Part shown: positions 1-48,424 of the stretch, one piece after another
How positions within the stretch are numbered: position 1 is the first letter of the stretch
How the letters are laid out: every line of letters begins with the position of its first letter
Source: Acidimicrobiales bacterium
GTDB lineage: Bacteria; Actinomycetota; Acidimicrobiia; Acidimicrobiales; JAVJTC01
DNA length: 48,424 nt
Assembly: GCA_040219085.1 (NCBI GenBank)
Contig: JAVJTC010000035.1
Location: forward strand, 1-48,424
Direction: 5' to 3'
Notes under the pieces: generated by a model
Database searches by the model: none
What the model was told of the DNA's origin: nothing
What the model saw: the letters and a program-made list of their open reading frames with translations, nothing else
Program-made: the position numbers and the translations under genes

Positions 1-161
1 TGACCAAGGCCGACGAACGCCTCGACGACCGAGGCCGCTCGAAGCTCGTGGGCCTGTTGGACGCGGGCGATCCCCGCGGCGAAGTCCGCATGGCCTGGCA
101 CGCCAAAGAAGTCGTCCGGTCGATCTATGACATCGACGACCCTTTGGCCCAGCGAGAGTGA
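1..161 (+). pseudogene. ISL3-type transposase, C-terminal end (partial at window edge)
   Basis: An open frame enters from the left edge and stops with TGA at 159-161. Its 52 visible residues include DRGRSKL, LLDAGDPRGEV, AWHAKEVVRSIYD and a final QRE. This matches my knowledge of the C-terminal part of ISL3-family transposases, where a conserved D/E-rich helix is followed by AW-x-AKE-x-R. The rest of the gene is outside the window, so whether the element is intact cannot be judged. No clear terminal inverted repeat is visible in the next 200 bases. Insertion-sequence DNA here fits the adjacent toxin-antitoxin-like pair and marks this edge as accessory. Confidence 0.6.
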
Positions 162-377
162 GTTTCTGCAGGTCACGCAGTAGAACCAGCAGATTCAACA
201 GATAGTCCAGATTCGAACCGGGGTGTGAAAGCCGTCCCTCACGGTCCACGGCGTTGCGCTTAAGGCAACGTTCCGGCTGGTAGCAGCGCTGTTCAGGTTT
301 CGGGTCGCTCGACCCGACCGCGGGCGCTCCGGAGGAGCTCTCCCGTCGGTGTCGGACCCCGTGAGTACGTTCGAACC
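162..377. other. Intergenic, no gene seen
   Basis: There is no credible reading frame in this stretch. It holds a piece that on the minus strand resembles a tRNA T-arm (GGTTCGAATC, near 210-220), without a matching acceptor or anticodon arm. An 8-base palindrome, gttcgaac, lies at 369-376, directly before the next start codon. It could be an operator for the following gene pair or part of a start-proximal promoter. Confidence 0.4.
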
Positions 378-638
378 GTGCCCCGAATATCAGCGTTCTA
401 CGGGATCGTGATCGCGATGTACTTCGACGATCACCCGCCTCCACACTTCCACGCGAAGTACGGAGCGCATGAGGCTCAGATTGAGATCGTGACCAGCGAA
501 GTGCTGCACGGCGAGCTACCGCGCCGCGCCCTCAACCTCGTAAGGGAGTCGACAGCATTGCACCGGGCCGAACTCGTGGCCGACTGGGAGCGCGCCGAGC
601 GCGACGAACCGCTGGTTAGCATTGACCCACTGCCATGA
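378..638 (+). CDS. DUF4160 domain protein (toxin-antitoxin-like partner)
   Basis: This 86-residue protein starts at GTG and opens with MPRIS, the usual beginning of DUF4160 proteins. It carries the signature MYFDDH-x-PPHFHAKY in residues 15-28. DUF4160 is uncharacterised but is very often encoded next to DUF2442, as here, and the pair is generally proposed to be a toxin-antitoxin or regulatory module. The stop codon overlaps the next start (ATGA), so the two are co-translated. The His-rich PPHFH segment could bind metal or nucleic acid; that is inference. It sits beside a transposase fragment, which fits a mobile module. Confidence 0.85.
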   Translation: MPRISAFYGIVIAMYFDDHPPPHFHAKYGAHEAQIEIVTSEVLHGELPRRALNLVRESTALHRAELVADWERAERDEPLVSIDPLP

Positions 639-892
639 CTCCCTATGAGATCACTGCCGTCGAACACCTCGGCGGATATCGCCTTCGGCTGACATTCGCC
701 GACGGCCTAACCGCCGACGTCGATCTCTCTGACCGGTTCACGGCGCCGCGAGGCCCCATGTTCGAGCCACTGCGGGACGTCGAGTACTTCGCAAAGGTCT
801 CCGTCGACCGCGAGCTCGGCACCATCGTGTGGCCGAACGGCGCTGACCTTGCTCCGGACGTCCTCCATGAACAGGCGCTCAGCCTCACCTGA
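635..892 (+). CDS. DUF2442 domain protein (partner of DUF4160)
   Basis: This 85-residue protein has the DUF2442 pattern: a first strand ending in YRLRLTFADG, then VDLSDRF, then MFEPLRDVEYFAKV and a C-terminal GTIVWPNGADLAPD. The family is small, all-beta and of unknown biochemical function, and is seen beside DUF4160 across bacteria. The start ATG overlaps the upstream stop by four bases (ATGA), so it is the second gene of a two-gene operon. No DNA-binding motif is obvious, so which partner is toxin or antitoxin cannot be told from the sequence. Confidence 0.85.
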   Translation: MTPYEITAVEHLGGYRLRLTFADGLTADVDLSDRFTAPRGPMFEPLRDVEYFAKVSVDRELGTIVWPNGADLAPDVLHEQALSLT

Positions 893-1066
893 ACTGAGTG
901 CCATTAGCTCCACTTCGAGCGACGAGAACGCCGGGGAAGCCACGACAGAGACGACCCGAGGCGAGTCGTCGACGCAGCTCGATTCCCGGCGGCTCGTCAG
1001 CGACCCGTGAGACGTTGTTCACATGATCCATCGTGTCTCGCCGCCGAGGGTGGGCAGGGGTTCGCT

Positions 1067-1072
1067 TATGCT
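1067..1072 (+). promoter_or_regulatory. -10 box of a leaderless promoter for the Mo hydroxylase operon
   Basis: TATGCT lies 6 bases before the ATG at 1079 and there is no Shine-Dalgarno sequence, so transcription probably begins at or next to the start codon. No good -35 is visible. The spacing matches several other genes in the window. Confidence 0.45.
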
Positions 1073-1078
1073 CCTCCC

Positions 1079-3658
1079 ATGACCACCTTCACCTTGAACG
1101 GGCGGTCGGTCACTGTCGCCGACGGCCACGAACACCTCCTCGCGGCGCTGCGGGACGAACTGCGCATCATCTCCCCCAAGGACGGATGCTCGCCGTCGGG
1201 CCAGTGCGGATGCTGCGCCGTGCTCGTGGACGGCAAGGCCCGCGTCGCGTGCCAGACCTCCCTGGACAAGACCGAGGGCTCCAACATCACCACGATCGAA
1301 GGGATGGACCCTCTCGAACGCGAGCGCTACGCCGAGGTCTTCGCCGCCACCGGCGCTCTGCAGTGCGGGTTCTGCACCCCGGGCATCGTCATCCGCACCA
1401 AGGCTCTGATCGACAAGAAGGGCGACGAGCTCACCCGCGAGGAAGCGTCCCGCCACCTGGGCGGACACCTGTGCCGCTGCACCGGCTACGTGAAGATCCT
1501 CGACGCCGTGGAGGAACTCGCCCGGCCCACAGGCCTCGCCCGCCCGGAGCTCCCCGGCGGCATCGGCACGCGGGGGATGCGTTACGAGGGCTGTGACCTC
1601 GCCCTGGGTTTCCGTCCCTACATCGACGACATGACCCCCGACGGGTGCCTGCACGCAGCGCTCACCCTCGCCGAGCACGCCCGGGCCGACGTCGTCGCCA
1701 TCGACACCTCAGCAGCGGAAGCCGTCGACGGGGTCGTCCGCGTCCTGACTGCGGCCGACATCCCGGGCGAGTTGCGGGTCGGCCTCATCCACACGGACTG
1801 GCCGGTGATGATCCCCGTCGGCGGACGCACCTCCTATCTCGGCGACGTCCTCGCGGTGGTGGTGGCGAAGGACCGGCCGACCGCACGACGCGCCGCGCAA
1901 CTCGTCGACGTCACCTACGACGTCCTTCGCCCGATCACCGACCCGGTGCGGGCCATCGACGACACCGAGGACGCCGTCTGGGGACTCGACGGCAACGTGT
2001 TGTCCCGCTCCGTCTACGCCCGTGGCGACTTCGACGCCGCGCTCGCGTCCTCGACCCACACGGTCACCGAGACCTTCCAGACCCAACGCATCGACCACGC
2101 CTTCCTCGAACCGGAGTCCACGCTGGCCGTCCCCACCGACGGCGGCGGTCTGTACGTCTATTCGGGCGGCCAGGGCGTGTGGGACGACCGGAACCAGATC
2201 GCCTCGGTACTCGGGATCGACACCTCGAAGATCACCGTGGAACTCGTCTCCAACGGCGGGGCCTTCGGCGGCAAGGAGGACATGTCGAACCAGGCGCAGA
2301 CGGCCCTGGCCGCGTACCTGACCGAACTGCCGGTGCGCTGCACGCTGAGCCGCGAAGAGTCGTTCCTCATCCACACCAAGCGCCACCCGATCCGCATCGA
2401 GATGTCCGCCGGCTGCGACGCCGACGGGAAGCTCACCGCTCTGCGGGCACGGATGATCGGTGACTCCGGCCCGTACGCGTCGGTCGGCATGAAGGTCCTC
2501 GAACGGGCGGCCGGGCACGTCTCGGGCCCCTACGTCGTCGCGAACATCGACGTCGAGGCGATCGCCGCCCGCACCAACAACCCGGTGGGTGGCGCGTTCC
2601 GCGGCTTCGGCGCCAACCAGGCCCAGTTCGCGATGGAAGGGGTCATGGACCGCCTCGCCGCGGCCGTCGGCATCACCGGCTGGGAGATGCGCAACCGCAA
2701 CGTCGTCAGCCCCGGCGTCGTGTGGGGGCCGGGCCAGATCATGGACGACGGGTGCCTCGGCGCCCAGGCCTGTCTGGATGCGATCAAGCCCGCCTATGAC
2801 GAGGCCCGTGCCGCCGGCAAGCCCGTCGGCCTCGGACTCGGCCTCAAGAACTCCGGGCTCGGCAACGGCTTCAAGGAGATCGCCAAGGCGGTCGTGCGCT
2901 TCGAGGCCGACGGCACCGTGGAGGTCCGTCACTGCTGGACCGAGATGGGCCAGGGCGTGCACACCGTGGCCCTGCAGGTGGCCGTGGAGGAACTGGGCGT
3001 CGCGGCCGAGAAGGTCCGCGTCGTCGTCGACACCACCCGTGAGCTCGGCGCCGGCCAGACCACCGGCAGCCGCGGCACGCTCATGGGCGCAGGTTCGGTG
3101 GCCGCCGCATGCAAGGCCGCCATCGAGGGTGGTCGTGAGATCGGTGTGGACTACGAGGGCGAGTACCGCGTCGACTGGACCAACTCGTTGTCCGACGACG
3201 TCGAGAACCCGATCATCCACTCGACGTTCGGCTACGCCGCGCAACTCGTCATCGTGGACCCCGACACCGGTGAGATCGAGAAGGTCGTCGCCGCGCATGA
3301 CGTCGGCCGGGCCGTCAACCCGTTGCTGTGCGAGGGTCAGATCGAAGGATCGGTCCACATGGGTCTGGGCTACGCACTCTCCGAGGGCTTCCCCGTGGAC
3401 GAATCCGGGCGCCCTGCCAACGACACCCTGCGTGCGCTCGCCATCATCCGACCCAAGGACATGCCACCGGTCGAGGTGATCCTCGTGGAATCCGCCCAGC
3501 CGGACTCGCCCTACGGGATCAAGGGCGTCGGCGAGATCGGCCTCGTCCCCACCGCGGGCGCAGTGGCCGCGGCGCTCGCCGCCCACGACGGGCAGTGGCG
3601 CACCGAGTTACCCATGGCCAACGACGCCAACCGCGAGCGGGCCTCGGCGTGGACCTGA
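1079..3658 (+). CDS. Selenium-dependent xanthine dehydrogenase-type molybdenum hydroxylase, 2Fe-2S and Mo domains fused
   Basis: This 859-residue protein should oxidise a purine-like heterocycle at a molybdopterin centre and pass electrons through two 2Fe-2S clusters. Residues 1-75 are a plant-type ferredoxin domain ([12 protein letters not shown], then C58). Residues 85-150 hold the second cluster (C96/C99 in CGFC, C132/C134 in CRC). From about 160 comes the molybdopterin domain, with [36 protein letters not shown] and a terminal GIKGVGE carrying the expected catalytic Glu. The single-chain layout without an FAD domain, the WPVMIPVG segment, and linkage to ssnA and yqeC match the selenium-dependent XDH family (TIGR03311 type), in which Se is a labile cofactor and not selenocysteine. 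No in-frame TGA is present. The start was chosen for the ferredoxin fold and the -10 at 1067. No FAD subunit is in the window, so the electron acceptor is unknown. Confidence 0.88.
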
Positions 3659-4701
3659 GCGCCCTGCCCCCGGACACCACCCCGGGCCTGGTCTGCTCCC
3701 ATCACCACCTCTACTCGGCGCTCGCCCGGGGTATGCCGGCCCCGCCGCGCACACCCGCGGGTTTCGGCGAGATCCTCGAACTCGTCTGGTGGCGCCTGGA
3801 CCGGGCCCTGGACCTCGACATCCTCGCGGCGTCGGCCCGCCTCGGCGCGCTCGAGGCTCTGGAGCGTGGGTGCACGGCGATCATCGACCACAACGAGTCG
3901 CCGAATGCGATCGAGGGATCCCTCGACGTCATCGCCGACGCGTGCGCAGAAGTCGGCGTGCGGGTGTCGTGCGCGTACGGCGTCACCGACCGGCACGGAC
4001 CGGACGGGGCGAAGGCCGGCCTCGCCGAGAACGAGCGGTTTCTGCGGGCCGGCGGTCACGGCTACGTGGGCGTCCACGCCGCGTTCACCTGCACCGACGA
4101 GACCCTGGAGGCCGCGGCCGGCCTGGCCGCCGAACTGGGCGTCGGCGTACACATCCACGTCGCCGAAGGTCCCGACGACGCCGGTGCCGTCGAACGACTC
4201 GCCGGGCTCGCCACCGACGACTGGCTGATCATCCACGGCGTCGGCCTCCCCGACGACCACGGCATCGCGGGCACCATCGTGCACAACCCGCGTTCCAACA
4301 TGAACAACTCGGTCGGCTACGCGCGCCCCACGCGGTTCACCAACCCCGTCGCGCTCGGCACCGACGGGATCGGCGCCGACATGTTGGAGGAGTTCCGCCT
4401 CGCCTACGTGAAGCTACGCGAAGTGGATGTGACCGCGTCGCCGGACGCGCCGTGGGAGTGGCTGTCGACCGGCTGGGACCTCATGCCAGCCGCCCGCGCC
4501 GACCGCGTCCGTTGGACCTACGAACCGATGGACCCGTGGCGACTCGCGTTCAGCCCCGGCGTCTCGCCCACAGAAGTCACCGTGGACGACGAGGTCGTCT
4601 GGGCCGACGGTCGACCGACACGCGTCGACGCCGGCGAGATCCGCGCCCACGCCACCGAGCAGGCCGCGAGACTGTTCACCCGACTCGAGGAGATGCCGTG
4701 A
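3649..4701 (+). CDS. ssnA: SsnA-like amidohydrolase, N-terminally short
   Basis: A 350-residue metal-dependent amidohydrolase close to SsnA, the aminohydrolase found with selenium-dependent molybdenum hydroxylases and thought to act on purine-type products. The [10 protein letters not shown] segment, WWRLDRALD and [16 protein letters not shown] are typical of SsnA. Metal ligands are all present: the HxH in CSHHHLY near the N-terminus, His in HIHVAEG, His in IHGVGL and Asp in TDGIGAD. The likely start is GTG at 3649, overlapping the hydroxylase stop by 10 bases. This gives a protein lacking the roughly 55-60 residue N-terminal beta-sandwich part that SsnA normally has, and the C-terminal sandwich is also brief. 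The region upstream in this frame is only a shadow of the hydroxylase gene, so the shortness looks real. It also overlaps the next gene (GTGA), so all three genes are probably one translationally coupled operon. Confidence 0.85.
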
Positions 4702-5696
4702 AGCGAGTTGCTCTGTACCTGCAGGACGCCCACCCGATCCGTGACGCCATGGAGTACGCCGCATACGCGGAGGAGAAGGGCTTCGAGGCCGTCTGGCAGG
4801 CCGACTCGCGCCTCGTGCGTGAGGCCGTCGTCCCCATGGCCGCATTCGCCGCCACGACCGAGACGATCAAGATCGGCTCCGGCGTCGTCGACTGCTGGAC
4901 GCGCAACCCGGCCCGGCTCGCGTCCACGTTCTCGACCCTCGACGACCTCGCCCCCGGCCGGGTCATCCTCGGGATCGGCGCGTGGTGGGAGCCCCTCGCC
5001 ACGAAGGTGGGAGTGGACCGACGCAAGCCGCTGAAGGCGATGCGCGAGATCGTCGAAGCCGTGCGGGCGCTGCTGGGCGACGAGCACGTCACCTACGACG
5101 GCGAGTTCGTGCACCTCGACGGGGTCGAACTGGACTACGTCCACCAGGAGCGCCGCCCCAAGGACGTGCCCATCTACATCGGGGCGACCGGCATGAAGAT
5201 GATGGAGCTCACCGGCGAGATCGGTGACGGCGTCGTCCTCAACTACCTCGTCTCGCCGTCCTACAACCGCAAGGCGATGGACGCGCTCGAACGGGGTGCG
5301 GCGAAGGCCGGCCGTTCGGTCGACGACCTCGACCGGCCCCAGCTGGTGGTCTGTTCACTCGACGAGGACCGTGACGCCGCGCTCGACGCCGCCCGCCTGC
5401 TCGTCACCCAGTACCTCGGCCAGCAGCCCCACATCATGGCGGCATCCGGTGTGCCCCAGGCGCTGCTCGACGAGATCGGTCAGGTACTGACGTGGCCCGC
5501 CAGCCACGACGAAGTGGTCGCCGCGTCGAAGCTCGTGCCCGACGACGTCGTCCAGATGATCTGCGCAGCCGGCTCGCCCGACGAGTGCCGCGAGAAGGTC
5601 CAGCACTACATGGACAACGGCTGCACGTGCCCGATCCTGTACCCGCTCGGCCCCGACGTCCGCCTCATGATCGACACCTTCGCCCCGTCCAGCTGA
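4698..5696 (+). CDS. LLM-class flavin/F420-dependent oxidoreductase
   Basis: A 332-residue TIM-barrel protein of the bacterial luciferase-like superfamily. Visible landmarks are the first strand VALYLQD, the helix [47 protein letters not shown], and the phosphate-binding [21 protein letters not shown]. The pattern [11 protein letters not shown] is closer to F420-dependent reductases (methylene-H4MPT reductase-like) than to FMN monooxygenases, but cofactor choice cannot be fixed from sequence. GTG at 4698 overlaps the SsnA stop (GTGA). As the third gene of the Mo-hydroxylase operon it may reduce or oxygenate a ring product, or help recycle electrons; this is inference. Confidence 0.85.
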
Positions 5697-5734
5697 CAAT
5701 CGCCCGCCAGGGCACTCTGGGTGGCGCCTGATAG

Positions 5735-5752
5735 CGTCAAGAAACATTGACG
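5735..5752 (+). promoter_or_regulatory. Inverted repeat, probable operator of the pair at 5781/6014
   Basis: CGTCAA-6-TTGACG forms perfect 6-base arms (5735-5740 and 5747-5752). The right arm doubles as a TTGACG -35-like element 14 bases before TACGAT, shorter than the usual 17. An autoregulating toxin-antitoxin complex would be expected to bind such a site. Confidence 0.4.
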
Positions 5753-5766
5753 TCACTGTGCTTCCA

Positions 5767-5772
5767 TACGAT
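5767..5772 (+). promoter_or_regulatory. -10 box, leaderless type
   Basis: TACGAT ends 8 bases before the ATG at 5781. No Shine-Dalgarno sequence lies between them. Confidence 0.4.
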
Positions 5773-5780
5773 CCGCTTCC

Positions 5781-6017
5781 ATGGACATCGAGCCGAGCGC
5801 GCGCAAGCACAGCGTGGCCGATGACGACATGCTCCACGCGATGCGACACCACTGGCGTGCCTTCGAGACTGAGGACAGCGACGTGACGATGTACATCGGA
5901 CCGGCCATGACCGGAGAGCCACTCGAGATCGGCCTCGTGTCGGATGCCGACGGAGCGGCGTTGATCCACGCAATGCCGGCCCGGCGGAAGTTTCTGGAGG
6001 GTTGGTGGACCCCATGA
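5781..6017 (+). CDS. Small conserved protein, candidate toxin of a two-gene module
   Basis: A 78-residue protein beginning MDIEPSARKHSVADDDM, followed by MRHHWRAF, MYIGPAMTGEPLEIGLV and a C-terminal IHAMPARRKFLEGWW. I recognise it as a frequent actinobacterial small family of unknown function. The layout (ARKHGV-like helix, then a beta hairpin with GP-x2-TGEPLE-x-G, then HAMPAR) resembles RelE/BrnT-fold toxins, where His/Arg residues act in mRNA cleavage. That fold call is inference. The stop overlaps the following ATG (ATGA), and the partner is a helix-turn-helix protein, the usual order for a BrnT-BrnA-like pair. Confidence 0.7.
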   Translation: MDIEPSARKHSVADDDMLHAMRHHWRAFETEDSDVTMYIGPAMTGEPLEIGLVSDADGAALIHAMPARRKFLEGWWTP

Positions 6018-6319
6018 GCACGACACGCTCCGATCAGGCGCGGAACCTGGAGAAGTGGGCAGCGACAGTCAAGCCGGGAGATCTCATCGTTGCCGACACC
6101 GACGCCCTTCAGACGATCGCTGCGCTCGTGGACCAGCGGGACGCCATCGATTCGGCACTCGTTGCTGCTGTGGGGGCCGCAAGGGAAGCCGGCCGCTCAT
6201 GGTCCGAGATCGGCGTGATGCTTGGCGTCAGCAAGCAGGCTGCACAACAGCGCTACTCCTCGAAGCTGCCAGCTCCCGTCGGGGACGGCAGGCGCCCACC
6301 TGAAGGACGAAGGACATGA
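6014..6319 (+). CDS. Small helix-turn-helix protein, candidate antitoxin
   Basis: A 101-residue protein with a long N-terminal helical segment (residues 8-45) and a clear helix-turn-helix near residues 58-78 (RSWSEIGVMLGVSKQAAQQR), resembling sigma region 4 or GerE-type recognition helices. The C-terminus is a basic, Pro-rich tail. The start ATG at 6014 overlaps the previous stop by four bases, so it is the second gene of the module. It probably binds DNA and may autoregulate through the repeat at 5735. It converges on the next gene, with 43 bases between the stops. Confidence 0.65.
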   Translation: MSTTRSDQARNLEKWAATVKPGDLIVADTDALQTIAALVDQRDAIDSALVAAVGAAREAGRSWSEIGVMLGVSKQAAQQRYSSKLPAPVGDGRRPPEGRRT

Positions 6320-6362
6320 TGGAGGCGCTCGCCCTGCGGCCGAACCGACCCCGACCAGCTGA

Positions 6363-7064
6363 TCACCCAGGTCCCGAACGACGGCGACCCTCGTCCACGA
6401 TCCAGTCGACCCGTGAGTCCGGACGGACCTCGACAGCCTCCACCCGCTGATCGGCGAGGAGGAGATCGGCCAGATCATCTCCGCAGGCGATGTACAGCTG
6501 CTCGAGGTCGTACTCCCTGCTGACGACCCACTCGCGGCCGACCGGCCACCAGTGCTCGGGCTCTTGCAAGTTCGGACATGGCCGCTCAGGCCTACACAGC
6601 TGGCTTGCGGTCCTAGTCGCCCCATCGACGTCCATTGCTTTGGACCGGACCACGACGGGTGGATCCACGTTCATCTGGATCACCGCACCGAGGTCCCATG
6701 AGAAAAAGTAAGGCCCCGGAGCCGCTCGACGCAGAAGCTCGACCACCGGAGCGCGTGTTTCCCGGTCCTCTCGACAGAAGAGATCTACGCCGTCGCCGCC
6801 GGGCCTCCACGCCGACTTGAACTCACCCGCGATGACCTCTGGGTAGAAGTCAAGCCCGGCCTCATCCGTTAGTTCTCGCCACGTGCGTGGAGTAGCGGGG
6901 CCGGCATCCTCTCCCGGCAGCCATGGGGGGAGGATCCTCACGAACCGCGAATAGCTGACGGGCACGAGTTCACGGACGAAGTGCCGCCGATCGGACCCTG
7001 CCGGAGCGAGCCCGACCGCGAGCCAATCGAACTCCTCGGGTGGGACGACTTCCGCCATAGGCAT
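6363..7064 (-). CDS. Conserved hypothetical protein of an actinobacterial family
   Basis: A 233-residue soluble protein without signal peptide or membrane segment. The C-terminal third has EHWWPVGREWVVSREYDLEQLY, then a helical ADLLLADQRVEAVEV. I know this block (W-W-P-x2-R-x-W, E-x-DL-x2-x-Y, later LEAVEV) from a widespread actinobacterial family of unknown function that often sits near mobile or toxin-like genes. The N-terminal part has a conserved RFVRILPPWLPGED and TWRELTDEAGL. The ATG at 7064 is preferred because TATTGT lies 7 bases upstream; a second in-frame ATG is two codons further in. It is divergent from the amidase gene, with a strong dyad between the two. No function can be assigned. 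Confidence 0.7.
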   Translation of the reverse strand: MPMAEVVPPEEFDWLAVGLAPAGSDRRHFVRELVPVSYSRFVRILPPWLPGEDAGPATPRTWRELTDEAGLDFYPEVIAGEFKSAWRPGGDGVDLFCREDRETRAPVVELLRRAAPGPYFFSWDLGAVIQMNVDPPVVVRSKAMDVDGATRTASQLCRPERPCPNLQEPEHWWPVGREWVVSREYDLEQLYIACGDDLADLLLADQRVEAVEVRPDSRVDWIVDEGRRRSGPG

Positions 7065-7071
7065 CTCCGCC

Positions 7072-7077
7072 ACAATA
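7072..7077 (-). promoter_or_regulatory. -10 box, leaderless type, for the gene at 7064
   Basis: On the minus strand TATTGT lies 7 bases before the ATG at 7064. The dyad at 7089-7122 begins about 11 bases upstream of it, covering the -35 region. Confidence 0.4.
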
Positions 7078-7088
7078 TTCGCCAGACC

Positions 7089-7122
7089 GGCCTGGGTATC
7101 CGGGATTCCGGACACCCAGGCC
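7089..7122. repeat. Long imperfect inverted repeat between divergent genes
   Basis: Two 15-base arms (7089-7103 and 7108-7122) pair at 14 of 15 positions around a four-base loop, GATT. The core is CCTGGGT-A/G-TCCGG. It lies between two divergent leaderless promoters (7072-7077 on minus, 7160-7165 on plus), so it is better read as a shared operator or cruciform than as a terminator. There is no T-run on either side. Confidence 0.6.
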
Positions 7123-7159
7123 GCCCGTACGGGGGCGGAAGCTTCAGGACACCCGCGAG

Positions 7160-7165
7160 TAGTCT
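7160..7165 (+). promoter_or_regulatory. -10 box, leaderless type, for the amidase gene
   Basis: TAGTCT lies 7 bases before the GTG at 7173, with no Shine-Dalgarno sequence. Confidence 0.45.
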
Positions 7166-7172
7166 CGATTTC

Positions 7173-8624
7173 GTGAGTGATGCACGAGGCGACGACATCC
7201 TCGGCCGCCACGACGCCGTCTCCCTCGCACAGATGGTCCGCTCGGGCGAGGCCAGCCCGGTCGAACTGGTCGAAGCCGCCATCGCCCGGATCGAGGCGCT
7301 CGACGCGCATGTGAACGCCGTGATCCACCGACGCTTCGAACGCGCCCTCGACGAGGCCGCGTCGCCCGATCTCCCCGACGGGCCGTTCCGGGGCGTGCCG
7401 TTCCTCCTCAAGGACCTGTGGCCCACCTCCGCCGGGGACCCGTTCCACATGGGGGTCCGCGGGCTCGCCGAAGCGAACTACGTCCACCCCGAGGACTCGA
7501 ACATCGTCCGTCGCTACCGCGAGGCGGGGTTCGTCATCTGCGGCCGGACGAACACACCCGAACTCGGTCTGCTGGCGACCACCGAGCCGCTGGCTTACGG
7601 CCCGACCCGCAACCCGTGGAACACCGACTACAGCCCGGGCGGGTCGTCGGGCGGTGCGGCCGCAGCGGTCGCGGCCGGGATGGTTCCCGCGGCCAACGCG
7701 AGCGACGGCGGCGGCTCCATCCGGATCCCCTCGGCGATGTGCGGCCTCTTCGGGCTCAAGCCCTCCCGTGGCCGCGTCTCGATGGGACCGCTGCTCGACG
7801 AGATGGGACTGTCGGTTCAACACGCCCTCACGCACACGGTGCGCGACTCGGCCGCGATCCTCGACGCCACCGCCGGGCCATTCCCCGGCGACGGCGTCAT
7901 CGCGCCGGCCCCGACCACGCCATTCGCCGAGGAGGTCGGTGCCGACCCGGGCAGGCTCCGCGTCGGACTGATGGCGGAGCTCCCGCGCTCCATCGAGACC
8001 GAGGCGCCGTGCGCGGCAGCGGCTCGCGCCGTCGCAGCAACACTCGAAGCCCTCGGCCACGACGTCACGGAAAGCCACCCGCCTGCCCTCGCAGACGACT
8101 CATCGGCGGACGCGTTCATGACGCTGTGGGGCGTCAGCACCGCGGCCAACCTCCGCCTCGTCAGCACACTCCTGGGCCGTGAGGTGACCGAAGACGACGT
8201 CGAGGCGCCCACCTGGATCGCTGCGCAGAGTGCTCCGTCAGTGACCGGCGATCAGGTCCTCGCCGCCCAGGACGCGATGCACCGCTTCCGTCGGGAGACG
8301 GCGCAGTGGTGGGCCGACGGCTTCGACCTCCTCGTGTGCCCGACCACGCTGCGCCCACCGCCGCAGATCGGCGAACTGACCGGAACCGACGACAATCCGC
8401 TGCGTGGAGCGATCGGCTCGATCCCCTACGGGGCCATCACCGCGCCGTTCAACGTGACGGGACAACCGGCGATGTCGGTCCCCGGCCGCCGCACGGCTGC
8501 GGGGCTCCCCGTCGGTGCGCAGATCATCGCCGCCTACGGGCGCGAGGATGTGTTGTTCCGTGTGGCTGCCCAACTCGAAGCCGAGATCCGCTGGGCCGAC
8601 GAGCGGGCGCCGCTACACCCCTGA
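7173..8624 (+). CDS. Amidase-signature family hydrolase
   Basis: A 483-residue amidase of the amidase signature (AS) superfamily, which hydrolyses linear or cyclic amides with a Ser-cisSer-Lys triad. The lysine is K80 in PFLLKDLW. The cis-Ser lies in GGSSGG (about 156-161) and the nucleophile is S182 in [11 protein letters not shown]. The family's glycine-rich stretch AAAAVAAGM follows. The best resemblance I recall is to 6-aminohexanoate-cyclic-dimer-hydrolase-like amidases ([17 protein letters not shown]-type segment), but the substrate cannot be assigned. The GTG start fits the leaderless -10 at 7160, and the family N-terminus ([23 protein letters not shown]) follows directly. A small YHS-like gene starts 14 bases downstream and is probably co-transcribed. 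Confidence 0.88.
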
Positions 8625-8637
8625 TCGGAGACACGCC

Positions 8638-8862
8638 GTGGGATACACCGCGAGGCAAGAAGACGAAGACGCCCAGCCCTACGAGTTCGGCGGGCTGTGC
8701 CCCGTCTCGCTGTCGAAGGGATTCGAAGTGGACGGCGACCCCGACATCACCACGACCCACGACGGCCGCGCTTACGCGTTCATCGCAGACTCCGCCCGCA
8801 CGACCTTCCTGGCCGACCCCGACGCCGTGCTCGACGTGGCCCGGGCCGCGTACGAAGGATGA
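8638..8862 (+). CDS. Small YHS-like domain protein
   Basis: A 74-residue protein starting with GTG, 14 bases after the amidase stop. The pattern CPVSLSKGFEVDG, RAYAFIADSARTTFLADPDAVLD resembles the YHS domain (Cys, then Y-x-F-x-S, then R-x2-F-x2-DP). YHS domains are small metal-binding modules, and here only the first Cys of the usual set is kept. It may be a partner or metal chaperone for a neighbouring enzyme; this is inference. The longer frame upstream is only amidase sequence in another register, so the short version is preferred. Confidence 0.65.
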   Translation: MGYTARQEDEDAQPYEFGGLCPVSLSKGFEVDGDPDITTTHDGRAYAFIADSARTTFLADPDAVLDVARAAYEG

Positions 8863-8929
8863 CCGAGCGGGCCCGGAAGTTCCGACCCGACCTCGGGAAC
8901 TCAGCTGGCCGCACCGCCGTTGAGACACC

Positions 8930-9748
8930 GTGACCTCGACGACCCCACCCCCGACTCTCGACCCTTCCGGCGCCGACAACGACTCCCGACGCCCCGGAAT
9001 CATCTCCCGCTTCGGCGGTTTCCTGCGCCGACAATGGCGCTGGATCGTGCCCGGAACCGCCGTGGTGATCGCCGGCCTCGCCTGGCTCGCGTTCGGCTAC
9101 TTCGGCGTCCACACCCTCTTCATCGACAACAAGGTGGACGAGGACGGGCCCGTGTTCGCCAGCGGCGCGGTGGCCGACGCCGACACCGTCGACGACGATG
9201 CCCCTGACACGGCGCCACCGGTCACCGACGAGGCACCCGCGGCGCCAGACACGCCCTCCGACGAGGAACCCGCAGAACCCGACACGCCCGCGGAGGAAGC
9301 ACCTGGCGACGAGGAACCCGCCGACGCCGCCCCGCCGGCCAGCGAGGAGCCCGCTGATCCGGACCCACCCGCTATGGAGGAGCCGGCCGAACCCGAGATC
9401 GTGACCATCTTCGAGGGCAGCTTCACCGGCCTCGGCCGCTACTCGGTCGAAGGCGAGATCGTCGTTCTCAACGACGGCAGCGAACAGCGCTTCCTGCGGT
9501 TCCCGGACCTGAACGCGGACAACGGACCGGACCTGAACGTCTACCTGAGCGCCGCTCCGGCCGACGGCCCCGCCGACGCCCTCGACGACGACTTCATCGA
9601 CCTCGGCGACCTCAAGGGCAACATCGGCTCGCAGAACTACGAGATCCCGCCCGACGTGGACCTCGAGCGCTACGGAACCGTCGTCATCTGGTGCGTCCGC
9701 TTCAGCGCCGGCTTCGGTGTCGGCGCCCTCACACCGCCCGCCGCCTGA
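8930..9748 (+). CDS. Membrane-anchored DM13 domain protein
   Basis: A 272-residue protein with a short basic cytoplasmic N-terminus and one membrane segment (about residues 40-60, IVPGTAVVIAGLAWLAFGYF). An acidic Pro/Glu/Ala linker follows (about 75-155, with repeats of EEPA-x-PD type), then a C-terminal DM13 domain. DM13 landmarks are FTGLGRYSVEGE, RFLRFPDLNADNGPDLNVYLS, LKGNIGSQNYEIP and YGTVVIWCVRFSAGFG. DM13 domains are extracytoplasmic and proposed to take part in electron transfer through the conserved Cys in WC-x-RFS. The start GTG at 8930 has no clear ribosome site. The repetitive linker is typical of actinobacterial surface proteins. Confidence 0.85.
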   Translation: MTSTTPPPTLDPSGADNDSRRPGIISRFGGFLRRQWRWIVPGTAVVIAGLAWLAFGYFGVHTLFIDNKVDEDGPVFASGAVADADTVDDDAPDTAPPVTDEAPAAPDTPSDEEPAEPDTPAEEAPGDEEPADAAPPASEEPADPDPPAMEEPAEPEIVTIFEGSFTGLGRYSVEGEIVVLNDGSEQRFLRFPDLNADNGPDLNVYLSAAPADGPADALDDDFIDLGDLKGNIGSQNYEIPPDVDLERYGTVVIWCVRFSAGFGVGALTPPAA

Positions 9749-9764
9749 CAGGCGTCCCCGCCGA

Positions 9765-9788
9765 CCAGGCCGGCCTCAGCCGGTCTGG
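9765..9788. terminator. Stem-loop between convergent genes
   Basis: Ten-base arms (9765-9774 and 9779-9788) pair at 9 of 10 positions around a CTCA loop and overlap the 3' end of the minus-strand IMPDH-like gene. There is no T-run, so any terminator role is weakly supported. Confidence 0.35.
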
Positions 9789-10840
9789 GTTGCGTGGGGT
9801 GAGTTCTCACGGATACCCGCGCCGGTCACCTGGATGAACGCCGCGTTCGCGCGGAAGGTCGCCAGGTCGGTGGCGTCGAGATAGCTCATCGAGCTCTTCA
9901 CCCCGGCCATCAACTGGCCGACCACCTGAGACACCTGGCCCTTGTAGGGGACGGTCCCCTCGACACCCTCGGGGGCGCGGTGCTCGAAGTACTCGTCGTC
10001 GAGTTCCTCGCCGGCGCGCCGGGCTCGGTGCTCGACGGCCTCACGCGAGGCCATCCCCCGAATCCGCTTCACGAGCCCCCGTGACGTGGACTCGACCTCA
10101 CCGGGGCTCTCCTTGGTCCCGGCGAACAGCGAACCGATCATGACCGTGTCGGCGCCGACGGCCAGGGCCTTCGCGATGTCACCGGACGTCTTGATGCCGC
10201 CGTCGGCGATGATCGGAACACCCACGTCGGCAGCGACCACGTCGCTGAGCGCGGTCAACTGGGGCACGCCGACGCCCGCAACGAGGCGGGTCGTGCACAC
10301 ACCGCCGGGCCCGACGCCGACCTTGATCGCATCAGCACCCGCCGCCGCGAGATCCACGGCCCCGGCTGCCGTGGCCACGTTCCCGGCGATCACGTCGACA
10401 TCGGCGAACGTGTCCTTGAGGAGCTTGACGCCGTCGATGGCGTGGTCAGCGTGGCCGTGGGCGATGTCGAGGACGAGGACGTCCGCACCGGCGGCCACGC
10501 AGGCCTTGGCCCGATCCAACATGTCGTGGTCGGTGCCGACGGCCGCGCCCACCAGGTAGCTCGGATCAGCGGCCTTCACCCGCTCGATCTCCGCCGCGTG
10601 GGCGTGCGACGGTAGGAAGCGGTGGATGATCCCGACCGCGCCGAGACCGGCCAACGCCGTGGCCATCTCGTGTTCGGTGACGGTGTCCATGTTCGCGGCC
10701 ACCACGGGCAGCGCGAGTTCGATGTTGCGGCTCAGACGGGTCGTCAGGTCGACCGTGCCGCGTGACCGGATGGTCGAGCGGCGCGGAACCAGAAGAACGT
10801 CGTCGTAGGTGAGCCCGAGCCGTAGGCCTTCGAGACCCAT
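9776..10840 (-). CDS. IMP dehydrogenase/GMP reductase family enzyme lacking CBS domains
   Basis: A 354-residue TIM barrel of the IMPDH/GMPR family, acting in guanine nucleotide interconversion. It has LTYDDVLLVPRRS at the start, PVVAANMDTVTE, the active-site loop GVGPGGVCTTRLVAGVGVPQ with the catalytic Cys, IIADGGIKTSGDIAKAL and a terminal VPYKGQVSQVVGQLMAGVKSSMSY. Normal IMPDH is near 490 residues because of an inserted CBS pair; here the barrel is continuous, as in GMP reductase (about 345). The PYKG and AGVGVPQ features nevertheless look IMPDH-like, so the reaction direction is open. The start ATG at 10840 has GGAGGGG about six bases upstream, one of the few strong ribosome sites in this part, and excludes an earlier in-frame start. 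In a purine-handling neighbourhood it could connect salvage to the Mo-hydroxylase. Confidence 0.85.
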   Translation of the reverse strand: MGLEGLRLGLTYDDVLLVPRRSTIRSRGTVDLTTRLSRNIELALPVVAANMDTVTEHEMATALAGLGAVGIIHRFLPSHAHAAEIERVKAADPSYLVGAAVGTDHDMLDRAKACVAAGADVLVLDIAHGHADHAIDGVKLLKDTFADVDVIAGNVATAAGAVDLAAAGADAIKVGVGPGGVCTTRLVAGVGVPQLTALSDVVAADVGVPIIADGGIKTSGDIAKALAVGADTVMIGSLFAGTKESPGEVESTSRGLVKRIRGMASREAVEHRARRAGEELDDEYFEHRAPEGVEGTVPYKGQVSQVVGQLMAGVKSSMSYLDATDLATFRANAAFIQVTGAGIRENSPHATQTG

Positions 10841-10918
10841 TGATCCCCTCCTGCCCGGCATCACAACCGGGCGGTCGTCATCGGTCCCGCCCGATCCGGG
10901 CGGAGCCGATGATTCACG

Positions 10919-12493
10919 CTACCGGTGCCGTTGCAGGATCACCGACGCGGCGTTGCGGCCCGACGCGCCCCAGATACCGGCTCCGGGGAAGGTGCCGGCC
11001 CCCGTGAGGTAGAGGCCCTCGACCGGCGTCTCATAGCGGGTCAGTTCGCGGTCGCGGCCCGCCAGCGCCGACAGGGGCGAACCCGAGAAGGACGGCGCGT
11101 AGCCCCGTGACATCGCGAAGTCACGCTCGTAGTCCACCGGGGTGACAACCCTCCAGTCCCGGATGGTCGCGGCGAAGTCGCCCTCGACCAGGGAGCCGTA
11201 ACGATCCAGCCAGCGACGCGGCTCGCCTTCGGGGTCCCACCCACCCGCCAGCGAATACGGCGTGCCGAGGGCCTCCAGGGAGAATACGTGGCCACCTTCG
11301 GGACGCATCGACGCGTCGACCACGGAGGGCAAGTTGACGAACATGACCGGCGACTCCGGCACGTGGCCGGTGGCGACGATGCCGGGAGCGGCGCAGATCT
11401 CCTCGACCGGGGGACAGATGTAGGAGCTCGGGCGCAGCAGGTCATCGGGATCCGACACGGTGTCGGTGACCGGACCGAGGTCGCGGTAGCGGGGCAGCTC
11501 TTCGATGACGGCGTCGATCTTGGACTCGTAGCCGCCCGGCACGGGCCTCGCCGCCCACCGGTCTCGCAGCGCCACGACGCCGGCGGGAGGGTCACGTAGG
11601 AAGTCCACGAGGACCGCCCGGGGATCGCAGGCCCCCACGACGATCCCCGTCTCGATCACCTCCCCGGTGCCGAGTTCGACGCCGACGACACGATCGCCCG
11701 ACGTCACGATCCGCGAGACCCGCGCACCGCAGCGCACAGAGCCGCCGGCCGCTTCGAGTGACCGTTGAAGTGCATCGGTGAGGGCACCACTTCCGCCGGT
11801 CGGTCGACCCACGCCGATCGCGTGGCGGAACGCGTACCCGAGCGCTCCGAGGCCCGTCCCCGGATCGGCCGGCGAGACCCCCCACACGGCCGGCCCCATG
11901 GCCATCAGCGGGCCGACGAGGGCGTCGGTGCTGAAGTACGAGCGGGCGACGTCGAGGGCTGACATCCGGGCGAACCTCGCCATGCGCACGGCACCCCGGA
12001 ATCTGCGACCGGCCACCGAGCGCAGCGCGTTCGCCGGCGTCGGTAGCCGGGTGGCGACCTCCACCAGCAGCGCGGCCACCGGTGCCGTGTCCGCCACGTA
12101 GCGCTTGTACCCGTTCACTTCACCCGGGTGGGTCGCCGACAGGACGTCGAGTGTCTCGGTCACCGAGCGACGCACCGCCCACGGGGTCGAACCGTCCCAG
12201 AACAGGTTCACCATGTTCGGGTCGACGTCGAGGTAGGTCAGGCCGTGGCCCGCCAGATTCAGGTCCTCGGCGATCGAGGTGGTCCGGAAGAAGATGTGGT
12301 CGCAGTTGCAGATGTTGACCCGCGCGCCCACGGCGTCGACGGTCGAGGCGCAGCCGCCGACGGCCCGGCGGGCCTCGAGGACGAGTGGCCTCAGGCCGGC
12401 CCGGGCGAGATAGGCGGCACAGACCAGTCCGTTGTGTCCACCGCCGATGACGACGGCGTCGGGACCTCCGGACGGTCTGATCGACGGCGACAT
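10919..12493 (-). CDS. Phytoene desaturase-like FAD-dependent oxidoreductase
   Basis: A 524-residue flavoprotein with an N-terminal FAD-binding Rossmann motif (VVIGGGHNGLVCAAYLARAG), then LEARRAVGGCAST, and a C-terminal GLYLTGAGTFPGAGIWGASGRNAA that closes the FAD site. This is the layout of the CrtI/phytoene dehydrogenase and pyridine nucleotide-disulfide oxidoreductase domain 2 (PYROXD2)-like group. The GGHNGLV variant is typical of the PYROXD2-like, non-carotenoid branch found in many actinobacteria, so carotenoid synthesis is not implied, and no crtB-type partner is nearby. The start ATG at 12493 lies 27 bases from the divergent creatininase-family start, and an 11-base palindrome covers the start codon. 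The neighbouring hydrolases suggest a catabolic flavoenzyme; this is inference. Confidence 0.85.
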   Translation of the reverse strand: MSPSIRPSGGPDAVVIGGGHNGLVCAAYLARAGLRPLVLEARRAVGGCASTVDAVGARVNICNCDHIFFRTTSIAEDLNLAGHGLTYLDVDPNMVNLFWDGSTPWAVRRSVTETLDVLSATHPGEVNGYKRYVADTAPVAALLVEVATRLPTPANALRSVAGRRFRGAVRMARFARMSALDVARSYFSTDALVGPLMAMGPAVWGVSPADPGTGLGALGYAFRHAIGVGRPTGGSGALTDALQRSLEAAGGSVRCGARVSRIVTSGDRVVGVELGTGEVIETGIVVGACDPRAVLVDFLRDPPAGVVALRDRWAARPVPGGYESKIDAVIEELPRYRDLGPVTDTVSDPDDLLRPSSYICPPVEEICAAPGIVATGHVPESPVMFVNLPSVVDASMRPEGGHVFSLEALGTPYSLAGGWDPEGEPRRWLDRYGSLVEGDFAATIRDWRVVTPVDYERDFAMSRGYAPSFSGSPLSALAGRDRELTRYETPVEGLYLTGAGTFPGAGIWGASGRNAASVILQRHR

Positions 12494-12503
12494 GGCACTG
12501 CCA
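12493..12503. promoter_or_regulatory. Palindrome in the divergent gap
   Basis: TGGCA-C-TGCCA is a perfect dyad inside the 27-base gap between two divergent start codons, next to a minus-strand TAGTCT. A regulator bound here would affect both genes. Confidence 0.35.
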
Positions 12504-12520
12504 AGACTACGGTCGCCGTC

Positions 12521-13306
12521 GTGAACGGACCCCGTCAGACCCGACGCCTCGAGGACCTGACCGCGCGGGCGGTCGCCGACGCCGTCACCGTCGGCTCGAC
12601 GCTCGTGCTCCCCATCGGCGCCGTCGAGCAGCACGGCCCGCACCTGCCGCTGTCGGTGGACCACGTGATCGCGCACGAAGCCGCCTCCGCCGCCGTCGCC
12701 CGTGTCGGCGAGGAACTCGACCTGTGGCTCCTGCCGACCCTGGCGGTCTCGAAGTCCAACGAACACGCGTGGTCGCCGGGGACGTTGTGGCTCTCCGCCG
12801 GGACGATGCTCGCCGTGCTGAACGATCTGGGGCGCAGCGTGGCGGCCACCAGCGCACAGCGACTCGTGCTCCTCAACGGCCACGGAGGGAACTCCTCGCT
12901 GTTGAACGTGGCGTGCCGGGACCTGCGGCTCGCCCACGGACTGAAGACCTTCCTCGTGCACCCGTTCGTCCCACCCGACCAGGGCGGCTCGTCGCCGGAG
13001 GCCGAGCTTGCCATGGGCATCCACGGCGGCCATGAGGAGACCTCGGTGATGCTGCACCTGCGACCCGACCTCGTGGACATGAGCCGTGCCACCCGGCGCA
13101 TCCCCGAGACGCTCGCCGACAACGAGTTCGTCCGCTTCGGCGGACCGGTGAGCTTCGGTTGGCTGTCCGACGACTTCGGCCCCGACGGCCACATCGGCGA
13201 CCCGACGACGGCGACCGCCGAGGATGGCGCACGGATCTTCGCGGCGATGGTGGATCTGCTCTGTCGCCAGATGGCCGAGATCATCCGCTTCGACTACGGC
13301 CGCTGA
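12521..13306 (+). CDS. Creatininase-family amidohydrolase
   Basis: A 261-residue metal enzyme of the creatininase family, which opens cyclic amides such as creatinine and includes formamide hydrolases of riboflavin/F420 precursor type and mycofactocin MftE. Motifs in order are LPIGAVEQHGPHLPL (metal-binding Glu and His), the SVDHVIAHE segment, RLVLLNGHGGNSSLL and GIHGGHEETSVML. All key Glu/His/Asp positions are present. The GTG at 12521 is the only sensible start, because the frame upstream is antisense to the flavoprotein. The next gene follows after 17 bases, so these two are one operon. Substrate unknown; a lactam or ring imide from heterocycle breakdown would fit the location. Confidence 0.87.
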   Translation: MNGPRQTRRLEDLTARAVADAVTVGSTLVLPIGAVEQHGPHLPLSVDHVIAHEAASAAVARVGEELDLWLLPTLAVSKSNEHAWSPGTLWLSAGTMLAVLNDLGRSVAATSAQRLVLLNGHGGNSSLLNVACRDLRLAHGLKTFLVHPFVPPDQGGSSPEAELAMGIHGGHEETSVMLHLRPDLVDMSRATRRIPETLADNEFVRFGGPVSFGWLSDDFGPDGHIGDPTTATAEDGARIFAAMVDLLCRQMAEIIRFDYGR

Positions 13307-13323
13307 GCCAGGAGGAAAACCCG

Positions 13324-14211
13324 ATGGAACCCGACATCGACCGCAGCATCCCGTTCGTGGACGCGTACCACCACATCACCGAACCGTCCCGCAACCCCTA
13401 CGAGTGGTTGACCGAGGACGGGGCGATCTACACGGACTATCTGGGCGACTACAAACTCGTCCGGGCCGACTGGCCGATGGAGCGGTTGCTGCGCGAGTTC
13501 TACGGCTCCAACGTCGTCAAGAGCGTGCACGTCGAGGCGGCCTGGAGCGGACCGGACCCCGTGGACGAGACGCGCTATCTCGCCCGGGTCACCGCCGAGC
13601 ACGGTTTCCCCCACGCCTACGTCGTGCTGTGCGACATGGACCGAGACGCTTCAGCGCAACTCGACGCCCACCTGGCGGCGTCCCCGCTGGTGCGCGGGGT
13701 CCGCATCAGAGAACACCCCGAAGGGGGCGGCGACGCCCGGTTCCTCGACAACCTCCGGGCGTGCGCCGAGCGGGACCTGCACTTCGAGACGCGGGCCTGG
13801 CCGGGACGACTCATGGATGCCCACGCGTCGGCCGTCGCCGTACCCGAACTCGACTTCATCGTCGGAGCCAGCGGCATGCCGATGGCCGACACGCCGGAGG
13901 AGTTCGAGCTGTGGCGCACCGAGTTGGGCGCACTGGCCGAACTACCGAACGTGCACTGCAAGATCGGCGGTCTCGGCATGCAACAGCACCACTGGACCGT
14001 GGATTCGATCCGACCCTGGGTCCTCGCGATGATCGAACTGTTCGGTCCCCAGCGGTGCATCTTCGGGACGAACTGGCCGGTGGACGCCGTCTACGGGTCG
14101 TACCTCATGACCGTGGACGCCTACCGGCGGATACTCGCCGAGGCCGACACGTCACCCGAGGACACGCGCCGCATGTTGTGCACCAACGCCGAGGCGTTCT
14201 ACCGGATCTGA
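13324..14211 (+). CDS. Amidohydrolase-2 family metal-dependent hydrolase
   Basis: A 295-residue TIM-barrel hydrolase of the amidohydrolase-2 group (lactonases and decarboxylases such as 2-pyrone-4,6-dicarboxylate hydrolase). It begins with FVDAYHHITE, where DxHxH is usual, so the first ligand position reads Tyr-His-His. It continues with VKSVHVEAAWSG, RGVRIREHPEG, a middle LHFETRAWPGRL where a DLH-type motif would be normal, and the C-terminal RCIFGTNWPVDAVYGSY, which supplies the conserved Asp. A strong AGGAGG site precedes the ATG at 13324. The altered metal motif suggests a non-standard metal centre or metal-free chemistry. It is co-transcribed with the creatininase-family gene. Confidence 0.82.
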   Translation: MEPDIDRSIPFVDAYHHITEPSRNPYEWLTEDGAIYTDYLGDYKLVRADWPMERLLREFYGSNVVKSVHVEAAWSGPDPVDETRYLARVTAEHGFPHAYVVLCDMDRDASAQLDAHLAASPLVRGVRIREHPEGGGDARFLDNLRACAERDLHFETRAWPGRLMDAHASAVAVPELDFIVGASGMPMADTPEEFELWRTELGALAELPNVHCKIGGLGMQQHHWTVDSIRPWVLAMIELFGPQRCIFGTNWPVDAVYGSYLMTVDAYRRILAEADTSPEDTRRMLCTNAEAFYRI

Positions 14212-14245
14212 GGACCCGGGCGTCGCCGGAGGAATCAGGATCCGC

Positions 14246-15034
14246 TCACGCCGTCAGATACTCGACCGGTGGCTCGAGGTCGTCGCCAGGTCGGTAGTGG
14301 GGAACCAGCACCACCCGCTCGACGGGCGGGCCTGATCCTCCGCCGCCGAGTACACCGGCGGCGATCTCGCCGGCCGTGTCTCGCCGATCCTCGGCCACCT
14401 GGGACAGGATCACGGCGAGCCGCGCACCGGACGGGACTCCCCTGCCCGCGCCGTCGGAGCTCGTGGCGAGCGTGACGTAGGTCTGTGCGTCGACCGTGTC
14501 GGACACGGAGGCCCCGGTGACCCCGGCGACACGCTCGGGCCGGTGGCAGACCTCGGAGATGACACCCCCGAGGGCCGTGAGACCCATGACTGCGACCACG
14601 AGGTCGGTGCCCGGCGATATGACGGGCTCGTAGTGAGCGGGCGCCTTGAGCGAGCGGCGCCGGGCACCGTCGGCTTCGACGAGGACGTGGTGGACCGGCA
14701 GGTCGTCGACGAGGTCGGCCGGGATACCGAACGCCTTGGTCCCCTCGCGTCGTTCCACGACGATCACCGGATACCCCTCGCCGCTGACCGAGACGATCGT
14801 GGCGCGGAGGTCGCCGGGGGTCGACAGCTCGACGATCGGTCCGCGCAGCTGGTCGGTGCCGAACTTGGTCGTCGTCGTCACGACGACCGTGCGCGCAGCA
14901 GCGCACAGCTCGGTGCCCAGGCGGAAGATCGTCGTGGTCTTGCCGCCACCGCCGACGACGGAGGTGACGCCGGTCGGGCCGAGCCCGAGAGCGGTGGTGA
15001 GTGAGTCCGTGGACGTCGCCCCGATCCCACTCAC
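14246..15034 (-). CDS. yqeC: YqeC, selenium-dependent hydroxylase accessory protein
   Basis: A 262-residue P-loop protein with VVGGGGKTTTIFRLG near residue 28, VVVTTTTKFG, and the diagnostic HHVLVEADGARRRSLKAPA-x-HYEPVI-like block in the middle. This matches YqeC (TIGR03172), a putative accessory protein of selenium-dependent molybdenum hydroxylases, consistent with the Se-XDH-type gene at 1079. The exact activity of YqeC is not established. The start is taken as GTG at 15034, which overlaps the upstream stop (GTGA); an earlier in-frame start would cut deep into the previous gene. It is the last gene of a three-gene overlapping operon with two flavodoxin-fold oxidoreductases. Known Se-cofactor partners (YqeB, MocA-like nucleotidyltransferase, SelD) are not in the window. 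Confidence 0.87.
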   Translation of the reverse strand: MSGIGATSTDSLTTALGLGPTGVTSVVGGGGKTTTIFRLGTELCAAARTVVVTTTTKFGTDQLRGPIVELSTPGDLRATIVSVSGEGYPVIVVERREGTKAFGIPADLVDDLPVHHVLVEADGARRRSLKAPAHYEPVISPGTDLVVAVMGLTALGGVISEVCHRPERVAGVTGASVSDTVDAQTYVTLATSSDGAGRGVPSGARLAVILSQVAEDRRDTAGEIAAGVLGGGGSGPPVERVVLVPHYRPGDDLEPPVEYLTA

Positions 15035-15558
15035 CGGATCAGCCGTGCGCAGCGGGTCTCGACCTGTTCGAGCCACGCCGTGAAGTCGGCCTCGTCACAC
15101 CCGTCGGCGTCATAGAGGGAGATCCACGTGCTCCGGCACCGCCACGGTGCGGCGAGGCGCAGTCCTCGCATCACCAGCTTGCGACCGGGCTCACCCTCGA
15201 GGACGTTCATGAACTTGCCGGAGCCATGCCCTGTGACGGCGACGAAGCGCCGCAGCGAACCCAACAGAGCCCTGGCCTCACGGCGGTCGTCGGGCAGGAC
15301 GGTGTCGATCCAACTCTTCAGCGCAGCCGGCTGGCCGCCCCACCACGTTGGATAGACCAGGACGAGTACGCGGGTCCCGGCCAAGAGCGCACGACACCCG
15401 TCGACGTCGACCGGTTCGTACGCGTCGACCTCGGTCGTCCGCACCCCGGCCGACGCCAGGCCCGCAACTGCGCGGGCCCGTGCCGCCTGGGTGAGGCTCC
15501 CGGGAACCGGGTGTGAGTGCACGACGAGGGCGTGCAGCGCGGTTGGTGTCTCCTTCAC
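15031..15558 (-). CDS. Flavodoxin-fold NAD(P)H-dependent oxidoreductase (1)
   Basis: A 175-residue protein of the NAD(P)H dehydrogenase (quinone)/flavodoxin-2 family. The first strand ALVVHSHPVPGSLTQAA forms the FMN phosphate loop. The middle LVLVYPTWWGGQPAALKSWIDTVL is the classic PTWW-x3-PA-x-LK isoalloxazine-contact motif. Such enzymes reduce quinones or flavins with NAD(P)H. The start GTG at 15558 overlaps the stop of the preceding gene, and its own stop overlaps the yqeC start. The fixed order suggests an electron-transfer role linked to the Mo hydroxylase or its cofactor; this is inference. Confidence 0.85.
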   Translation of the reverse strand: MKETPTALHALVVHSHPVPGSLTQAARARAVAGLASAGVRTTEVDAYEPVDVDGCRALLAGTRVLVLVYPTWWGGQPAALKSWIDTVLPDDRREARALLGSLRRFVAVTGHGSGKFMNVLEGEPGRKLVMRGLRLAAPWRCRSTWISLYDADGCDEADFTAWLEQVETRCARLIR

Positions 15559-16166
15559 CGGGCACCTCCCAACGCGCGTTCCACGCGGCGCAGGAGTTGG
15601 CGGGAACGGTCCTGCGTACCGATCGAGTAGGCGGCCACGAACCGGCGACGGGCCAACGGGTGCACGATGGTCCGCAACGCCCGCAAGAGATACAGCCGTC
15701 CACCGTCGCCGGCCGCCCGCACCTCGCGCCGCGAGCGGCCGTGGGTGGTGATCGCGGTGATCCGCCGGATGTTGGTCAGCCCGGGGCGCACCTTGCCGCT
15801 GCGTTCGGAGAAACGGAAGCCGACGCCGGGAACCAGCGTCCTGTCGAGCAGTCCCTTCAGGGCGGCGGGCGGCGCGAACCAGACGGAGCGGTAGACGAAC
15901 ACGATCTCGTCGACCGAACGGATCAGGTCCGCGTACCGGGCGACGTCGTCGCTGATGATCGGCGTGTCGGAGTGGTAGGCCTCACGCTCGGCCCGACTCA
16001 TCGCCGGTTGGAACGCCTCGTCGGCCAGCACGAGTCTGTCCACCCGGTGGCCGGCGCCGACGAGGGCGGCATGGGCCATGTCGGCGATCTCACGGTCGAG
16101 GGCGGCCCGGTCGCCGCTGGGCGCGACGCCGGACGCATCGACGAGGAGCACTCGGCGGGGGGCCAT
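15555..16166 (-). CDS. Flavodoxin-fold NAD(P)H-dependent oxidoreductase (2)
   Basis: A 203-residue paralogue of the next gene. It has VLLVDASGVAPSGDRAALD at the FMN loop and IVFVYRSVWFAPPAALKGLLDRTLVPGVGF, with VW in place of the usual WW, then TTHGRSRREVRAAGDGG. The latter part resembles flavodoxin-2 family quinone reductases of the MdaB/YwrO type. The ATG at 16166 has GACAAT six bases upstream and no ribosome site, so it is probably leaderless. It is the first gene of the operon with the second oxidoreductase and yqeC, each overlapping by four bases. It is divergent from the cytosine-deaminase-like gene. Confidence 0.83.
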   Translation of the reverse strand: MAPRRVLLVDASGVAPSGDRAALDREIADMAHAALVGAGHRVDRLVLADEAFQPAMSRAEREAYHSDTPIISDDVARYADLIRSVDEIVFVYRSVWFAPPAALKGLLDRTLVPGVGFRFSERSGKVRPGLTNIRRITAITTHGRSRREVRAAGDGGRLYLLRALRTIVHPLARRRFVAAYSIGTQDRSRQLLRRVERALGGAR

Positions 16167-16172
16167 CGCGTC

Positions 16173-16178
16173 ATTGTC
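16173..16178 (-). promoter_or_regulatory. -10 box, leaderless type, for the yqeC operon
   Basis: On the minus strand GACAAT lies 6 bases before the ATG at 16166. It resembles the TACAAT form of the -10 element. Confidence 0.4.
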
Positions 16179-16181
16179 GGC

Positions 16182-16193
16182 CGGTCCGGACCG
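16182..16193. promoter_or_regulatory. Perfect 12-base palindrome in a divergent promoter region
   Basis: CGGTCCGGACCG is self-complementary and lies just upstream of the minus-strand -10, between two divergent genes 96 bases apart. It could be the operator of a shared regulator. In GC-rich DNA a 12-base palindrome can also arise by chance. Confidence 0.35.
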
Positions 16194-16250
16194 TAGTGTC
16201 GAGACCGAGCCACCCCATGGGACCTCGACGAGCCCTCGCGGGCCGCTCTG

Positions 16251-16256
16251 TAGCAT
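16251..16256 (+). promoter_or_regulatory. -10 box, leaderless type
   Basis: TAGCAT lies 6 bases before the ATG at 16263, with no Shine-Dalgarno sequence. Confidence 0.45.
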
Positions 16257-16262
16257 CGACCG

Positions 16263-17615
16263 ATGACCCACCGTCTCGTCCTCACCGGTGCGACAGTCGT
16301 CGACCCTCCAGCGGACGCTGACCTGGTCGACCGGGACGGCGATCCGCCACCGGCCGCGCCGGCGCTGCGCCGGGTCGACGTCCACATCGGCGACGGGATC
16401 GTGACCGCCGTCACCGAACCGGGTGCGGGAACGGACACCGATGCCGCCCCCGGCGGGGACACGGCCGACCCCGTGACCGTGCAGGACCTCAGTGGAATGT
16501 TGCTCCTCGGGGCGGCCGCCGACCCCCACACCCACCTCGACAAGGCGCTCTCGGCGGACCGCGTCGTCAACGTGGCCGGCGATCTCACCGGAGCGATCGA
16601 CGCCTGGATGCGCTACCGGGTCGACGCAACCGTCGCCGACATGGCGGATCGGGCGACCCGCGCTGTCGAGATGCTCGTCGCGAACGGGGTGACGGCGGTG
16701 CGCACCCATGTGGACCTGGGCGAGGGAATCGGCGTTCGGGCCGCCGAGGCTCTGGCCGAGACCCGGGAGCGGATGGGGCACCTCGTGACGATGCAGGTCG
16801 TCGGACTCCCCACCTGTCCGGTGACCGGTGACGACGGGGCAGTCAACCGGGCCGATCTCCTGACAGCCGTCGAACGGGGTCTGATCGACCTGGTCGGAGG
16901 CGCCCCTGCGATCGACCCCGATCCCCACGGCGCCATCGACTGGCTCCTCGACCTCGCCCAGGGCACCGGCCTGGACGTCGACTTCCACATCGACGAGACA
17001 CTCGACTTCGACATGTTGAGCCTCGAGCATCTGGCTCGGCGGGTGATGGAACGCGGCTTCGACAACCGGGTGACGGCGAGCCACTGCGTCAGCCTCGGGA
17101 TGCAGTCCCCCTGGGATCAACAGCGTGTGGCCCGCGCCGTGGCCGAGGCCGGCATCGGCGTGATCACGCTGCCCCAGACCAACCTCTTCCTCCAGGCCCG
17201 CGGGGTGACGACGGCGCCACCGCGGGGCCTGACGGCCATCGGGATGCTGCGCGGCGCCGGGGTCGCCGTCGCGGCGGGGGCCGACAACATCCAGGATCCG
17301 TTCAACCCGATGGGCCGGGCCGACCCCTTCGAGACGGCATCGCTGCTCGTGAGCGCCGGCCACCGTCTACCCGAGGTCGGGTGGGCGATGGTGTCCGACG
17401 ACGCCCGGACGGTGATGGGTCTGCCACCGGCGGGGCCGGTCGTCGGCCGGAGGGCGGATCTGGTGGCGGTCGGCGCGGCGTCACTGCGCGAGGCCGTGGC
17501 GTCGGGACCCACCGCCCGCCGCACCTGGGTGGCAGGCCGCCTCGTGGCCGAGCGGACGGTGGCGGGGGGACTCCTCGAGAAGACCGGAGAGGAGTCCGAC
17601 GAAGCGGAGACCTGA
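16263..17615 (+). CDS. Cytosine deaminase-like amidohydrolase
   Basis: A 450-residue amidohydrolase with a complete CodA-type metal site. PHTHLDKAL gives the HxH. FHIDETLDFD gives the third His and the catalytic Glu. ASHCVSLG gives the fourth His, and AGADNIQDPFNPMGRADP gives the Asp with the characteristic DPF loop. CodA-type enzymes deaminate cytosine, isoguanine or related rings, and some relatives act on other N-heterocycles. The N-terminal beta-sandwich (TGATVVDP, VDVHIGDGIVTAV) is complete but contains a Pro/Asp-rich insert (residues 15-35 and 55-75). The ATG at 16263 is supported by the -10 at 16251. Its position between the yqeC operon and an LLM gene suggests deamination of a purine or pyrimidine; the substrate is inference. 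Confidence 0.85.
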   Translation: MTHRLVLTGATVVDPPADADLVDRDGDPPPAAPALRRVDVHIGDGIVTAVTEPGAGTDTDAAPGGDTADPVTVQDLSGMLLLGAAADPHTHLDKALSADRVVNVAGDLTGAIDAWMRYRVDATVADMADRATRAVEMLVANGVTAVRTHVDLGEGIGVRAAEALAETRERMGHLVTMQVVGLPTCPVTGDDGAVNRADLLTAVERGLIDLVGGAPAIDPDPHGAIDWLLDLAQGTGLDVDFHIDETLDFDMLSLEHLARRVMERGFDNRVTASHCVSLGMQSPWDQQRVARAVAEAGIGVITLPQTNLFLQARGVTTAPPRGLTAIGMLRGAGVAVAAGADNIQDPFNPMGRADPFETASLLVSAGHRLPEVGWAMVSDDARTVMGLPPAGPVVGRRADLVAVGAASLREAVASGPTARRTWVAGRLVAERTVAGGLLEKTGEESDEAET

Positions 17616-17686
17616 CCTCCCCGTCTACTCCTCGGCCCGACCTGTGTCGGCCACGAGAGTTACGGTGACGCCGTGATGGGGACGAG

Positions 17687-18682
17687 ATGACGGTGACTCC
17701 GTGGGGTGTGTGGCTCGAGCCGACGGTCCCCGCCGCGCGCCTTGTCGAGATGGCCGTGGCGGCGGAGGAGGCCGGTGCAGAGGTGTGCCTCGTCGCGGAC
17801 GAGGGCAACGGGCGGGACGTGTGGGTGACACTCGGCGCCATCGCGACGGCCACCGAGCGGATCGTCATCGGCCCCGGGGTGACCAACCCGTTCACCCGCC
17901 ATCCGGTGACCACGGCGACCGCCGCGGCCACCCTCGCCGAGATGGCCCCCGGCCGTGTGTGGGCCGGGCTGGGCGCCGGCGCGCCCTCCACGCTCGCGCC
18001 CATCGGGTTCGAAGCGGAGAGGCCCCTGCCGGCGCTGCGTGAGTCGATGGCCACCGCGCAGCAACTCCTCGACGGTGAATCCTCCGGCCGTGCGTTCCTG
18101 GGGTGGTTCGAAGGCCACGTGCCGCTTGTGATCGGCGGCCGTGGGCCGCTGATCCGCCAACTCGCGATCGACCACGCCGACTGGTACCTGGTGGCTGCCA
18201 CGCCCATCGAGGACCTCGCCGAGATCAGCGAGACGGTGCGGGCGGGGATGTGCAAGGTGGCCTGGACCACCCACATCGCCACCGACGACTGCGAGCGGGC
18301 GAAGGTCCTCGAGGTCATCTCGAGGGTGATCACCCAGGACCACGTGGCGGCGGGCCATCACCCGGAGACCACGGCGCCGCTGTACCTCCAGGAGCACTTC
18401 GGCGTCGATCAGTTGACGGCGGCCCGGGTGCGGCGGGCGGCCGAGAACCGGGTCCCCGACCACGTCATCGGCCTGTTGCCGGACGATCTCGTGGACCGGT
18501 TCGCGCTGGCGGGTTCGGTGGCGCAGTGTCGACGGCGCCTCGCCGACATGGCCGACCTCGTGGATCTCGTGCTCGTGGCGATGAACGAGCCTGACCCCGA
18601 ACTCGACTGGATCGGCGTCGCCGCCGAGGTCTTCGCCGACAGACCGCTGCCCGCTACTGCTCCAGGGCCTGGATCTCCGTAA
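17687..18682 (+). CDS. LLM-class flavin-dependent oxidoreductase
   Basis: A 331-residue luciferase-like TIM-barrel protein. It has WGVWLEPTVPAARLVEMAVAAEEAGAEVCLVADE at the start, RIVIGPGVTNPFTRHPVTTATAAATLAEM and RVWAGLGAGAP, the common LLM core, then VPLVIGGRGPLIRQLAIDHADWYLV. The RIVIGPGVTNPFTRHP segment resembles F420-dependent methylene-tetrahydromethanopterin reductase-like proteins. It follows the cytosine-deaminase-like gene by 71 bases on the same strand and probably shares its transcript. The 3' end overlaps the convergent secreted-protein gene by 29 bases. It is the second of three LLM enzymes in this neighbourhood. Confidence 0.85.
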   Translation: MTVTPWGVWLEPTVPAARLVEMAVAAEEAGAEVCLVADEGNGRDVWVTLGAIATATERIVIGPGVTNPFTRHPVTTATAAATLAEMAPGRVWAGLGAGAPSTLAPIGFEAERPLPALRESMATAQQLLDGESSGRAFLGWFEGHVPLVIGGRGPLIRQLAIDHADWYLVAATPIEDLAEISETVRAGMCKVAWTTHIATDDCERAKVLEVISRVITQDHVAAGHHPETTAPLYLQEHFGVDQLTAARVRRAAENRVPDHVIGLLPDDLVDRFALAGSVAQCRRRLADMADLVDLVLVAMNEPDPELDWIGVAAEVFADRPLPATAPGPGSP

Positions 18683-19463
18683 CGGGGATCTCCCAGGTGG
18701 TCGACGGCGCCCGGGTGGTGAAAGGACCGCGGTTCACACCGTCGATGGCCCAGGTGAGGATCCAGTCCACGGTGGCGGTGGCGGCGAACGGCGACCCGAC
18801 CGTCGTCGGGTAGGTGGCCAGACAGTCGGTGGCGTCGTCCTCGAGGCCCGGCTGCCAGGCGACGCCCGGGCCGTCGCAGGTGACGGGATCGCCGAGGCCC
18901 GGGGCGAACGTGAGCTGCCGTGGTGTTGCGGTGACCGTGACGGTCACCGAGACGAGCGGGATCGACGCGGTGGCCGAGGCGCTCACGGGTTGCCACGGGT
19001 CCGTGATCCAGAACCAGACCGGGATGTGGACCACGGCGGTCCGCCCGATGGGTGGCGAGGTCTCGACCGTCGGCGGTCCGGGCTCGACCTGGGCCGTGGC
19101 CTCGTCCATCAAGGCGACGAGGTCGATGGCCGAGCCGAGGTCCACGATGACCGGCACGGTCGGGATGTCGACAAGGCCACCGCCGCCCATGTCGGCGACA
19201 CACCCGACGTCGTAGACGATGCGTTCGCTTCGGGGCAGGACCCGTGCGTTGTTCGCCGAGCAGTAGATCGGCGGCGGGTTCGTGGGCGTGCCAGTTCCAC
19301 CATCCTGGCCTCCTCCTCCAGAGGGAACCTCAGAGCAGACCCGCACGGTGGCCGTGCCCGTCACTGGGTCGACTCCGGCAAGACAGATACCGGCAGCGGC
19401 AGCGGTCGCCGGTACCACAGTGATCGTGGCTACGAAAAGGGCGAGGATAAGAACCGTCCTCAT
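18654..19463 (-). CDS. Secreted protein of unknown function
   Basis: A 269-residue protein with a clear signal peptide: a basic start, a hydrophobic stretch of about 16 residues and an Ala-rich cleavage area (ATAAAAG). The mature part has a Gly-rich spacer, four scattered Cys likely to form disulfides (CLAG, VCSE, YCS, GCVAD, later TCDG and DCLATYP) and beta-rich Val/Thr segments ending WEIPVTEIQALEQ. No domain is recognised. The ATG at 19461-19463 overlaps the stop of the lipoprotein gene upstream (ATGA), so the two exported proteins are made together and may interact outside the membrane. The 3' end overlaps the convergent LLM gene. Confidence 0.75.
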   Translation of the reverse strand: MRTVLILALFVATITVVPATAAAAGICLAGVDPVTGTATVRVCSEVPSGGGGQDGGTGTPTNPPPIYCSANNARVLPRSERIVYDVGCVADMGGGGLVDIPTVPVIVDLGSAIDLVALMDEATAQVEPGPPTVETSPPIGRTAVVHIPVWFWITDPWQPVSASATASIPLVSVTVTVTATPRQLTFAPGLGDPVTCDGPGVAWQPGLEDDATDCLATYPTTVGSPFAATATVDWILTWAIDGVNRGPFTTRAPSTTWEIPVTEIQALEQ

Positions 19464-20665
19464 GGAACCGGGACCCCTGATATGTCAGCAACCGGCACCG
19501 AATCGAGCGGTCGTCCTAAGCATTCAAGGTCATCCGCCGGTTGGGTCTGATCTGCGACCCAGCTGCCGCTGCTGAGCACAAGTCGGTAGGTCGTCACGGA
19601 TTGAAGAGCGCCGTCGCCTGCCCAGATGACATCGCCCGACGCGGCAACTCGTGAGTAGCCCTCCTGCTGGTCTTCGCAGGAGATGGTGCCCACGAAGTTG
19701 AGGCCGTGACCGAAGACCTGCACCCGAAGATTCGTGCCGAGGCCGTTCACGAGTCGCGTCCCGTCGTCGATGCGAGCCTGCAACTGGGAGCGGAACTCGG
19801 CCGCGTTCGACGGCATCAGCAGCTCGTCGATGCGGGGATCGGTGATGCCCGTGGTGGGGTCCTCCTGGGTCTCCACGAACATCTGGCGCAGGGCGATGTG
19901 GGCGGTGACCACCTCGTCCTCGAGCACCGGGTTGAGACAGACGTCGAAGACGATCTCACCGACGTCGCCCACGGTTGCCCGCTGGGTGAGTCCGGTCACC
20001 GCGGGTGCCCCGTCGGGACCGGCCGTCAAGCCGACGGTCACGTCCCACCGCTGCGCGAGCACCCACGGCAGCGAACCCAGCGCCTTCTCGTACACACAGT
20101 CCACGAAGGTCACCGTCGAATCGGACACGACGACCTCCGCGCGCGTCCCGCCGTACAACTCGACGGTGGTGGTGCCCCGAGCGGCGTCGGCCTCGAGCGA
20201 CCCGTCGACGAGTTCGGCCATCGCCTCGTCCAGGACCGCCACCGCCGCCACGGCGTCGCGGGTCACGACACCGTTGCGCAGGTCCCTCCATGCAACGAGG
20301 AAGCTGTCCCAGACCGCCAGCGCCTGTGCTCCTGCGTCACCCCCGGCGGCGGACCCGCCTGCGTCAGAGGTGGCGGTGGGCGACGGGTCCGGTGACCCGC
20401 CGGAGCCGTCTGAAGGCTCGCCGGGAACTCCGACGTCATCGCCCGTCTCCTCCGGGTTCAAGTCGTCCGAGGCCGAATCGTCCGGCACCGCCGCGGGCGT
20501 GGAGTCGCCCGACCCGCCCGATGCCTCGGCGCCGCCGTCCACCGCATCGAACGCACCGGTCGGGTCCACATCGTCGCCACCGCCGCCACACGCCGTGACC
20601 AGAAGCGCCGCCGTCACGAGGAGAGCAACCGCCCTCCGCCATCGACCCGAACCGCACGTCTGCAT
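19460..20665 (-). CDS. Lipoprotein of unknown function
   Basis: A 401-residue lipoprotein. The signal (RRAVALLVTAALLVTAC) ends in a lipobox with Cys26, followed by GGGGDD and a long acidic Ser/Gly/Pro linker to about residue 135. A globular domain follows, starting with LAVWDSFLVAWRDLRNGVVTRDAVA, with later Cys-containing strands (FVDCVYEKAL, FDVCLNPVLEDEVV, GTISCEDQQEGY) and ending DDLECLGRPLD. I do not recognise the fold. The start is ATG at 20665; an upstream in-frame start would break the signal peptide. It precedes the secreted-protein gene in a four-base overlap. The linker is of the low-complexity type usual in actinobacterial surface lipoproteins. Confidence 0.78.
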   Translation of the reverse strand: MQTCGSGRWRRAVALLVTAALLVTACGGGGDDVDPTGAFDAVDGGAEASGGSGDSTPAAVPDDSASDDLNPEETGDDVGVPGEPSDGSGGSPDPSPTATSDAGGSAAGGDAGAQALAVWDSFLVAWRDLRNGVVTRDAVAAVAVLDEAMAELVDGSLEADAARGTTTVELYGGTRAEVVVSDSTVTFVDCVYEKALGSLPWVLAQRWDVTVGLTAGPDGAPAVTGLTQRATVGDVGEIVFDVCLNPVLEDEVVTAHIALRQMFVETQEDPTTGITDPRIDELLMPSNAAEFRSQLQARIDDGTRLVNGLGTNLRVQVFGHGLNFVGTISCEDQQEGYSRVAASGDVIWAGDGALQSVTTYRLVLSSGSWVADQTQPADDLECLGRPLDSVPVADISGVPVP

Positions 20666-20852
20666 GTTGCTCAGACTTACATGAAAGTTATCGAAGAACA
20701 AGAGAGACAACCCTGTCATCCGGCGCCCGACAGCGAGGACCGCACCCTAGGCGCTCAGGTGTCGCCATTCCATGAGTCATCACGCCTGAATCATGTCACT
20801 GCCCGCGCGTCGGAAACCGCTCAGTGCGTGGACACCTTCGCGATCGACCGCG
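20666..20852. other. Intergenic, no gene seen
   Basis: This 187-base gap lies between two minus-strand genes. Its left 50 bases are clearly less GC-rich than the surroundings and probably hold the lipoprotein promoter (on minus, TTGTTC, 16 bases, TAAGTC, 8 bases before the ATG). A short dyad, atgagtcat, lies near 20771-20779. No RNA gene was recognised. Confidence 0.35.
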
Positions 20853-21950
20853 TCAGATCAGGCCGAGCAACTGCCTCGCGAGCCGGGCGGCGCTGCCACC
20901 TTCGGCGATGGCGAGGTCCAGAGCGGCCGACGTCTGGAGTCCGTCGACGAGAAGTCGACAGACCTCCTGCTCGGCCGCCTCGTTGGTGGCCGGGTCTCCA
21001 CCGGCGGCCCAGAGTTCCTCGAGTCGGGCCGCCGAAGCCTCCAGATCGGCCTCGACGAAGTCCCATCCCTCGTTCCAGGGCCGATCCAGCAGGTGCAGCC
21101 TGATGGCCTCGCCGGGCCAGCGCTGGAGCAGGTCCAGCACGAACACCAGGTTCCCGGTGGACTTCGCAACCTTGTGGCCGTCGAGGCGGACCGTGCCGAC
21201 GTGCATCCAGGCACGTGCGAACGGGGTGACCCCGGTCGCCGCCTCGGCCATCGCCGCCTCGTAGGCGTGATGGGGGAACTTCAGGTCCTCTCCCCCGGCG
21301 TGCACATCCAGCGCCAGCCCCAGCACGGCCGTGGACATGGCCACGCACTCGGCGTGCCAACCCGGACGCCCGTCGCTCCACGGACTCGACCACGAGGGCT
21401 CACCTTCGGCCGATCGCTGCCACACGGCCGAGTCCAGCGGGTGGTCCTTGTTCGGATCGTCGGGGTGGCCGCCGCGCTCGCCGACGAGACGGATGGCCTC
21501 GTCCTCGTCGATGCCCGCCCGGGTGGCGACGTCGACGCCCCGGAAGTAGACCGAACCCTCACGTTCATAGGCGACACCGCGGTCCATCAGCGCACGGGCG
21601 AGGAAGATGACCTCCGTCACGTACTCACGGGACTGCGGCTCGAACGACGGCCGGCCGACCCGCAGCTTCCGCATGTCGTCCTCGAACTGGTACGTCTGCT
21701 GGGTGGCCAGGGCCCGCCAGCCCACACCGCGGCGTCGGGCCTCGGCGAGCAGTGAATCGTCCACGTCGGTGACGTTGCGGGCGACCTCGACAGCGATGCC
21801 GACATGTTCGAGGGTCCGGGCGAGCGTGTCGATCCACACGAACGTGGAGGCGTGCCCGATGTGGGTCGTGTCATAGGGGGTGACCCCGCAGACGTAGAGC
21901 CGCAGGCGGCGCAGAGGCGGGATGACGGTGTCGCCGAGTCGCAGTTTCAC
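20853..21950 (-). CDS. mshC: MshC, cysteine:GlcN-Ins ligase of mycothiol biosynthesis
   Basis: A 365-residue class-I aminoacyl-tRNA-synthetase-like ligase. It joins cysteine to glucosaminyl-inositol using ATP, the third step of mycothiol synthesis. LYVCGVTPYDTTHIGHA carries the zinc Cys (C21) and HIGH motif. WHAECVAM and HAGGEDLKFPHHAYEAA supply the other zinc ligands and the cysteine pocket, and KVAKSTGNLV replaces KMSKS. CGVTPYD and the absence of the long CysS C-terminal region distinguish it from cysteinyl-tRNA synthetase. MshC is usually about 410 residues; the N-terminal 15 or so are missing here. GTG at 21950 is supported by TAGCGT six bases upstream. It is the clearest lineage marker, since mycothiol is confined to actinobacteria. 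Confidence 0.88.
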   Translation of the reverse strand: MKLRLGDTVIPPLRRLRLYVCGVTPYDTTHIGHASTFVWIDTLARTLEHVGIAVEVARNVTDVDDSLLAEARRRGVGWRALATQQTYQFEDDMRKLRVGRPSFEPQSREYVTEVIFLARALMDRGVAYEREGSVYFRGVDVATRAGIDEDEAIRLVGERGGHPDDPNKDHPLDSAVWQRSAEGEPSWSSPWSDGRPGWHAECVAMSTAVLGLALDVHAGGEDLKFPHHAYEAAMAEAATGVTPFARAWMHVGTVRLDGHKVAKSTGNLVFVLDLLQRWPGEAIRLHLLDRPWNEGWDFVEADLEASAARLEELWAAGGDPATNEAAEQEVCRLLVDGLQTSAALDLAIAEGGSAARLARQLLGLI

Positions 21951-21956
21951 GCCCCA

Positions 21957-21962
21957 ACGCTA
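21957..21962 (-). promoter_or_regulatory. -10 box, leaderless type, for mshC
   Basis: On the minus strand TAGCGT lies 6 bases before the GTG at 21950. Confidence 0.4.
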
Positions 21963-21974
21963 CCCGCCCCGGGG

Positions 21975-22817
21975 TCAGGGCCCCGCTGCCGTCGAGGCGT
22001 GCCAACGCCCCGTGAGTGCGCGATTGAGCCAGCTGAACACCCAGAAGACGACGATTCCGAGGGCCGACGAGACGATGATCGTGGCGATGAGGCCGGCGCC
22101 GTCGGCCAGACCCCGGAACCGGTTGATGAGCGTTCCGAGGCCCGGCTCGCCCCGACCGAAGAGGAACTCTCCGACCACAGCGCCGATGACCGACAGGCCC
22201 GCCGAGATCCGGAAGCCCGTGAACATCGCCGGCACCCCGGCGCGCAACTCGAGCTTCGTGAGCTGCGTGAACCGCGAGGCGCCGTGGAGGTGCAACAGGT
22301 CATAGAGGTTGCGGTCGGCGGACTTCAGCCCGAACAGCGTGTTCGTGATGATCGGGAAGATCGCGACCAGCACGCACACGAGCACCCGCTTCTTGAGGTC
22401 CTCTCCCAACCAGAAGAACCACGGGTCCAGGTCGTTCTGGAAGAAGACCCCGATGATCGGCACGAGCGCGAGGATCGGCACGGCCTGGGCGAGGACCGCC
22501 CACGGGAACAACGCCCGTTCGGCGAGGGGCGACAGCGACATCACGATGGCGAGCCCGACGCCCAACACGATCGCCGTCACCAGACCGATGAACGCGGACT
22601 GGGCGGTCACCCACGTGGCATCGATGAGATCGGCCCGGACGTCACCGTCGGCGAACGCGTCCGACCACACCTCGTGGGGAGGTGGCAGCAGGATCCCCCG
22701 GCGCTGCGGCGTGGAGATGAAGACGTAGCTGATGAGGTACCAGACGCCGACCATCACGCCGGCGAACGCCAGAGGCGGTCCGGCGGTCCTGGCTGCGGTG
22801 GCGGCCCGGCTCACCAT
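21975..22817 (-). CDS. NitT/TauT-type ABC transporter permease (1)
   Basis: A 280-residue permease of the BPD-type family (SsuC/TauC-like). It has about six hydrophobic segments, including GVMVGVWYLISYVFI near residue 20, FIGLVTAIVLGVGLAIVM and VLVCVLVAIFPIITNTLFGLKSA. The EAA-like cytoplasmic loop reads LHLHGASRFTQLTKLELRAGVPAMFTGFRISAGLSVIGAVVGEFL, which contacts the ATPase. The PHEVW motif near residue 48 is usual in this group. TAGGAT lies 7 bases before its ATG, so it may have its own leaderless promoter despite being 28 bases behind the binding-protein gene. It would pair with the permease at 24203 in a heterodimeric importer for a small organic, perhaps aromatic or heterocyclic, substrate. 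Confidence 0.87.
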   Translation of the reverse strand: MVSRAATAARTAGPPLAFAGVMVGVWYLISYVFISTPQRRGILLPPPHEVWSDAFADGDVRADLIDATWVTAQSAFIGLVTAIVLGVGLAIVMSLSPLAERALFPWAVLAQAVPILALVPIIGVFFQNDLDPWFFWLGEDLKKRVLVCVLVAIFPIITNTLFGLKSADRNLYDLLHLHGASRFTQLTKLELRAGVPAMFTGFRISAGLSVIGAVVGEFLFGRGEPGLGTLINRFRGLADGAGLIATIIVSSALGIVVFWVFSWLNRALTGRWHASTAAGP

Positions 22818-22824
22818 GGCGGTG

Positions 22825-22830
22825 ATCCTA
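22825..22830 (-). promoter_or_regulatory. -10 box, leaderless type, for permease 1
   Basis: On the minus strand TAGGAT lies 7 bases before the ATG at 22817. The substrate-binding gene ends at 22846, so the element lies in the short gap between the two genes. Confidence 0.35.
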
Positions 22831-22845
22831 TGACGCCGGGGGACC

Positions 22846-24054
22846 TCAGAAGCCGAGCGAGATGTCCGGGTCGAGGAACTCGTTGGTGAACAGGTCCTCG
22901 GCCGACAGGTCGTCGGGGACGTCGATCCCCGCGGCCTCGTAGACCGGCGTCAACTGCGCGATCAGACCGTCGATGCGGTCCCCGTCGAAGTCACCGACGG
23001 TGCCGTCGGGGCCGTCCGTGATGAGGCCGAGATCCACCATCGCCTCTGTGCCTGCCGCGTGGCTCTCGGAGCTCGCAGTCCAGAAACTGTTCAGGTCGAT
23101 GACGAACTGGAGCAGCATCTCGTTGACCGGTTCGGGGTCGGCGAAGTAGTCGACGATGGCCTGCTGGAAGATCGGCACGACCGCCTCGAGGCAGTCGCGG
23201 CTCTCGGTGAGAGCCGCGGGCTTGACGCTCAGCGCACCCTGGTAGATCGGAAGCACGTCGTCGATGAGCAGGAAGTCGACCGGCTTGTCGAAGCCGAGTT
23301 CGTTCTCGTAGCGGTAGGGCTCGTTGGTGGCGAAGCCCTGCTGCACGAGGTTCCCCTCGGCAATGAACCGGGTGGGGGACCCGTCGTAGGAGCCGTCGAC
23401 CTGGTCGGCGCTGAGCTGACCGTCGGCGACGAGATAGTCCATGTAGGCCGCGCCACCGAAGTACAGGACCGGCGCTTCGGCCTCGCCGATGTCGGCGAAG
23501 GTCTCGAAGCTGTAGACGTCGGGGTCCCACATCAGGATCTGGGGACCACGCTCGAAGTAGTTGAGTACGTGGACCACCGGCGTCGTCGTCGCCGACTGGA
23601 TTGCCTCGTCGGTGTTGACGTAGGCCATGAAGATGTCGGGGTCGGTGTAGAACTGGCCGGTCTGGGTGTCGGCGTCGGTGTAGGGGCCACCGGCGCGGAT
23701 CTCGAGGTCGATGTCGGTGCCCATGAGGGGCCCGGTGTAGATGCCGTTGTCGGCGTCGAAGGTGCCGTCGATGCCAGCCGCCTGGTAGGTGAAGCCGTGC
23801 TCGGGTTCGGGGAACCAGTCCGTCTGCACGATCAGCGGGTTCGGGCAGATGTCGGCGACCGAAACCGTGCCGGTGTCTCCGTCGTCGGTGACCCCGTCGT
23901 CGGACGCCCCGTCGTCGGTGACCCCGTCCTCGGACGCCCCGTCGTCGGTGACCCCGTCGTCGGCGGGGGCGGTCGTGTCGTCATCGTCGCCGCACGCGGC
24001 GGCCACCAGGGCGAGCACGACGAACAGGGCGATCAACCATCGGCTTCGCTTCAT
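22846..24054 (-). CDS. NMT1/THI5-like ABC substrate-binding lipoprotein
   Basis: A 402-residue lipoprotein with signal RSRWLIALFVVLALVAAAC (lipobox AAAC) and an acidic repeat linker of GVTDDGAS(E/D)D units (residues about 35-60). The binding domain begins LIVQTDWFPEPEHGFTYQAAG. TDWFP-x-P-EHG and a following G-x-Y, then IRAGGPYTD, are hallmarks of NMT1/THI5/SsuA-like binding proteins that bind thiamine-pyrimidine precursors, sulfonates, nitrate or other small anions. YFERGPQILMWDPD and FGGAAYMDYLV follow. The ATG at 24054 fits the signal; an earlier TTG in frame adds only six residues. Its ligand is unknown, but the nucleobase-type enzymes nearby make a pyrimidine- or purine-like ligand attractive. 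Confidence 0.86.
   Translation of the reverse strand: MKRSRWLIALFVVLALVAAACGDDDDTTAPADDGVTDDGASEDGVTDDGASDDGVTDDGDTGTVSVADICPNPLIVQTDWFPEPEHGFTYQAAGIDGTFDADNGIYTGPLMGTDIDLEIRAGGPYTDADTQTGQFYTDPDIFMAYVNTDEAIQSATTTPVVHVLNYFERGPQILMWDPDVYSFETFADIGEAEAPVLYFGGAAYMDYLVADGQLSADQVDGSYDGSPTRFIAEGNLVQQGFATNEPYRYENELGFDKPVDFLLIDDVLPIYQGALSVKPAALTESRDCLEAVVPIFQQAIVDYFADPEPVNEMLLQFVIDLNSFWTASSESHAAGTEAMVDLGLITDGPDGTVGDFDGDRIDGLIAQLTPVYEAAGIDVPDDLSAEDLFTNEFLDPDISLGF
23881..23963. repeat. 30-base tandem repeat inside the binding-protein linker
   Basis: Two full copies (23881-23910 and 23911-23940) differ by one base and a third is partial (to 23963). Each holds two related 15-base halves. It encodes the acidic DDGVTDDGAS linker between lipid anchor and binding domain, and its copy number could vary between strains. 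Confidence 0.7.
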
Positions 24055-24202
24055 GGCTCCTCGGTCCTCCAACGGGCAACCGCCCGGATTTCGCGTCGAT
24101 ACGCCCGATTGGATATCAGGTGATCGGCCGCAACCGTCCGCCTCGGGGCCGCGTTCACATGCAGTTCATACTCAGCACGGGCGGGCGTACTGCCCGGCAA
24201 GA
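24055..24202. other. Intergenic, no gene seen
   Basis: This 148-base gap lies between the permease-2 stop and the binding-protein start, both on minus. It probably holds the binding-protein promoter and has a short CGGGC-4-GCCCG hairpin at 24073-24086. No other feature was recognised. Confidence 0.3.
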
Positions 24203-25081
24203 TCAGGCGCGTCCCGTCGTCGCCCAGCGGCGTGTGAGGCGGTCGCCAACCACCCCGAAGAGTGCGAACAGTGCCACGCCCAGCGCCGACGCGGCGAAGA
24301 TGGAGGCGTAGATCTGCGGGCCCTGTCCGCGCGATGCCGAGCTCTGGTTGATGAGTACCCCGATGCCCTTCGCGTCGCCCGCCTGGAAGAAGAACTCGCC
24401 GACGACGGCTCCGACAACGGCGAGACCCGCCGCTATCCGGAACCCCGTGAACATGGCGGGGACGGCCGCAGGGAGATCCAGCTTCACGAGACGGGTGACC
24501 CGCCCGGCGCCGTGGAGCCTGAAGAGATCGCGCATGGACGGCTCGACGGACTTCAGCCCGAACAGGGTGTTGGCGATGATCGGGAAGATCGAGATGAGAA
24601 TCGTGACGATCACCCGGGAGCGGAACTCGAAACCCCACCACAGTCCGATCAGTGGCGTGACGGCGATCACGGGAACCGTCTGCAGGGCGACGGCGTAGGG
24701 GAACAACGTGCGTTCGATCCAGCTCGCCTGGTTCATCAGGACCGCGAGTGCGATGCCGAGCGCGATCGAGATGGACAGCCCGACGACGGTCACCCAGGTC
24801 GTGGCCCAGAGGTTGTCGACGATCTCCGAGAAGCGATCCCAGTCGAAGACGGCCCTGTCGACGACGACGTGGGGCTCGGGAAGAACGAAGCGGGACTCGG
24901 CGGGGATCAGGGCGTTCGCGACGAGATACCAGAGCCCGACGAACGCAGCTGCAACGACGAGCGGTGGTCCGACCACCCTCGCACCACGATCGACCCAGGT
25001 CCCGGACCGGCCCTGCCTCGAACCGGCCGGTTCCGGATCAGAGTCCGGTGCCGCCACGGCGCTCGTCGGTGCCTGCGTCAT
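24203..25081 (-). CDS. NitT/TauT-type ABC transporter permease (2)
   Basis: A 292-residue permease related to the one at 21975: shared FPIIANTLFGLKS, a LHGAGRVTRLVKLDLPAAVPAMFTGFRIAAGLAVVGAVVGEF loop and an equivalent LPEPHVVV motif. A basic, Pro/Ala-rich cytoplasmic N-terminus of about 45 residues precedes the first membrane segment, longer than in permease 1. The start is taken as ATG at 25081 (MTQAP); an upstream in-frame start adds 12 residues. It precedes the binding protein and permease 1 on the same strand, with a 148-base gap that suggests two transcription units. The two permeases probably form one heterodimeric channel. Confidence 0.87.
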   Translation of the reverse strand: MTQAPTSAVAAPDSDPEPAGSRQGRSGTWVDRGARVVGPPLVVAAAFVGLWYLVANALIPAESRFVLPEPHVVVDRAVFDWDRFSEIVDNLWATTWVTVVGLSISIALGIALAVLMNQASWIERTLFPYAVALQTVPVIAVTPLIGLWWGFEFRSRVIVTILISIFPIIANTLFGLKSVEPSMRDLFRLHGAGRVTRLVKLDLPAAVPAMFTGFRIAAGLAVVGAVVGEFFFQAGDAKGIGVLINQSSASRGQGPQIYASIFAASALGVALFALFGVVGDRLTRRWATTGRA

Positions 25082-25141
25082 CGCCCTCAAGCTTGCCACG
25101 CGCCGGGGCCCGGCCAACGGGGCCCGGCCAGCTTCGCCCGA

Positions 25142-25756
25142 TCAGTCGTCGCGGTGGACGGGTTCGGTCGCAGCCCTGTCGACCCGAGCCTTCGCGTCGG
25201 ACTTCGGCCGGTCGAGCATCAACTCGAACGCCTTCTTGTAGGCCAGGATCGCCTCGCGGAAGTCGGCGTCGGTGGCCTCTTCGGCCTCGTCAGTCTCGAC
25301 CGCCACGAACAGTTCGTGTGCGCGGCGCACAGCGACGCTCGTATCGCCGTCTTCGAGAGCGATCGCGGAGAACCGATCCTCGATCGAGCCGACGGGATAG
25401 TTCCGCGCCCGCATCACGTCGGCGACCAGGATGTCCGCTCGGCGGAGCGCATCGGTCGGCGCGTCGAGAAAGTCGTGTTGGATCGACTCCCACGTCTCGG
25501 TGAAGGCCTGCCGATCGTCGGGCCCGATCCGATCCGTCTTCACGTCGGTGAGACGCTCGTGACGGTGACGAAGCTGCTCGAGGGCCTTCTTCTCGCCGAT
25601 CTCGTCGACCAGGCGGTCGTATTCGGAGCCGAATCTGTTGCGTGCGGTGGCCCGCTCCGAACTGCGTCGGGCCCTGTGACGCCCGTACGCCACGCCCAGG
25701 ATCGACAGCACGAGCGCCGCCCCTACGGCAACCACGACATACACCCATGGATCCAT
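25142..25756 (-). CDS. Membrane-anchored protein of unknown function
   Basis: A 204-residue protein with an N-terminal membrane segment (VYVVVAVGAALVLSILGVAYG) followed by a basic, Arg-rich helix and a cytoplasmic, charged, mainly helical domain. RFGSEYDRLVDEIGEKKALEQLRHRHERL followed by W-x-SIQHDFLDAPTDALRRADILVADVMRARNYPV resembles a family seen in many actinobacteria, there often annotated only as secreted or membrane protein. It has no assigned role. It lies between the ABC permease and the disulfide oxidoreductase on the same strand, 60 bases from the former. The left edge is 3' of the ABC cluster, so linkage to transport is not established. Confidence 0.65.
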   Translation of the reverse strand: MDPWVYVVVAVGAALVLSILGVAYGRHRARRSSERATARNRFGSEYDRLVDEIGEKKALEQLRHRHERLTDVKTDRIGPDDRQAFTETWESIQHDFLDAPTDALRRADILVADVMRARNYPVGSIEDRFSAIALEDGDTSVAVRRAHELFVAVETDEAEEATDADFREAILAYKKAFELMLDRPKSDAKARVDRAATEPVHRDD

Positions 25757-25861
25757 CTCGGCTCCGGTCCGATCTCTAGTCAGTCTTCTTTCCTGTCTGG
25801 GCGGTACCCACTCCAGCCATACGCGAAACCGCCGGGGGCACGGCGGGCAGGCGTGGAGCAG

Positions 25862-27247
25862 TCAGAGTCCCCTGATCTCCTCGAGGAGCCGAAGCCAGAC
25901 CTCGCTCATGGTGGGGAAGGAGGGCACCGCGTGCCACAGCCGTTTGACGGGCACTTCGCCGACGATTGCGATCGTCGCCGAATGGAGCACCTCTCCGACG
26001 TCATGCCCGACGAAGCTCGCGCCCACGACCACGTCGCGGACCTCGTCGATCACGAGCGACGCCCGACCGGCGGTCTGCGCCGCGAGCGACGCGGCGGCGA
26101 CCGACGACATCTCGACGGTGACGACCCGCAACGAGTCGTCACCGTCGGCGTCCGTCTCGGACCTTCCGACGGCGGCGATCTGGGGATCGGTGAACACCAC
26201 CTGCGGCACGGCCGTCCCGTCGGCCCAGGCCGCGGTGTCGTGCCCGGCGACGGTATCGCCGACACAGCGGGCCTGGTACTTGCCCTGATGGGTCAACAGA
26301 GCCCTACCGTTCACATCTCCGGCGGCGAACAGCCAGCCACCCGCGACGCCGCGGACGCGCAGGCGGTCGTCGACCTCGATCGGTCCGCCCGGGGTGAGTC
26401 CGACGGTGTCGAGGCCGATGTCGTCGGTGTTGAACCGACGCCCTGTCGCCACCATCAACCGGTCCGCCTCGATCAGCGAACCGTCGCTGAGCGTCACCGT
26501 CACGGTCGCGCCGTGGCGCTGGACGGCGCGGGCCTCCACCCCGGTCCGGACCGTGATGCCGTCGGCGTCCAGGGCATCAGCGAGAACCCCCGCGACAGCG
26601 ACCGAGAAGTTGGTCAGGATGCGTTCCTCACTCTCGACGATGGTCACGGTCGCGCCCAGGCGGCTGAACGCCTGCGCGAGTTCGCACCCGACCACCCCGC
26701 CACCGACGATGAGCAGTCTCCCGGGGATCTCCCCGGTGGTCGTCGCCTCGCGATTGGTCCACACGTCGACGGCGTCGATCCCGTCGATCGGCGGCACCAA
26801 CGGGCGGGACCCGGTGGCGATCACGACCCCGCGGCGGGCGGCGAGCTGACGAATCGAATCGTCACCGGACCTGACATCCACCCGCCTCTCACCGGCCAAC
26901 GAACCCCGACCCCGGATCAGCACCGCACCGATCGACTCGACCCATTCGACCTGGGACGCGTCGTCGAGCTCGCTGATGATGTCGTCCCGACGAGCCAGAA
27001 CGGCGTCGACGTCGATCGACCGTGACACCGCTGCGTCCGCTCCGGCCAGACGGTCGGCTGCAGCAACCGCGTGGACGGGGCCGAGCAGCGCCTTCGACGG
27101 CATGCACGCCCAGTACGAACACTCGCCTCCCACAAGATCCGACTCGACGATCGCGACCGACAACCCGTTGTCTCGGGCGTACCCCGCCACGTTCGTTCCC
27201 GTGGACCCCGCCCCGATCACCACGACATCGAATGATTCTGCGTTCAC
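25862..27247 (-). CDS. FAD-dependent pyridine nucleotide-disulfide oxidoreductase
   Basis: A 461-residue enzyme with two Rossmann folds (VVVIGAGSTGTNVAGYARDNG for FAD; LLIVGGGVVGCELAQAFSRLG for NAD(P)H), an FAD closing motif GVAGGWLFAAGDVNGRALLTHQGKYQA, and an N-terminal redox block GGECSYWACMPSKALL. The two Cys are separated by four residues, as in dihydrolipoamide dehydrogenase, mercuric and mycothione reductases, but the flanking residues are of a distinct actinobacterial branch. The C-terminal HAVPSFPTMSEVWLRLLE corresponds to the usual HxHPT-x-SE interface, giving the second His position as Val. GTG at 27247 has TACGGT eight bases upstream. Together with mshC it could act on disulfides, but no specific substrate can be given. 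Confidence 0.83.
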   Translation of the reverse strand: MNAESFDVVVIGAGSTGTNVAGYARDNGLSVAIVESDLVGGECSYWACMPSKALLGPVHAVAAADRLAGADAAVSRSIDVDAVLARRDDIISELDDASQVEWVESIGAVLIRGRGSLAGERRVDVRSGDDSIRQLAARRGVVIATGSRPLVPPIDGIDAVDVWTNREATTTGEIPGRLLIVGGGVVGCELAQAFSRLGATVTIVESEERILTNFSVAVAGVLADALDADGITVRTGVEARAVQRHGATVTVTLSDGSLIEADRLMVATGRRFNTDDIGLDTVGLTPGGPIEVDDRLRVRGVAGGWLFAAGDVNGRALLTHQGKYQARCVGDTVAGHDTAAWADGTAVPQVVFTDPQIAAVGRSETDADGDDSLRVVTVEMSSVAAASLAAQTAGRASLVIDEVRDVVVGASFVGHDVGEVLHSATIAIVGEVPVKRLWHAVPSFPTMSEVWLRLLEEIRGL

Positions 27248-27255
27248 GGACCGTC

Positions 27256-27261
27256 ACCGTA
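27256..27261 (-). promoter_or_regulatory. -10 box, leaderless type, for the disulfide oxidoreductase
   Basis: On the minus strand TACGGT lies 8 bases before the GTG at 27247. Confidence 0.35.
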
Positions 27262-27281
27262 GGGCATCGTCCGCCGGCCTC

Positions 27282-27296
27282 GGCTGTGGCACAGCC
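27282..27296. promoter_or_regulatory. Perfect 15-base dyad in a divergent promoter region
   Basis: GGCTGTG-G-CACAGCC has perfect 7-base arms around one centre base. It sits in the 69-base gap between the divergent disulfide-oxidoreductase and ABC-ATPase genes, just upstream of the plus-strand -10 at 27304. That is where a repressor controlling import and the joined LLM gene would be expected. Confidence 0.45.
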
Positions 27297-27303
27297 CGGC
27301 AAC

Positions 27304-27309
27304 TAACCT
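27304..27309 (+). promoter_or_regulatory. -10 box, leaderless type, for the ABC ATPase gene
   Basis: TAACCT lies 7 bases before the ATG at 27317, with no Shine-Dalgarno sequence. Confidence 0.45.
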
Positions 27310-27316
27310 GCGGCGG

Positions 27317-28135
27317 ATGAACGAGCCCGCGGACGCGCCGACGGGGGCCGGCCCCGCCACCGGATCCGCCACCGTGGTCGAGGCTCACGGCGACCCGATC
27401 CTGTCGTTCGACGAGGTCGCCAAGACGTTCCCGGACGGAACCCACGCTCTCGACCGGGTGTCGCTGACGGTTCGGCGCGGCGAGTTCGTCTCGATCGTCG
27501 GACCGTCCGGCTGCGGAAAGTCGACTCTGCTGAGACTCGCCGCGGGACTCGACGAACCCACATCGGGCAGCGTCGAAGTGGGGCGCGGCGATCTCGGCTA
27601 CATCTTCCAGGACGCCACGCTGATGCCGTGGCGCACGGTGCTGTCCAACGTCGAGTTGCTCGGGGAACTCGACGGCCTCCCACGCCACGTTCGCCGTGAG
27701 CTCGCCCGCGACGCCATACAGACGGTTGGTCTGGAGGGATTCGAGAACCACTACCCGAAGGCGCTGTCGGGCGGCATGCGCATGCGGGTGTCCATCGCCC
27801 GGAGCCTGACCCTCAATCCGTCGGTCTTCCTGTTCGACGAACCGTTCGGCGCGCTCGACGAGATCACCCGGGAGCGACTCAACGAGGAGACACTGCGGCT
27901 GTTCCTCTCCGAGCGCTTCGCGGGCCTGTTCATCACGCACTCGATCTACGAGGCCGTGTTCCTGTCCACCCGTGTGCTCGTCATGTCACCGCGGCCGGGC
28001 CGCATCGTCGCCGAGTTCGACGTGCCCTTCGGCTACCCCCGCCCGCCGGAGCTCCGCTTCGGGGCGGACTTCGCCGAGCTCACAGGAGCCGTGTCCGGCG
28101 CATTGCGGGGTTCGTTCCCCGAGGAGGGTCCATGA
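27317..28135 (+). CDS. NitT/TauT-type ABC transporter ATPase
   Basis: A 272-residue ATPase with all motifs: Walker A GPSGCGKST (about residues 62-70), Q-loop YIFQDATLMPW, signature LSGGMRMRVSIARSL, Walker B VFLFDEPFGALDE and H-loop FITHSIYEAVFL. The MPWRTVLSNVELLGELDG segment and the C-terminal DVPFGYPRPPELR place it with SsuB/TauB/NrtD-type importers, which use the two permeases and NMT1-like binding protein found at 21975-25081 on the opposite strand. It overlaps the next LLM gene by four bases (ATGA), so that enzyme and the transporter ATPase are made together. This coupling suggests that the LLM enzyme acts on the imported compound; this is inference. Confidence 0.9.
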   Translation: MNEPADAPTGAGPATGSATVVEAHGDPILSFDEVAKTFPDGTHALDRVSLTVRRGEFVSIVGPSGCGKSTLLRLAAGLDEPTSGSVEVGRGDLGYIFQDATLMPWRTVLSNVELLGELDGLPRHVRRELARDAIQTVGLEGFENHYPKALSGGMRMRVSIARSLTLNPSVFLFDEPFGALDEITRERLNEETLRLFLSERFAGLFITHSIYEAVFLSTRVLVMSPRPGRIVAEFDVPFGYPRPPELRFGADFAELTGAVSGALRGSFPEEGP

Positions 28136-29289
28136 CCATGCAGACCGGCGTCTTCTTCTTCGGTGGTGTCGAGATGGACGACGCGGGCGCCGGGCCGCCC
28201 GCACCGACCGACCGCCGCTACACGCAGAAGGAGATGTGGCACGCCGCCGAGCGGATGCTCGACATGGGCGTACGCGCCGACCAGCTCGGCTACGACTCGT
28301 TCTGGCTGACCGAGCACCACTTCCAGCACGAGGGCTACGAGGTCCTGCCGAACTGTCTGCTGTTCGGCGCGGTCCTCGCGGAGCGGACCGAACGGATCAG
28401 GATCGGGGCGATGTTCAACATCGTCCCGCAGTGGCATCCGCTGCGCTTCGCCGAGGACTTCGCGACGATGCACAACCTCTCGGGCGGCCGGGGCATCCTC
28501 GGCGTCGGTCGCGGCACCGTGCCCCGCGAGGCCCAGGCGCTCGGGACCGTCATCGGCAGCTACGACAACCCCGACAAGGCCGACGCGGACCGCATCAACC
28601 GCCAGACCTTCGCCGAGTCGGTCGACGTCATCCTGGCGGCTCTCGACAACGAGACGTTCTCGTACTCGGGGGAGATCTTCACCTTCCCGCCGCCGGGCAT
28701 CCCCGACCGGGGCGGATTCGTCGAGACGCTGACCCTCGTTCCCCGCCCGCTGTACCCCTACGAGGTCTGGCAGCCCATCACCTCGCCCCCCACGCTCGAG
28801 GCGGTCCCCGCCCGGGGCTTCGGTGGCGTGTTCTGGTTGCGCAACCACCTGTTCGTCAAGGAGTGGTGGGAGCGATTCGCCGAGATCTGGGAGGACACCC
28901 ACGGCTCACCCCTCGCCGCGGGCGAGAAGCGCAACCTGTGCCTCAACGTGCGGATCGAGGACACCCACGAGAAGGCCTGGGATACCGCCCGCGACGGCCA
29001 CGACGAGTTCTGGAAGTTCCTCGGCCCCTACGGCTGGAGCCGCGGGTACATGGGCGCCGACGGCAACCCGGCTGAGCCGGGGCTCATCCCGACGCTCGAG
29101 GAGTCCGTCGAGAACCGGACATGGGCGATCGGCTCGCCCGCGGAGGTGGCCGAACAGATTGCCCACTACCGGGATCTGCTGGGCGGAATGAACCACCTCA
29201 CCCTGTTCCCGAACTTCCCCGGGGACACCTACGAGAAGTCCGAGGAGCAGATGCAGCGCTACGCCGAGGAGGTCATGCCGCTGCTGTAG
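28132..29289 (+). CDS. LLM-class flavin-dependent monooxygenase
   Basis: A 385-residue luciferase-like protein, longer than the other two. It has DSFWLTEHHFQHEGYEVLPN, RIRIGAMFNIVPQWHPLRFAEDFATMHNLSGGRGILGVGRGTVPREA, and an insertion around QPITSPPTLEAVPARGFGGVFW. The EHHF and GGR-x-ILGVGRG motifs are typical of FMN-dependent alkane/bacterial-luciferase-type monooxygenases and suggest FMNH2/O2 chemistry. The ATG at 28132 overlaps the ABC ATPase stop, so this is an importer-linked oxygenase, reminiscent of RutA- or SsuD-type systems, where an LLM enzyme attacks an imported N- or S-compound. It ends 17 bases into the convergent PLP-enzyme gene. Confidence 0.86.
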   Translation: MTMQTGVFFFGGVEMDDAGAGPPAPTDRRYTQKEMWHAAERMLDMGVRADQLGYDSFWLTEHHFQHEGYEVLPNCLLFGAVLAERTERIRIGAMFNIVPQWHPLRFAEDFATMHNLSGGRGILGVGRGTVPREAQALGTVIGSYDNPDKADADRINRQTFAESVDVILAALDNETFSYSGEIFTFPPPGIPDRGGFVETLTLVPRPLYPYEVWQPITSPPTLEAVPARGFGGVFWLRNHLFVKEWWERFAEIWEDTHGSPLAAGEKRNLCLNVRIEDTHEKAWDTARDGHDEFWKFLGPYGWSRGYMGADGNPAEPGLIPTLEESVENRTWAIGSPAEVAEQIAHYRDLLGGMNHLTLFPNFPGDTYEKSEEQMQRYAEEVMPLL

Positions 29290-30526
29290 GCGCGGGGCCG
29301 AAGTCACGACCCGTGAACAACACGGTTGCGGTCTCGCCGTCATGCGTGCCGCCCCGCTCGACCAGCGTGCACAGGCCGGCGTAGCCCGCCGTCCCCGTGG
29401 CGGACACCGCGATGTCGGTGACCGTCCGGGCGTGACGGTGAGCGTGGACGATGGCGGCCTCGGGCGCGGTGACGGGGAAGCCGTCGGTCAGGTACATCGA
29501 CCACACGACGGGGATCCAGTCGTGGGTGACGTCGTCGAGGATGCCCGTCGCCGCGCTGTGGGGATCGTCCCAGGCCCACATGAAGCGGTCGGGTTGGGCG
29601 ATCGCCGCCGCCACGGCGTGCTCGGCATCCCCCACCCCGGCGAGCAGGTCCCACGCCCGCACGAGCGGCGCACACCCTTCGGCCTGGACCGCGTGGAAGC
29701 GGGGCAGATCTTCGATGAGCCCTGAGCCATGAGCGTCGACCAGACCCTGGACACAGCTTGCGGCGAGCGCCCCGCCGCCGATCTGCACGAAGAGGTGGTC
29801 CGGCACCGACCCCGCGTCGGCGAAGGCCTCGGCGAGTTCCCAGCCGATGGTCTTGCCGCCGTCGATCGTCCAGGGGTTCTCGGTCGCCTGGACCCCGAAG
29901 GCGACCGACCCTGCGTCCACCGCATCACGGAATCGGGCGAACGTCGGGTCACCGACCTCGCCGGGGCGACGTCCACAGACATGGATGCGCGCCCCGAGAT
30001 CGTCGAGGCGGGCGACGACGGCCTCGTCGGCCCAGACCGGGATGTACACGTCGAGCGGGCGCCCGGCCGCCCGGGCCACCACGGCGGCTCCCACCGCAGC
30101 GTTGCCACAGCTGGCTATAGCGAGACGGCGACCTGGATCGACGTCGTCGACCGCGAGTCGCAGTGCCAGACCCATGAGGTGCCGTGCCTTGTGGGACGCG
30201 GAGACGTTGTGGGTCTCGTCCTTCACCGAGACGGTCACACCCCCATGGTCCAGGCCGGGCTGGGCGCCGAACGGGGTGACGGCGAAGCCGGCGCCGTCCA
30301 CCCCGGCTATCGCTGCTTCGATCCGTGCGACGGCGTCGAGGTAGCGGGCGTCGTCCCAACCCTCGCTCAACGCGTGCTGATGGGTCCACGACAGACGCCG
30401 GTAGCGGACGAAGGGGTCGTCGCTGGACTCGTCGATCTCGAAGAGCCCCGGCGTGGGCGAGCCGAGCCAACCGTGGTCGCGCCCGAGGTGTCGGGCGACA
30501 CCCTCGCGGCCGACCACGGGGCTCAT
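29273..30526 (-). CDS. Fold-type-II PLP enzyme (threonine synthase/dehydratase-like)
   Basis: A 417-residue protein of the cysteine synthase/threonine synthase superfamily. The PLP lysine is in NVSASHKARHL, with the phosphate loop ASCGNAAVGAA about 30 residues later and a Gly-rich FVQIGGGALAASCVQG in the C-terminal half. An N-terminal SPTPGLFEIDESSDD segment and WTHQHALSEGW precede. It most likely performs beta-elimination, dehydration or replacement on an amino acid, but the substrate is unknown. The start ATG at 30526 overlaps the stop of the upstream PLP gene, so the two form a heteromer candidate or successive pathway steps. I rejected an earlier in-frame start because it runs into the upstream gene. 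Confidence 0.82.
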   Translation of the reverse strand: MSPVVGREGVARHLGRDHGWLGSPTPGLFEIDESSDDPFVRYRRLSWTHQHALSEGWDDARYLDAVARIEAAIAGVDGAGFAVTPFGAQPGLDHGGVTVSVKDETHNVSASHKARHLMGLALRLAVDDVDPGRRLAIASCGNAAVGAAVVARAAGRPLDVYIPVWADEAVVARLDDLGARIHVCGRRPGEVGDPTFARFRDAVDAGSVAFGVQATENPWTIDGGKTIGWELAEAFADAGSVPDHLFVQIGGGALAASCVQGLVDAHGSGLIEDLPRFHAVQAEGCAPLVRAWDLLAGVGDAEHAVAAAIAQPDRFMWAWDDPHSAATGILDDVTHDWIPVVWSMYLTDGFPVTAPEAAIVHAHRHARTVTDIAVSATGTAGYAGLCTLVERGGTHDGETATVLFTGRDFGPAPTAAA

Positions 30527-32028
30527 GCGATCGTCGCCCCCGTGCGGGCGTTGAAGTCGTCGATCATCGCGTCCCACGTCGGGACGAGTCCGTGCAGTCG
30601 CTTCCAGAACGCCTGGTCACGGCGGGCCTCGAAGTCCTCGAGAGACACACCCTGCTGTTCGACCCAGGTGTAGTAGCCGAGGTTGAAGATCCGGCGGCGC
30701 CCGACGTCGTCGAGCACCTCGACGTCGGAGGTGTCGGCGCCGTCGAGATGCTCTTCGACCGCCCGGGTGACGTGCGCGTCGTCGAGGTGACCGTCGAAGC
30801 GCGAGGGGATGAGCTTGGCCCGTTCGGACTCGTAGAGGTCCGCCCCGTCGGTGGCCACCGTGACGATCACGTCGTCCGCACCCAGGCCGAGCGTCTTGGA
30901 CGTCTTGATGGCAGCCAGCAGGTTGCACAGGCTCGAGAAGCCGAAGTGCGGGAACGTGGCGATGACGTCGCCGGCGACCCCGCGCTCCGCGAACAGCCGC
31001 CTGCCGGTGTCGGTGTCGAGCGCCAGGTACAGCTCGTCGGTGGCGCGGTCCGAGACGGCGATGGCGAGGTCGGTGTTCATCACGTTGTGGATCAGCGGGA
31101 TGTGCTTGTCGCCGATCCCCTGGATGTTGTGTTCGCCGAAGCCGTTGTAGAGCATCGTCGGGCACTCGAGCGCCTCGACCGCGACGATGCGGGCGTTGTA
31201 GTCGTGCTTGAGTCGGTCACCGGCGCCGAGCGTGCCGGCCGAGCCCGACGCCGACACGAACGCCGCGAGGTGCGCGTCGGGGTTCGCCGCCCGGTACGTC
31301 TCGAAGACGTGGCCGAGCGCCCTTCCGGTGACCTCGTAGTGGCCGATGTGGTTCGCGAACTCCGAGAACTGGTTCAAGATGACGTTGGCGGGTTCCTTGG
31401 CCAGTTCGTGGCAGGCGTCGTAGATCTCCTTGACATTCGACTCCGAGCCAGGAGTGCGGACGATGTCGCCGGGGTCGGTTGTCCAGCGCTCCAACCACTC
31501 GAAGCGTTCCCGGCTCATGTTCTCCGGGAGGACCGCTGCTCCGCGGCAGTCCATGATCTTGCTGATGGCCACGCCGCCGCGGGCGTAGTTGCCGGTGGAG
31601 GGCCAGATTGCGACGTTGCGGGTGGGGTCGAACTGGCCGGTGACGAGGCGGGCGACGAGACACGAGTAGGCCGCGAGGACCTTGTGGGCGGTGATCATCG
31701 GGAACCGGTCGCCGAAAGCGAGGATGATCGGCGACGGGACGCCGCTCAGCTCGGGGCCGATGACGACGTGTTCGGGGACGGCGCCGAAGCTGGTCTGGTC
31801 AGCGAGGCGGTTGTACCAGTGGACACGCCACAGGTTGCGGGCGTCGGCCGCGTTGTGGTCGATGTCGCCGAGCACGGCACGGGCCGCGTCCGGGATGGTC
31901 GACGGGTCGGCGAGCTGGGCGAAGGTCGGCAGGACGATGTTGCGCTCGGCGAACCGTTCGATCGCGTTCGTGAGCGAGGTCTCGTCGACGACGTCGGTGG
32001 CGAGGGCCCCGTACACGGTCGATGTCAC
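30523..32028 (-). CDS. Fold-type-II PLP enzyme, large
   Basis: A 501-residue fold-type-II PLP enzyme. The Schiff-base lysine is in FPMITAHKVLAAYSCL and the phosphate loop, 27 residues on, reads PSTGNYARGG, corresponding to the TSGNTG loop of cysteine synthase. SASGSAGTLGAGDRLKHDY is the later Gly-rich site. N- and C-terminal extensions (about 110 and 120 residues) distinguish it from simple cysteine synthases. I know similar proteins only as uncharacterised PLP-dependent enzymes. The start is uncertain: GTG at 32028 gives VTSTVYG, while an earlier GTG at 32088 would add 20 basic and hydrophobic residues. The first has neither a ribosome site nor a -10 that I can see. It overlaps the following PLP gene by four bases. 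Confidence 0.8.
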   Translation of the reverse strand: MTSTVYGALATDVVDETSLTNAIERFAERNIVLPTFAQLADPSTIPDAARAVLGDIDHNAADARNLWRVHWYNRLADQTSFGAVPEHVVIGPELSGVPSPIILAFGDRFPMITAHKVLAAYSCLVARLVTGQFDPTRNVAIWPSTGNYARGGVAISKIMDCRGAAVLPENMSRERFEWLERWTTDPGDIVRTPGSESNVKEIYDACHELAKEPANVILNQFSEFANHIGHYEVTGRALGHVFETYRAANPDAHLAAFVSASGSAGTLGAGDRLKHDYNARIVAVEALECPTMLYNGFGEHNIQGIGDKHIPLIHNVMNTDLAIAVSDRATDELYLALDTDTGRRLFAERGVAGDVIATFPHFGFSSLCNLLAAIKTSKTLGLGADDVIVTVATDGADLYESERAKLIPSRFDGHLDDAHVTRAVEEHLDGADTSDVEVLDDVGRRRIFNLGYYTWVEQQGVSLEDFEARRDQAFWKRLHGLVPTWDAMIDDFNARTGATIA

Positions 32029-32122
32029 ATGCCAAGCCAACCCCGAACCGGCGGCCTTGGCAACCCGAACGAGCCTTCTGAGCCACACCGGGTTCGGCCC
32101 GATCGCTCCCGGCCGGCGCTGG

Positions 32123-32500
32123 TCACGGGTGGATCAGTTCGACGTGCCGCCCTGAGGTTGCCACGAGGCGTTCGAGGTGGTCGTGGTCCCCGGTGACGAT
32201 CTCGTCTCCGTCCTGTGCAAGCAACGCGACGGCAGCGTCGATCACATCAGCGAGGCCTGCGGCACCCAACAGCTGCCCGGCGGCTCGTCCCAGGGCCTCG
32301 TCGAGCGGGCGGACATCCATGCCCGCCAACGCCTGGGACAGGCGGGCCTGACGCGACCCCTCACGCCATACCTGCCCGACGACACCTGCATGGGTGAGGG
32401 GCAGGTCGCCTCCGATCTGGGCAGCCTTCAGACGGATCCACATCGCACGCTCGTTGCGTTCCAACGCGACCAGCGCCGCGCTGTCGAGCACGACGGTCAC
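32123..32500 (-). CDS. PIN-domain toxin (VapC-like)
   Basis: A 125-residue PIN-domain ribonuclease with the first catalytic Asp in VVLDSAALVALERNE, a conserved mid Asp in LADVIDAAVALLA and the C-terminal TGDHDHLERL that completes the acidic site. VapC-type proteins cleave RNA, often tRNA. The start overlaps the antitoxin stop by four bases (ATGA), the usual order antitoxin-toxin. Length is close to the family norm. The neighbours are the PLP operon on one side and GDT1 on the other, so the module lies at a boundary between unrelated blocks. Confidence 0.85.
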   Translation of the reverse strand: MTVVLDSAALVALERNERAMWIRLKAAQIGGDLPLTHAGVVGQVWREGSRQARLSQALAGMDVRPLDEALGRAAGQLLGAAGLADVIDAAVALLAQDGDEIVTGDHDHLERLVATSGRHVELIHP

Positions 32501-32799
32501 GCTGACTCCGCCTTACGCCCGGAGGGCTGACGCTGACCGCGGACGATCGTCGCTTTCTCGCGGTCGCTGCGTGTCTGCGCGGCGATCTCCTCGCCGGTGA
32601 TTGCTCCGAACTCGCTCTCGAAGTCGGCGACGGCGGCTGCGAGGACGGCCAACTTGCGATCAAGTCGGATCTTGTCCTCGAGCGCAGCGCTCACCCATCC
32701 ACTGACGGACTCCGCTGCACCAGACGCGACGGCCTCCTGGCCTGCCTCGACCAGCTCCGGATCGACTGTCACGGTCAACCTCTGCTTCCTCGTGCTCAT
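32497..32799 (-). CDS. Antitoxin of the PIN-domain module
   Basis: A 100-residue protein starting MSTRKQRLTVTVDPELVEAGQEAVASGAAESVSGWVSAAL, where the basic N-terminal strand and following helices are typical of ribbon-helix-helix antitoxins. The C-terminal part is charged and helical, ending in a basic tail, and would wrap the toxin. The minus-strand TACCAT six bases before the ATG suggests a leaderless start. An ATCGCGAT palindrome overlaps the start region and might be the autoregulatory site. Confidence 0.82.
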   Translation of the reverse strand: MSTRKQRLTVTVDPELVEAGQEAVASGAAESVSGWVSAALEDKIRLDRKLAVLAAAVADFESEFGAITGEEIAAQTRSDREKATIVRGQRQPSGRKAESA

Positions 32800-32805
32800 A
32801 TCGCG

Positions 32806-32811
32806 ATGGTA
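32806..32811 (-). promoter_or_regulatory. -10 box, leaderless type, for the PIN module
   Basis: On the minus strand TACCAT lies 6 bases before the ATG at 32799. A lower-GC stretch lies just upstream. Confidence 0.35.
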
Positions 32812-32951
32812 ATGCGAATATGACTAGCTGCATACGCCTTCGGACACCCAGCGAGCCATGCCGAGAACGGCGCGACCAGGCTTCGCCGCAGATGTGAGGG
32901 CGCGGAGACCCGCAGGCCGTAGCGTCATCCCGAGCGATCGCTGGGAGCGCG

Positions 32952-33518
32952 GTGGAAGCCTTTCTGATCAGCTTCGGCATCATCTTCGTGGCCGAACTGG
33001 GCGACAAGAGCCAACTCATGGCGATGACGTTCGCCGCCCGCTACCGGGCGACGACGATCCTCGCCGCCATCACCGTCGCCACGGCACTGGTGCACCTGGT
33101 CAGCGTGCTGGTGGGCGCCGCAGTCGGCGTCGCCCTGCCCACGGACGCGATCTCGGTCGCAGCCGGAGTGTCGTTCCTCGGGTTCGCCGCATGGACGCTG
33201 CGTGGCGACGAACTCAGCGACGACGAGGCGGAACGCGCGACAAGGAGCACCCGGTCGGTCTTCGTCACCGTCGGGACGGCCTTCTTCCTCGCGGAGCTCG
33301 GGGACAAGACGATGCTCGCAACGGTCACCCTGGCCACTGACAACGGGCTGTTCGGGACGTGGGTGGGCTCGACACTGGGGATGGTCGCCGCCGATGCCCT
33401 CGCGATCGTGGTGGGCCAACAGCTCGGCGCCCGTCTACCGGAGAGGACGATCCGGATCGCGGCGGCGCTGACATTCGTCGCGTTCGGCGTGTGGTTGATC
33501 GTCGACGGCCTGCGCTGA
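32952..33518 (+). CDS. GDT1/TMEM165-family membrane transporter
   Basis: A 188-residue membrane protein with two repeated halves, each carrying the signature E-x-GDK(S/T): FVAELGDKSQLMAMTFAARY near residue 15 and FLAELGDKTMLATVTLA near residue 115. Six membrane segments are predicted, and the acidic loop between the halves (GDELSDDEAERA) is cytoplasmic or lumenal. The family moves Mn2+ or Ca2+ with protons; bacterial members (MneA type) export Mn2+. The start is GTG at 32952, with GGGAG upstream. The upstream gap was checked for a Mn2+ (yybP-ykoY) riboswitch and no match was seen. Confidence 0.88.
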   Translation: MEAFLISFGIIFVAELGDKSQLMAMTFAARYRATTILAAITVATALVHLVSVLVGAAVGVALPTDAISVAAGVSFLGFAAWTLRGDELSDDEAERATRSTRSVFVTVGTAFFLAELGDKTMLATVTLATDNGLFGTWVGSTLGMVAADALAIVVGQQLGARLPERTIRIAAALTFVAFGVWLIVDGLR

Positions 33519-33538
33519 TCCCCTACTCCGGGGATCAG
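33515..33538. terminator. Bidirectional terminator hairpin between convergent genes
   Basis: Nine-base perfect arms (33515-33523 and 33530-33538, core TGATCCCC) around a six-base loop contain the stop codons of both convergent genes. There is no T-run. The symmetric position supports termination of both transcripts. Confidence 0.6.
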
Positions 33539-34284
33539 ACGTCGAGGAAGCTACGGATCCTGGCCTCGAGATCCGGTGCGATCACCGAGTCGGGGTCGCG
33601 GAGCCGTCCGAGCTCGGCGTTGACCCCGACGAGAGCCGCGTACAGCGGCGGGCAGGTCGGACAATCGGCGAGGTGTTCCTCGACGGTCCGACCCACGGCG
33701 GGGTCGAGGTCGCCGTTCATGTAGTCGCTGACATGTCGACGTGCGTCCCAACATCTCATCGGGACTCCTCTCGTGGCCATCCGCCGTTCGTTCCCCTCGG
33801 CGAGGGCCGAGACGAGTGCCATCCTCCCCCGGCGCAATCTCTGTTTCGCAGCCGGTAGCGAGATGCCGTGCACCTCGGCCACGTCCACGACACGCATCCC
33901 CTCCACGTCGTGGAGGTAGACGGCCGACCGGTAGATGAACGGAAGGCGCACCAGGGCGTCGGTGAGCTCGTCGACGGTGGACGCGCGTTCGACAACGACG
34001 TCGGCGGCGACGGTGTAGGCATCGTCACGCCAGTCCGCCTCCACGTCCTCGACGAGCAACTCGCGGTTGGAACGGCGTGCCCGGTCGACAACGAGGTTGT
34101 GAGCGATGCGCATCAACCAGTGATGCAGCGGCGCATCCTCGCGGTACTGGTCGCGGCGCTCCATCGCTCGCACGATCGTGTCCTGAACGATGTCCGCCGC
34201 GGTATGGGGGTCCCCGGTGGACCCCCGCGCGTAGCGGTAGAGGGCATCGAGATGCTCGACCAGATCCGCCTCGGCGAACGTCAT
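33535..34284 (-). CDS. ECF sigma factor fused to a zinc anti-sigma domain
   Basis: A 249-residue protein. Residues 1-95 are sigma region 2 (DPHTAADIVQDTIVRAMERRDQY, WLMRIAHNLVVDRARR). Residues 105-165 are region 4 (LPFIYRSAVYLHDVEGMRVVDVAEVHG, with AKQRLRRGRMAL as recognition helix). From residue 176 an anti-sigma zinc domain follows in the same frame: C178-W-D, then H204-x3-C208-x2-C211. Normally this ZAS domain is a separate protein that holds the sigma factor and releases it on stress. Here there is no stop between them. An AGAGGAG sequence five bases before the in-frame ATG at 33759 could also initiate the ZAS domain alone (74 residues). The start ATG at 34284 has GGGAGAG upstream. Confidence 0.85.
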   Translation of the reverse strand: MTFAEADLVEHLDALYRYARGSTGDPHTAADIVQDTIVRAMERRDQYREDAPLHHWLMRIAHNLVVDRARRSNRELLVEDVEADWRDDAYTVAADVVVERASTVDELTDALVRLPFIYRSAVYLHDVEGMRVVDVAEVHGISLPAAKQRLRRGRMALVSALAEGNERRMATRGVPMRCWDARRHVSDYMNGDLDPAVGRTVEEHLADCPTCPPLYAALVGVNAELGRLRDPDSVIAPDLEARIRSFLDV

Positions 34285-34342
34285 CGTCGTGAGCTCTCCC
34301 GTCCTCGTGGCACCGGGGCACGTCGTGGTCCGACGGCGCCGC

Positions 34343-34555
34343 TCAGTGGGCGGCGGTCCGTGCCCGGCCGTTGGTGCGGAACCCGAACAGCGAGTACAGC
34401 GGGCACCAGCCCGACAGACCCGTGGCCAGCGGGACGACCCCGACGATCCCCATGATGATGCCACCGGTCCCGCCGATCACGGCGAACCCGACGATCATCA
34501 AGACGATGCCGAGGGCGACTCGTGCGATCCGTTCCCAGCCTGCTTGATTGACCAT
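34343..34555 (-). CDS. DUF2892 small membrane protein
   Basis: A 70-residue protein with two hydrophobic segments (ARVALGIVLMIVGFAVI and GGIIMGIVGVVPLATGL) and the family end GWCPLYSLFGF. DUF2892 proteins (YgaP-like C-terminal domain) are inner-membrane, often fused to or beside rhodanese genes, and the function is unclear. The Cys in GWCP is conserved in the family. The start MVNQAGWERIARV is typical; a longer in-frame start upstream would add 32 Arg/Pro-rich residues and is rejected. It is on the same strand as the sigma factor gene, 58 bases upstream, and may share its transcript. Confidence 0.85.
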   Translation of the reverse strand: MVNQAGWERIARVALGIVLMIVGFAVIGGTGGIIMGIVGVVPLATGLSGWCPLYSLFGFRTNGRARTAAH

Positions 34556-34652
34556 CTCGACTCTCCTCGTCCGGGGGCCCTCTCGACCCCGCTCACCAGG
34601 TAGACGAACCGGGGGGCGAAAGGGATACAACGCGGTGCGGCCCACAGGCACG

Positions 34653-35060
34653 TCAGCGGTCTGGGTGAGGCACGGCGACCACCGTGAGCTCGTCGATCCC
34701 GGTGAAGTCCCGGGGGTTGCAGGTGTGAAGCGGGAGGTCGTTGGAGACGGCGATGGCGGCGATCATGGCGTCGTACGCACGAACCGCTGGTATGCGGCCT
34801 GGCGTCCGCAGACCGGCCGCGACCCGACCGAAGCTTCGAGCAGCATCAGCGTCGAACGGCAACGGTTCGAAATCGGCCTCGGCCTGTTGGACGTGCGCTT
34901 GCCGGGCGGCCCGTTCATCGTCGGTGGTTGCCACCAGCGGGCCCACCGAAAGCTCGGCCAGCGTGATCGCCGTGATCAGCGGTTCGGCGGGAAGCGGACC
35001 CGTGTCCTGGATCCGTCCGAGCAGGATGAGCGTGCTCGTGTCGAGGATCCCTCTTGCCAT
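34653..35060 (-). CDS. PIN-domain toxin (VapC-like)
   Basis: A 135-residue PIN ribonuclease: GILDTSTLILLGRIQ with the first catalytic Asp, TAITLAELSVGPLVA with the conserved Glu, and AVRAYDAMIAAIAVSNDLPLHTCNPRDFTGI with the later acidic residues and the NPRDF signature. Length is close to that of VapC family members. It is the second gene of a module, starting three bases after the Phd-like antitoxin gene. Confidence 0.88.
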   Translation of the reverse strand: MARGILDTSTLILLGRIQDTGPLPAEPLITAITLAELSVGPLVATTDDERAARQAHVQQAEADFEPLPFDADAARSFGRVAAGLRTPGRIPAVRAYDAMIAAIAVSNDLPLHTCNPRDFTGIDELTVVAVPHPDR

Positions 35061-35063
35061 CGA

Positions 35064-35300
35064 TCAGAAGCCAGGGTCGAGGACCTGATCGAGGTCGCGC
35101 CGGAGCTGGTCGGGGTCTACGGCCGGAAGTTGCCGCCGGCGGGCAAGGATTGCGTCGAGTGACATCGGTTCGCGGCCGAGCGGTCGCAGCTCGGCGACCG
35201 GCTTGCCGGACCGGGTGATCGTGAGCCGTTCGCCCTTGGCTGCCCGGTCGACGACGTCGCCGCCGTGGTTGCGGAGTTCCCGGATCGAGACTTCTGACAT
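35064..35300 (-). CDS. Phd/YefM-type antitoxin
   Basis: A 78-residue protein with the Phd/YefM fold: VSIRELRNHGGDVVDRAAKGERLTITRSGKPVAELRPLG, whose N-terminal part binds DNA, and a C-terminal acidic segment ending LRRDLDQVLDPGF that would neutralise the toxin. The TRSGKPVA-x-L motif is diagnostic. The ATG at 35300 is followed upstream by a perfect inverted repeat (35310-35325) that should be the operator, and by a GATACG -10 eight bases before the ATG. Confidence 0.88.
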   Translation of the reverse strand: MSEVSIRELRNHGGDVVDRAAKGERLTITRSGKPVAELRPLGREPMSLDAILARRRQLPAVDPDQLRRDLDQVLDPGF

Positions 35301-35309
35301 GTGCGCAGC

Positions 35310-35325
35310 GTATCACGGGTGATAC
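35310..35325. promoter_or_regulatory. Operator of the Phd-PIN module
   Basis: GTATCAC-GG-GTGATAC has perfect 7-base arms 10 bases upstream of the antitoxin start. It contains the minus-strand -10 candidate (GATACG), so binding of the antitoxin would block transcription. Confidence 0.55.
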
Positions 35326-35413
35326 AGAGCGAACAGAGCTGTAGGATCGCGGTGGAGAGCTGTCCAGACGAGTTGTGCAAGTGGTGGCCTCGAGCAGGCG
35401 AAAGGCCCGGCCG

Positions 35414-36973
35414 TCAGGGATCGGCGATCTTGTGGAACTGCCCGCCGCGGGTTCCGACGTAGATGGCACCGTCCCAGACGGCGGGAGTGGATTCGATGCA
35501 GCCGCCGCCGAGGTCCACGGTCCACAGCTCGGGCGGTTCGATCGTCGTGTCGGACACGTCGTAGGCGTGGAGGATCCCCGTGCAGTCGCCCTGGATGAGG
35601 ACGTCGTCCACGACCACCTGGCTCGACCACAACGGCCCGGGTAGCCGCTTCTCCCAGCGGATCTCCCCGGTGGCCCGGTCGATGCCGAGGAACCGCCCGC
35701 CGTCGGTGGAGGCGTAGACCATGTCCGCGTAGATGGCCGGTGTAGCCCAGACCCCGGCGGGCAGGGTGCCACGGTCGGCGATCGACCACACGATCGGGTC
35801 GTCCGGGTTCGACGGGTCGATCTTGACGATCTGGCCGACTTCGGCCGAGCGTGCGTTGCCCTTCTCATACTCGATGCCCGCGTAGAGGAAGCCCTCGTCG
35901 TCGCCGACGATCGAGGCGTCGGTGTCGTCACCCAGCCAGAAGCGGAAGACGCGCTCGGGGGTGGCACCTTCCGCGAGACCCGTGATGTCCCAACCCTGCA
36001 GCAGTCCACCGGAGTTGGCGAAGTACAGCGTGTTCCCGCTGATCATCACCGAGTTCTCGATGGACACGTTGTTGGAACCGAATGCGGCGAGCAGCTCGTC
36101 GTCCCAGCCCGGCGCGACGAAGACGAGCTCGGGGGCGACGGTCACCCGTCCGTCGGCGTCGTATCCCCGGTTGAGCTTCACGATGTGGATGTTCGAGTTC
36201 TCGCCACCCTCGAAGAGGTAGTCGTCGATGACCATCGGGGATCCGTCCCAGTCGTCGTTCCACAGGCGCGGCGAGATCGACCGGGCGTCGAGGCTCCACA
36301 ACTCGACGGGCTCGGGGCCGTCGAAGGAGACGGCGCGCAGGAAGTTGTCCCGCGAGCCGAAGTAGACGATCGGGAAGCCGTCGGGGTCGATCGTCACCGA
36401 ACCCTTGATGATGTCGCCGGTGGGGAAGTCCGGGATGATCCGCTCCCCGGTGTCGCCGTCGACGAAGTGGACGTTGCGGTCGTAGGCGCCGAAGACCACC
36501 CACGTCCGGCCGTCGCGTTCGAACACGGACGGCTGACCCGTCCAGCCGGTGCCACACCACTGGGTGGTCTCCGACCCGACCGATGACAGCGAACACATCG
36601 ACCCGCCGGGGAAGGACCACGCGACCGACGGGTTCGTCGGGACGGGGCCCGATCCGTAGTAGCTGCGGGTCGGCGACCCACGGAAGGTCAAGATGCCCTC
36701 GACCGTTTCGCTCCAGGGCTCGCCGGACGAGGCCGGGTCGACCCAGCCGTCGTAGGGCGGTTCGGTGGTCGTGGTCGTCGCCGGAACCGTTGTGGTTGTC
36801 ACGGGGACCGTCGTCGTGGTCGACGCCACGGTCCCCAGGTCGCCTGCGGCTCCCCCCAGAGCGACACCGGAGGAGTCGGGATCCGCTGTGCGCTCCGCGT
36901 CCACCGCGACGACCACCACGACCACGAGGACGGCGACGACGGCTGCGACGGCAACACGGGCAGAGCGGGTCAC
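35414..36973 (-). CDS. Membrane-anchored PQQ-like beta-propeller protein
   Basis: A 519-residue protein with an N-terminal signal anchor (ARVAVAAVVAVLVVVVVVAV), a Thr-rich linker of TTTTVP units to about residue 72, and an extracytoplasmic seven- or eight-bladed propeller. Propeller strands show the recurring W-x-V-F-G-A/Y pattern: TWVVFGAYDRNVHFVDGDTGE, FPIVYFGSRDNFLRAVS, GFLYAGIEY and DMVYASTDGGRFLGIDRATGEIRWEKRL. The latter is the PQQ-like repeat (DG-x-FLGID-x-TGEI-W). Such proteins may bind PQQ or act as scaffold; no dehydrogenase residues can be claimed. Conserved Cys pairs (GGSMCSL, QWCGTG, GDCTG, GGGCIES) suggest disulfides. The start is GTG at 36973. Confidence 0.78.
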   Translation of the reverse strand: MTRSARVAVAAVVAVLVVVVVVAVDAERTADPDSSGVALGGAAGDLGTVASTTTTVPVTTTTVPATTTTTEPPYDGWVDPASSGEPWSETVEGILTFRGSPTRSYYGSGPVPTNPSVAWSFPGGSMCSLSSVGSETTQWCGTGWTGQPSVFERDGRTWVVFGAYDRNVHFVDGDTGERIIPDFPTGDIIKGSVTIDPDGFPIVYFGSRDNFLRAVSFDGPEPVELWSLDARSISPRLWNDDWDGSPMVIDDYLFEGGENSNIHIVKLNRGYDADGRVTVAPELVFVAPGWDDELLAAFGSNNVSIENSVMISGNTLYFANSGGLLQGWDITGLAEGATPERVFRFWLGDDTDASIVGDDEGFLYAGIEYEKGNARSAEVGQIVKIDPSNPDDPIVWSIADRGTLPAGVWATPAIYADMVYASTDGGRFLGIDRATGEIRWEKRLPGPLWSSQVVVDDVLIQGDCTGILHAYDVSDTTIEPPELWTVDLGGGCIESTPAVWDGAIYVGTRGGQFHKIADP

Positions 36974-37123
36974 GAGGGGTCACCCGGGGATGCAACAATC
37001 CGGCCGGAACTCACCGTGCCATGGTGGCACCCGGACTCCCGCAACCCACGGCAGGGGCTGTGCGCTACCGGCAATGTCGAAACAGCAGGGCGCGACGGCC
37101 CGGGCCGCTGCCGGAGCCCGCGG
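36974..37123. other. Intergenic, no gene seen
   Basis: A 150-base gap between two minus-strand genes with no reading frame of normal codon use. It holds GC-rich short dyads and probably the beta-propeller promoter. No RNA gene was recognised. Confidence 0.3.
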
Positions 37124-37690
37124 CTACTGCCTGTGCGCAGCGCGGAAGGCGCGGGCGAGGAGCGGCGACTGGGGACCGGATCCGTCATGGGCCTCTTCGG
37201 CCTCCTCGGAGTCCGCCGGTTGGTCCGCCCAGAGCGTGAGGACGTCGGCGTCGGGCCCACTGTCGTCGGCCGCCGCGTCACCGTCGTCAGCCGGCGCGGA
37301 GCCGACGACGTCGTCGACGGGCGGCACCTCCTCCAGGCCCTCGACCGGTTCGATCGCATCCACAGTGGCACCGACCTCGGCGTGGTCGGTGACATCGACC
37401 GTGGCGCCGGCCGCACCGGAGACGACGTCGGGACGATCGTCGGCCGAATGGTCCGAGACGTCGACGAGAGGCGCGGAGATCCCCGAGTAGACAGGCGAAC
37501 GTTCGTCCGTCAACGTCCAGCCGACGGGGACCGTCGCACGGTCCGCATGACCGCCGCACAGGATGATCCCCTGACTGCGGTCGCCGATCGGGTCGCGGTC
37601 ACGCAGCCACGCCTCCGCCCCACGGGGGTCGTACAGAAGCAGGGCGGTGGCCCTCTCGCCGCAGTTCACACGCGAGCAAACCATCGTCAT
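37124..37690 (-). CDS. DUF3499 family protein with acidic tail
   Basis: A 188-residue protein. The N-terminal 75 residues are a DUF3499 zinc-ribbon-like domain: VCSRVNCGERATALLLYDPRGAEAWL, then IILCGGHADRATVPVGWTLTDER, with a C-x4-C and C-x2-H pair likely to bind zinc. DUF3499 is confined to actinobacteria in my experience and has no known function. The remainder is an acidic, disordered Asp/Ala/Val tail (ATVDVTDHAEVGATVD-like repeats) ending in a basic LLARAFRAAH. The ATG at 37690 is supported by TAGCGT eight bases upstream on the minus strand. It is divergent from the NicX-like gene, with only about 51 bases between. Confidence 0.83.
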   Translation of the reverse strand: MTMVCSRVNCGERATALLLYDPRGAEAWLRDRDPIGDRSQGIILCGGHADRATVPVGWTLTDERSPVYSGISAPLVDVSDHSADDRPDVVSGAAGATVDVTDHAEVGATVDAIEPVEGLEEVPPVDDVVGSAPADDGDAAADDSGPDADVLTLWADQPADSEEAEEAHDGSGPQSPLLARAFRAAHRQ

Positions 37691-37698
37691 GGGATCCG

Positions 37699-37704
37699 AC
37701 GCTA
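37699..37704 (-). promoter_or_regulatory. -10 box, leaderless type, for the DUF3499 gene
   Basis: On the minus strand TAGCGT lies 8 bases before the ATG at 37690. Confidence 0.4.
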
Positions 37705-37730
37705 CCCCGGGCCGCCCCGCCGCCGGGGGA

Positions 37731-37736
37731 TACTGT
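37731..37736 (+). promoter_or_regulatory. -10 box before the NicX-like gene
   Basis: TACTGT ends five bases before the in-frame ATC at 37742. The arrangement copies the leaderless promoters elsewhere in the window, but the codon at the start point is ATC, not ATG. Confidence 0.4.
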
Positions 37737-37741
37737 GCCCC

Positions 37742-38764
37742 ATCAGCGACTGGGACCTCATCGACTCCTTGACCCGGGCACTCGACCTCTGCGGGGTCGG
37801 CCGCGGCGGCTCGTGCGTGATCCTGCACGACCCTTCGACGCCGACCGCCACCGTTGCGGCGACACGGCTCGCCGCACACCGTGCCGGCGCCCGCCCGATC
37901 CTCGTGGAGGTCCCCGCTCACGGCGACGCGTTCGGCGAGGACGCCGTCATCGCGGCGGGTTCGTCGGTCGACCTCGTCGTCGACCTGACAGCGAAGCCCC
38001 CCGACCCCCGGGGCGGGTCGAGCCGCCTGATCGCCGACGGCGGTCACGTCCTGCGGATCGGGGCACGCGAGGCCTCCGATCTGGCCACGTTCGTCGCCCA
38101 CCCGGGGATCGAGCGGCGCGTGCATGCGGCCATGGACGCCTTGCGCGAGGCCTCGTCCATGTCGGTCGTGACGACCGGACCGACGATGCTGTCGTTCGAC
38201 CTCCGCGACGCCGAAGTGAGCGGAACCTGGGGCGCGACCACAGCGGAGACCCCGACGGCACAATGGCCGGGCGGGCTGGTGCGCGTGGATCCGGTCGACG
38301 ACGACTGCGCCGGTGCCGTCGCCGTCATGGCCGGCGACGTCGTCGCTCCGGCGAACCGCCACGTGATCGCGCCGGCCGCGGTGCTGGTCGAAGCCGGTCA
38401 CGTCTGCGAGATCACGGGATCCGACGACGCCGCCCTGATCCGCGCGCTGTTCGAGACGGTGAGAGCGCGCAGCGACCATCTCGGCGGCGACGGCGTCTAC
38501 CGACTCCGCTCGGTGCGAATCGGCATGCACCCCACTGCGCCCCTCGATCCGGACGTGCTGCTGGCGCCGGCGCTCACACGACCCGATGCCGACGTGCGCA
38601 ACGGCGTCGTGACCATCGCGTTCGGCCTCGACGACGACACCGCCGTGGAGGTGCGTCTACGGTCGGCGACAGTGACCGTCGACGAGGTGACGGTCGTCTC
38701 GCACGGAAGACTGGCGGGGTCGTTCGAACCGGACGTGTACGAAGAGGTCAGGCGCCGCCGCTGA
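37742..38764 (+). CDS. NicX/M29-like metalloprotein (dihydroxypyridine dioxygenase or aminopeptidase fold)
   Basis: About 340 residues, related to 2,5-dihydroxypyridine 5,6-dioxygenase (NicX) and thermophilic M29 aminopeptidases. It opens ISDWDLIDSLTRALDLCGVGRGGSCVILHDPS, the usual L-x3-LxxCGV-x-GE-type start, followed by AAHRAGARPILVEVP. The middle has SSMSVVTTGPTMLSFDLRDAEVSGTWGATT and QWPGGLVRVDPVDDDCAGAVAVMAGDVV, then AAVLVEAGHVCEITG. Metal ligands further on are not obvious in the usual places, so activity is uncertain. No ATG or GTG lies in frame before this conserved block. The first plausible points are CTG at 37733, ATC at 37742 or TTG at 37769, and the conserved sequence begins before the TTG. 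If NicX-like, it would open an N-heteroaromatic ring, in keeping with the locus theme. Confidence 0.7.
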   Translation: MSDWDLIDSLTRALDLCGVGRGGSCVILHDPSTPTATVAATRLAAHRAGARPILVEVPAHGDAFGEDAVIAAGSSVDLVVDLTAKPPDPRGGSSRLIADGGHVLRIGAREASDLATFVAHPGIERRVHAAMDALREASSMSVVTTGPTMLSFDLRDAEVSGTWGATTAETPTAQWPGGLVRVDPVDDDCAGAVAVMAGDVVAPANRHVIAPAAVLVEAGHVCEITGSDDAALIRALFETVRARSDHLGGDGVYRLRSVRIGMHPTAPLDPDVLLAPALTRPDADVRNGVVTIAFGLDDDTAVEVRLRSATVTVDEVTVVSHGRLAGSFEPDVYEEVRRRR

Positions 38765-38833
38765 GGCGGGTTCCCGACACCCACCCGCCCGTGAGATCGC
38801 ACCGGCTCAGAGACCATCGGGGAGACAGACACC

Positions 38834-39769
38834 ATGGAACAACGAAGCATCGGCGAGTTGAGCGTCTCGGTCGTGGGGCTGGGCTGCAACAACTTCGGGA
38901 TGACGATCGACGAGGAGCGCTCTCACAGCGTGGTACGTGCGGCACTCGACGCCGGCATCACCTATTTCGACACCGCCGACATCTACGGCGACACCCATTC
39001 CGAGGAGTGGTTGGGTGGAGCGCTGCGGGGCCACCGCGACGAGGTGGTCATCGCGACGAAGTTCGGCCACCGCGCAGGTGACCCCCCCGACGGCCGCGGT
39101 GGCGACCCGGCCTGGATCCGTTCCTCGCTGGAGGCCAGCCTGCGACGCCTCGGGGTCGAGACGATCGACCACTACCAACTCCACCAGCCGGACCGCCACA
39201 CCCCCGTGGCCGAGACTCTCGGCGCCCTCGCGGAGCTGAAGGCCGAGGGCAAGATCCGCGAGATCGGCTGCTCGAACTTCGATGCCGACAAGCTCGACGA
39301 GGCCGCCACGGCGGCGAACGAGAAGTCGCTCGCCCCGTTCGCCTCGGTCCAGAACCACTACAGCGTGCTGACGCGCACCCCCGACGAGGCGGTCCTGCCG
39401 GCGTGCGAACGCCTCGAGATGGCCTTCGTCCCCTTCTTTCCCCTCGAGTCGGGACTGTTGACTGGCAAGTACACGTCCACCGAACCGCCCGAAGGCACCC
39501 GCCTCGACGTGTGGCAGGGCGCACAACGCGAACGCTTCCTCAACGACGACCGACTCGCCGCGGTGCAACGGCTCGAGTCCTACGCCGCCGACAACGACCA
39601 CACGATCCTGGAGCTGGCGCTGTCGTGGCTGGTCTCACATCCGACCGTTGCCTCGGTCATCGCCGGGGCGACGCGACCGGATCAGGTCGCGGCGAACGCC
39701 GCAGCAGCCACCGCGTGGACGATGGACGCGAGCACCCGAGCCGAGATCGTCGAGGCCGCAACCGGCTGA
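38834..39769 (+). CDS. Aldo/keto reductase
   Basis: A 311-residue TIM-barrel NADPH-dependent oxidoreductase. The catalytic tetrad is complete: Asp in YFDTADIYGDTHSE, Tyr in the same segment, Lys in VVIATKFGHR and His in DHYQLHQPD. The C-terminal VASVIAGATRPDQVAANAAA holds the NADPH-binding loop. It resembles the YajO/Gfo/AKR12-13-like branch. A GGGGAGAC ribosome site precedes the ATG at 38834, 69 bases after the NicX-like stop, so co-transcription is possible. Substrate unknown. Confidence 0.88.
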   Translation: MEQRSIGELSVSVVGLGCNNFGMTIDEERSHSVVRAALDAGITYFDTADIYGDTHSEEWLGGALRGHRDEVVIATKFGHRAGDPPDGRGGDPAWIRSSLEASLRRLGVETIDHYQLHQPDRHTPVAETLGALAELKAEGKIREIGCSNFDADKLDEAATAANEKSLAPFASVQNHYSVLTRTPDEAVLPACERLEMAFVPFFPLESGLLTGKYTSTEPPEGTRLDVWQGAQRERFLNDDRLAAVQRLESYAADNDHTILELALSWLVSHPTVASVIAGATRPDQVAANAAAATAWTMDASTRAEIVEAATG

Positions 39770-39825
39770 CCAGGGTGTTCGTTCCGGTGCCAGGGGTATC
39801 CCCCGTCGCTGTCACACGTCGTGCT

Positions 39826-39831
39826 CATACT
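39826..39831 (+). promoter_or_regulatory. -10 box, leaderless type
   Basis: CATACT lies 7 bases before the ATG at 39839, with no ribosome site. Confidence 0.4.
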
Positions 39832-39838
39832 CTCGAAC

Positions 39839-40378
39839 ATGAGCTCCCGAGCCCCCCGCACCGCTCGCCCCACCCACCTCAGCCTCGTCCCGTTCACCGC
39901 GGAAGCGCAGGACGATCCGCTCCCGCAGACCGAGGACGCGGTCCGACCCAGGGCCCGTGCCGTCGCAGAACTCCCGGGAACGATGGCTGCGTTTCGACGC
40001 GAGACGTTGGCGTGGGCCCTGGCCACGGCGCGGCCTGCAGATGCCGATGCCCTGAGCGCCATCATCGCCTGCAAGACCGAGATGGGCGGCGGCATGGACC
40101 GGTTCACGGAGGCGGACGTCTTCGAACTCCTGTGGCACGGGGTCGTCAACTGGTGCACCGTGCGGGGCGCAGCTGTACCGGGCAGCGTCGCCGAGACACT
40201 CTGGACGCTGCTGGATCGGCTCGCGGCCCTGGACCGCTTCACCGAGGACAGCGACTCACTCGCACGGCTGCGGCGCCCGCTGCTGACCGGCGGCGGGCTC
40301 GGCCCCGACGGAACGGCCAGGGTCACCGAGGGCACCCGGCGCCGTCATCCCTCAGGTCGCCGCTCCGACGCCGGTTGA
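39839..40378 (+). CDS. Conserved hypothetical protein
   Basis: A 179-residue soluble protein with a Pro-rich N-terminus (residues 1-50) and a helical domain: FRRETLAWALATARPADADALSAIIACKTE, then EADVFELLWHGVVNWCTVRGAAVPGSVAETLWTLLDRLAALDRF, ending in a basic tail. I recall similar proteins only as actinobacterial hypotheticals. The ATG at 39839 is chosen for the -10 at 39826; an in-frame start six codons earlier would lie in the promoter. It precedes kynureninase by 16 bases on the same strand, so a joint transcript and a related role are likely but unproven. Confidence 0.6.
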   Translation: MSSRAPRTARPTHLSLVPFTAEAQDDPLPQTEDAVRPRARAVAELPGTMAAFRRETLAWALATARPADADALSAIIACKTEMGGGMDRFTEADVFELLWHGVVNWCTVRGAAVPGSVAETLWTLLDRLAALDRFTEDSDSLARLRRPLLTGGGLGPDGTARVTEGTRRRHPSGRRSDAG

Positions 40379-40394
40379 GTTCACCCGGATCTCC

Positions 40395-41639
40395 GTGGCA
40401 TACCCGGATGGCGTCCCCGTGAGCGAGGCCTACCCGTCCGGTCTCACCGCTGCCGAACTCGACGCCCGGGATCCCCTCGCAGCGTTCCGCAACGAGTTCC
40501 TCGTGGCGGAGGCCGAGGAGATCTACATGGACGGCAACTCGCTGGGCCGGCTCCCCCACCGCGCCGCCGAGGCCATCAGGCGGGCGGTCCACGACGACTG
40601 GGGCCGGGGACTCATCCGGTCCTGGGACCATTGGTGGGGGGTCGCCGAGGACGTGGGCGACCGTGTCGCGTCGTCGGTCCTCGGGGCACGGCCAGGTGAG
40701 GTCATCGCTTCGGATTCGACATCGGTGAACCTCTACAAGCTCGCCGTCGCCGCCATGGGCCACGACCGCGGCCGCTCCACCATCGTCACCGACGCCGCCA
40801 ACTTCCCCACCGATCGCTACGTACTCGACGGCGTCGCCCGGGACCACGGAGGTCGCCTCGTCGAGATCGACAGCGGGCCCCTCGAGGAGCCCACGGTTGC
40901 CTCGTTGGAAACGGTCCTCGACGACGACGTCGCCCTGGTCTCGTTCAGCCATGTCGCGTACCGCACCGGCGCCGCGGCAGACATCGCCGCAATCACAGCG
41001 GCAGCCCACGAGGCAGGCGCGCTCGTGCTGTGGGACCTGAGCCACTCCGTGGCATCCGTCCCGGCCGATCTCGCCGCGACCGGCGTGGACATGGCTGTCG
41101 GCTGCTCCTACAAGTACCTCAACGGGGGCCCGGGGTCGCCCGCGTTCCTCCATGTACGCAGCGGGCTCGTCGACTCGCTGCAACAGCCCGTCCACGGCTG
41201 GTACGGACAACAGGACCTCTTCGAGATGGGACCGACCTACGACCCCCGGCCCGACATCGGCCGTTTCCTCGTCGGGACGCCCCCCATGATCCAACTGCTC
41301 GGCCTCTCCGCGGCGCTCGAGGTGGTCGAGGAGGCCGGGATGGACCGCCTGCGGGCCAAGGGCATGGCACTCACCTCCCGGCTGGTAGACCTCGCCGACG
41401 AGCACCTCGCAGACCTCGGCTTCACCGTGGCGTCACCACGCGCCGCCGAACGCCGGGGCAGTCACGTCGCGCTGCGTCACCGCGACGCCGAGTCCATCTG
41501 CGCGCGGCTGATGGACGAGTACAGCGTGATCGGGGATTTCCGCACACCCGACGTCATCCGCCTCGCCCCGGCGCCGCTCTACACCCGCTTCGTCGACGTC
41601 GACGAAGCCGTCGACAGGCTGGCGGCGGCTTCCCGCTGA
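40395..41639 (+). CDS. kynU: Kynureninase
   Basis: A 414-residue fold-type-I PLP enzyme that cleaves kynurenine to anthranilate and alanine in tryptophan breakdown. Recognisable are YMDGNSLGRLPHRAAEAI, NLYKLAVAAM, FPTDRYVLDG, SFSHVAYRTGAAADIAAITAAAHEAGALVLWDLSHSV, the PLP lysine in VGCSYKYLNGGPGSPAF, and the substrate-binding FLVGTPPMIQL. The length fits the family (about 415-465). GTG at 40395 or GTG at 40419 could be the start; the second gives a more usual VSEAYPSGLTAAELDARDP. No other kynurenine-pathway gene is in the window. Confidence 0.9.
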   Translation: MAYPDGVPVSEAYPSGLTAAELDARDPLAAFRNEFLVAEAEEIYMDGNSLGRLPHRAAEAIRRAVHDDWGRGLIRSWDHWWGVAEDVGDRVASSVLGARPGEVIASDSTSVNLYKLAVAAMGHDRGRSTIVTDAANFPTDRYVLDGVARDHGGRLVEIDSGPLEEPTVASLETVLDDDVALVSFSHVAYRTGAAADIAAITAAAHEAGALVLWDLSHSVASVPADLAATGVDMAVGCSYKYLNGGPGSPAFLHVRSGLVDSLQQPVHGWYGQQDLFEMGPTYDPRPDIGRFLVGTPPMIQLLGLSAALEVVEEAGMDRLRAKGMALTSRLVDLADEHLADLGFTVASPRAAERRGSHVALRHRDAESICARLMDEYSVIGDFRTPDVIRLAPAPLYTRFVDVDEAVDRLAAASR

Positions 41640-41680
41640 TGCCGCCGTGGCGTGATCAGCCGACTGTCGGCATGCGTTTC

Positions 41681-41709
41681 CTGACCGCGGGGCGCCGAGT
41701 GCGTAGACT
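41681..41709 (+). promoter_or_regulatory. Promoter of the LysM lipoprotein gene
   Basis: CTGACC (41681-41686), a 17-base spacer and TAGACT (41704-41709) have proper sigma-70-type spacing. The ATG at 41742 follows after 32 bases, with a GGGGGTGAAGGA ribosome site. Confidence 0.4.
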
Positions 41710-41741
41710 TGTTGTTCTGCGAACCGGGGGTGAAGGACGCG

Positions 41742-42170
41742 ATGCGACGTTGGGCGATGATCCTCGCGGCGATGATGGCGATGAGCCTCGTCGCCACGGC
41801 CTGTTTCGGTGGTGACGACGACGACACGACGTCGTCGGATCGACCGGATGACTCCGCTACCACGACCACTCTGGTTCAACCCGGGGTGACCACCTCCACG
41901 ACGCTGGCGGTCACGACCACCACCGTCGCGGCGGAACCGACCCGCGTACCCGGTCAGCCGCTGACCTACGTGGTCCAGGCGGGAGACGTGATGGGGACGA
42001 TCGCCGCGCAGTTCGGCGTGTCGATCGAAGCGATCGCCGAGGCGAACAATCTCGACGACCCCAACTTCATCAGCGTCGGTCAGGAACTGATCATCCCGCC
42101 GCCCGAGGGCGAGACCACCACCGATACGGCGACCGATGACACCACCGCCGACACGACCGGCGGCGGCTGA
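41742..42170 (+). CDS. LysM-domain lipoprotein
   Basis: A 142-residue lipoprotein with signal MRRWAMILAAMMAMSLVATAC (lipobox ATAC), an acidic then Thr-rich linker (TTTTLVQPGVTTST, TTTTVAAE) and one LysM domain at about 75-122 (TYVVQAGDVMGTIAAQFGVSIEAIAEANNLDDPNFISVGQELIIP). LysM binds peptidoglycan or chitin-like glycans, so the protein probably sits at the cell wall. A Thr/Asp-rich tail follows. The ATG at 41742 has a good ribosome site; an earlier in-frame TTG would spoil the signal. The TTT-type linker is typical of Acidimicrobiia. Confidence 0.87.
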   Translation: MRRWAMILAAMMAMSLVATACFGGDDDDTTSSDRPDDSATTTTLVQPGVTTSTTLAVTTTTVAAEPTRVPGQPLTYVVQAGDVMGTIAAQFGVSIEAIAEANNLDDPNFISVGQELIIPPPEGETTTDTATDDTTADTTGGG

Positions 42171-42176
42171 GCCGCC
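42162..42176. terminator. Short hairpin at the convergent gene ends
   Basis: GGCGGC-TGA-GCCGCC places the LysM gene's stop codon in the loop, with perfect 6-base arms. It lies four bases from the end of the convergent cyclophilin gene (42181) and may act on both transcripts. There is no T-run. Confidence 0.4.
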
Positions 42177-42180
42177 AACC

Positions 42181-42735
42181 TCAGGACTCGGTGATCGTCA
42201 CCGAGTCGATCAGCACGTCCTCGCGGGGACGATCACCCGGGCCGGTCTCGACCTTCTGCATACGCTCGACGATGTCGAGACCCTCAGTGACCTTTCCGAA
42301 CAGCGCGTACTGGGGCGGAAGGTTCGCTCCCGAGGGACCGCTGATGAGGAAGAACTGGCTCCCGTTGGTGTCGGGACCGGCATTGGCCATGGCAAGCGAG
42401 CCGATCTCGTACTCGCCGGCGGCAGGGAGTTCGTCTGCGAACCGGTAGCCGGGGCCACCCCGTCCGCTGCCCTCGGGGCATCCGCCCTGGCACACGAATC
42501 CGTCGATGATGCGGTGGAAGTTGAGACCGTCGTAGTAGTGGTAGCGAGCGAGGAACACGAAGTTGTTCACGGTCTTCGGCGCGCGCTGGGCGTCCAGTGC
42601 GATCTCGAGGGTGCCCAGTGACGTCGCCATCGAGGCGGTGTACGTCTTCGCCGGGTCGATGCACATCGGCGGCTCGCCGGAGAACTTGGTTGTACGCGGG
42701 CTCGACCCGTCGGGCTGGGGACACTCGATCGACAT
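42181..42735 (-). CDS. Peptidyl-prolyl cis-trans isomerase, cyclophilin type
   Basis: A 184-residue cyclophilin that speeds proline isomerisation. Active-site motifs are GLNFHRIIDGFVCQGG, RGGPGYRFADELP, GSLAMANAGPDTNGSQFFLI and YALFGKVTEGLDIVERM. The catalytic Arg (in FHR), Phe, Gln and the FF pair are all present. A 45-residue N-terminal extension precedes the domain, of the type found in actinobacterial PpiA-like proteins; no signal peptide is seen, so it is probably cytoplasmic. A strong GAGGAGG site precedes the ATG at 42735. Confidence 0.9.
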   Translation of the reverse strand: MSIECPQPDGSSPRTTKFSGEPPMCIDPAKTYTASMATSLGTLEIALDAQRAPKTVNNFVFLARYHYYDGLNFHRIIDGFVCQGGCPEGSGRGGPGYRFADELPAAGEYEIGSLAMANAGPDTNGSQFFLISGPSGANLPPQYALFGKVTEGLDIVERMQKVETGPGDRPREDVLIDSVTITES

Positions 42736-42795
42736 TGATCCTCCTCGTTCGGGTCGCCGACGCTACCCAGCCGAGACCCCCGCGCCACCGTCTGC

Positions 42796-42823
42796 TTGGC
42801 ATCCCAAACTGATCCGCTAGGAT
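42796..42823 (+). promoter_or_regulatory. Promoter of phaC
   Basis: TTGGCA (42796-42801), a 16-base spacer and TAGGAT (42818-42823) resemble a sigma-70 promoter. The phaC ATG follows 34 bases later. Confidence 0.4.
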
Positions 42824-42857
42824 CTCCAGCGATCCCCCCGAAAGGCTCGACGTTCCC

Positions 42858-44540
42858 ATGGCCAGCCAGAATCCGCTCTCCCCCTTCCTACGACAGCTCG
42901 ATCCTCTGTCATTCGCGAAGAGCCTCGCCGAGACCACCACGAGCGCCGCGCGTAAGCCCCGCGCCGTGGTCGACCTCGCGGCCACCACCGCATCGGGGTG
43001 GGTGCGTACCGGAATGTCCGCCGCCAACCTGCTCGTCACCGGCGACACCGAACCCCCCCGGCAGCCCGAACGCGGCGACCGCCGTTTCAGCGACGAGGCA
43101 TGGGAGAAGAACCCGGGCTACTTCGCACTCCTCCAGCTGTACCTGCTGGGTGAGGAACTCATGAACAAGGTCGTCGACGCCGCCGACTTCGACGACAAGC
43201 CCTCGGAACGCAAGGCCCGTTTCGCCGCCCAGTTGCTCGTCGACGCCCTCTCCCCCACCAACACCCTGCTCGGCAACCCGGCCGCCCTGCGCAAGGCGAA
43301 GGAGACCAACGGGGCGAGCCTCGCGAAGGGCTTCGCCACGTTCCTGCGGGACCTCGTCCAGAACCAGGGCTGGCCCCGCAAGGTGGACGCATCGGAGTTC
43401 ACCGTCGGGGTCGACATGGCGGCCACCCCCGGAAAGGTCGTGTTCCGGAACGACCTCATCGAGCTGATCGAGTACGCACCCCAGACCGAAGAGGTCTACG
43501 AGATCCCGCTGCTTCTGTCGCCGCCGTGGATCAACAAGTTCTACATCATGGACCTCGCTCCCGGTAAGAGCCTGGCGGAGTGGGCGATCCAGCACGGCCA
43601 TCGCACCTTCGCGATCAGCTACCGCAACCCCGACGCGTCCATGCGCGACATGTCCTTCGCCGACTACATGCACCAGGGGACCCGGGCCGCCATCGACGCG
43701 ATCCGTTCGATCACCGGCGCCAAGAAGGTGAACACGGCCAGCGTCTGCCTCGGCGGCACCCTCACGGCCATGGCTCTCGCCTACGAGGCCGGACGCAGGA
43801 ACCGGTCGATCAACTGTGCGAGCCAGATCGTCTCGCTCCTCGACTTCGAGGAACCCGGTGTCCTCGGCGCGTTCACCGACGACGGCACTGTGGAGATGCT
43901 CGAGGAGACGATGCGCGACAAGGGCTACCTCGAGGCCAAGGACATGGCCCGCACGTTCGACCTGTTGCGGGCCAACGATCTCGTCTTCAACTACGTGGTC
44001 AACAACTGGCTCATGGGCGAGGAGCCGCCCGCCTTCGATCTCCTCGCGTGGAACGACGACTCGACACGCATGCCGGCGAAGATGCACAGCGAGTACCTCC
44101 GCCAGTGCTACATGAACAACGACCTGTCGAACGCCCGCATGGTCGTGGATGGACGCACGCTGGACCTGTCCAAGGTCAAGAACGACGTCTACGTGCTGGC
44201 GACGGTCGGCGACCACATCGTCCCCTGGACCTCGGCCTACGTAGCAACCCAGCGATTCGGCGGGAAGAACCGGTTCGTGCTGTCCACTTCGGGCCACATC
44301 GCCGGCATCGTCAACCCGCCGAGCCCCAAGGCCAAGCACTGGGTGAACGAGGACCTGCCGGCGGATCCTGACAAGTGGCTCGACGGAGCCGAACTCGTCG
44401 AGAGCACCTGGTGGGAGGACTGGGCGGTCTGGATCGGCGAGCGCGCCGGGGACATGATCCCCGCCCCCACCGAACTCGGCACCGAGGAATTCCCGGCTCT
44501 GTGCGATGCACCGGGGACCTACGTTCTCGCCAAGTCGTGA
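42858..44540 (+). CDS. phaC: Polyhydroxyalkanoate synthase, class I
   Basis: A 560-residue alpha/beta-hydrolase-fold PHA synthase that polymerises 3-hydroxyacyl-CoA into storage granules. The lipase-like box reads TASVCLGGT with nucleophile Cys297. The remaining triad is Asp452 in ATVGDHIVPW and His480 in TSGHIAGIVNPP. YNPDASMRD-type, DYMHQGTRAAIDAIRSITG and LLAWNDDSTRMPAKMH are further family segments. Class I enzymes act alone (no PhaE/R partner), and the length (about 560-590) fits. The usual GYCVGGT box is SVCLGGT here, a moderate variation. The 3' end overlaps the next gene (GTGA). Lipid-granule genes follow, so this is a PHA operon. Confidence 0.9.
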   Translation: MASQNPLSPFLRQLDPLSFAKSLAETTTSAARKPRAVVDLAATTASGWVRTGMSAANLLVTGDTEPPRQPERGDRRFSDEAWEKNPGYFALLQLYLLGEELMNKVVDAADFDDKPSERKARFAAQLLVDALSPTNTLLGNPAALRKAKETNGASLAKGFATFLRDLVQNQGWPRKVDASEFTVGVDMAATPGKVVFRNDLIELIEYAPQTEEVYEIPLLLSPPWINKFYIMDLAPGKSLAEWAIQHGHRTFAISYRNPDASMRDMSFADYMHQGTRAAIDAIRSITGAKKVNTASVCLGGTLTAMALAYEAGRRNRSINCASQIVSLLDFEEPGVLGAFTDDGTVEMLEETMRDKGYLEAKDMARTFDLLRANDLVFNYVVNNWLMGEEPPAFDLLAWNDDSTRMPAKMHSEYLRQCYMNNDLSNARMVVDGRTLDLSKVKNDVYVLATVGDHIVPWTSAYVATQRFGGKNRFVLSTSGHIAGIVNPPSPKAKHWVNEDLPADPDKWLDGAELVESTWWEDWAVWIGERAGDMIPAPTELGTEEFPALCDAPGTYVLAKS

Positions 44541-45253
44541 ACGCCGCAAGGGCCTTCGAGTTCCGCGAGACCGCCGGACCCGCCGCGGGTCCGCCCCTGA
44601 TCCTCGTCAACGGGCTCGGCGCGTCGCAGCGGAGCTGGGACCGCCTCGTCGAGGAACTCGGATCCGACGTGTCCACCCTCCGATTCGAACTCCCCGACCT
44701 CGCTGGCGAGGTCCCGACCATCCGCATGCACGCCGACGCGGTCGCCGCGACCATGGACGAGGCCGGGATCGAGCGCGGCGTTCTCGCCGGCTGGTCCTTC
44801 GGCGGCCTCGTGGCCCAGGAGTTCGGCCGCCGTCACCCCGACCGTCTCGTCGGCCTCGCTCTCATCTCGAGTTCGACCGGGGCGGGCAGCTGGCCTCCCA
44901 CGGTGTGGGGCGCGGCTGAAGTCGCCGGGCTCGAGTTCATGCGCCACGTCAGGACCCTCCCCACAGGAGCGACACACCACGCGGCCCACGTGGCGGCCCG
45001 GTCCGTGGCCGTGATGCGGTGGACCAGCCTGCCGTGGCTCCACACCCTCGATGTGCCGGCACTCGTCGCCCACGGCTGGCTCGACCAGATCGTGCCCGTG
45101 GCCAACGCGTTCGTGCTCGCCTCGGCGCTCCCCGGCGCCGAGCTACAGCTCCGTCCCGACGGCCTGCACGATCTGGCACACCGTCGGCCCCGGTGGTTGG
45201 CGCCGAGGATCCGCCGCCTCCTGGAACGGGCCACCAGCCGAATTCCTGCTTGA
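44537..45253 (+). CDS. Alpha/beta hydrolase, probable PHA depolymerase-like
   Basis: A 238-residue alpha/beta hydrolase: oxyanion-region LILVNGLGASQRSWDRLVEEL, nucleophile Ser87 in LAGWSFGGLVAQEFGRR, Asp in HGWLDQIVP and His near the C-terminus (DGLHDLAHRRP). NGLGAS and GWSFGG are close to the intracellular PHA depolymerase PhaZ of pseudomonads (NGIGAN, GVSWGG). Coupled translation with phaC (GTGA overlap at 44537) supports a role in granule mobilisation. A general esterase cannot be excluded. Confidence 0.78.
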   Translation: MNAARAFEFRETAGPAAGPPLILVNGLGASQRSWDRLVEELGSDVSTLRFELPDLAGEVPTIRMHADAVAATMDEAGIERGVLAGWSFGGLVAQEFGRRHPDRLVGLALISSSTGAGSWPPTVWGAAEVAGLEFMRHVRTLPTGATHHAAHVAARSVAVMRWTSLPWLHTLDVPALVAHGWLDQIVPVANAFVLASALPGAELQLRPDGLHDLAHRRPRWLAPRIRRLLERATSRIPA

Positions 45254-45278
45254 CATTCCAAGCAGACACCCGTATGCT
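45250..45278 (+). promoter_or_regulatory. Strong sigma-70-type promoter of the phasin-like gene
   Basis: TTGACA (45250-45255), exactly 17 bases, then TATGCT (45273-45278). The -35 is a perfect consensus, rare in this GC-rich window. It predicts high expression, as expected for a granule coat protein. Confidence 0.75.
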
Positions 45279-45298
45279 AGGTATATCTAGCACGTGCT
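45275..45298. promoter_or_regulatory. Overlapping palindromes at the phasin promoter start site
   Basis: TGCTAG-6-CTAGCA (45275-45292) and AGCACGTGCT (45289-45298) are perfect dyads sitting on the -10 and the expected transcription start. A further GCTAGC lies at 45306-45311. A repressor bound here would block transcription; the XRE-type regulator at 46724 or an unlinked PhaR-like protein is the obvious candidate. Confidence 0.5.
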
Positions 45299-45393
45299 GG
45301 ATGGGGCTAGCGGTCCCGTCCGGGGCTCTTCAGCAGGCCCAGTGCAGATCACCGCCAACCCCCATCCGACATGCCCCCCCACGGAGACGAATA

Positions 45394-45687
45394 ATGAACA
45401 ACATCAACGAAATCAGCACCACCGTCCAGGACCAGGTCCTCCAGCTCGTGAAGATCAGCCAGGACACCATGCTCGCCGGGGCCAAGAACCTCGCCGACGC
45501 CGCGCAGAACATGAACCCCGCCGGCCTGCAGATCCCCGCGGTTCCCGGCATCGAGCAGCTCCCCTCGGAGTTCGTCGACGCCCCGTTCGAGTTCGCCGGC
45601 AAGCTCCTCGAGAACCAGCACTCGTTCATGAAGGCCCTCGCCGACACCTGGGCCCCCCTCCTGGAGACCGCTGACAGCGACTCCTGA
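45394..45687 (+). CDS. Phasin-like granule protein
   Basis: A 97-residue, largely helical protein without signal or membrane segment. NINEISTTVQDQVLQLVKISQDTMLAGAKNLADAAQNM is amphipathic and Ala/Gln-rich like phasins, followed by a Pro-containing link (PAVPGIEQLP) and a second helix ENQHSFMKALADTWAPLL. Phasins coat PHA granules and control their size. Position directly downstream of phaC and the depolymerase-like gene, with its own strong promoter, supports this. The ATG at 45394 has GGAGACGAATA upstream. Phasin sequences diverge widely, so the call rests on context and composition. Confidence 0.72.
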   Translation: MNNINEISTTVQDQVLQLVKISQDTMLAGAKNLADAAQNMNPAGLQIPAVPGIEQLPSEFVDAPFEFAGKLLENQHSFMKALADTWAPLLETADSDS

Positions 45688-45727
45688 GGCCGACCTGCCT
45701 AACCGCAGGTTTCCGATCAGATGACAT

Positions 45728-45758
45728 CGTGTCCGCCCGGGTTTCCCGGGCGGACACG
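45728..45758 (+). terminator. Perfect GC-rich terminator hairpin after the phasin gene
   Basis: Fourteen-base perfect arms (45728-45741 and 45745-45758) with a TTT loop, 40 bases after the phasin-like stop. The following bases are moderately AT-rich but not a T-run. Confidence 0.7.
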
Positions 45759-45774
45759 TATCAGATAGGTTCTC

Positions 45775-45806
45775 AAGCGCCTGCGAGACAAACTTCGCAG
45801 GCGCTT
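45775..45806 (+). terminator. Second hairpin before the dehydrogenase gene
   Basis: Twelve-base perfect arms, AAGCGCCTGCGA and its complement (45775-45786 and 45795-45806), with an 8-base loop. It ends about 60 bases before the next start, so it may be a second terminator or an mRNA structure of the downstream gene. Confidence 0.6.
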
Positions 45807-45867
45807 CGTGGTCCTGGAGTGGGACAGGGCTGACGGACACGACGCACACAAGGGAGTGAGCAAGCGA

Positions 45868-46722
45868 ATGACCATCAGCCGAGTCGCAATCATCGGGGGA
45901 GGCACGATGGGATCGGGCATCGCAGAGGTCTGCGCCCGGTCCGGCCTGGACACCATCGTGGTCGAGGTCCAGCCCGACTACGCCGAGTACGCCCGCGAGA
46001 GGATCGTGAAGTCTCTCGACAGCTCCCTCTCCCGTGAACGGATCACCGCCGAGGAGCGCGACGAGGCCGTCGGAAACCTCGGCTTCACCGTCGACATGGG
46101 TGACCTCGGCGACCGCGACCTCGTCATCGAGGCCGTGATCGAGTCCGAGGACGAGAAGCTCTCGGTCTTCGGTCGACTCGACAAGGTGACCCCCGAGCAC
46201 ACGATCCTCGCCACGAACACGTCGTCGATCCCGATCATCACGATCTCGTCGGCCACCGAGCGGCCTGACCGTGTCCTCGGAATGCACTTCTTCAACCCTG
46301 CGCCGGTCCAGCCCCTCGTCGAACTGGTCAGCTCACTACGGACCTCCCCCGACATCATCGACAGCGTCCAGTCTTTCTCCGAGGACGTACTCGGCAAGCA
46401 CGTCATCCGGTGTCGCGACCGCGCCGGGTTCGTCGTCAACCGACTCCTGATCCCCTACCTCCTCTCTGCCATCACGATGGCCGATTCGGGCCTGATCGCC
46501 CGGCCCGACATCGACGCCGGCATGAAGTACGGCTGCGCCCACCCGATGGGTCCCCTCGAGCTGTCGGACCTCATCGGCCTCGACACCGTCATGGCCGTCG
46601 CCGAGGTGCTCTACGAGGAGTTCAAGGAGCCGCTCTACGCGCCGCCGCCGCTGCTGCGCCGCATGGTCGCCGCAGGACACCTCGGCCGCAAGAGCGGTCA
46701 GGGCTTCTACGAGTACGCCTGA
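45868..46722 (+). CDS. 3-hydroxyacyl-CoA dehydrogenase (3-hydroxybutyryl-CoA type)
   Basis: A 284-residue NAD-dependent 3-hydroxyacyl-CoA dehydrogenase. The Rossmann motif is VAIIGGGTMGSGIAEVCARSG near residue 8, followed by IEAVIESEDEK and TNTSSIPI. The catalytic His is in LGMHFFNPAPVQPLVELV, and the C-terminal helical domain has GFVVNRLLIPYLLSAI and KYGCAHPMGPLELSDLIGLD. It interconverts acetoacetyl-CoA and 3-hydroxybutyryl-CoA. Beside phaC it could feed or drain PHA precursors, although (S)-specific enzymes need an epimerisation route to the (R) monomer. The start ATG at 45868 has an AGGGAGTG site; an in-frame GTG 12 bases earlier lies inside that site. Confidence 0.88.
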   Translation: MTISRVAIIGGGTMGSGIAEVCARSGLDTIVVEVQPDYAEYARERIVKSLDSSLSRERITAEERDEAVGNLGFTVDMGDLGDRDLVIEAVIESEDEKLSVFGRLDKVTPEHTILATNTSSIPIITISSATERPDRVLGMHFFNPAPVQPLVELVSSLRTSPDIIDSVQSFSEDVLGKHVIRCRDRAGFVVNRLLIPYLLSAITMADSGLIARPDIDAGMKYGCAHPMGPLELSDLIGLDTVMAVAEVLYEEFKEPLYAPPPLLRRMVAAGHLGRKSGQGFYEYA

Positions 46723-46723
46723 C

Positions 46724-47107
46724 ATGAGCGAGAACCGCGTCGGCGCCGACGCCGAGCCCGGGGCCAACCCGGACGACCGCTTCGGTGAGTACCTGCGCGG
46801 TCAACGCAAGCTCGCCAATCTGACGCTGCGCCAACTCGCCGACATGGCCGGCGTGTCCAACCCCTACCTCAGCCAGATCGAACGCGGCATCCACGTCCCG
46901 TCAGTACGCGTCATCAAGTCGATCGCCAACGCTCTCGACGTCCAGGCCGAGGTACTTCTCACCCATGCCGCCGGCATCGACGCAGACGACGACGACGACT
47001 CTTCGGCACCCGATACCGAGGCGGTCATCCGGGCGGACCCACGGCTCACCTCTCAACAGAAGCAGGCGCTGCTGCAGGTCTACCGGGGCTTCATCGGCGC
47101 CGAGTGA
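46724..47107 (+). CDS. XRE-family transcriptional regulator
   Basis: A 127-residue protein with an N-terminal Ala/Asp-rich arm, an XRE helix-turn-helix (LANLTLRQLADMAGVSNPYLSQIERGIHVPSVRVIKSIANALDV, residues 28-72) and a C-terminal acidic linker with short helical tail (LTSQQKQALLQVYRGFIG). This type is frequent next to actinobacterial PHA and fatty-acid genes. It starts one base after the stop of the dehydrogenase gene and is surely co-transcribed. It is a candidate regulator of the palindromes at 45275. Confidence 0.85.
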   Translation: MSENRVGADAEPGANPDDRFGEYLRGQRKLANLTLRQLADMAGVSNPYLSQIERGIHVPSVRVIKSIANALDVQAEVLLTHAAGIDADDDDDSSAPDTEAVIRADPRLTSQQKQALLQVYRGFIGAE

Positions 47108-47376
47108 CTCCGGCCGTCCTCGGCGCGGCGGTTCCGCAACGGCATCCACCGCTGGTGAGAGCCCGATTCCTAGTGTTGCCGCGTGGGGCGAATCCACTCG
47201 ACGGCGACGACGATGTCGTGTTCACGTTGTGACGTCACGTGGCGCGGAGCTTCGGGCGATCCGTGTTGGTCCTGCGGCGACCCGGCCGCGGTGATCGAAG
47301 CACCGACGTACCACGTCAAGGTGCCGGAGATTCGGGCCCGGCAGGCCGCGAGTTGAGCCGACGACGGATCAGGCGG

Positions 47377-47418
47377 GTGCGGCCGATACCCGAACCCCCA
47401 TGCGGGTACCGGCCGCAC
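47377..47418. repeat. Long inverted repeat
   Basis: Sixteen-base arms (47377-47392 and 47403-47418, core GCGGCCG-A/G-TACCCG) pair at 15 of 16 positions around a 10-base loop. There is no T-run. It could be the distal terminator of the PHA/XRE operon or an old insertion scar. Confidence 0.6.
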
Positions 47419-47470
47419 TGAAACCGCCCGACCGCAGAAAGCGACTGTCCCCCCTGGTCGCTCTCCGAGA

Positions 47471-47632
47471 CTACGGGTCAGTCTGGCCGACCGGTTCCGT
47501 GAAGTGCAAACCAGCGACGGGGGAATCGCAGAACCCCCCATGAAGACGGTATGTCTCGTCTCCCCGCTTCGAGAGCTGCGCGGCAACGACGGCCCCGAGG
47601 CGGGTTCCGTCTGCGCTGGCCGGACGGTCCAC
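47471..47632 (-). CDS. Possible small protein or gene remnant
   Basis: A 53-residue frame from GTG at 47632 to TAG at 47471. Its content (ADGTRLGAVVAAQLSKRGDETYRL, GGFCDSPVAGLHFTEP) looks like a real beta-rich protein and uses G or C in about three quarters of third positions. No ribosome site or -10 was found. It could be the C-terminal part of a larger lost gene. Confidence 0.25.
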   Translation of the reverse strand: MDRPASADGTRLGAVVAAQLSKRGDETYRLHGGFCDSPVAGLHFTEPVGQTDP

Positions 47633-47698
47633 TGAGATCGACAGGTTGCCCGATACTGTCGGCGCGAGGCCGGCGGCGACCGCCGGGAGCGCAAACCA

Positions 47699-48424
47699 GT
47701 GGACATTCCCCAGCCCGACTACGTGATCCCCGCAGTCATCGTCGCGGCATGCATCATGTTGATGGTCGTCGTCGCGCGCCTGACGCGCGAGCGTCCGCGG
47801 GGCTGGGATTTCCCGCCGGCTGAACCGGCCGCCACGAGCACCGGCTCGGGGCGTATCGATGTCGAGGCGCTGCGGGAATGGCATGCGACCCACGGCCCGA
47901 CCATCGTTCGCTGGATCGAAGCCCACGAGCACATGCTCGAGATGCTCAGCCGGTCCGGGCTACTCGTCGATCGCACCGAGCCGATGGCCGCCCGTCGAAC
48001 CGAACTGACCCCCGCGATGAAGAACGCCGTCACCTCGCATCCGTCGCCACGGATGCGGGCGGAACTGTCGGCCATGCGGGTCGCCGCCGAATCGACGATC
48101 TACGCCGTACAGCGCGCCGACTACCGCACGGCCGAGAGCCAGCACGTCACCTACATCGACTACCGCAACCAGTGGCTGCACCGACTCCACCAGTTCGCCG
48201 ACGACGAGATCACCGTCGGCGAACTGCGCGATCTCGCGGAGAACGAGGTGTCGCTGCCGACCGACCCCGCCGAAGGCGGCGACAACACAGCCGGCCCCAC
48301 ACAACCCCCGACGGGACGGTCCGCCGAAGGCGGCGACAACACAGCCGAAGGCGGCGACAACACAGCCGGCCCCACACAACCCCCGACGGGACGGTCCGCC
48401 GAAGGCGGCGACAACACAGCCGAA
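47699..48424 (+). CDS. Single-pass membrane protein with repetitive tail (partial at window edge)
   Basis: The 242 visible residues start at GTG 47699 and run off the right edge without a stop. A hydrophobic segment near residues 8-26 (YVIPAVIVAACIMLMVVVA) with Arg/Lys after it suggests a cytoplasmic domain behind a membrane anchor. The middle is helical (REWHATHGPTIVRWIEAHEHMLEMLSRSG; MRAELSAMRVAAESTIYAVQ; TYIDYRNQWLHRLHQFADDE). From about residue 191 it becomes a tandem repeat of AEGGDNT and AGPTQPPTGRS units. No family is recognised. The frame is not closed here, so length and C-terminus are unknown, and the repeat could expand or cause assembly error. Confidence 0.7.
   Translation, partial: MDIPQPDYVIPAVIVAACIMLMVVVARLTRERPRGWDFPPAEPAATSTGSGRIDVEALREWHATHGPTIVRWIEAHEHMLEMLSRSGLLVDRTEPMAARRTELTPAMKNAVTSHPSPRMRAELSAMRVAAESTIYAVQRADYRTAESQHVTYIDYRNQWLHRLHQFADDEITVGELRDLAENEVSLPTDPAEGGDNTAGPTQPPTGRSAEGGDNTAEGGDNTAGPTQPPTGRSAEGGDNTAE
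48269..48424. repeat. Tandem repeats of 21 and 33 bases
   Basis: A 21-base unit (GCCGAAGGCGGCGACAACAC plus A) occurs at 48269, 48323, 48344 and 48398, with a fifth copy begun at 48419. A 33-base unit occurs at 48290-48322 and 48365-48397. The pattern A-B-A-A-B-A-(A) stays in frame and encodes hydrophilic AEGGDNT and Pro-rich units. Sequence identity between copies is essentially complete, indicating recent duplication. Confidence 0.85.

Follow-up and report, generated by a model that had tools for sequence, protein, structure and literature searches.

A yqeC gene in an operon with two flavodoxin-fold oxidoreductase genes in an Acidimicrobiales bacterium: a probable insertion into a catabolic cluster

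Results

The window, by which we mean the whole stretch of 48,424 nt analysed here, is from contig JAVJTC010000035.1 of an Acidimicrobiales genome that we call G000; f and g numbers below are family and genus labels, and L numbers are locus handles. Three genes on its minus strand form an overlapping series. The first, flvA (16166, ATG, to 15555, TGA), encodes a Flavodoxin_2 (NQO1/KefF-like) NAD(P)H oxidoreductase of 203 aa, and the second, flvB (15558, GTG, to 15031, TGA), encodes the other Flavodoxin_2 oxidoreductase of the pair, with 175 aa. The third is yqeC (15034, GTG, to 14246), whose 262-aa product is a member of TIGR03172 and a predicted SIMIBI-class P-loop NTPase. A 4-nt overlap, GTGA, joins flvA to flvB and flvB to yqeC. 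The initial annotation had the coordinates, the strand, both overlaps and the three gene identities right. It also proposed that the overlaps hold the three proteins in a fixed ratio, which is not shown: since 4-nt overlaps are commonplace across the window (378-638/635-892, 3649-4701/4698-5696, 27317-28135/28132-29289 and others), they indicate an operon and not a fixed ratio.

YqeC, the product of the only yqeC gene in G000, clears the curated TIGR03172 cut-off of 73.05 with 148.7 bits and reaches 117 bits against PF19842. Its AlphaFold2 model (pLDDT 93.2) has the SIMIBI P-loop NTPase fold and a Walker A motif. VIA-align placed SRP/FtsY GTPases at the top (Z 12.4, rmsd 3.1 over 178 residues), followed by FlhF, ParF, MinD and Trc40, with SRP/FtsY, MinD/ParF and Trc40 all at Z ~11-12; the Foldseek list, with a best E of 0.0023, includes MeaB and UreG. 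Conserved residues comprise the P-loop G28, G30, G31 and K32 (G-x-G-G-K), in which K32 and the glycines are kept in at least 90%, and E120-A121-D122-G123 (EADG), which follows a strand and which we take to resemble the ExxG motif of metallochaperone GTPases. A likeness to HypB was considered and set aside, as the hhalign alignment with E. coli HypB covers the P-loop alone. YqeC thus shares a predicted P-loop fold (Z up to 12.4) with the SIMIBI maturation NTPases MeaB and UreG, SRP GTPases being the nearest in fold, but its identity to them is just 10-17%. On the strength of the model, YqeC is most likely an NTP-driven maturation factor. A search of named genomes for near relatives of window yqeC gave only 15 distant loci, mainly in Bacillota.

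A candidate client of YqeC is encoded in the same window, 10 kb away and on the opposite strand. The gene at 1079-3658 (plus strand) encodes a molybdenum hydroxylase like the selenium-dependent xanthine dehydrogenases (Se-XDH), which at 817 bits over its full length narrowly misses the TIGR03311 cut-off of 830.45. It overlaps a gene for an SsnA-like aminohydrolase (3649-4701, plus strand; TIGR03314, 228 bits, below cut-off), and genes for luciferase-like (LLM-class) proteins follow. Orthologues of the hydroxylase lie 1.8-2.5 kb from the start of yqeC at four f43 loci (L060, L063-L065), where yqeB is present as well. The initial annotation described the enzyme as lacking an FAD subunit: a domain search recovered [2Fe-2S] and molybdopterin domains, fused in one chain, but no FAD domain, and none of the window genes scanned was recognised as encoding an FAD subunit. 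Its suggestion that the two FMN proteins provide the missing electron route, with FlvA and FlvB as acceptors for the hydroxylase, draws on exactly this gap. However, fused enzymes that lack FAD exist apart from flavodoxins. No xdhB is listed for the E. faecalis hydroxylase EF_2570 (PMC2276186), so the absence is not peculiar to the window; around the f43 orthologues, the flanks fetched contain no Flv gene, and there is no PF02525 gene near yqeC. We therefore consider a role of FlvA and FlvB as acceptors for the hydroxylase very improbable.

FlvA (60.7 bits) and FlvB (48.3 bits) both pass the PF02525 cut-off of 27. They share their fold family and a conserved WxxxPAxLK-type motif with the Flavodoxin_2 quinone and FMN reductases, and the solved relatives of FlvA are 3lcm/4f8y and NQO2. 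They differ from NQO1/2, KefF/KefG and 3lcm/4f8y in forming an ancient two-gene hetero-pair that scores far below the KefF and KefG equivalog cut-offs (FlvB, 33 against 210 and 25 against 240) and whose copies in the window have diverged. Window FlvA lacks the usual HPxxxS motif and window FlvB is short by ~20 residues, and either protein may therefore have changed function. In the tree, first and second Flv genes form two clades (support 100/99) and their order is fixed, frequently with a 4- or 7-nt overlap; at the two exceptions, L122 and L128, the labels appear to have been swapped by ORF extension and not by biology. A search with FlvB found matches in 43 of the 395 class genomes, mostly two adjacent ones, and 35 of these 43 genomes have no yqeC. 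The same overlapping tandem occurs without yqeC in many genomes. Judged from these sequences, FlvA-FlvB is an ancient co-inherited hetero-pair of paralogues whose history is independent of, and older than, its link with yqeC.

The operon is surrounded by genes that point to catabolism. Divergent from flvA across a 96-nt gap is a gene for a cytosine-deaminase-like amidohydrolase (16263-17615, plus strand; PF07969), followed by one for an LLM-class oxidoreductase (17687-18682, plus strand; F420_mer-like, below cut-off). On the other side of yqeC are genes for an Amidohydrolase_2 protein (13324-14211, plus strand; PF04909), a creatininase-family amidohydrolase (12503-13306, start approximate, plus strand; PF02633, 222 bits) and a phytoene-dehydrogenase-like FAD oxidoreductase, PhytDH (10919-12490, minus strand; PF01593/CrtO-like, below cut-off), with orthologues of the last in L125, L152, L153 and L068. 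Positions 21975-25117 (minus strand) hold an ABC permease, a cluster-specific binding protein and a second permease, and L124, L125, L139, L148, L152 and L153 have an orthologous set. The binding protein (22846-24072) is conserved across the cluster and matched no Pfam family at E 1e-5. A further LLM-class oxidoreductase is encoded at 28132-29289 (plus strand; PF00296, 141 bits). From this gene content the locus is probably a catabolic cluster for a nitrogen-containing ring compound; we found no literature on this combination of genes. In f51, f40, f48, f54, f20 and f7, the Flv pair stands beside some of the ABC transporter, cytosine-deaminase-like, creatininase, PhytDH-like and LLM genes. At one f7g68 locus, a UbiD gene and a UbiX-like gene (L236:3098-5060) lie within a cluster of yqeC, PhytDH, LLM and flvA genes.

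LLM genes lie within ~650 nt of Flv genes at 8 of the 13 loci outside f2, and orthologues of the LLM gene at 28132-29289 abut or overlap them in L139, L148 and L152. The two-component flavin monooxygenases SsuD/SsuE and RutA/RutF offer a comparison, since the LLM genes at these three loci likewise abut genes for flavodoxin-fold reductases. The cluster differs in having two reductases instead of one, its LLM protein may use F420, and the pairing is suggested by gene adjacency in relatives. In the window the nearest LLM gene is 1.5 kb from flvAB on the other strand, and none is co-directional or adjacent. LLM genes do not neighbour the Flv pairs of f2; the pair thus serves other purposes too. 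At the f2 loci among L121-L149, the FlvA-FlvB tandem stands alone in many genomes, apart from catabolic genes.

L125 bears on the origin of the operon. It carries PhytDH (minus), creatininase (plus), flvB (minus), flvA (minus), a 96-nt gap and the cytosine-deaminase-like gene (plus), which is the order of the window minus yqeC and the Amidohydrolase_2 gene; an additional amidohydrolase gene lies between PhytDH and creatininase. In both f51 loci, L124 and L125, flvB-flvA is head-to-head with the cytosine-deaminase-like gene (gaps of 49 and 96 nt) and yqeC is absent. Because L125 keeps the order of the window without yqeC, the gene was probably inserted in the lineage of the window. Most simply, both yqeC and the Amidohydrolase_2 gene would have been inserted between creatininase and flvB.

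If the operon reflected a general partnership, the genes should be neighbours elsewhere, a check that the initial annotation proposed for Actinomycetota. YqeC proteins over cut-off occur in 60 of 395 class genomes and 58 of 397 order genomes. When the 60 class yqeC genomes were searched in full with PF02525, an adjacent Flavodoxin_2 gene was found in G000 and in none of the other 59; in G388 and G324, a flavodoxin gene lies 6-7 kb from yqeC on the same contig. No adjacent FlvA/FlvB-family gene was found at ~40 further order yqeC loci or at 27 yqeC loci elsewhere in the phylum (1.5 kb flanks), searches that used a local FlvA/FlvB HMM, which generic Flavodoxin_2 proteins can escape. An AzoR-type Flavodoxin_2 gene, of a type other than FlvA/FlvB, and a MarR gene lie ~1.3 kb from yqeC in f132 (L222:8280-8867, L218:354-941). 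FlvB and YqeC do not co-occur beyond chance, YqeC being found in 8 of 43 genomes with FlvB and 52 of 352 without (odds ratio 1.3, p=0.50), and we found no literature linking yqeC with flavodoxin. These results leave little room for a direct partnership with YqeC in which FlvA and FlvB pass electrons to selenium or molybdenum chemistry during cofactor insertion, an idea raised in the initial annotation. The overlapping genes of the window speak for it, as does the spacing of at most 7.3 kb between yqeC and flavodoxin genes in f7g68 and f132. Nevertheless, adjacency is confined to G000 among the yqeC loci examined, most genomes with the Flv pair lack yqeC, and the pair is independent and older; we regard the mechanism as unsupported and improbable.

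What remains of the link is a looser association. Flv genes lie 3.6-7.3 kb from yqeC in f132 (L212, L217) and f7g68 (L236, L244). Within the class set, a Flavodoxin_2 gene within 7.3 kb of yqeC is expected in ~0.17 genomes and was seen in three, from two lineages (Poisson P(≥2) 0.013, which is optimistic because the window was itself chosen for adjacency); f132, outside this statistic, is a third lineage. Window YqeC is phylogenetically isolated and falls outside the group (support 95/87) that contains the f7g68 and f132 proteins, so yqeC has entered the cluster on at least two occasions. In f136, yqeC lies beside the orthologous ABC transporter with no Flv genes, and it therefore seems to be drawn to the pathway and not to the flavodoxins. 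The presence of the same cluster with yqeC in f7g68 and f132, on separate yqeC lineages, suggests co-regulation at the level of the pathway. A YqeC-flavodoxin link thus holds as a catabolic cluster shared by f1 (the family of the window), f7g68 and f132, and is not supported as conserved adjacency or a shared mechanism.

A further possibility is that chance brought yqeC to this site and that its client is an unrelated molybdenum hydroxylase elsewhere in the genome, the recurrence of the cluster being noise in gene order. The isolation of window YqeC and the uniqueness of its arrangement fit such a neutral insertion. We nonetheless think it unlikely, given that a Se-XDH-like gene is present in the same window, that co-localisation exceeds chance by the optimistic estimate above, and that f132 adds its third lineage.

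As to selenium, G000 encodes SelA (contig C42) and a SelD that scores 341 bits against a cut-off of 125, whose gene (L004:8874-9992) has an in-frame TGA at the expected catalytic Sec position (SHGAGUACK). A search for tRNA-Sec in two stretches of G000 found none, and YqeB (TIGR03309) had no match in this 96.4% complete genome. Most class yqeC loci have an XdhC-like gene and yqeB, then yqeC, and 57 of the 60 class yqeC genomes, G000 among them, have SelD over cut-off. Twelve of the 60 (G000 and 11 others) carry YqeC but neither an over-cut-off YqeB nor a split or incomplete yqeB copy; all twelve belong to the order of the window, are 93-98% complete and have SelD over cut-off. The SelD-YqeB-YqeC signature is used as a marker of the selenium-cofactor trait (PMC5029168). 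G000, which has no YqeB, does not carry this signature, and the twelve genomes conflict with the joint use of YqeB and YqeC as such a marker.

Discussion

We lean, by a narrow margin over doubt, toward an explanation in which the parts of the operon meet through a pathway. FlvA and FlvB would be NAD(P)H-dependent FMN or quinone reductases, most likely supplying reduced flavin to the luciferase-like monooxygenase of the catabolic cluster. In the lineage of the window, yqeC would have been inserted downstream of flvB, to which it is probably translationally coupled, and YqeC would most likely mature, in an NTP-driven step, the molybdenum hydroxylase whose gene is 10 kb distant. What would then connect YqeC to the flavodoxins is joint expression in a single pathway, with no reaction in common: the operon needs no further explanation than that FlvAB and YqeC are both produced whenever the pathway is active. 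The distance and opposite strand of the hydroxylase gene, the lack of an LLM gene adjacent to the window flvAB, the f2 pairs with no LLM genes nearby, and the divergence of FlvA and FlvB count against this explanation. Maturation may also differ in the window genome, since YqeB is missing.

Compared with the SelD-YqeB-YqeC loci for selenium-dependent molybdenum hydroxylases of E. coli, E. faecalis and C. difficile (PMC2276186, PMC11448449), the window likewise has an over-cut-off YqeC, SelD in the genome, and a nearby Se-XDH-like hydroxylase with an SsnA-like gene. In contrast to those loci, its genome has no YqeB and yqeC overlaps a flavodoxin gene inside a transporter and LLM cluster. It is possible, although we consider it rather doubtful, that YqeC has a role independent of YqeB and joined one flavodoxin, LLM and transporter catabolic cluster on two or three occasions, in separate YqeC lineages, with a whole group in the order keeping YqeC and SelD without YqeB. 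If that is the case, the cluster would hold an unrecognised molybdenum- or selenium-dependent step.

Since the old Flv pair normally exists without yqeC, flvA-flvB-yqeC seems to be the product of a single insertion into a cluster for a breakdown pathway and not a conserved machine, and the operon is not evidence of a general YqeC-flavodoxin link. FlvA-FlvB is a conserved unit in its own right and a candidate heterodimeric reductase. The genomes with YqeC and no YqeB are the more promising lead. In C. difficile, deletion of yqeC had no obvious phenotype, while yqeB is required for selenium-dependent purine use (PMC11448449). Genomes that have yqeC and selD without yqeB could help to separate the roles of YqeC and YqeB, as could clusters into which yqeC was recruited by itself.

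Follow-up and report, generated by a model that had tools for sequence, protein, structure and literature searches.

A PHA gene block from an Acidimicrobiales bacterium probably encodes a PHA-granule counterpart of the MLDSR/MLDS system of Rhodococcus, that is, an autoregulated module in which an XRE repressor is paired with a phasin-like coat protein. The block lies in a window of 48,424 nt, the whole stretch of DNA that was analyzed (assembly GCA_040219085.1, contig JAVJTC010000035.1, positions 1 to 48,424 of the forward strand), and the host appears to store carbon as bioplastic (PHA) granules. This reading draws on features that can be read from the DNA itself: the order of the genes, two operators at the phasin promoter together with their conservation and rarity, the clade to which the XRE protein belongs, and a pair of hairpins.

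From these features we infer the following circuit. Two 18-bp operators, which cover the -35 hexamer and the start site respectively, would be occupied by the XRE protein, probably in dimeric form, and its binding would hold the phasin promoter low. As PhaC produced polymer, the surface of the growing granule, either bare or already coated, would pull the XRE protein off the DNA, and this release would bring phasin output into step with the amount of granule surface. At the hairpins past the phasin gene, only part of the transcripts would continue into the dehydrogenase and regulator genes (hbd and xre). Such partial read-through would yield much coat protein and little regulator, with the regulator under its own control.

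The PHA gene block

The block comprises five plus-strand genes that encode, in order, PhaC, an alpha/beta hydrolase, a 97-residue protein, a 3-hydroxybutyryl-CoA dehydrogenase and an XRE protein. The initial annotation had described a compact PHA block with phaC, hydrolase and phasin-like genes and an XRE regulator at its end. All of these genes are present and the XRE gene closes the block at 46724-47107 (+); the dehydrogenase gene, situated between the phasin and XRE genes, was absent from that gene list.

The first gene, phaC (42858..44540, +), encodes a PHA synthase of 560 residues (PhaC_N, E 2e-59). It is named class I-like because the class I model TIGR01838 is its best model by far and yet the score, 599 bits, falls slightly under the cut-off of 622.65. 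PHA synthases usually carry a lipase-like box of the form G-X-C-X-G; at residues 295-299 of this protein the box reads S-V-C-L-G. An alanine at the first place of the box has been reported for phaC3 of Rhodococcus jostii RHA1 (PMC2667194). The hydrolase gene (44537..45253, +, with a GTG start at 44537; Abhydrolase_1, E 3e-12) shares the 4 nt GTGA with phaC, in agreement with the overlap noted earlier. The label "PhaZ-like" previously given to its product is unproven, with scores far under the cut-offs of the depolymerase models TIGR02240 (56.1 versus 250.6 bits) and NF050089 (39.2 versus 300 bits); the best-scoring models are enol-lactonases. It is possibly a PHA depolymerase. At the GA14 locus of Rhodococcus ruber, a depolymerase-like gene is reported 3' of phaC (PMC2667194).

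The dehydrogenase gene (hbd; 45868..46722, +, ATG at 45868) encodes 284 residues and was assigned with NF005875, which scored 433 bits (cut-off 319) for a translation begun at 45871, one codon past the ATG. The XRE gene starts one nucleotide past it. Searches found no Rfam elements in 42600-47200 and no tRNAs in the window. Between the phasin and dehydrogenase genes, 3' of the former and on the plus strand, lie two strong, GC-rich hairpins with perfect stems of 14 bp (45728..45758) and 12 bp (45775..45806). Stems of at least 9 bp occur within 150 nt past the phasin stop in 33 of 40 relatives that have an XRE gene in the flanks (in some of them upstream of the phasin gene), compared with 4.8 in mononucleotide shuffles. 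The hairpins at 45728-45806 have no T run behind them and are thus not terminators of the classical kind; they would end part of the transcripts.

The XRE regulator and related systems

The product of the XRE gene (127 residues; HTH_3, E 4e-15) has HTH_3-type Pfam domains only and falls in a phasin/phaC-linked clade. The tree that defines this clade covers 66 of 136 hits and 122 columns, with duplicates, short hits and most Streptomyces rows left out, and many of its forks are open. With a support of 100/99 it separates 18 rows from a group of 48 that includes the window and in which 46 rows are linked to phasin or phaC. The 18-row group holds all of the HbhA/DUF2516-linked rows together with seven phasin-linked rows, and both Mycobacterium sp. 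SM1 and Actinomycetospora lutea have one XRE protein on each side of the split. All 10 XRE proteins in an alignment that covers both kinds carry the recognition stretch NPYLSQIERG unchanged. Two relatives, both distant, are found on plasmids.

In R. jostii RHA1, MLDSR (ro02105) is an XRE protein and MLDS (ro02104) is a droplet protein, described as a TadA/HBHA homologue (PMC6176652). The two are predicted to share an operon, and MLDSR is reported to bind two motifs, of 20 and 23 bp, with activation at low dose and repression at high dose (PMC5504291). Adiposomes compete with DNA for MLDSR, and lipid surfaces are described as sequestering it (PMC5504291). The same authors noted that further actinobacteria have putative homologues of MLDS and MLDSR. 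The window resembles this system in having two regulator-type motifs at the promoter, here as sequence sites. An XRE gene and a phasin-like gene are found together in the window and in most relatives, which would parallel the pairing of XRE regulator and storage-body coat protein if the 97-residue protein fills the coat role. The published MLDSR box, GNT(T/A)GCTNNTGCTANC, is in the same register as the arms of the window dyad; its fit to the two sites of the window is only 9/12 and 8/12, and a score of at least 9 is reached at 20 places in the window.

The two systems differ in context, which is that of lipid droplets in Rhodococcus and of a PHA synthase here, and in the coat protein, which is HbhA-like there and phasin-like here. 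They also differ in layout: the regulator and coat genes of R. jostii overlap in one operon, whereas in the window the coat gene comes first, followed by hbd and xre, with hbd and the two hairpins intervening. The window XRE protein lies outside the HbhA-linked clade, as judged from the XRE proteins of Mycobacterium sp. SM1 and Actinomycetospora and not from MLDSR itself. A second comparison is offered by PhaR/PhaP of Ralstonia and Paracoccus, in which the phasin gene is reported to be repressed and PhaR to bind PHA granules (PMC5658603). A phasin gene under a repressor would be common to both, the XRE protein taking that role in the window, but the regulator here is of the XRE/HTH_3 type and has no PhaR-type Pfam match.

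These comparisons bear on what the regulator senses. The XRE protein may be the regulator of the operators and yet answer a small molecule (acyl-CoA or copper) or its own amount instead of the granule surface, as would suit the description of Rv0474 as copper-responsive (PMC10961391), the short C-terminal part past the HTH, and an XRE sequence that bears no sign of granule binding. We regard this alternative as unlikely, although it retains some weight, given that the R. jostii XRE protein, when tested, was sequestered by droplets (PMC5504291) and that a coat-protein partner is kept beside this XRE clade. The surface of the PHA granule is the preferred signal for the module.

The 97-residue protein and its family

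The protein encoded between the hydrolase and dehydrogenase genes (97 residues; 45394..45687, +) is predicted to form a helical hairpin, with helices at residues 2-39 and 58-95 in an AlphaFold model of modest confidence (pLDDT 70, pTM 0.41). As a single sequence it has no match in Pfam, NCBIfam or the PDB, and its predicted fold has no match in the PDB; one PHROG match was returned with an E value of 0.11. Profile searches proposed PDB kin, most of them designed helical bundles, along with two weak matches at chance level; these were rejected. Matches to the protein were found in 41 of 148 genomes of the order (E up to 0.1), and a 12-row profile, with up to 12 candidates scored per genome, detected the family in at least 26 of 396 genomes of the phylum (E up to 0.001). 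The signature of the family is a C-terminal FDFAExLLxAQRxF-like stretch past a proline-bearing turn.

Known phasin families are matched weakly, and by relatives. Phasin_2 (PF09361) is the Pfam family with the largest number of matching relatives, yet these are only 4 of 42 (best E 0.0008). TIGR01985 is matched by 3 of 12 (best E 0.0039) or, at a stricter limit, by 1 of 42 (E 0.018), and a search with it gave no match in 146 genomes of the order. The likeness to these two families thus consists of small helical proteins and weak matches in relatives; the difference is that the window protein matches neither at all. The GA14 phasin of R. ruber, an actinobacterial phasin from a PHA locus (PMC5658603), is likened to the window protein by description only.

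Phasin_2 was also tried as a phylum-wide marker of the module and rejected, with 27 of 296 genomes matched and two of these above the cut-off. Among 25 Phasin_2-matching loci examined, an XRE gene was present in one (L201), beside an HbhA gene, and the phasin-side arrangement in none. At L201 the weak Phasin_2 match shares its locus with the HbhA gene and the XRE gene of the latter, which hints at a remote kinship of HbhA and phasins.

The initial annotation called the protein phasin-like and very divergent, perhaps representing a new subfamily. The first description is carried by gene context and by the weak profile matches of some relatives, and not by any phasin profile match of the window protein; in the second, the protein does escape the profiles, but it is widespread in the order. 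Judged by these sequence matches, it is a member of a wide, fast-evolving actinobacterial phasin-like family without a Pfam or NCBIfam profile of its own, and it is probably a granule-coat protein.

The gene neighborhood was compared among the relatives. At 20 of 29 loci of the order, the 1.5-kb flanks of the phasin gene contain an XRE gene of the same kind as that of the window, and the flanks of the other nine have none. In the phylum, such a gene is present at 20 of 27 non-duplicate loci. The phaC gene is near the phasin gene at L083, L084 and L087, and likewise in Nitriliruptorales (L002), Mycobacterium (L012) and Actinomycetospora (L034); phasin and XRE genes also occur together at many loci whose examined flanks contain no phaC. 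That phaC is not beside the module at all loci, and that the window protein has neither a profile nor a fold match, could also point to an unrelated small helical protein, for example a partner that holds or modulates the XRE protein. Such a non-coat role is distinctly unlikely in view of the nearness of phaC in the window and in the named genomes of several lineages, the weak Phasin_2 and TIGR01985 matches of relatives, and the pairing of kin XRE proteins with the droplet protein HbhA/MLDS. A coat function is thus the role retained for the protein in the proposed module.

Operators, their conservation and their meaning

The phasin promoter TTGACA-17-TATGCT (45250..45278, +; -35 at 45250-45255 and -10 at 45273-45278) has the hexamers and the 17-nt spacer described earlier, and was the best (10/12) of three sites in a scan of 4.9 kb for which 0.4 were expected. 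The stop codon of the hydrolase gene falls within its -35 hexamer. Operator 1, TGCTTGACATTCCAAGCA (45247..45264, 18 bp), lies over the -35 hexamer, and operator 2, TGCTAGGTATATCTAGCA (45275..45292, 18 bp), overlaps the end of the -10 hexamer and the expected start site. Two perfect dyads had been placed at the start site. The dyad at 45276-45291 is real and forms the core of operator 2, but it is perfect only in its 5-bp arms (GCTAG-N6-CTAGC), with one non-complementary pair in the full 16 bp; within the window CTAGN6CTAGC matches only here, on both strands alike, and it was absent from 100 shuffles. The other, AGCACGTGCT (45289-45298), is perfect and was dismissed as chance, since the window contains 89 perfect 10-bp palindromes, this one included, and the flanks of the operator sites of relatives do not carry it on. 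Operator 1 is a genuine second site that had been overlooked.

Only the two operators of this promoter, 28 nt apart, match the operator pattern TGCTW-N8-WAGCA exactly anywhere in the 3.77-Mb genome; another 19 places match with one mismatch. The control pattern, the same pattern reversed, occurs at 198 places but differs in make-up, and weight is therefore put on the small number of exact sites and on their adjacency. A weak operator-like site with two mismatches (42793..42810) lies 5' of phaC over a -35-like hexamer, TTGGCA. Among loci with a full 200-nt phaC upstream region, a site of this sort is present only in the window and in L002; tentatively, phaC might be coupled to the same regulator through it.

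Because the operator pattern had been derived by eye from the order set, the phylum set served as its test. With up to one mismatch, the operator was found in 21 of 28 members of the order set in 250-nt upstream regions (dinucleotide shuffles: mean 0.32, maximum 3) and in 17 of 27 members of the phylum set (mean 0.16, maximum 2); exact operators were found in 10 of the 27, compared with 0.01 in shuffles. Excluded from these counts were L108, in which no phasin was found, and, from the phylum set, L140, L153 and L156 (the window or duplicates). Phasin genes that bear the operator usually have an XRE gene near. Of 55 promoters, 27 have a -35 hexamer resembling TTGACA 15-17 nt 5' of the operator, and in these the operator includes the -10 hexamer, mostly TATAGT or TATACT. 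A second half-site, WAGC, 6, 8 or 10 nt past the -35 start accounted for 15 counts among these 27 promoters, and one at 10 nt, as in the window, for 9. Operator 2 begins 25 nt past the -35 start in the window versus 15-17 in relatives, so that the -10 hexamer of the window is TATGCT and operator 2 lies over the expected start. Between the -35 half-site and operator 2, the window has about 8 extra nt relative to the relatives.

A stricter form of the pattern occurs at nine places in 59 genomes of the order, and six of these, the window's included, adjoin a phasin gene. The three sites away from a recognized phasin gene (L169 and L172 near 1501, L176 near 978) are possibly further targets or chance occurrences. 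At XRE loci without a phasin neighbor, the operator was found with up to one mismatch, within 160 nt upstream, in 57 of 64 (0.45 in mononucleotide shuffles); these 64 are what remained of 80 after 16 were excluded by hand, and nearly all are streptomycetes and not independent. In Mycobacterium sp. SM1, a form of the operator with two mismatches is found at the XRE gene that adjoins the HbhA-like gene. In Streptomyces loci L007, L014 and L042, two overlapping operator-like dyads, 10 nt apart, lie 5' of the XRE match. Insofar as the dyad of relatives includes the -10 hexamer its conservation is partly that of a promoter, but it is very improbable that the dyads are a mere promoter constraint or the site of another regulator with the XRE gene a chance neighbor, since the pattern is set by the outer TGCTW/WAGCA arms, is kept before the phasin-less XRE genes, and is kept in the window although it no longer coincides with the -10 hexamer.

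The XRE protein is likely the regulator that acts at these operators. Its binding to the dyad at the phasin promoter, a guess of the initial annotation, is well supported by comparison, as the operator stands before homologous phasin genes across the phylum and before XRE genes that have no phasin neighbor, and is rare elsewhere in the genomes. The promoter-and-regulator part of that annotation is right, and better founded than could have been known from the window.

The matching of phasin supply to PHA is poorly described in Actinomycetota. In a 2008 survey of R. jostii RHA1, small genes near the phaC genes could reportedly not be told as phasins (PMC2667194), and a term search of a 2021 review of PHA regulation gave no match for XRE, MLDSR or Actinobacteria (PMC9049629). 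In the literature searched, most subscription journals being beyond reach, no paper was found that places a PHA phasin of an actinobacterium under an XRE regulator, which is no proof of absence. The conserved operator, the candidate regulator gene and the family signature make the question simple to pose by gel shift or granule proteome. On a broader view, for which we see an even chance, Actinomycetota have two ancient sister modules that share one operator code, XRE/HbhA for lipid droplets and XRE/phasin for PHA granules. On this view the XRE/phasin pair would fill the place of PhaR/PhaP in the phylum, where a counterpart has been missing, and would sense the granule surface directly, and the partner protein would constitute a large phasin family still without a profile. 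This would join bacterial fat droplets and plastic granules in one regulatory lineage.
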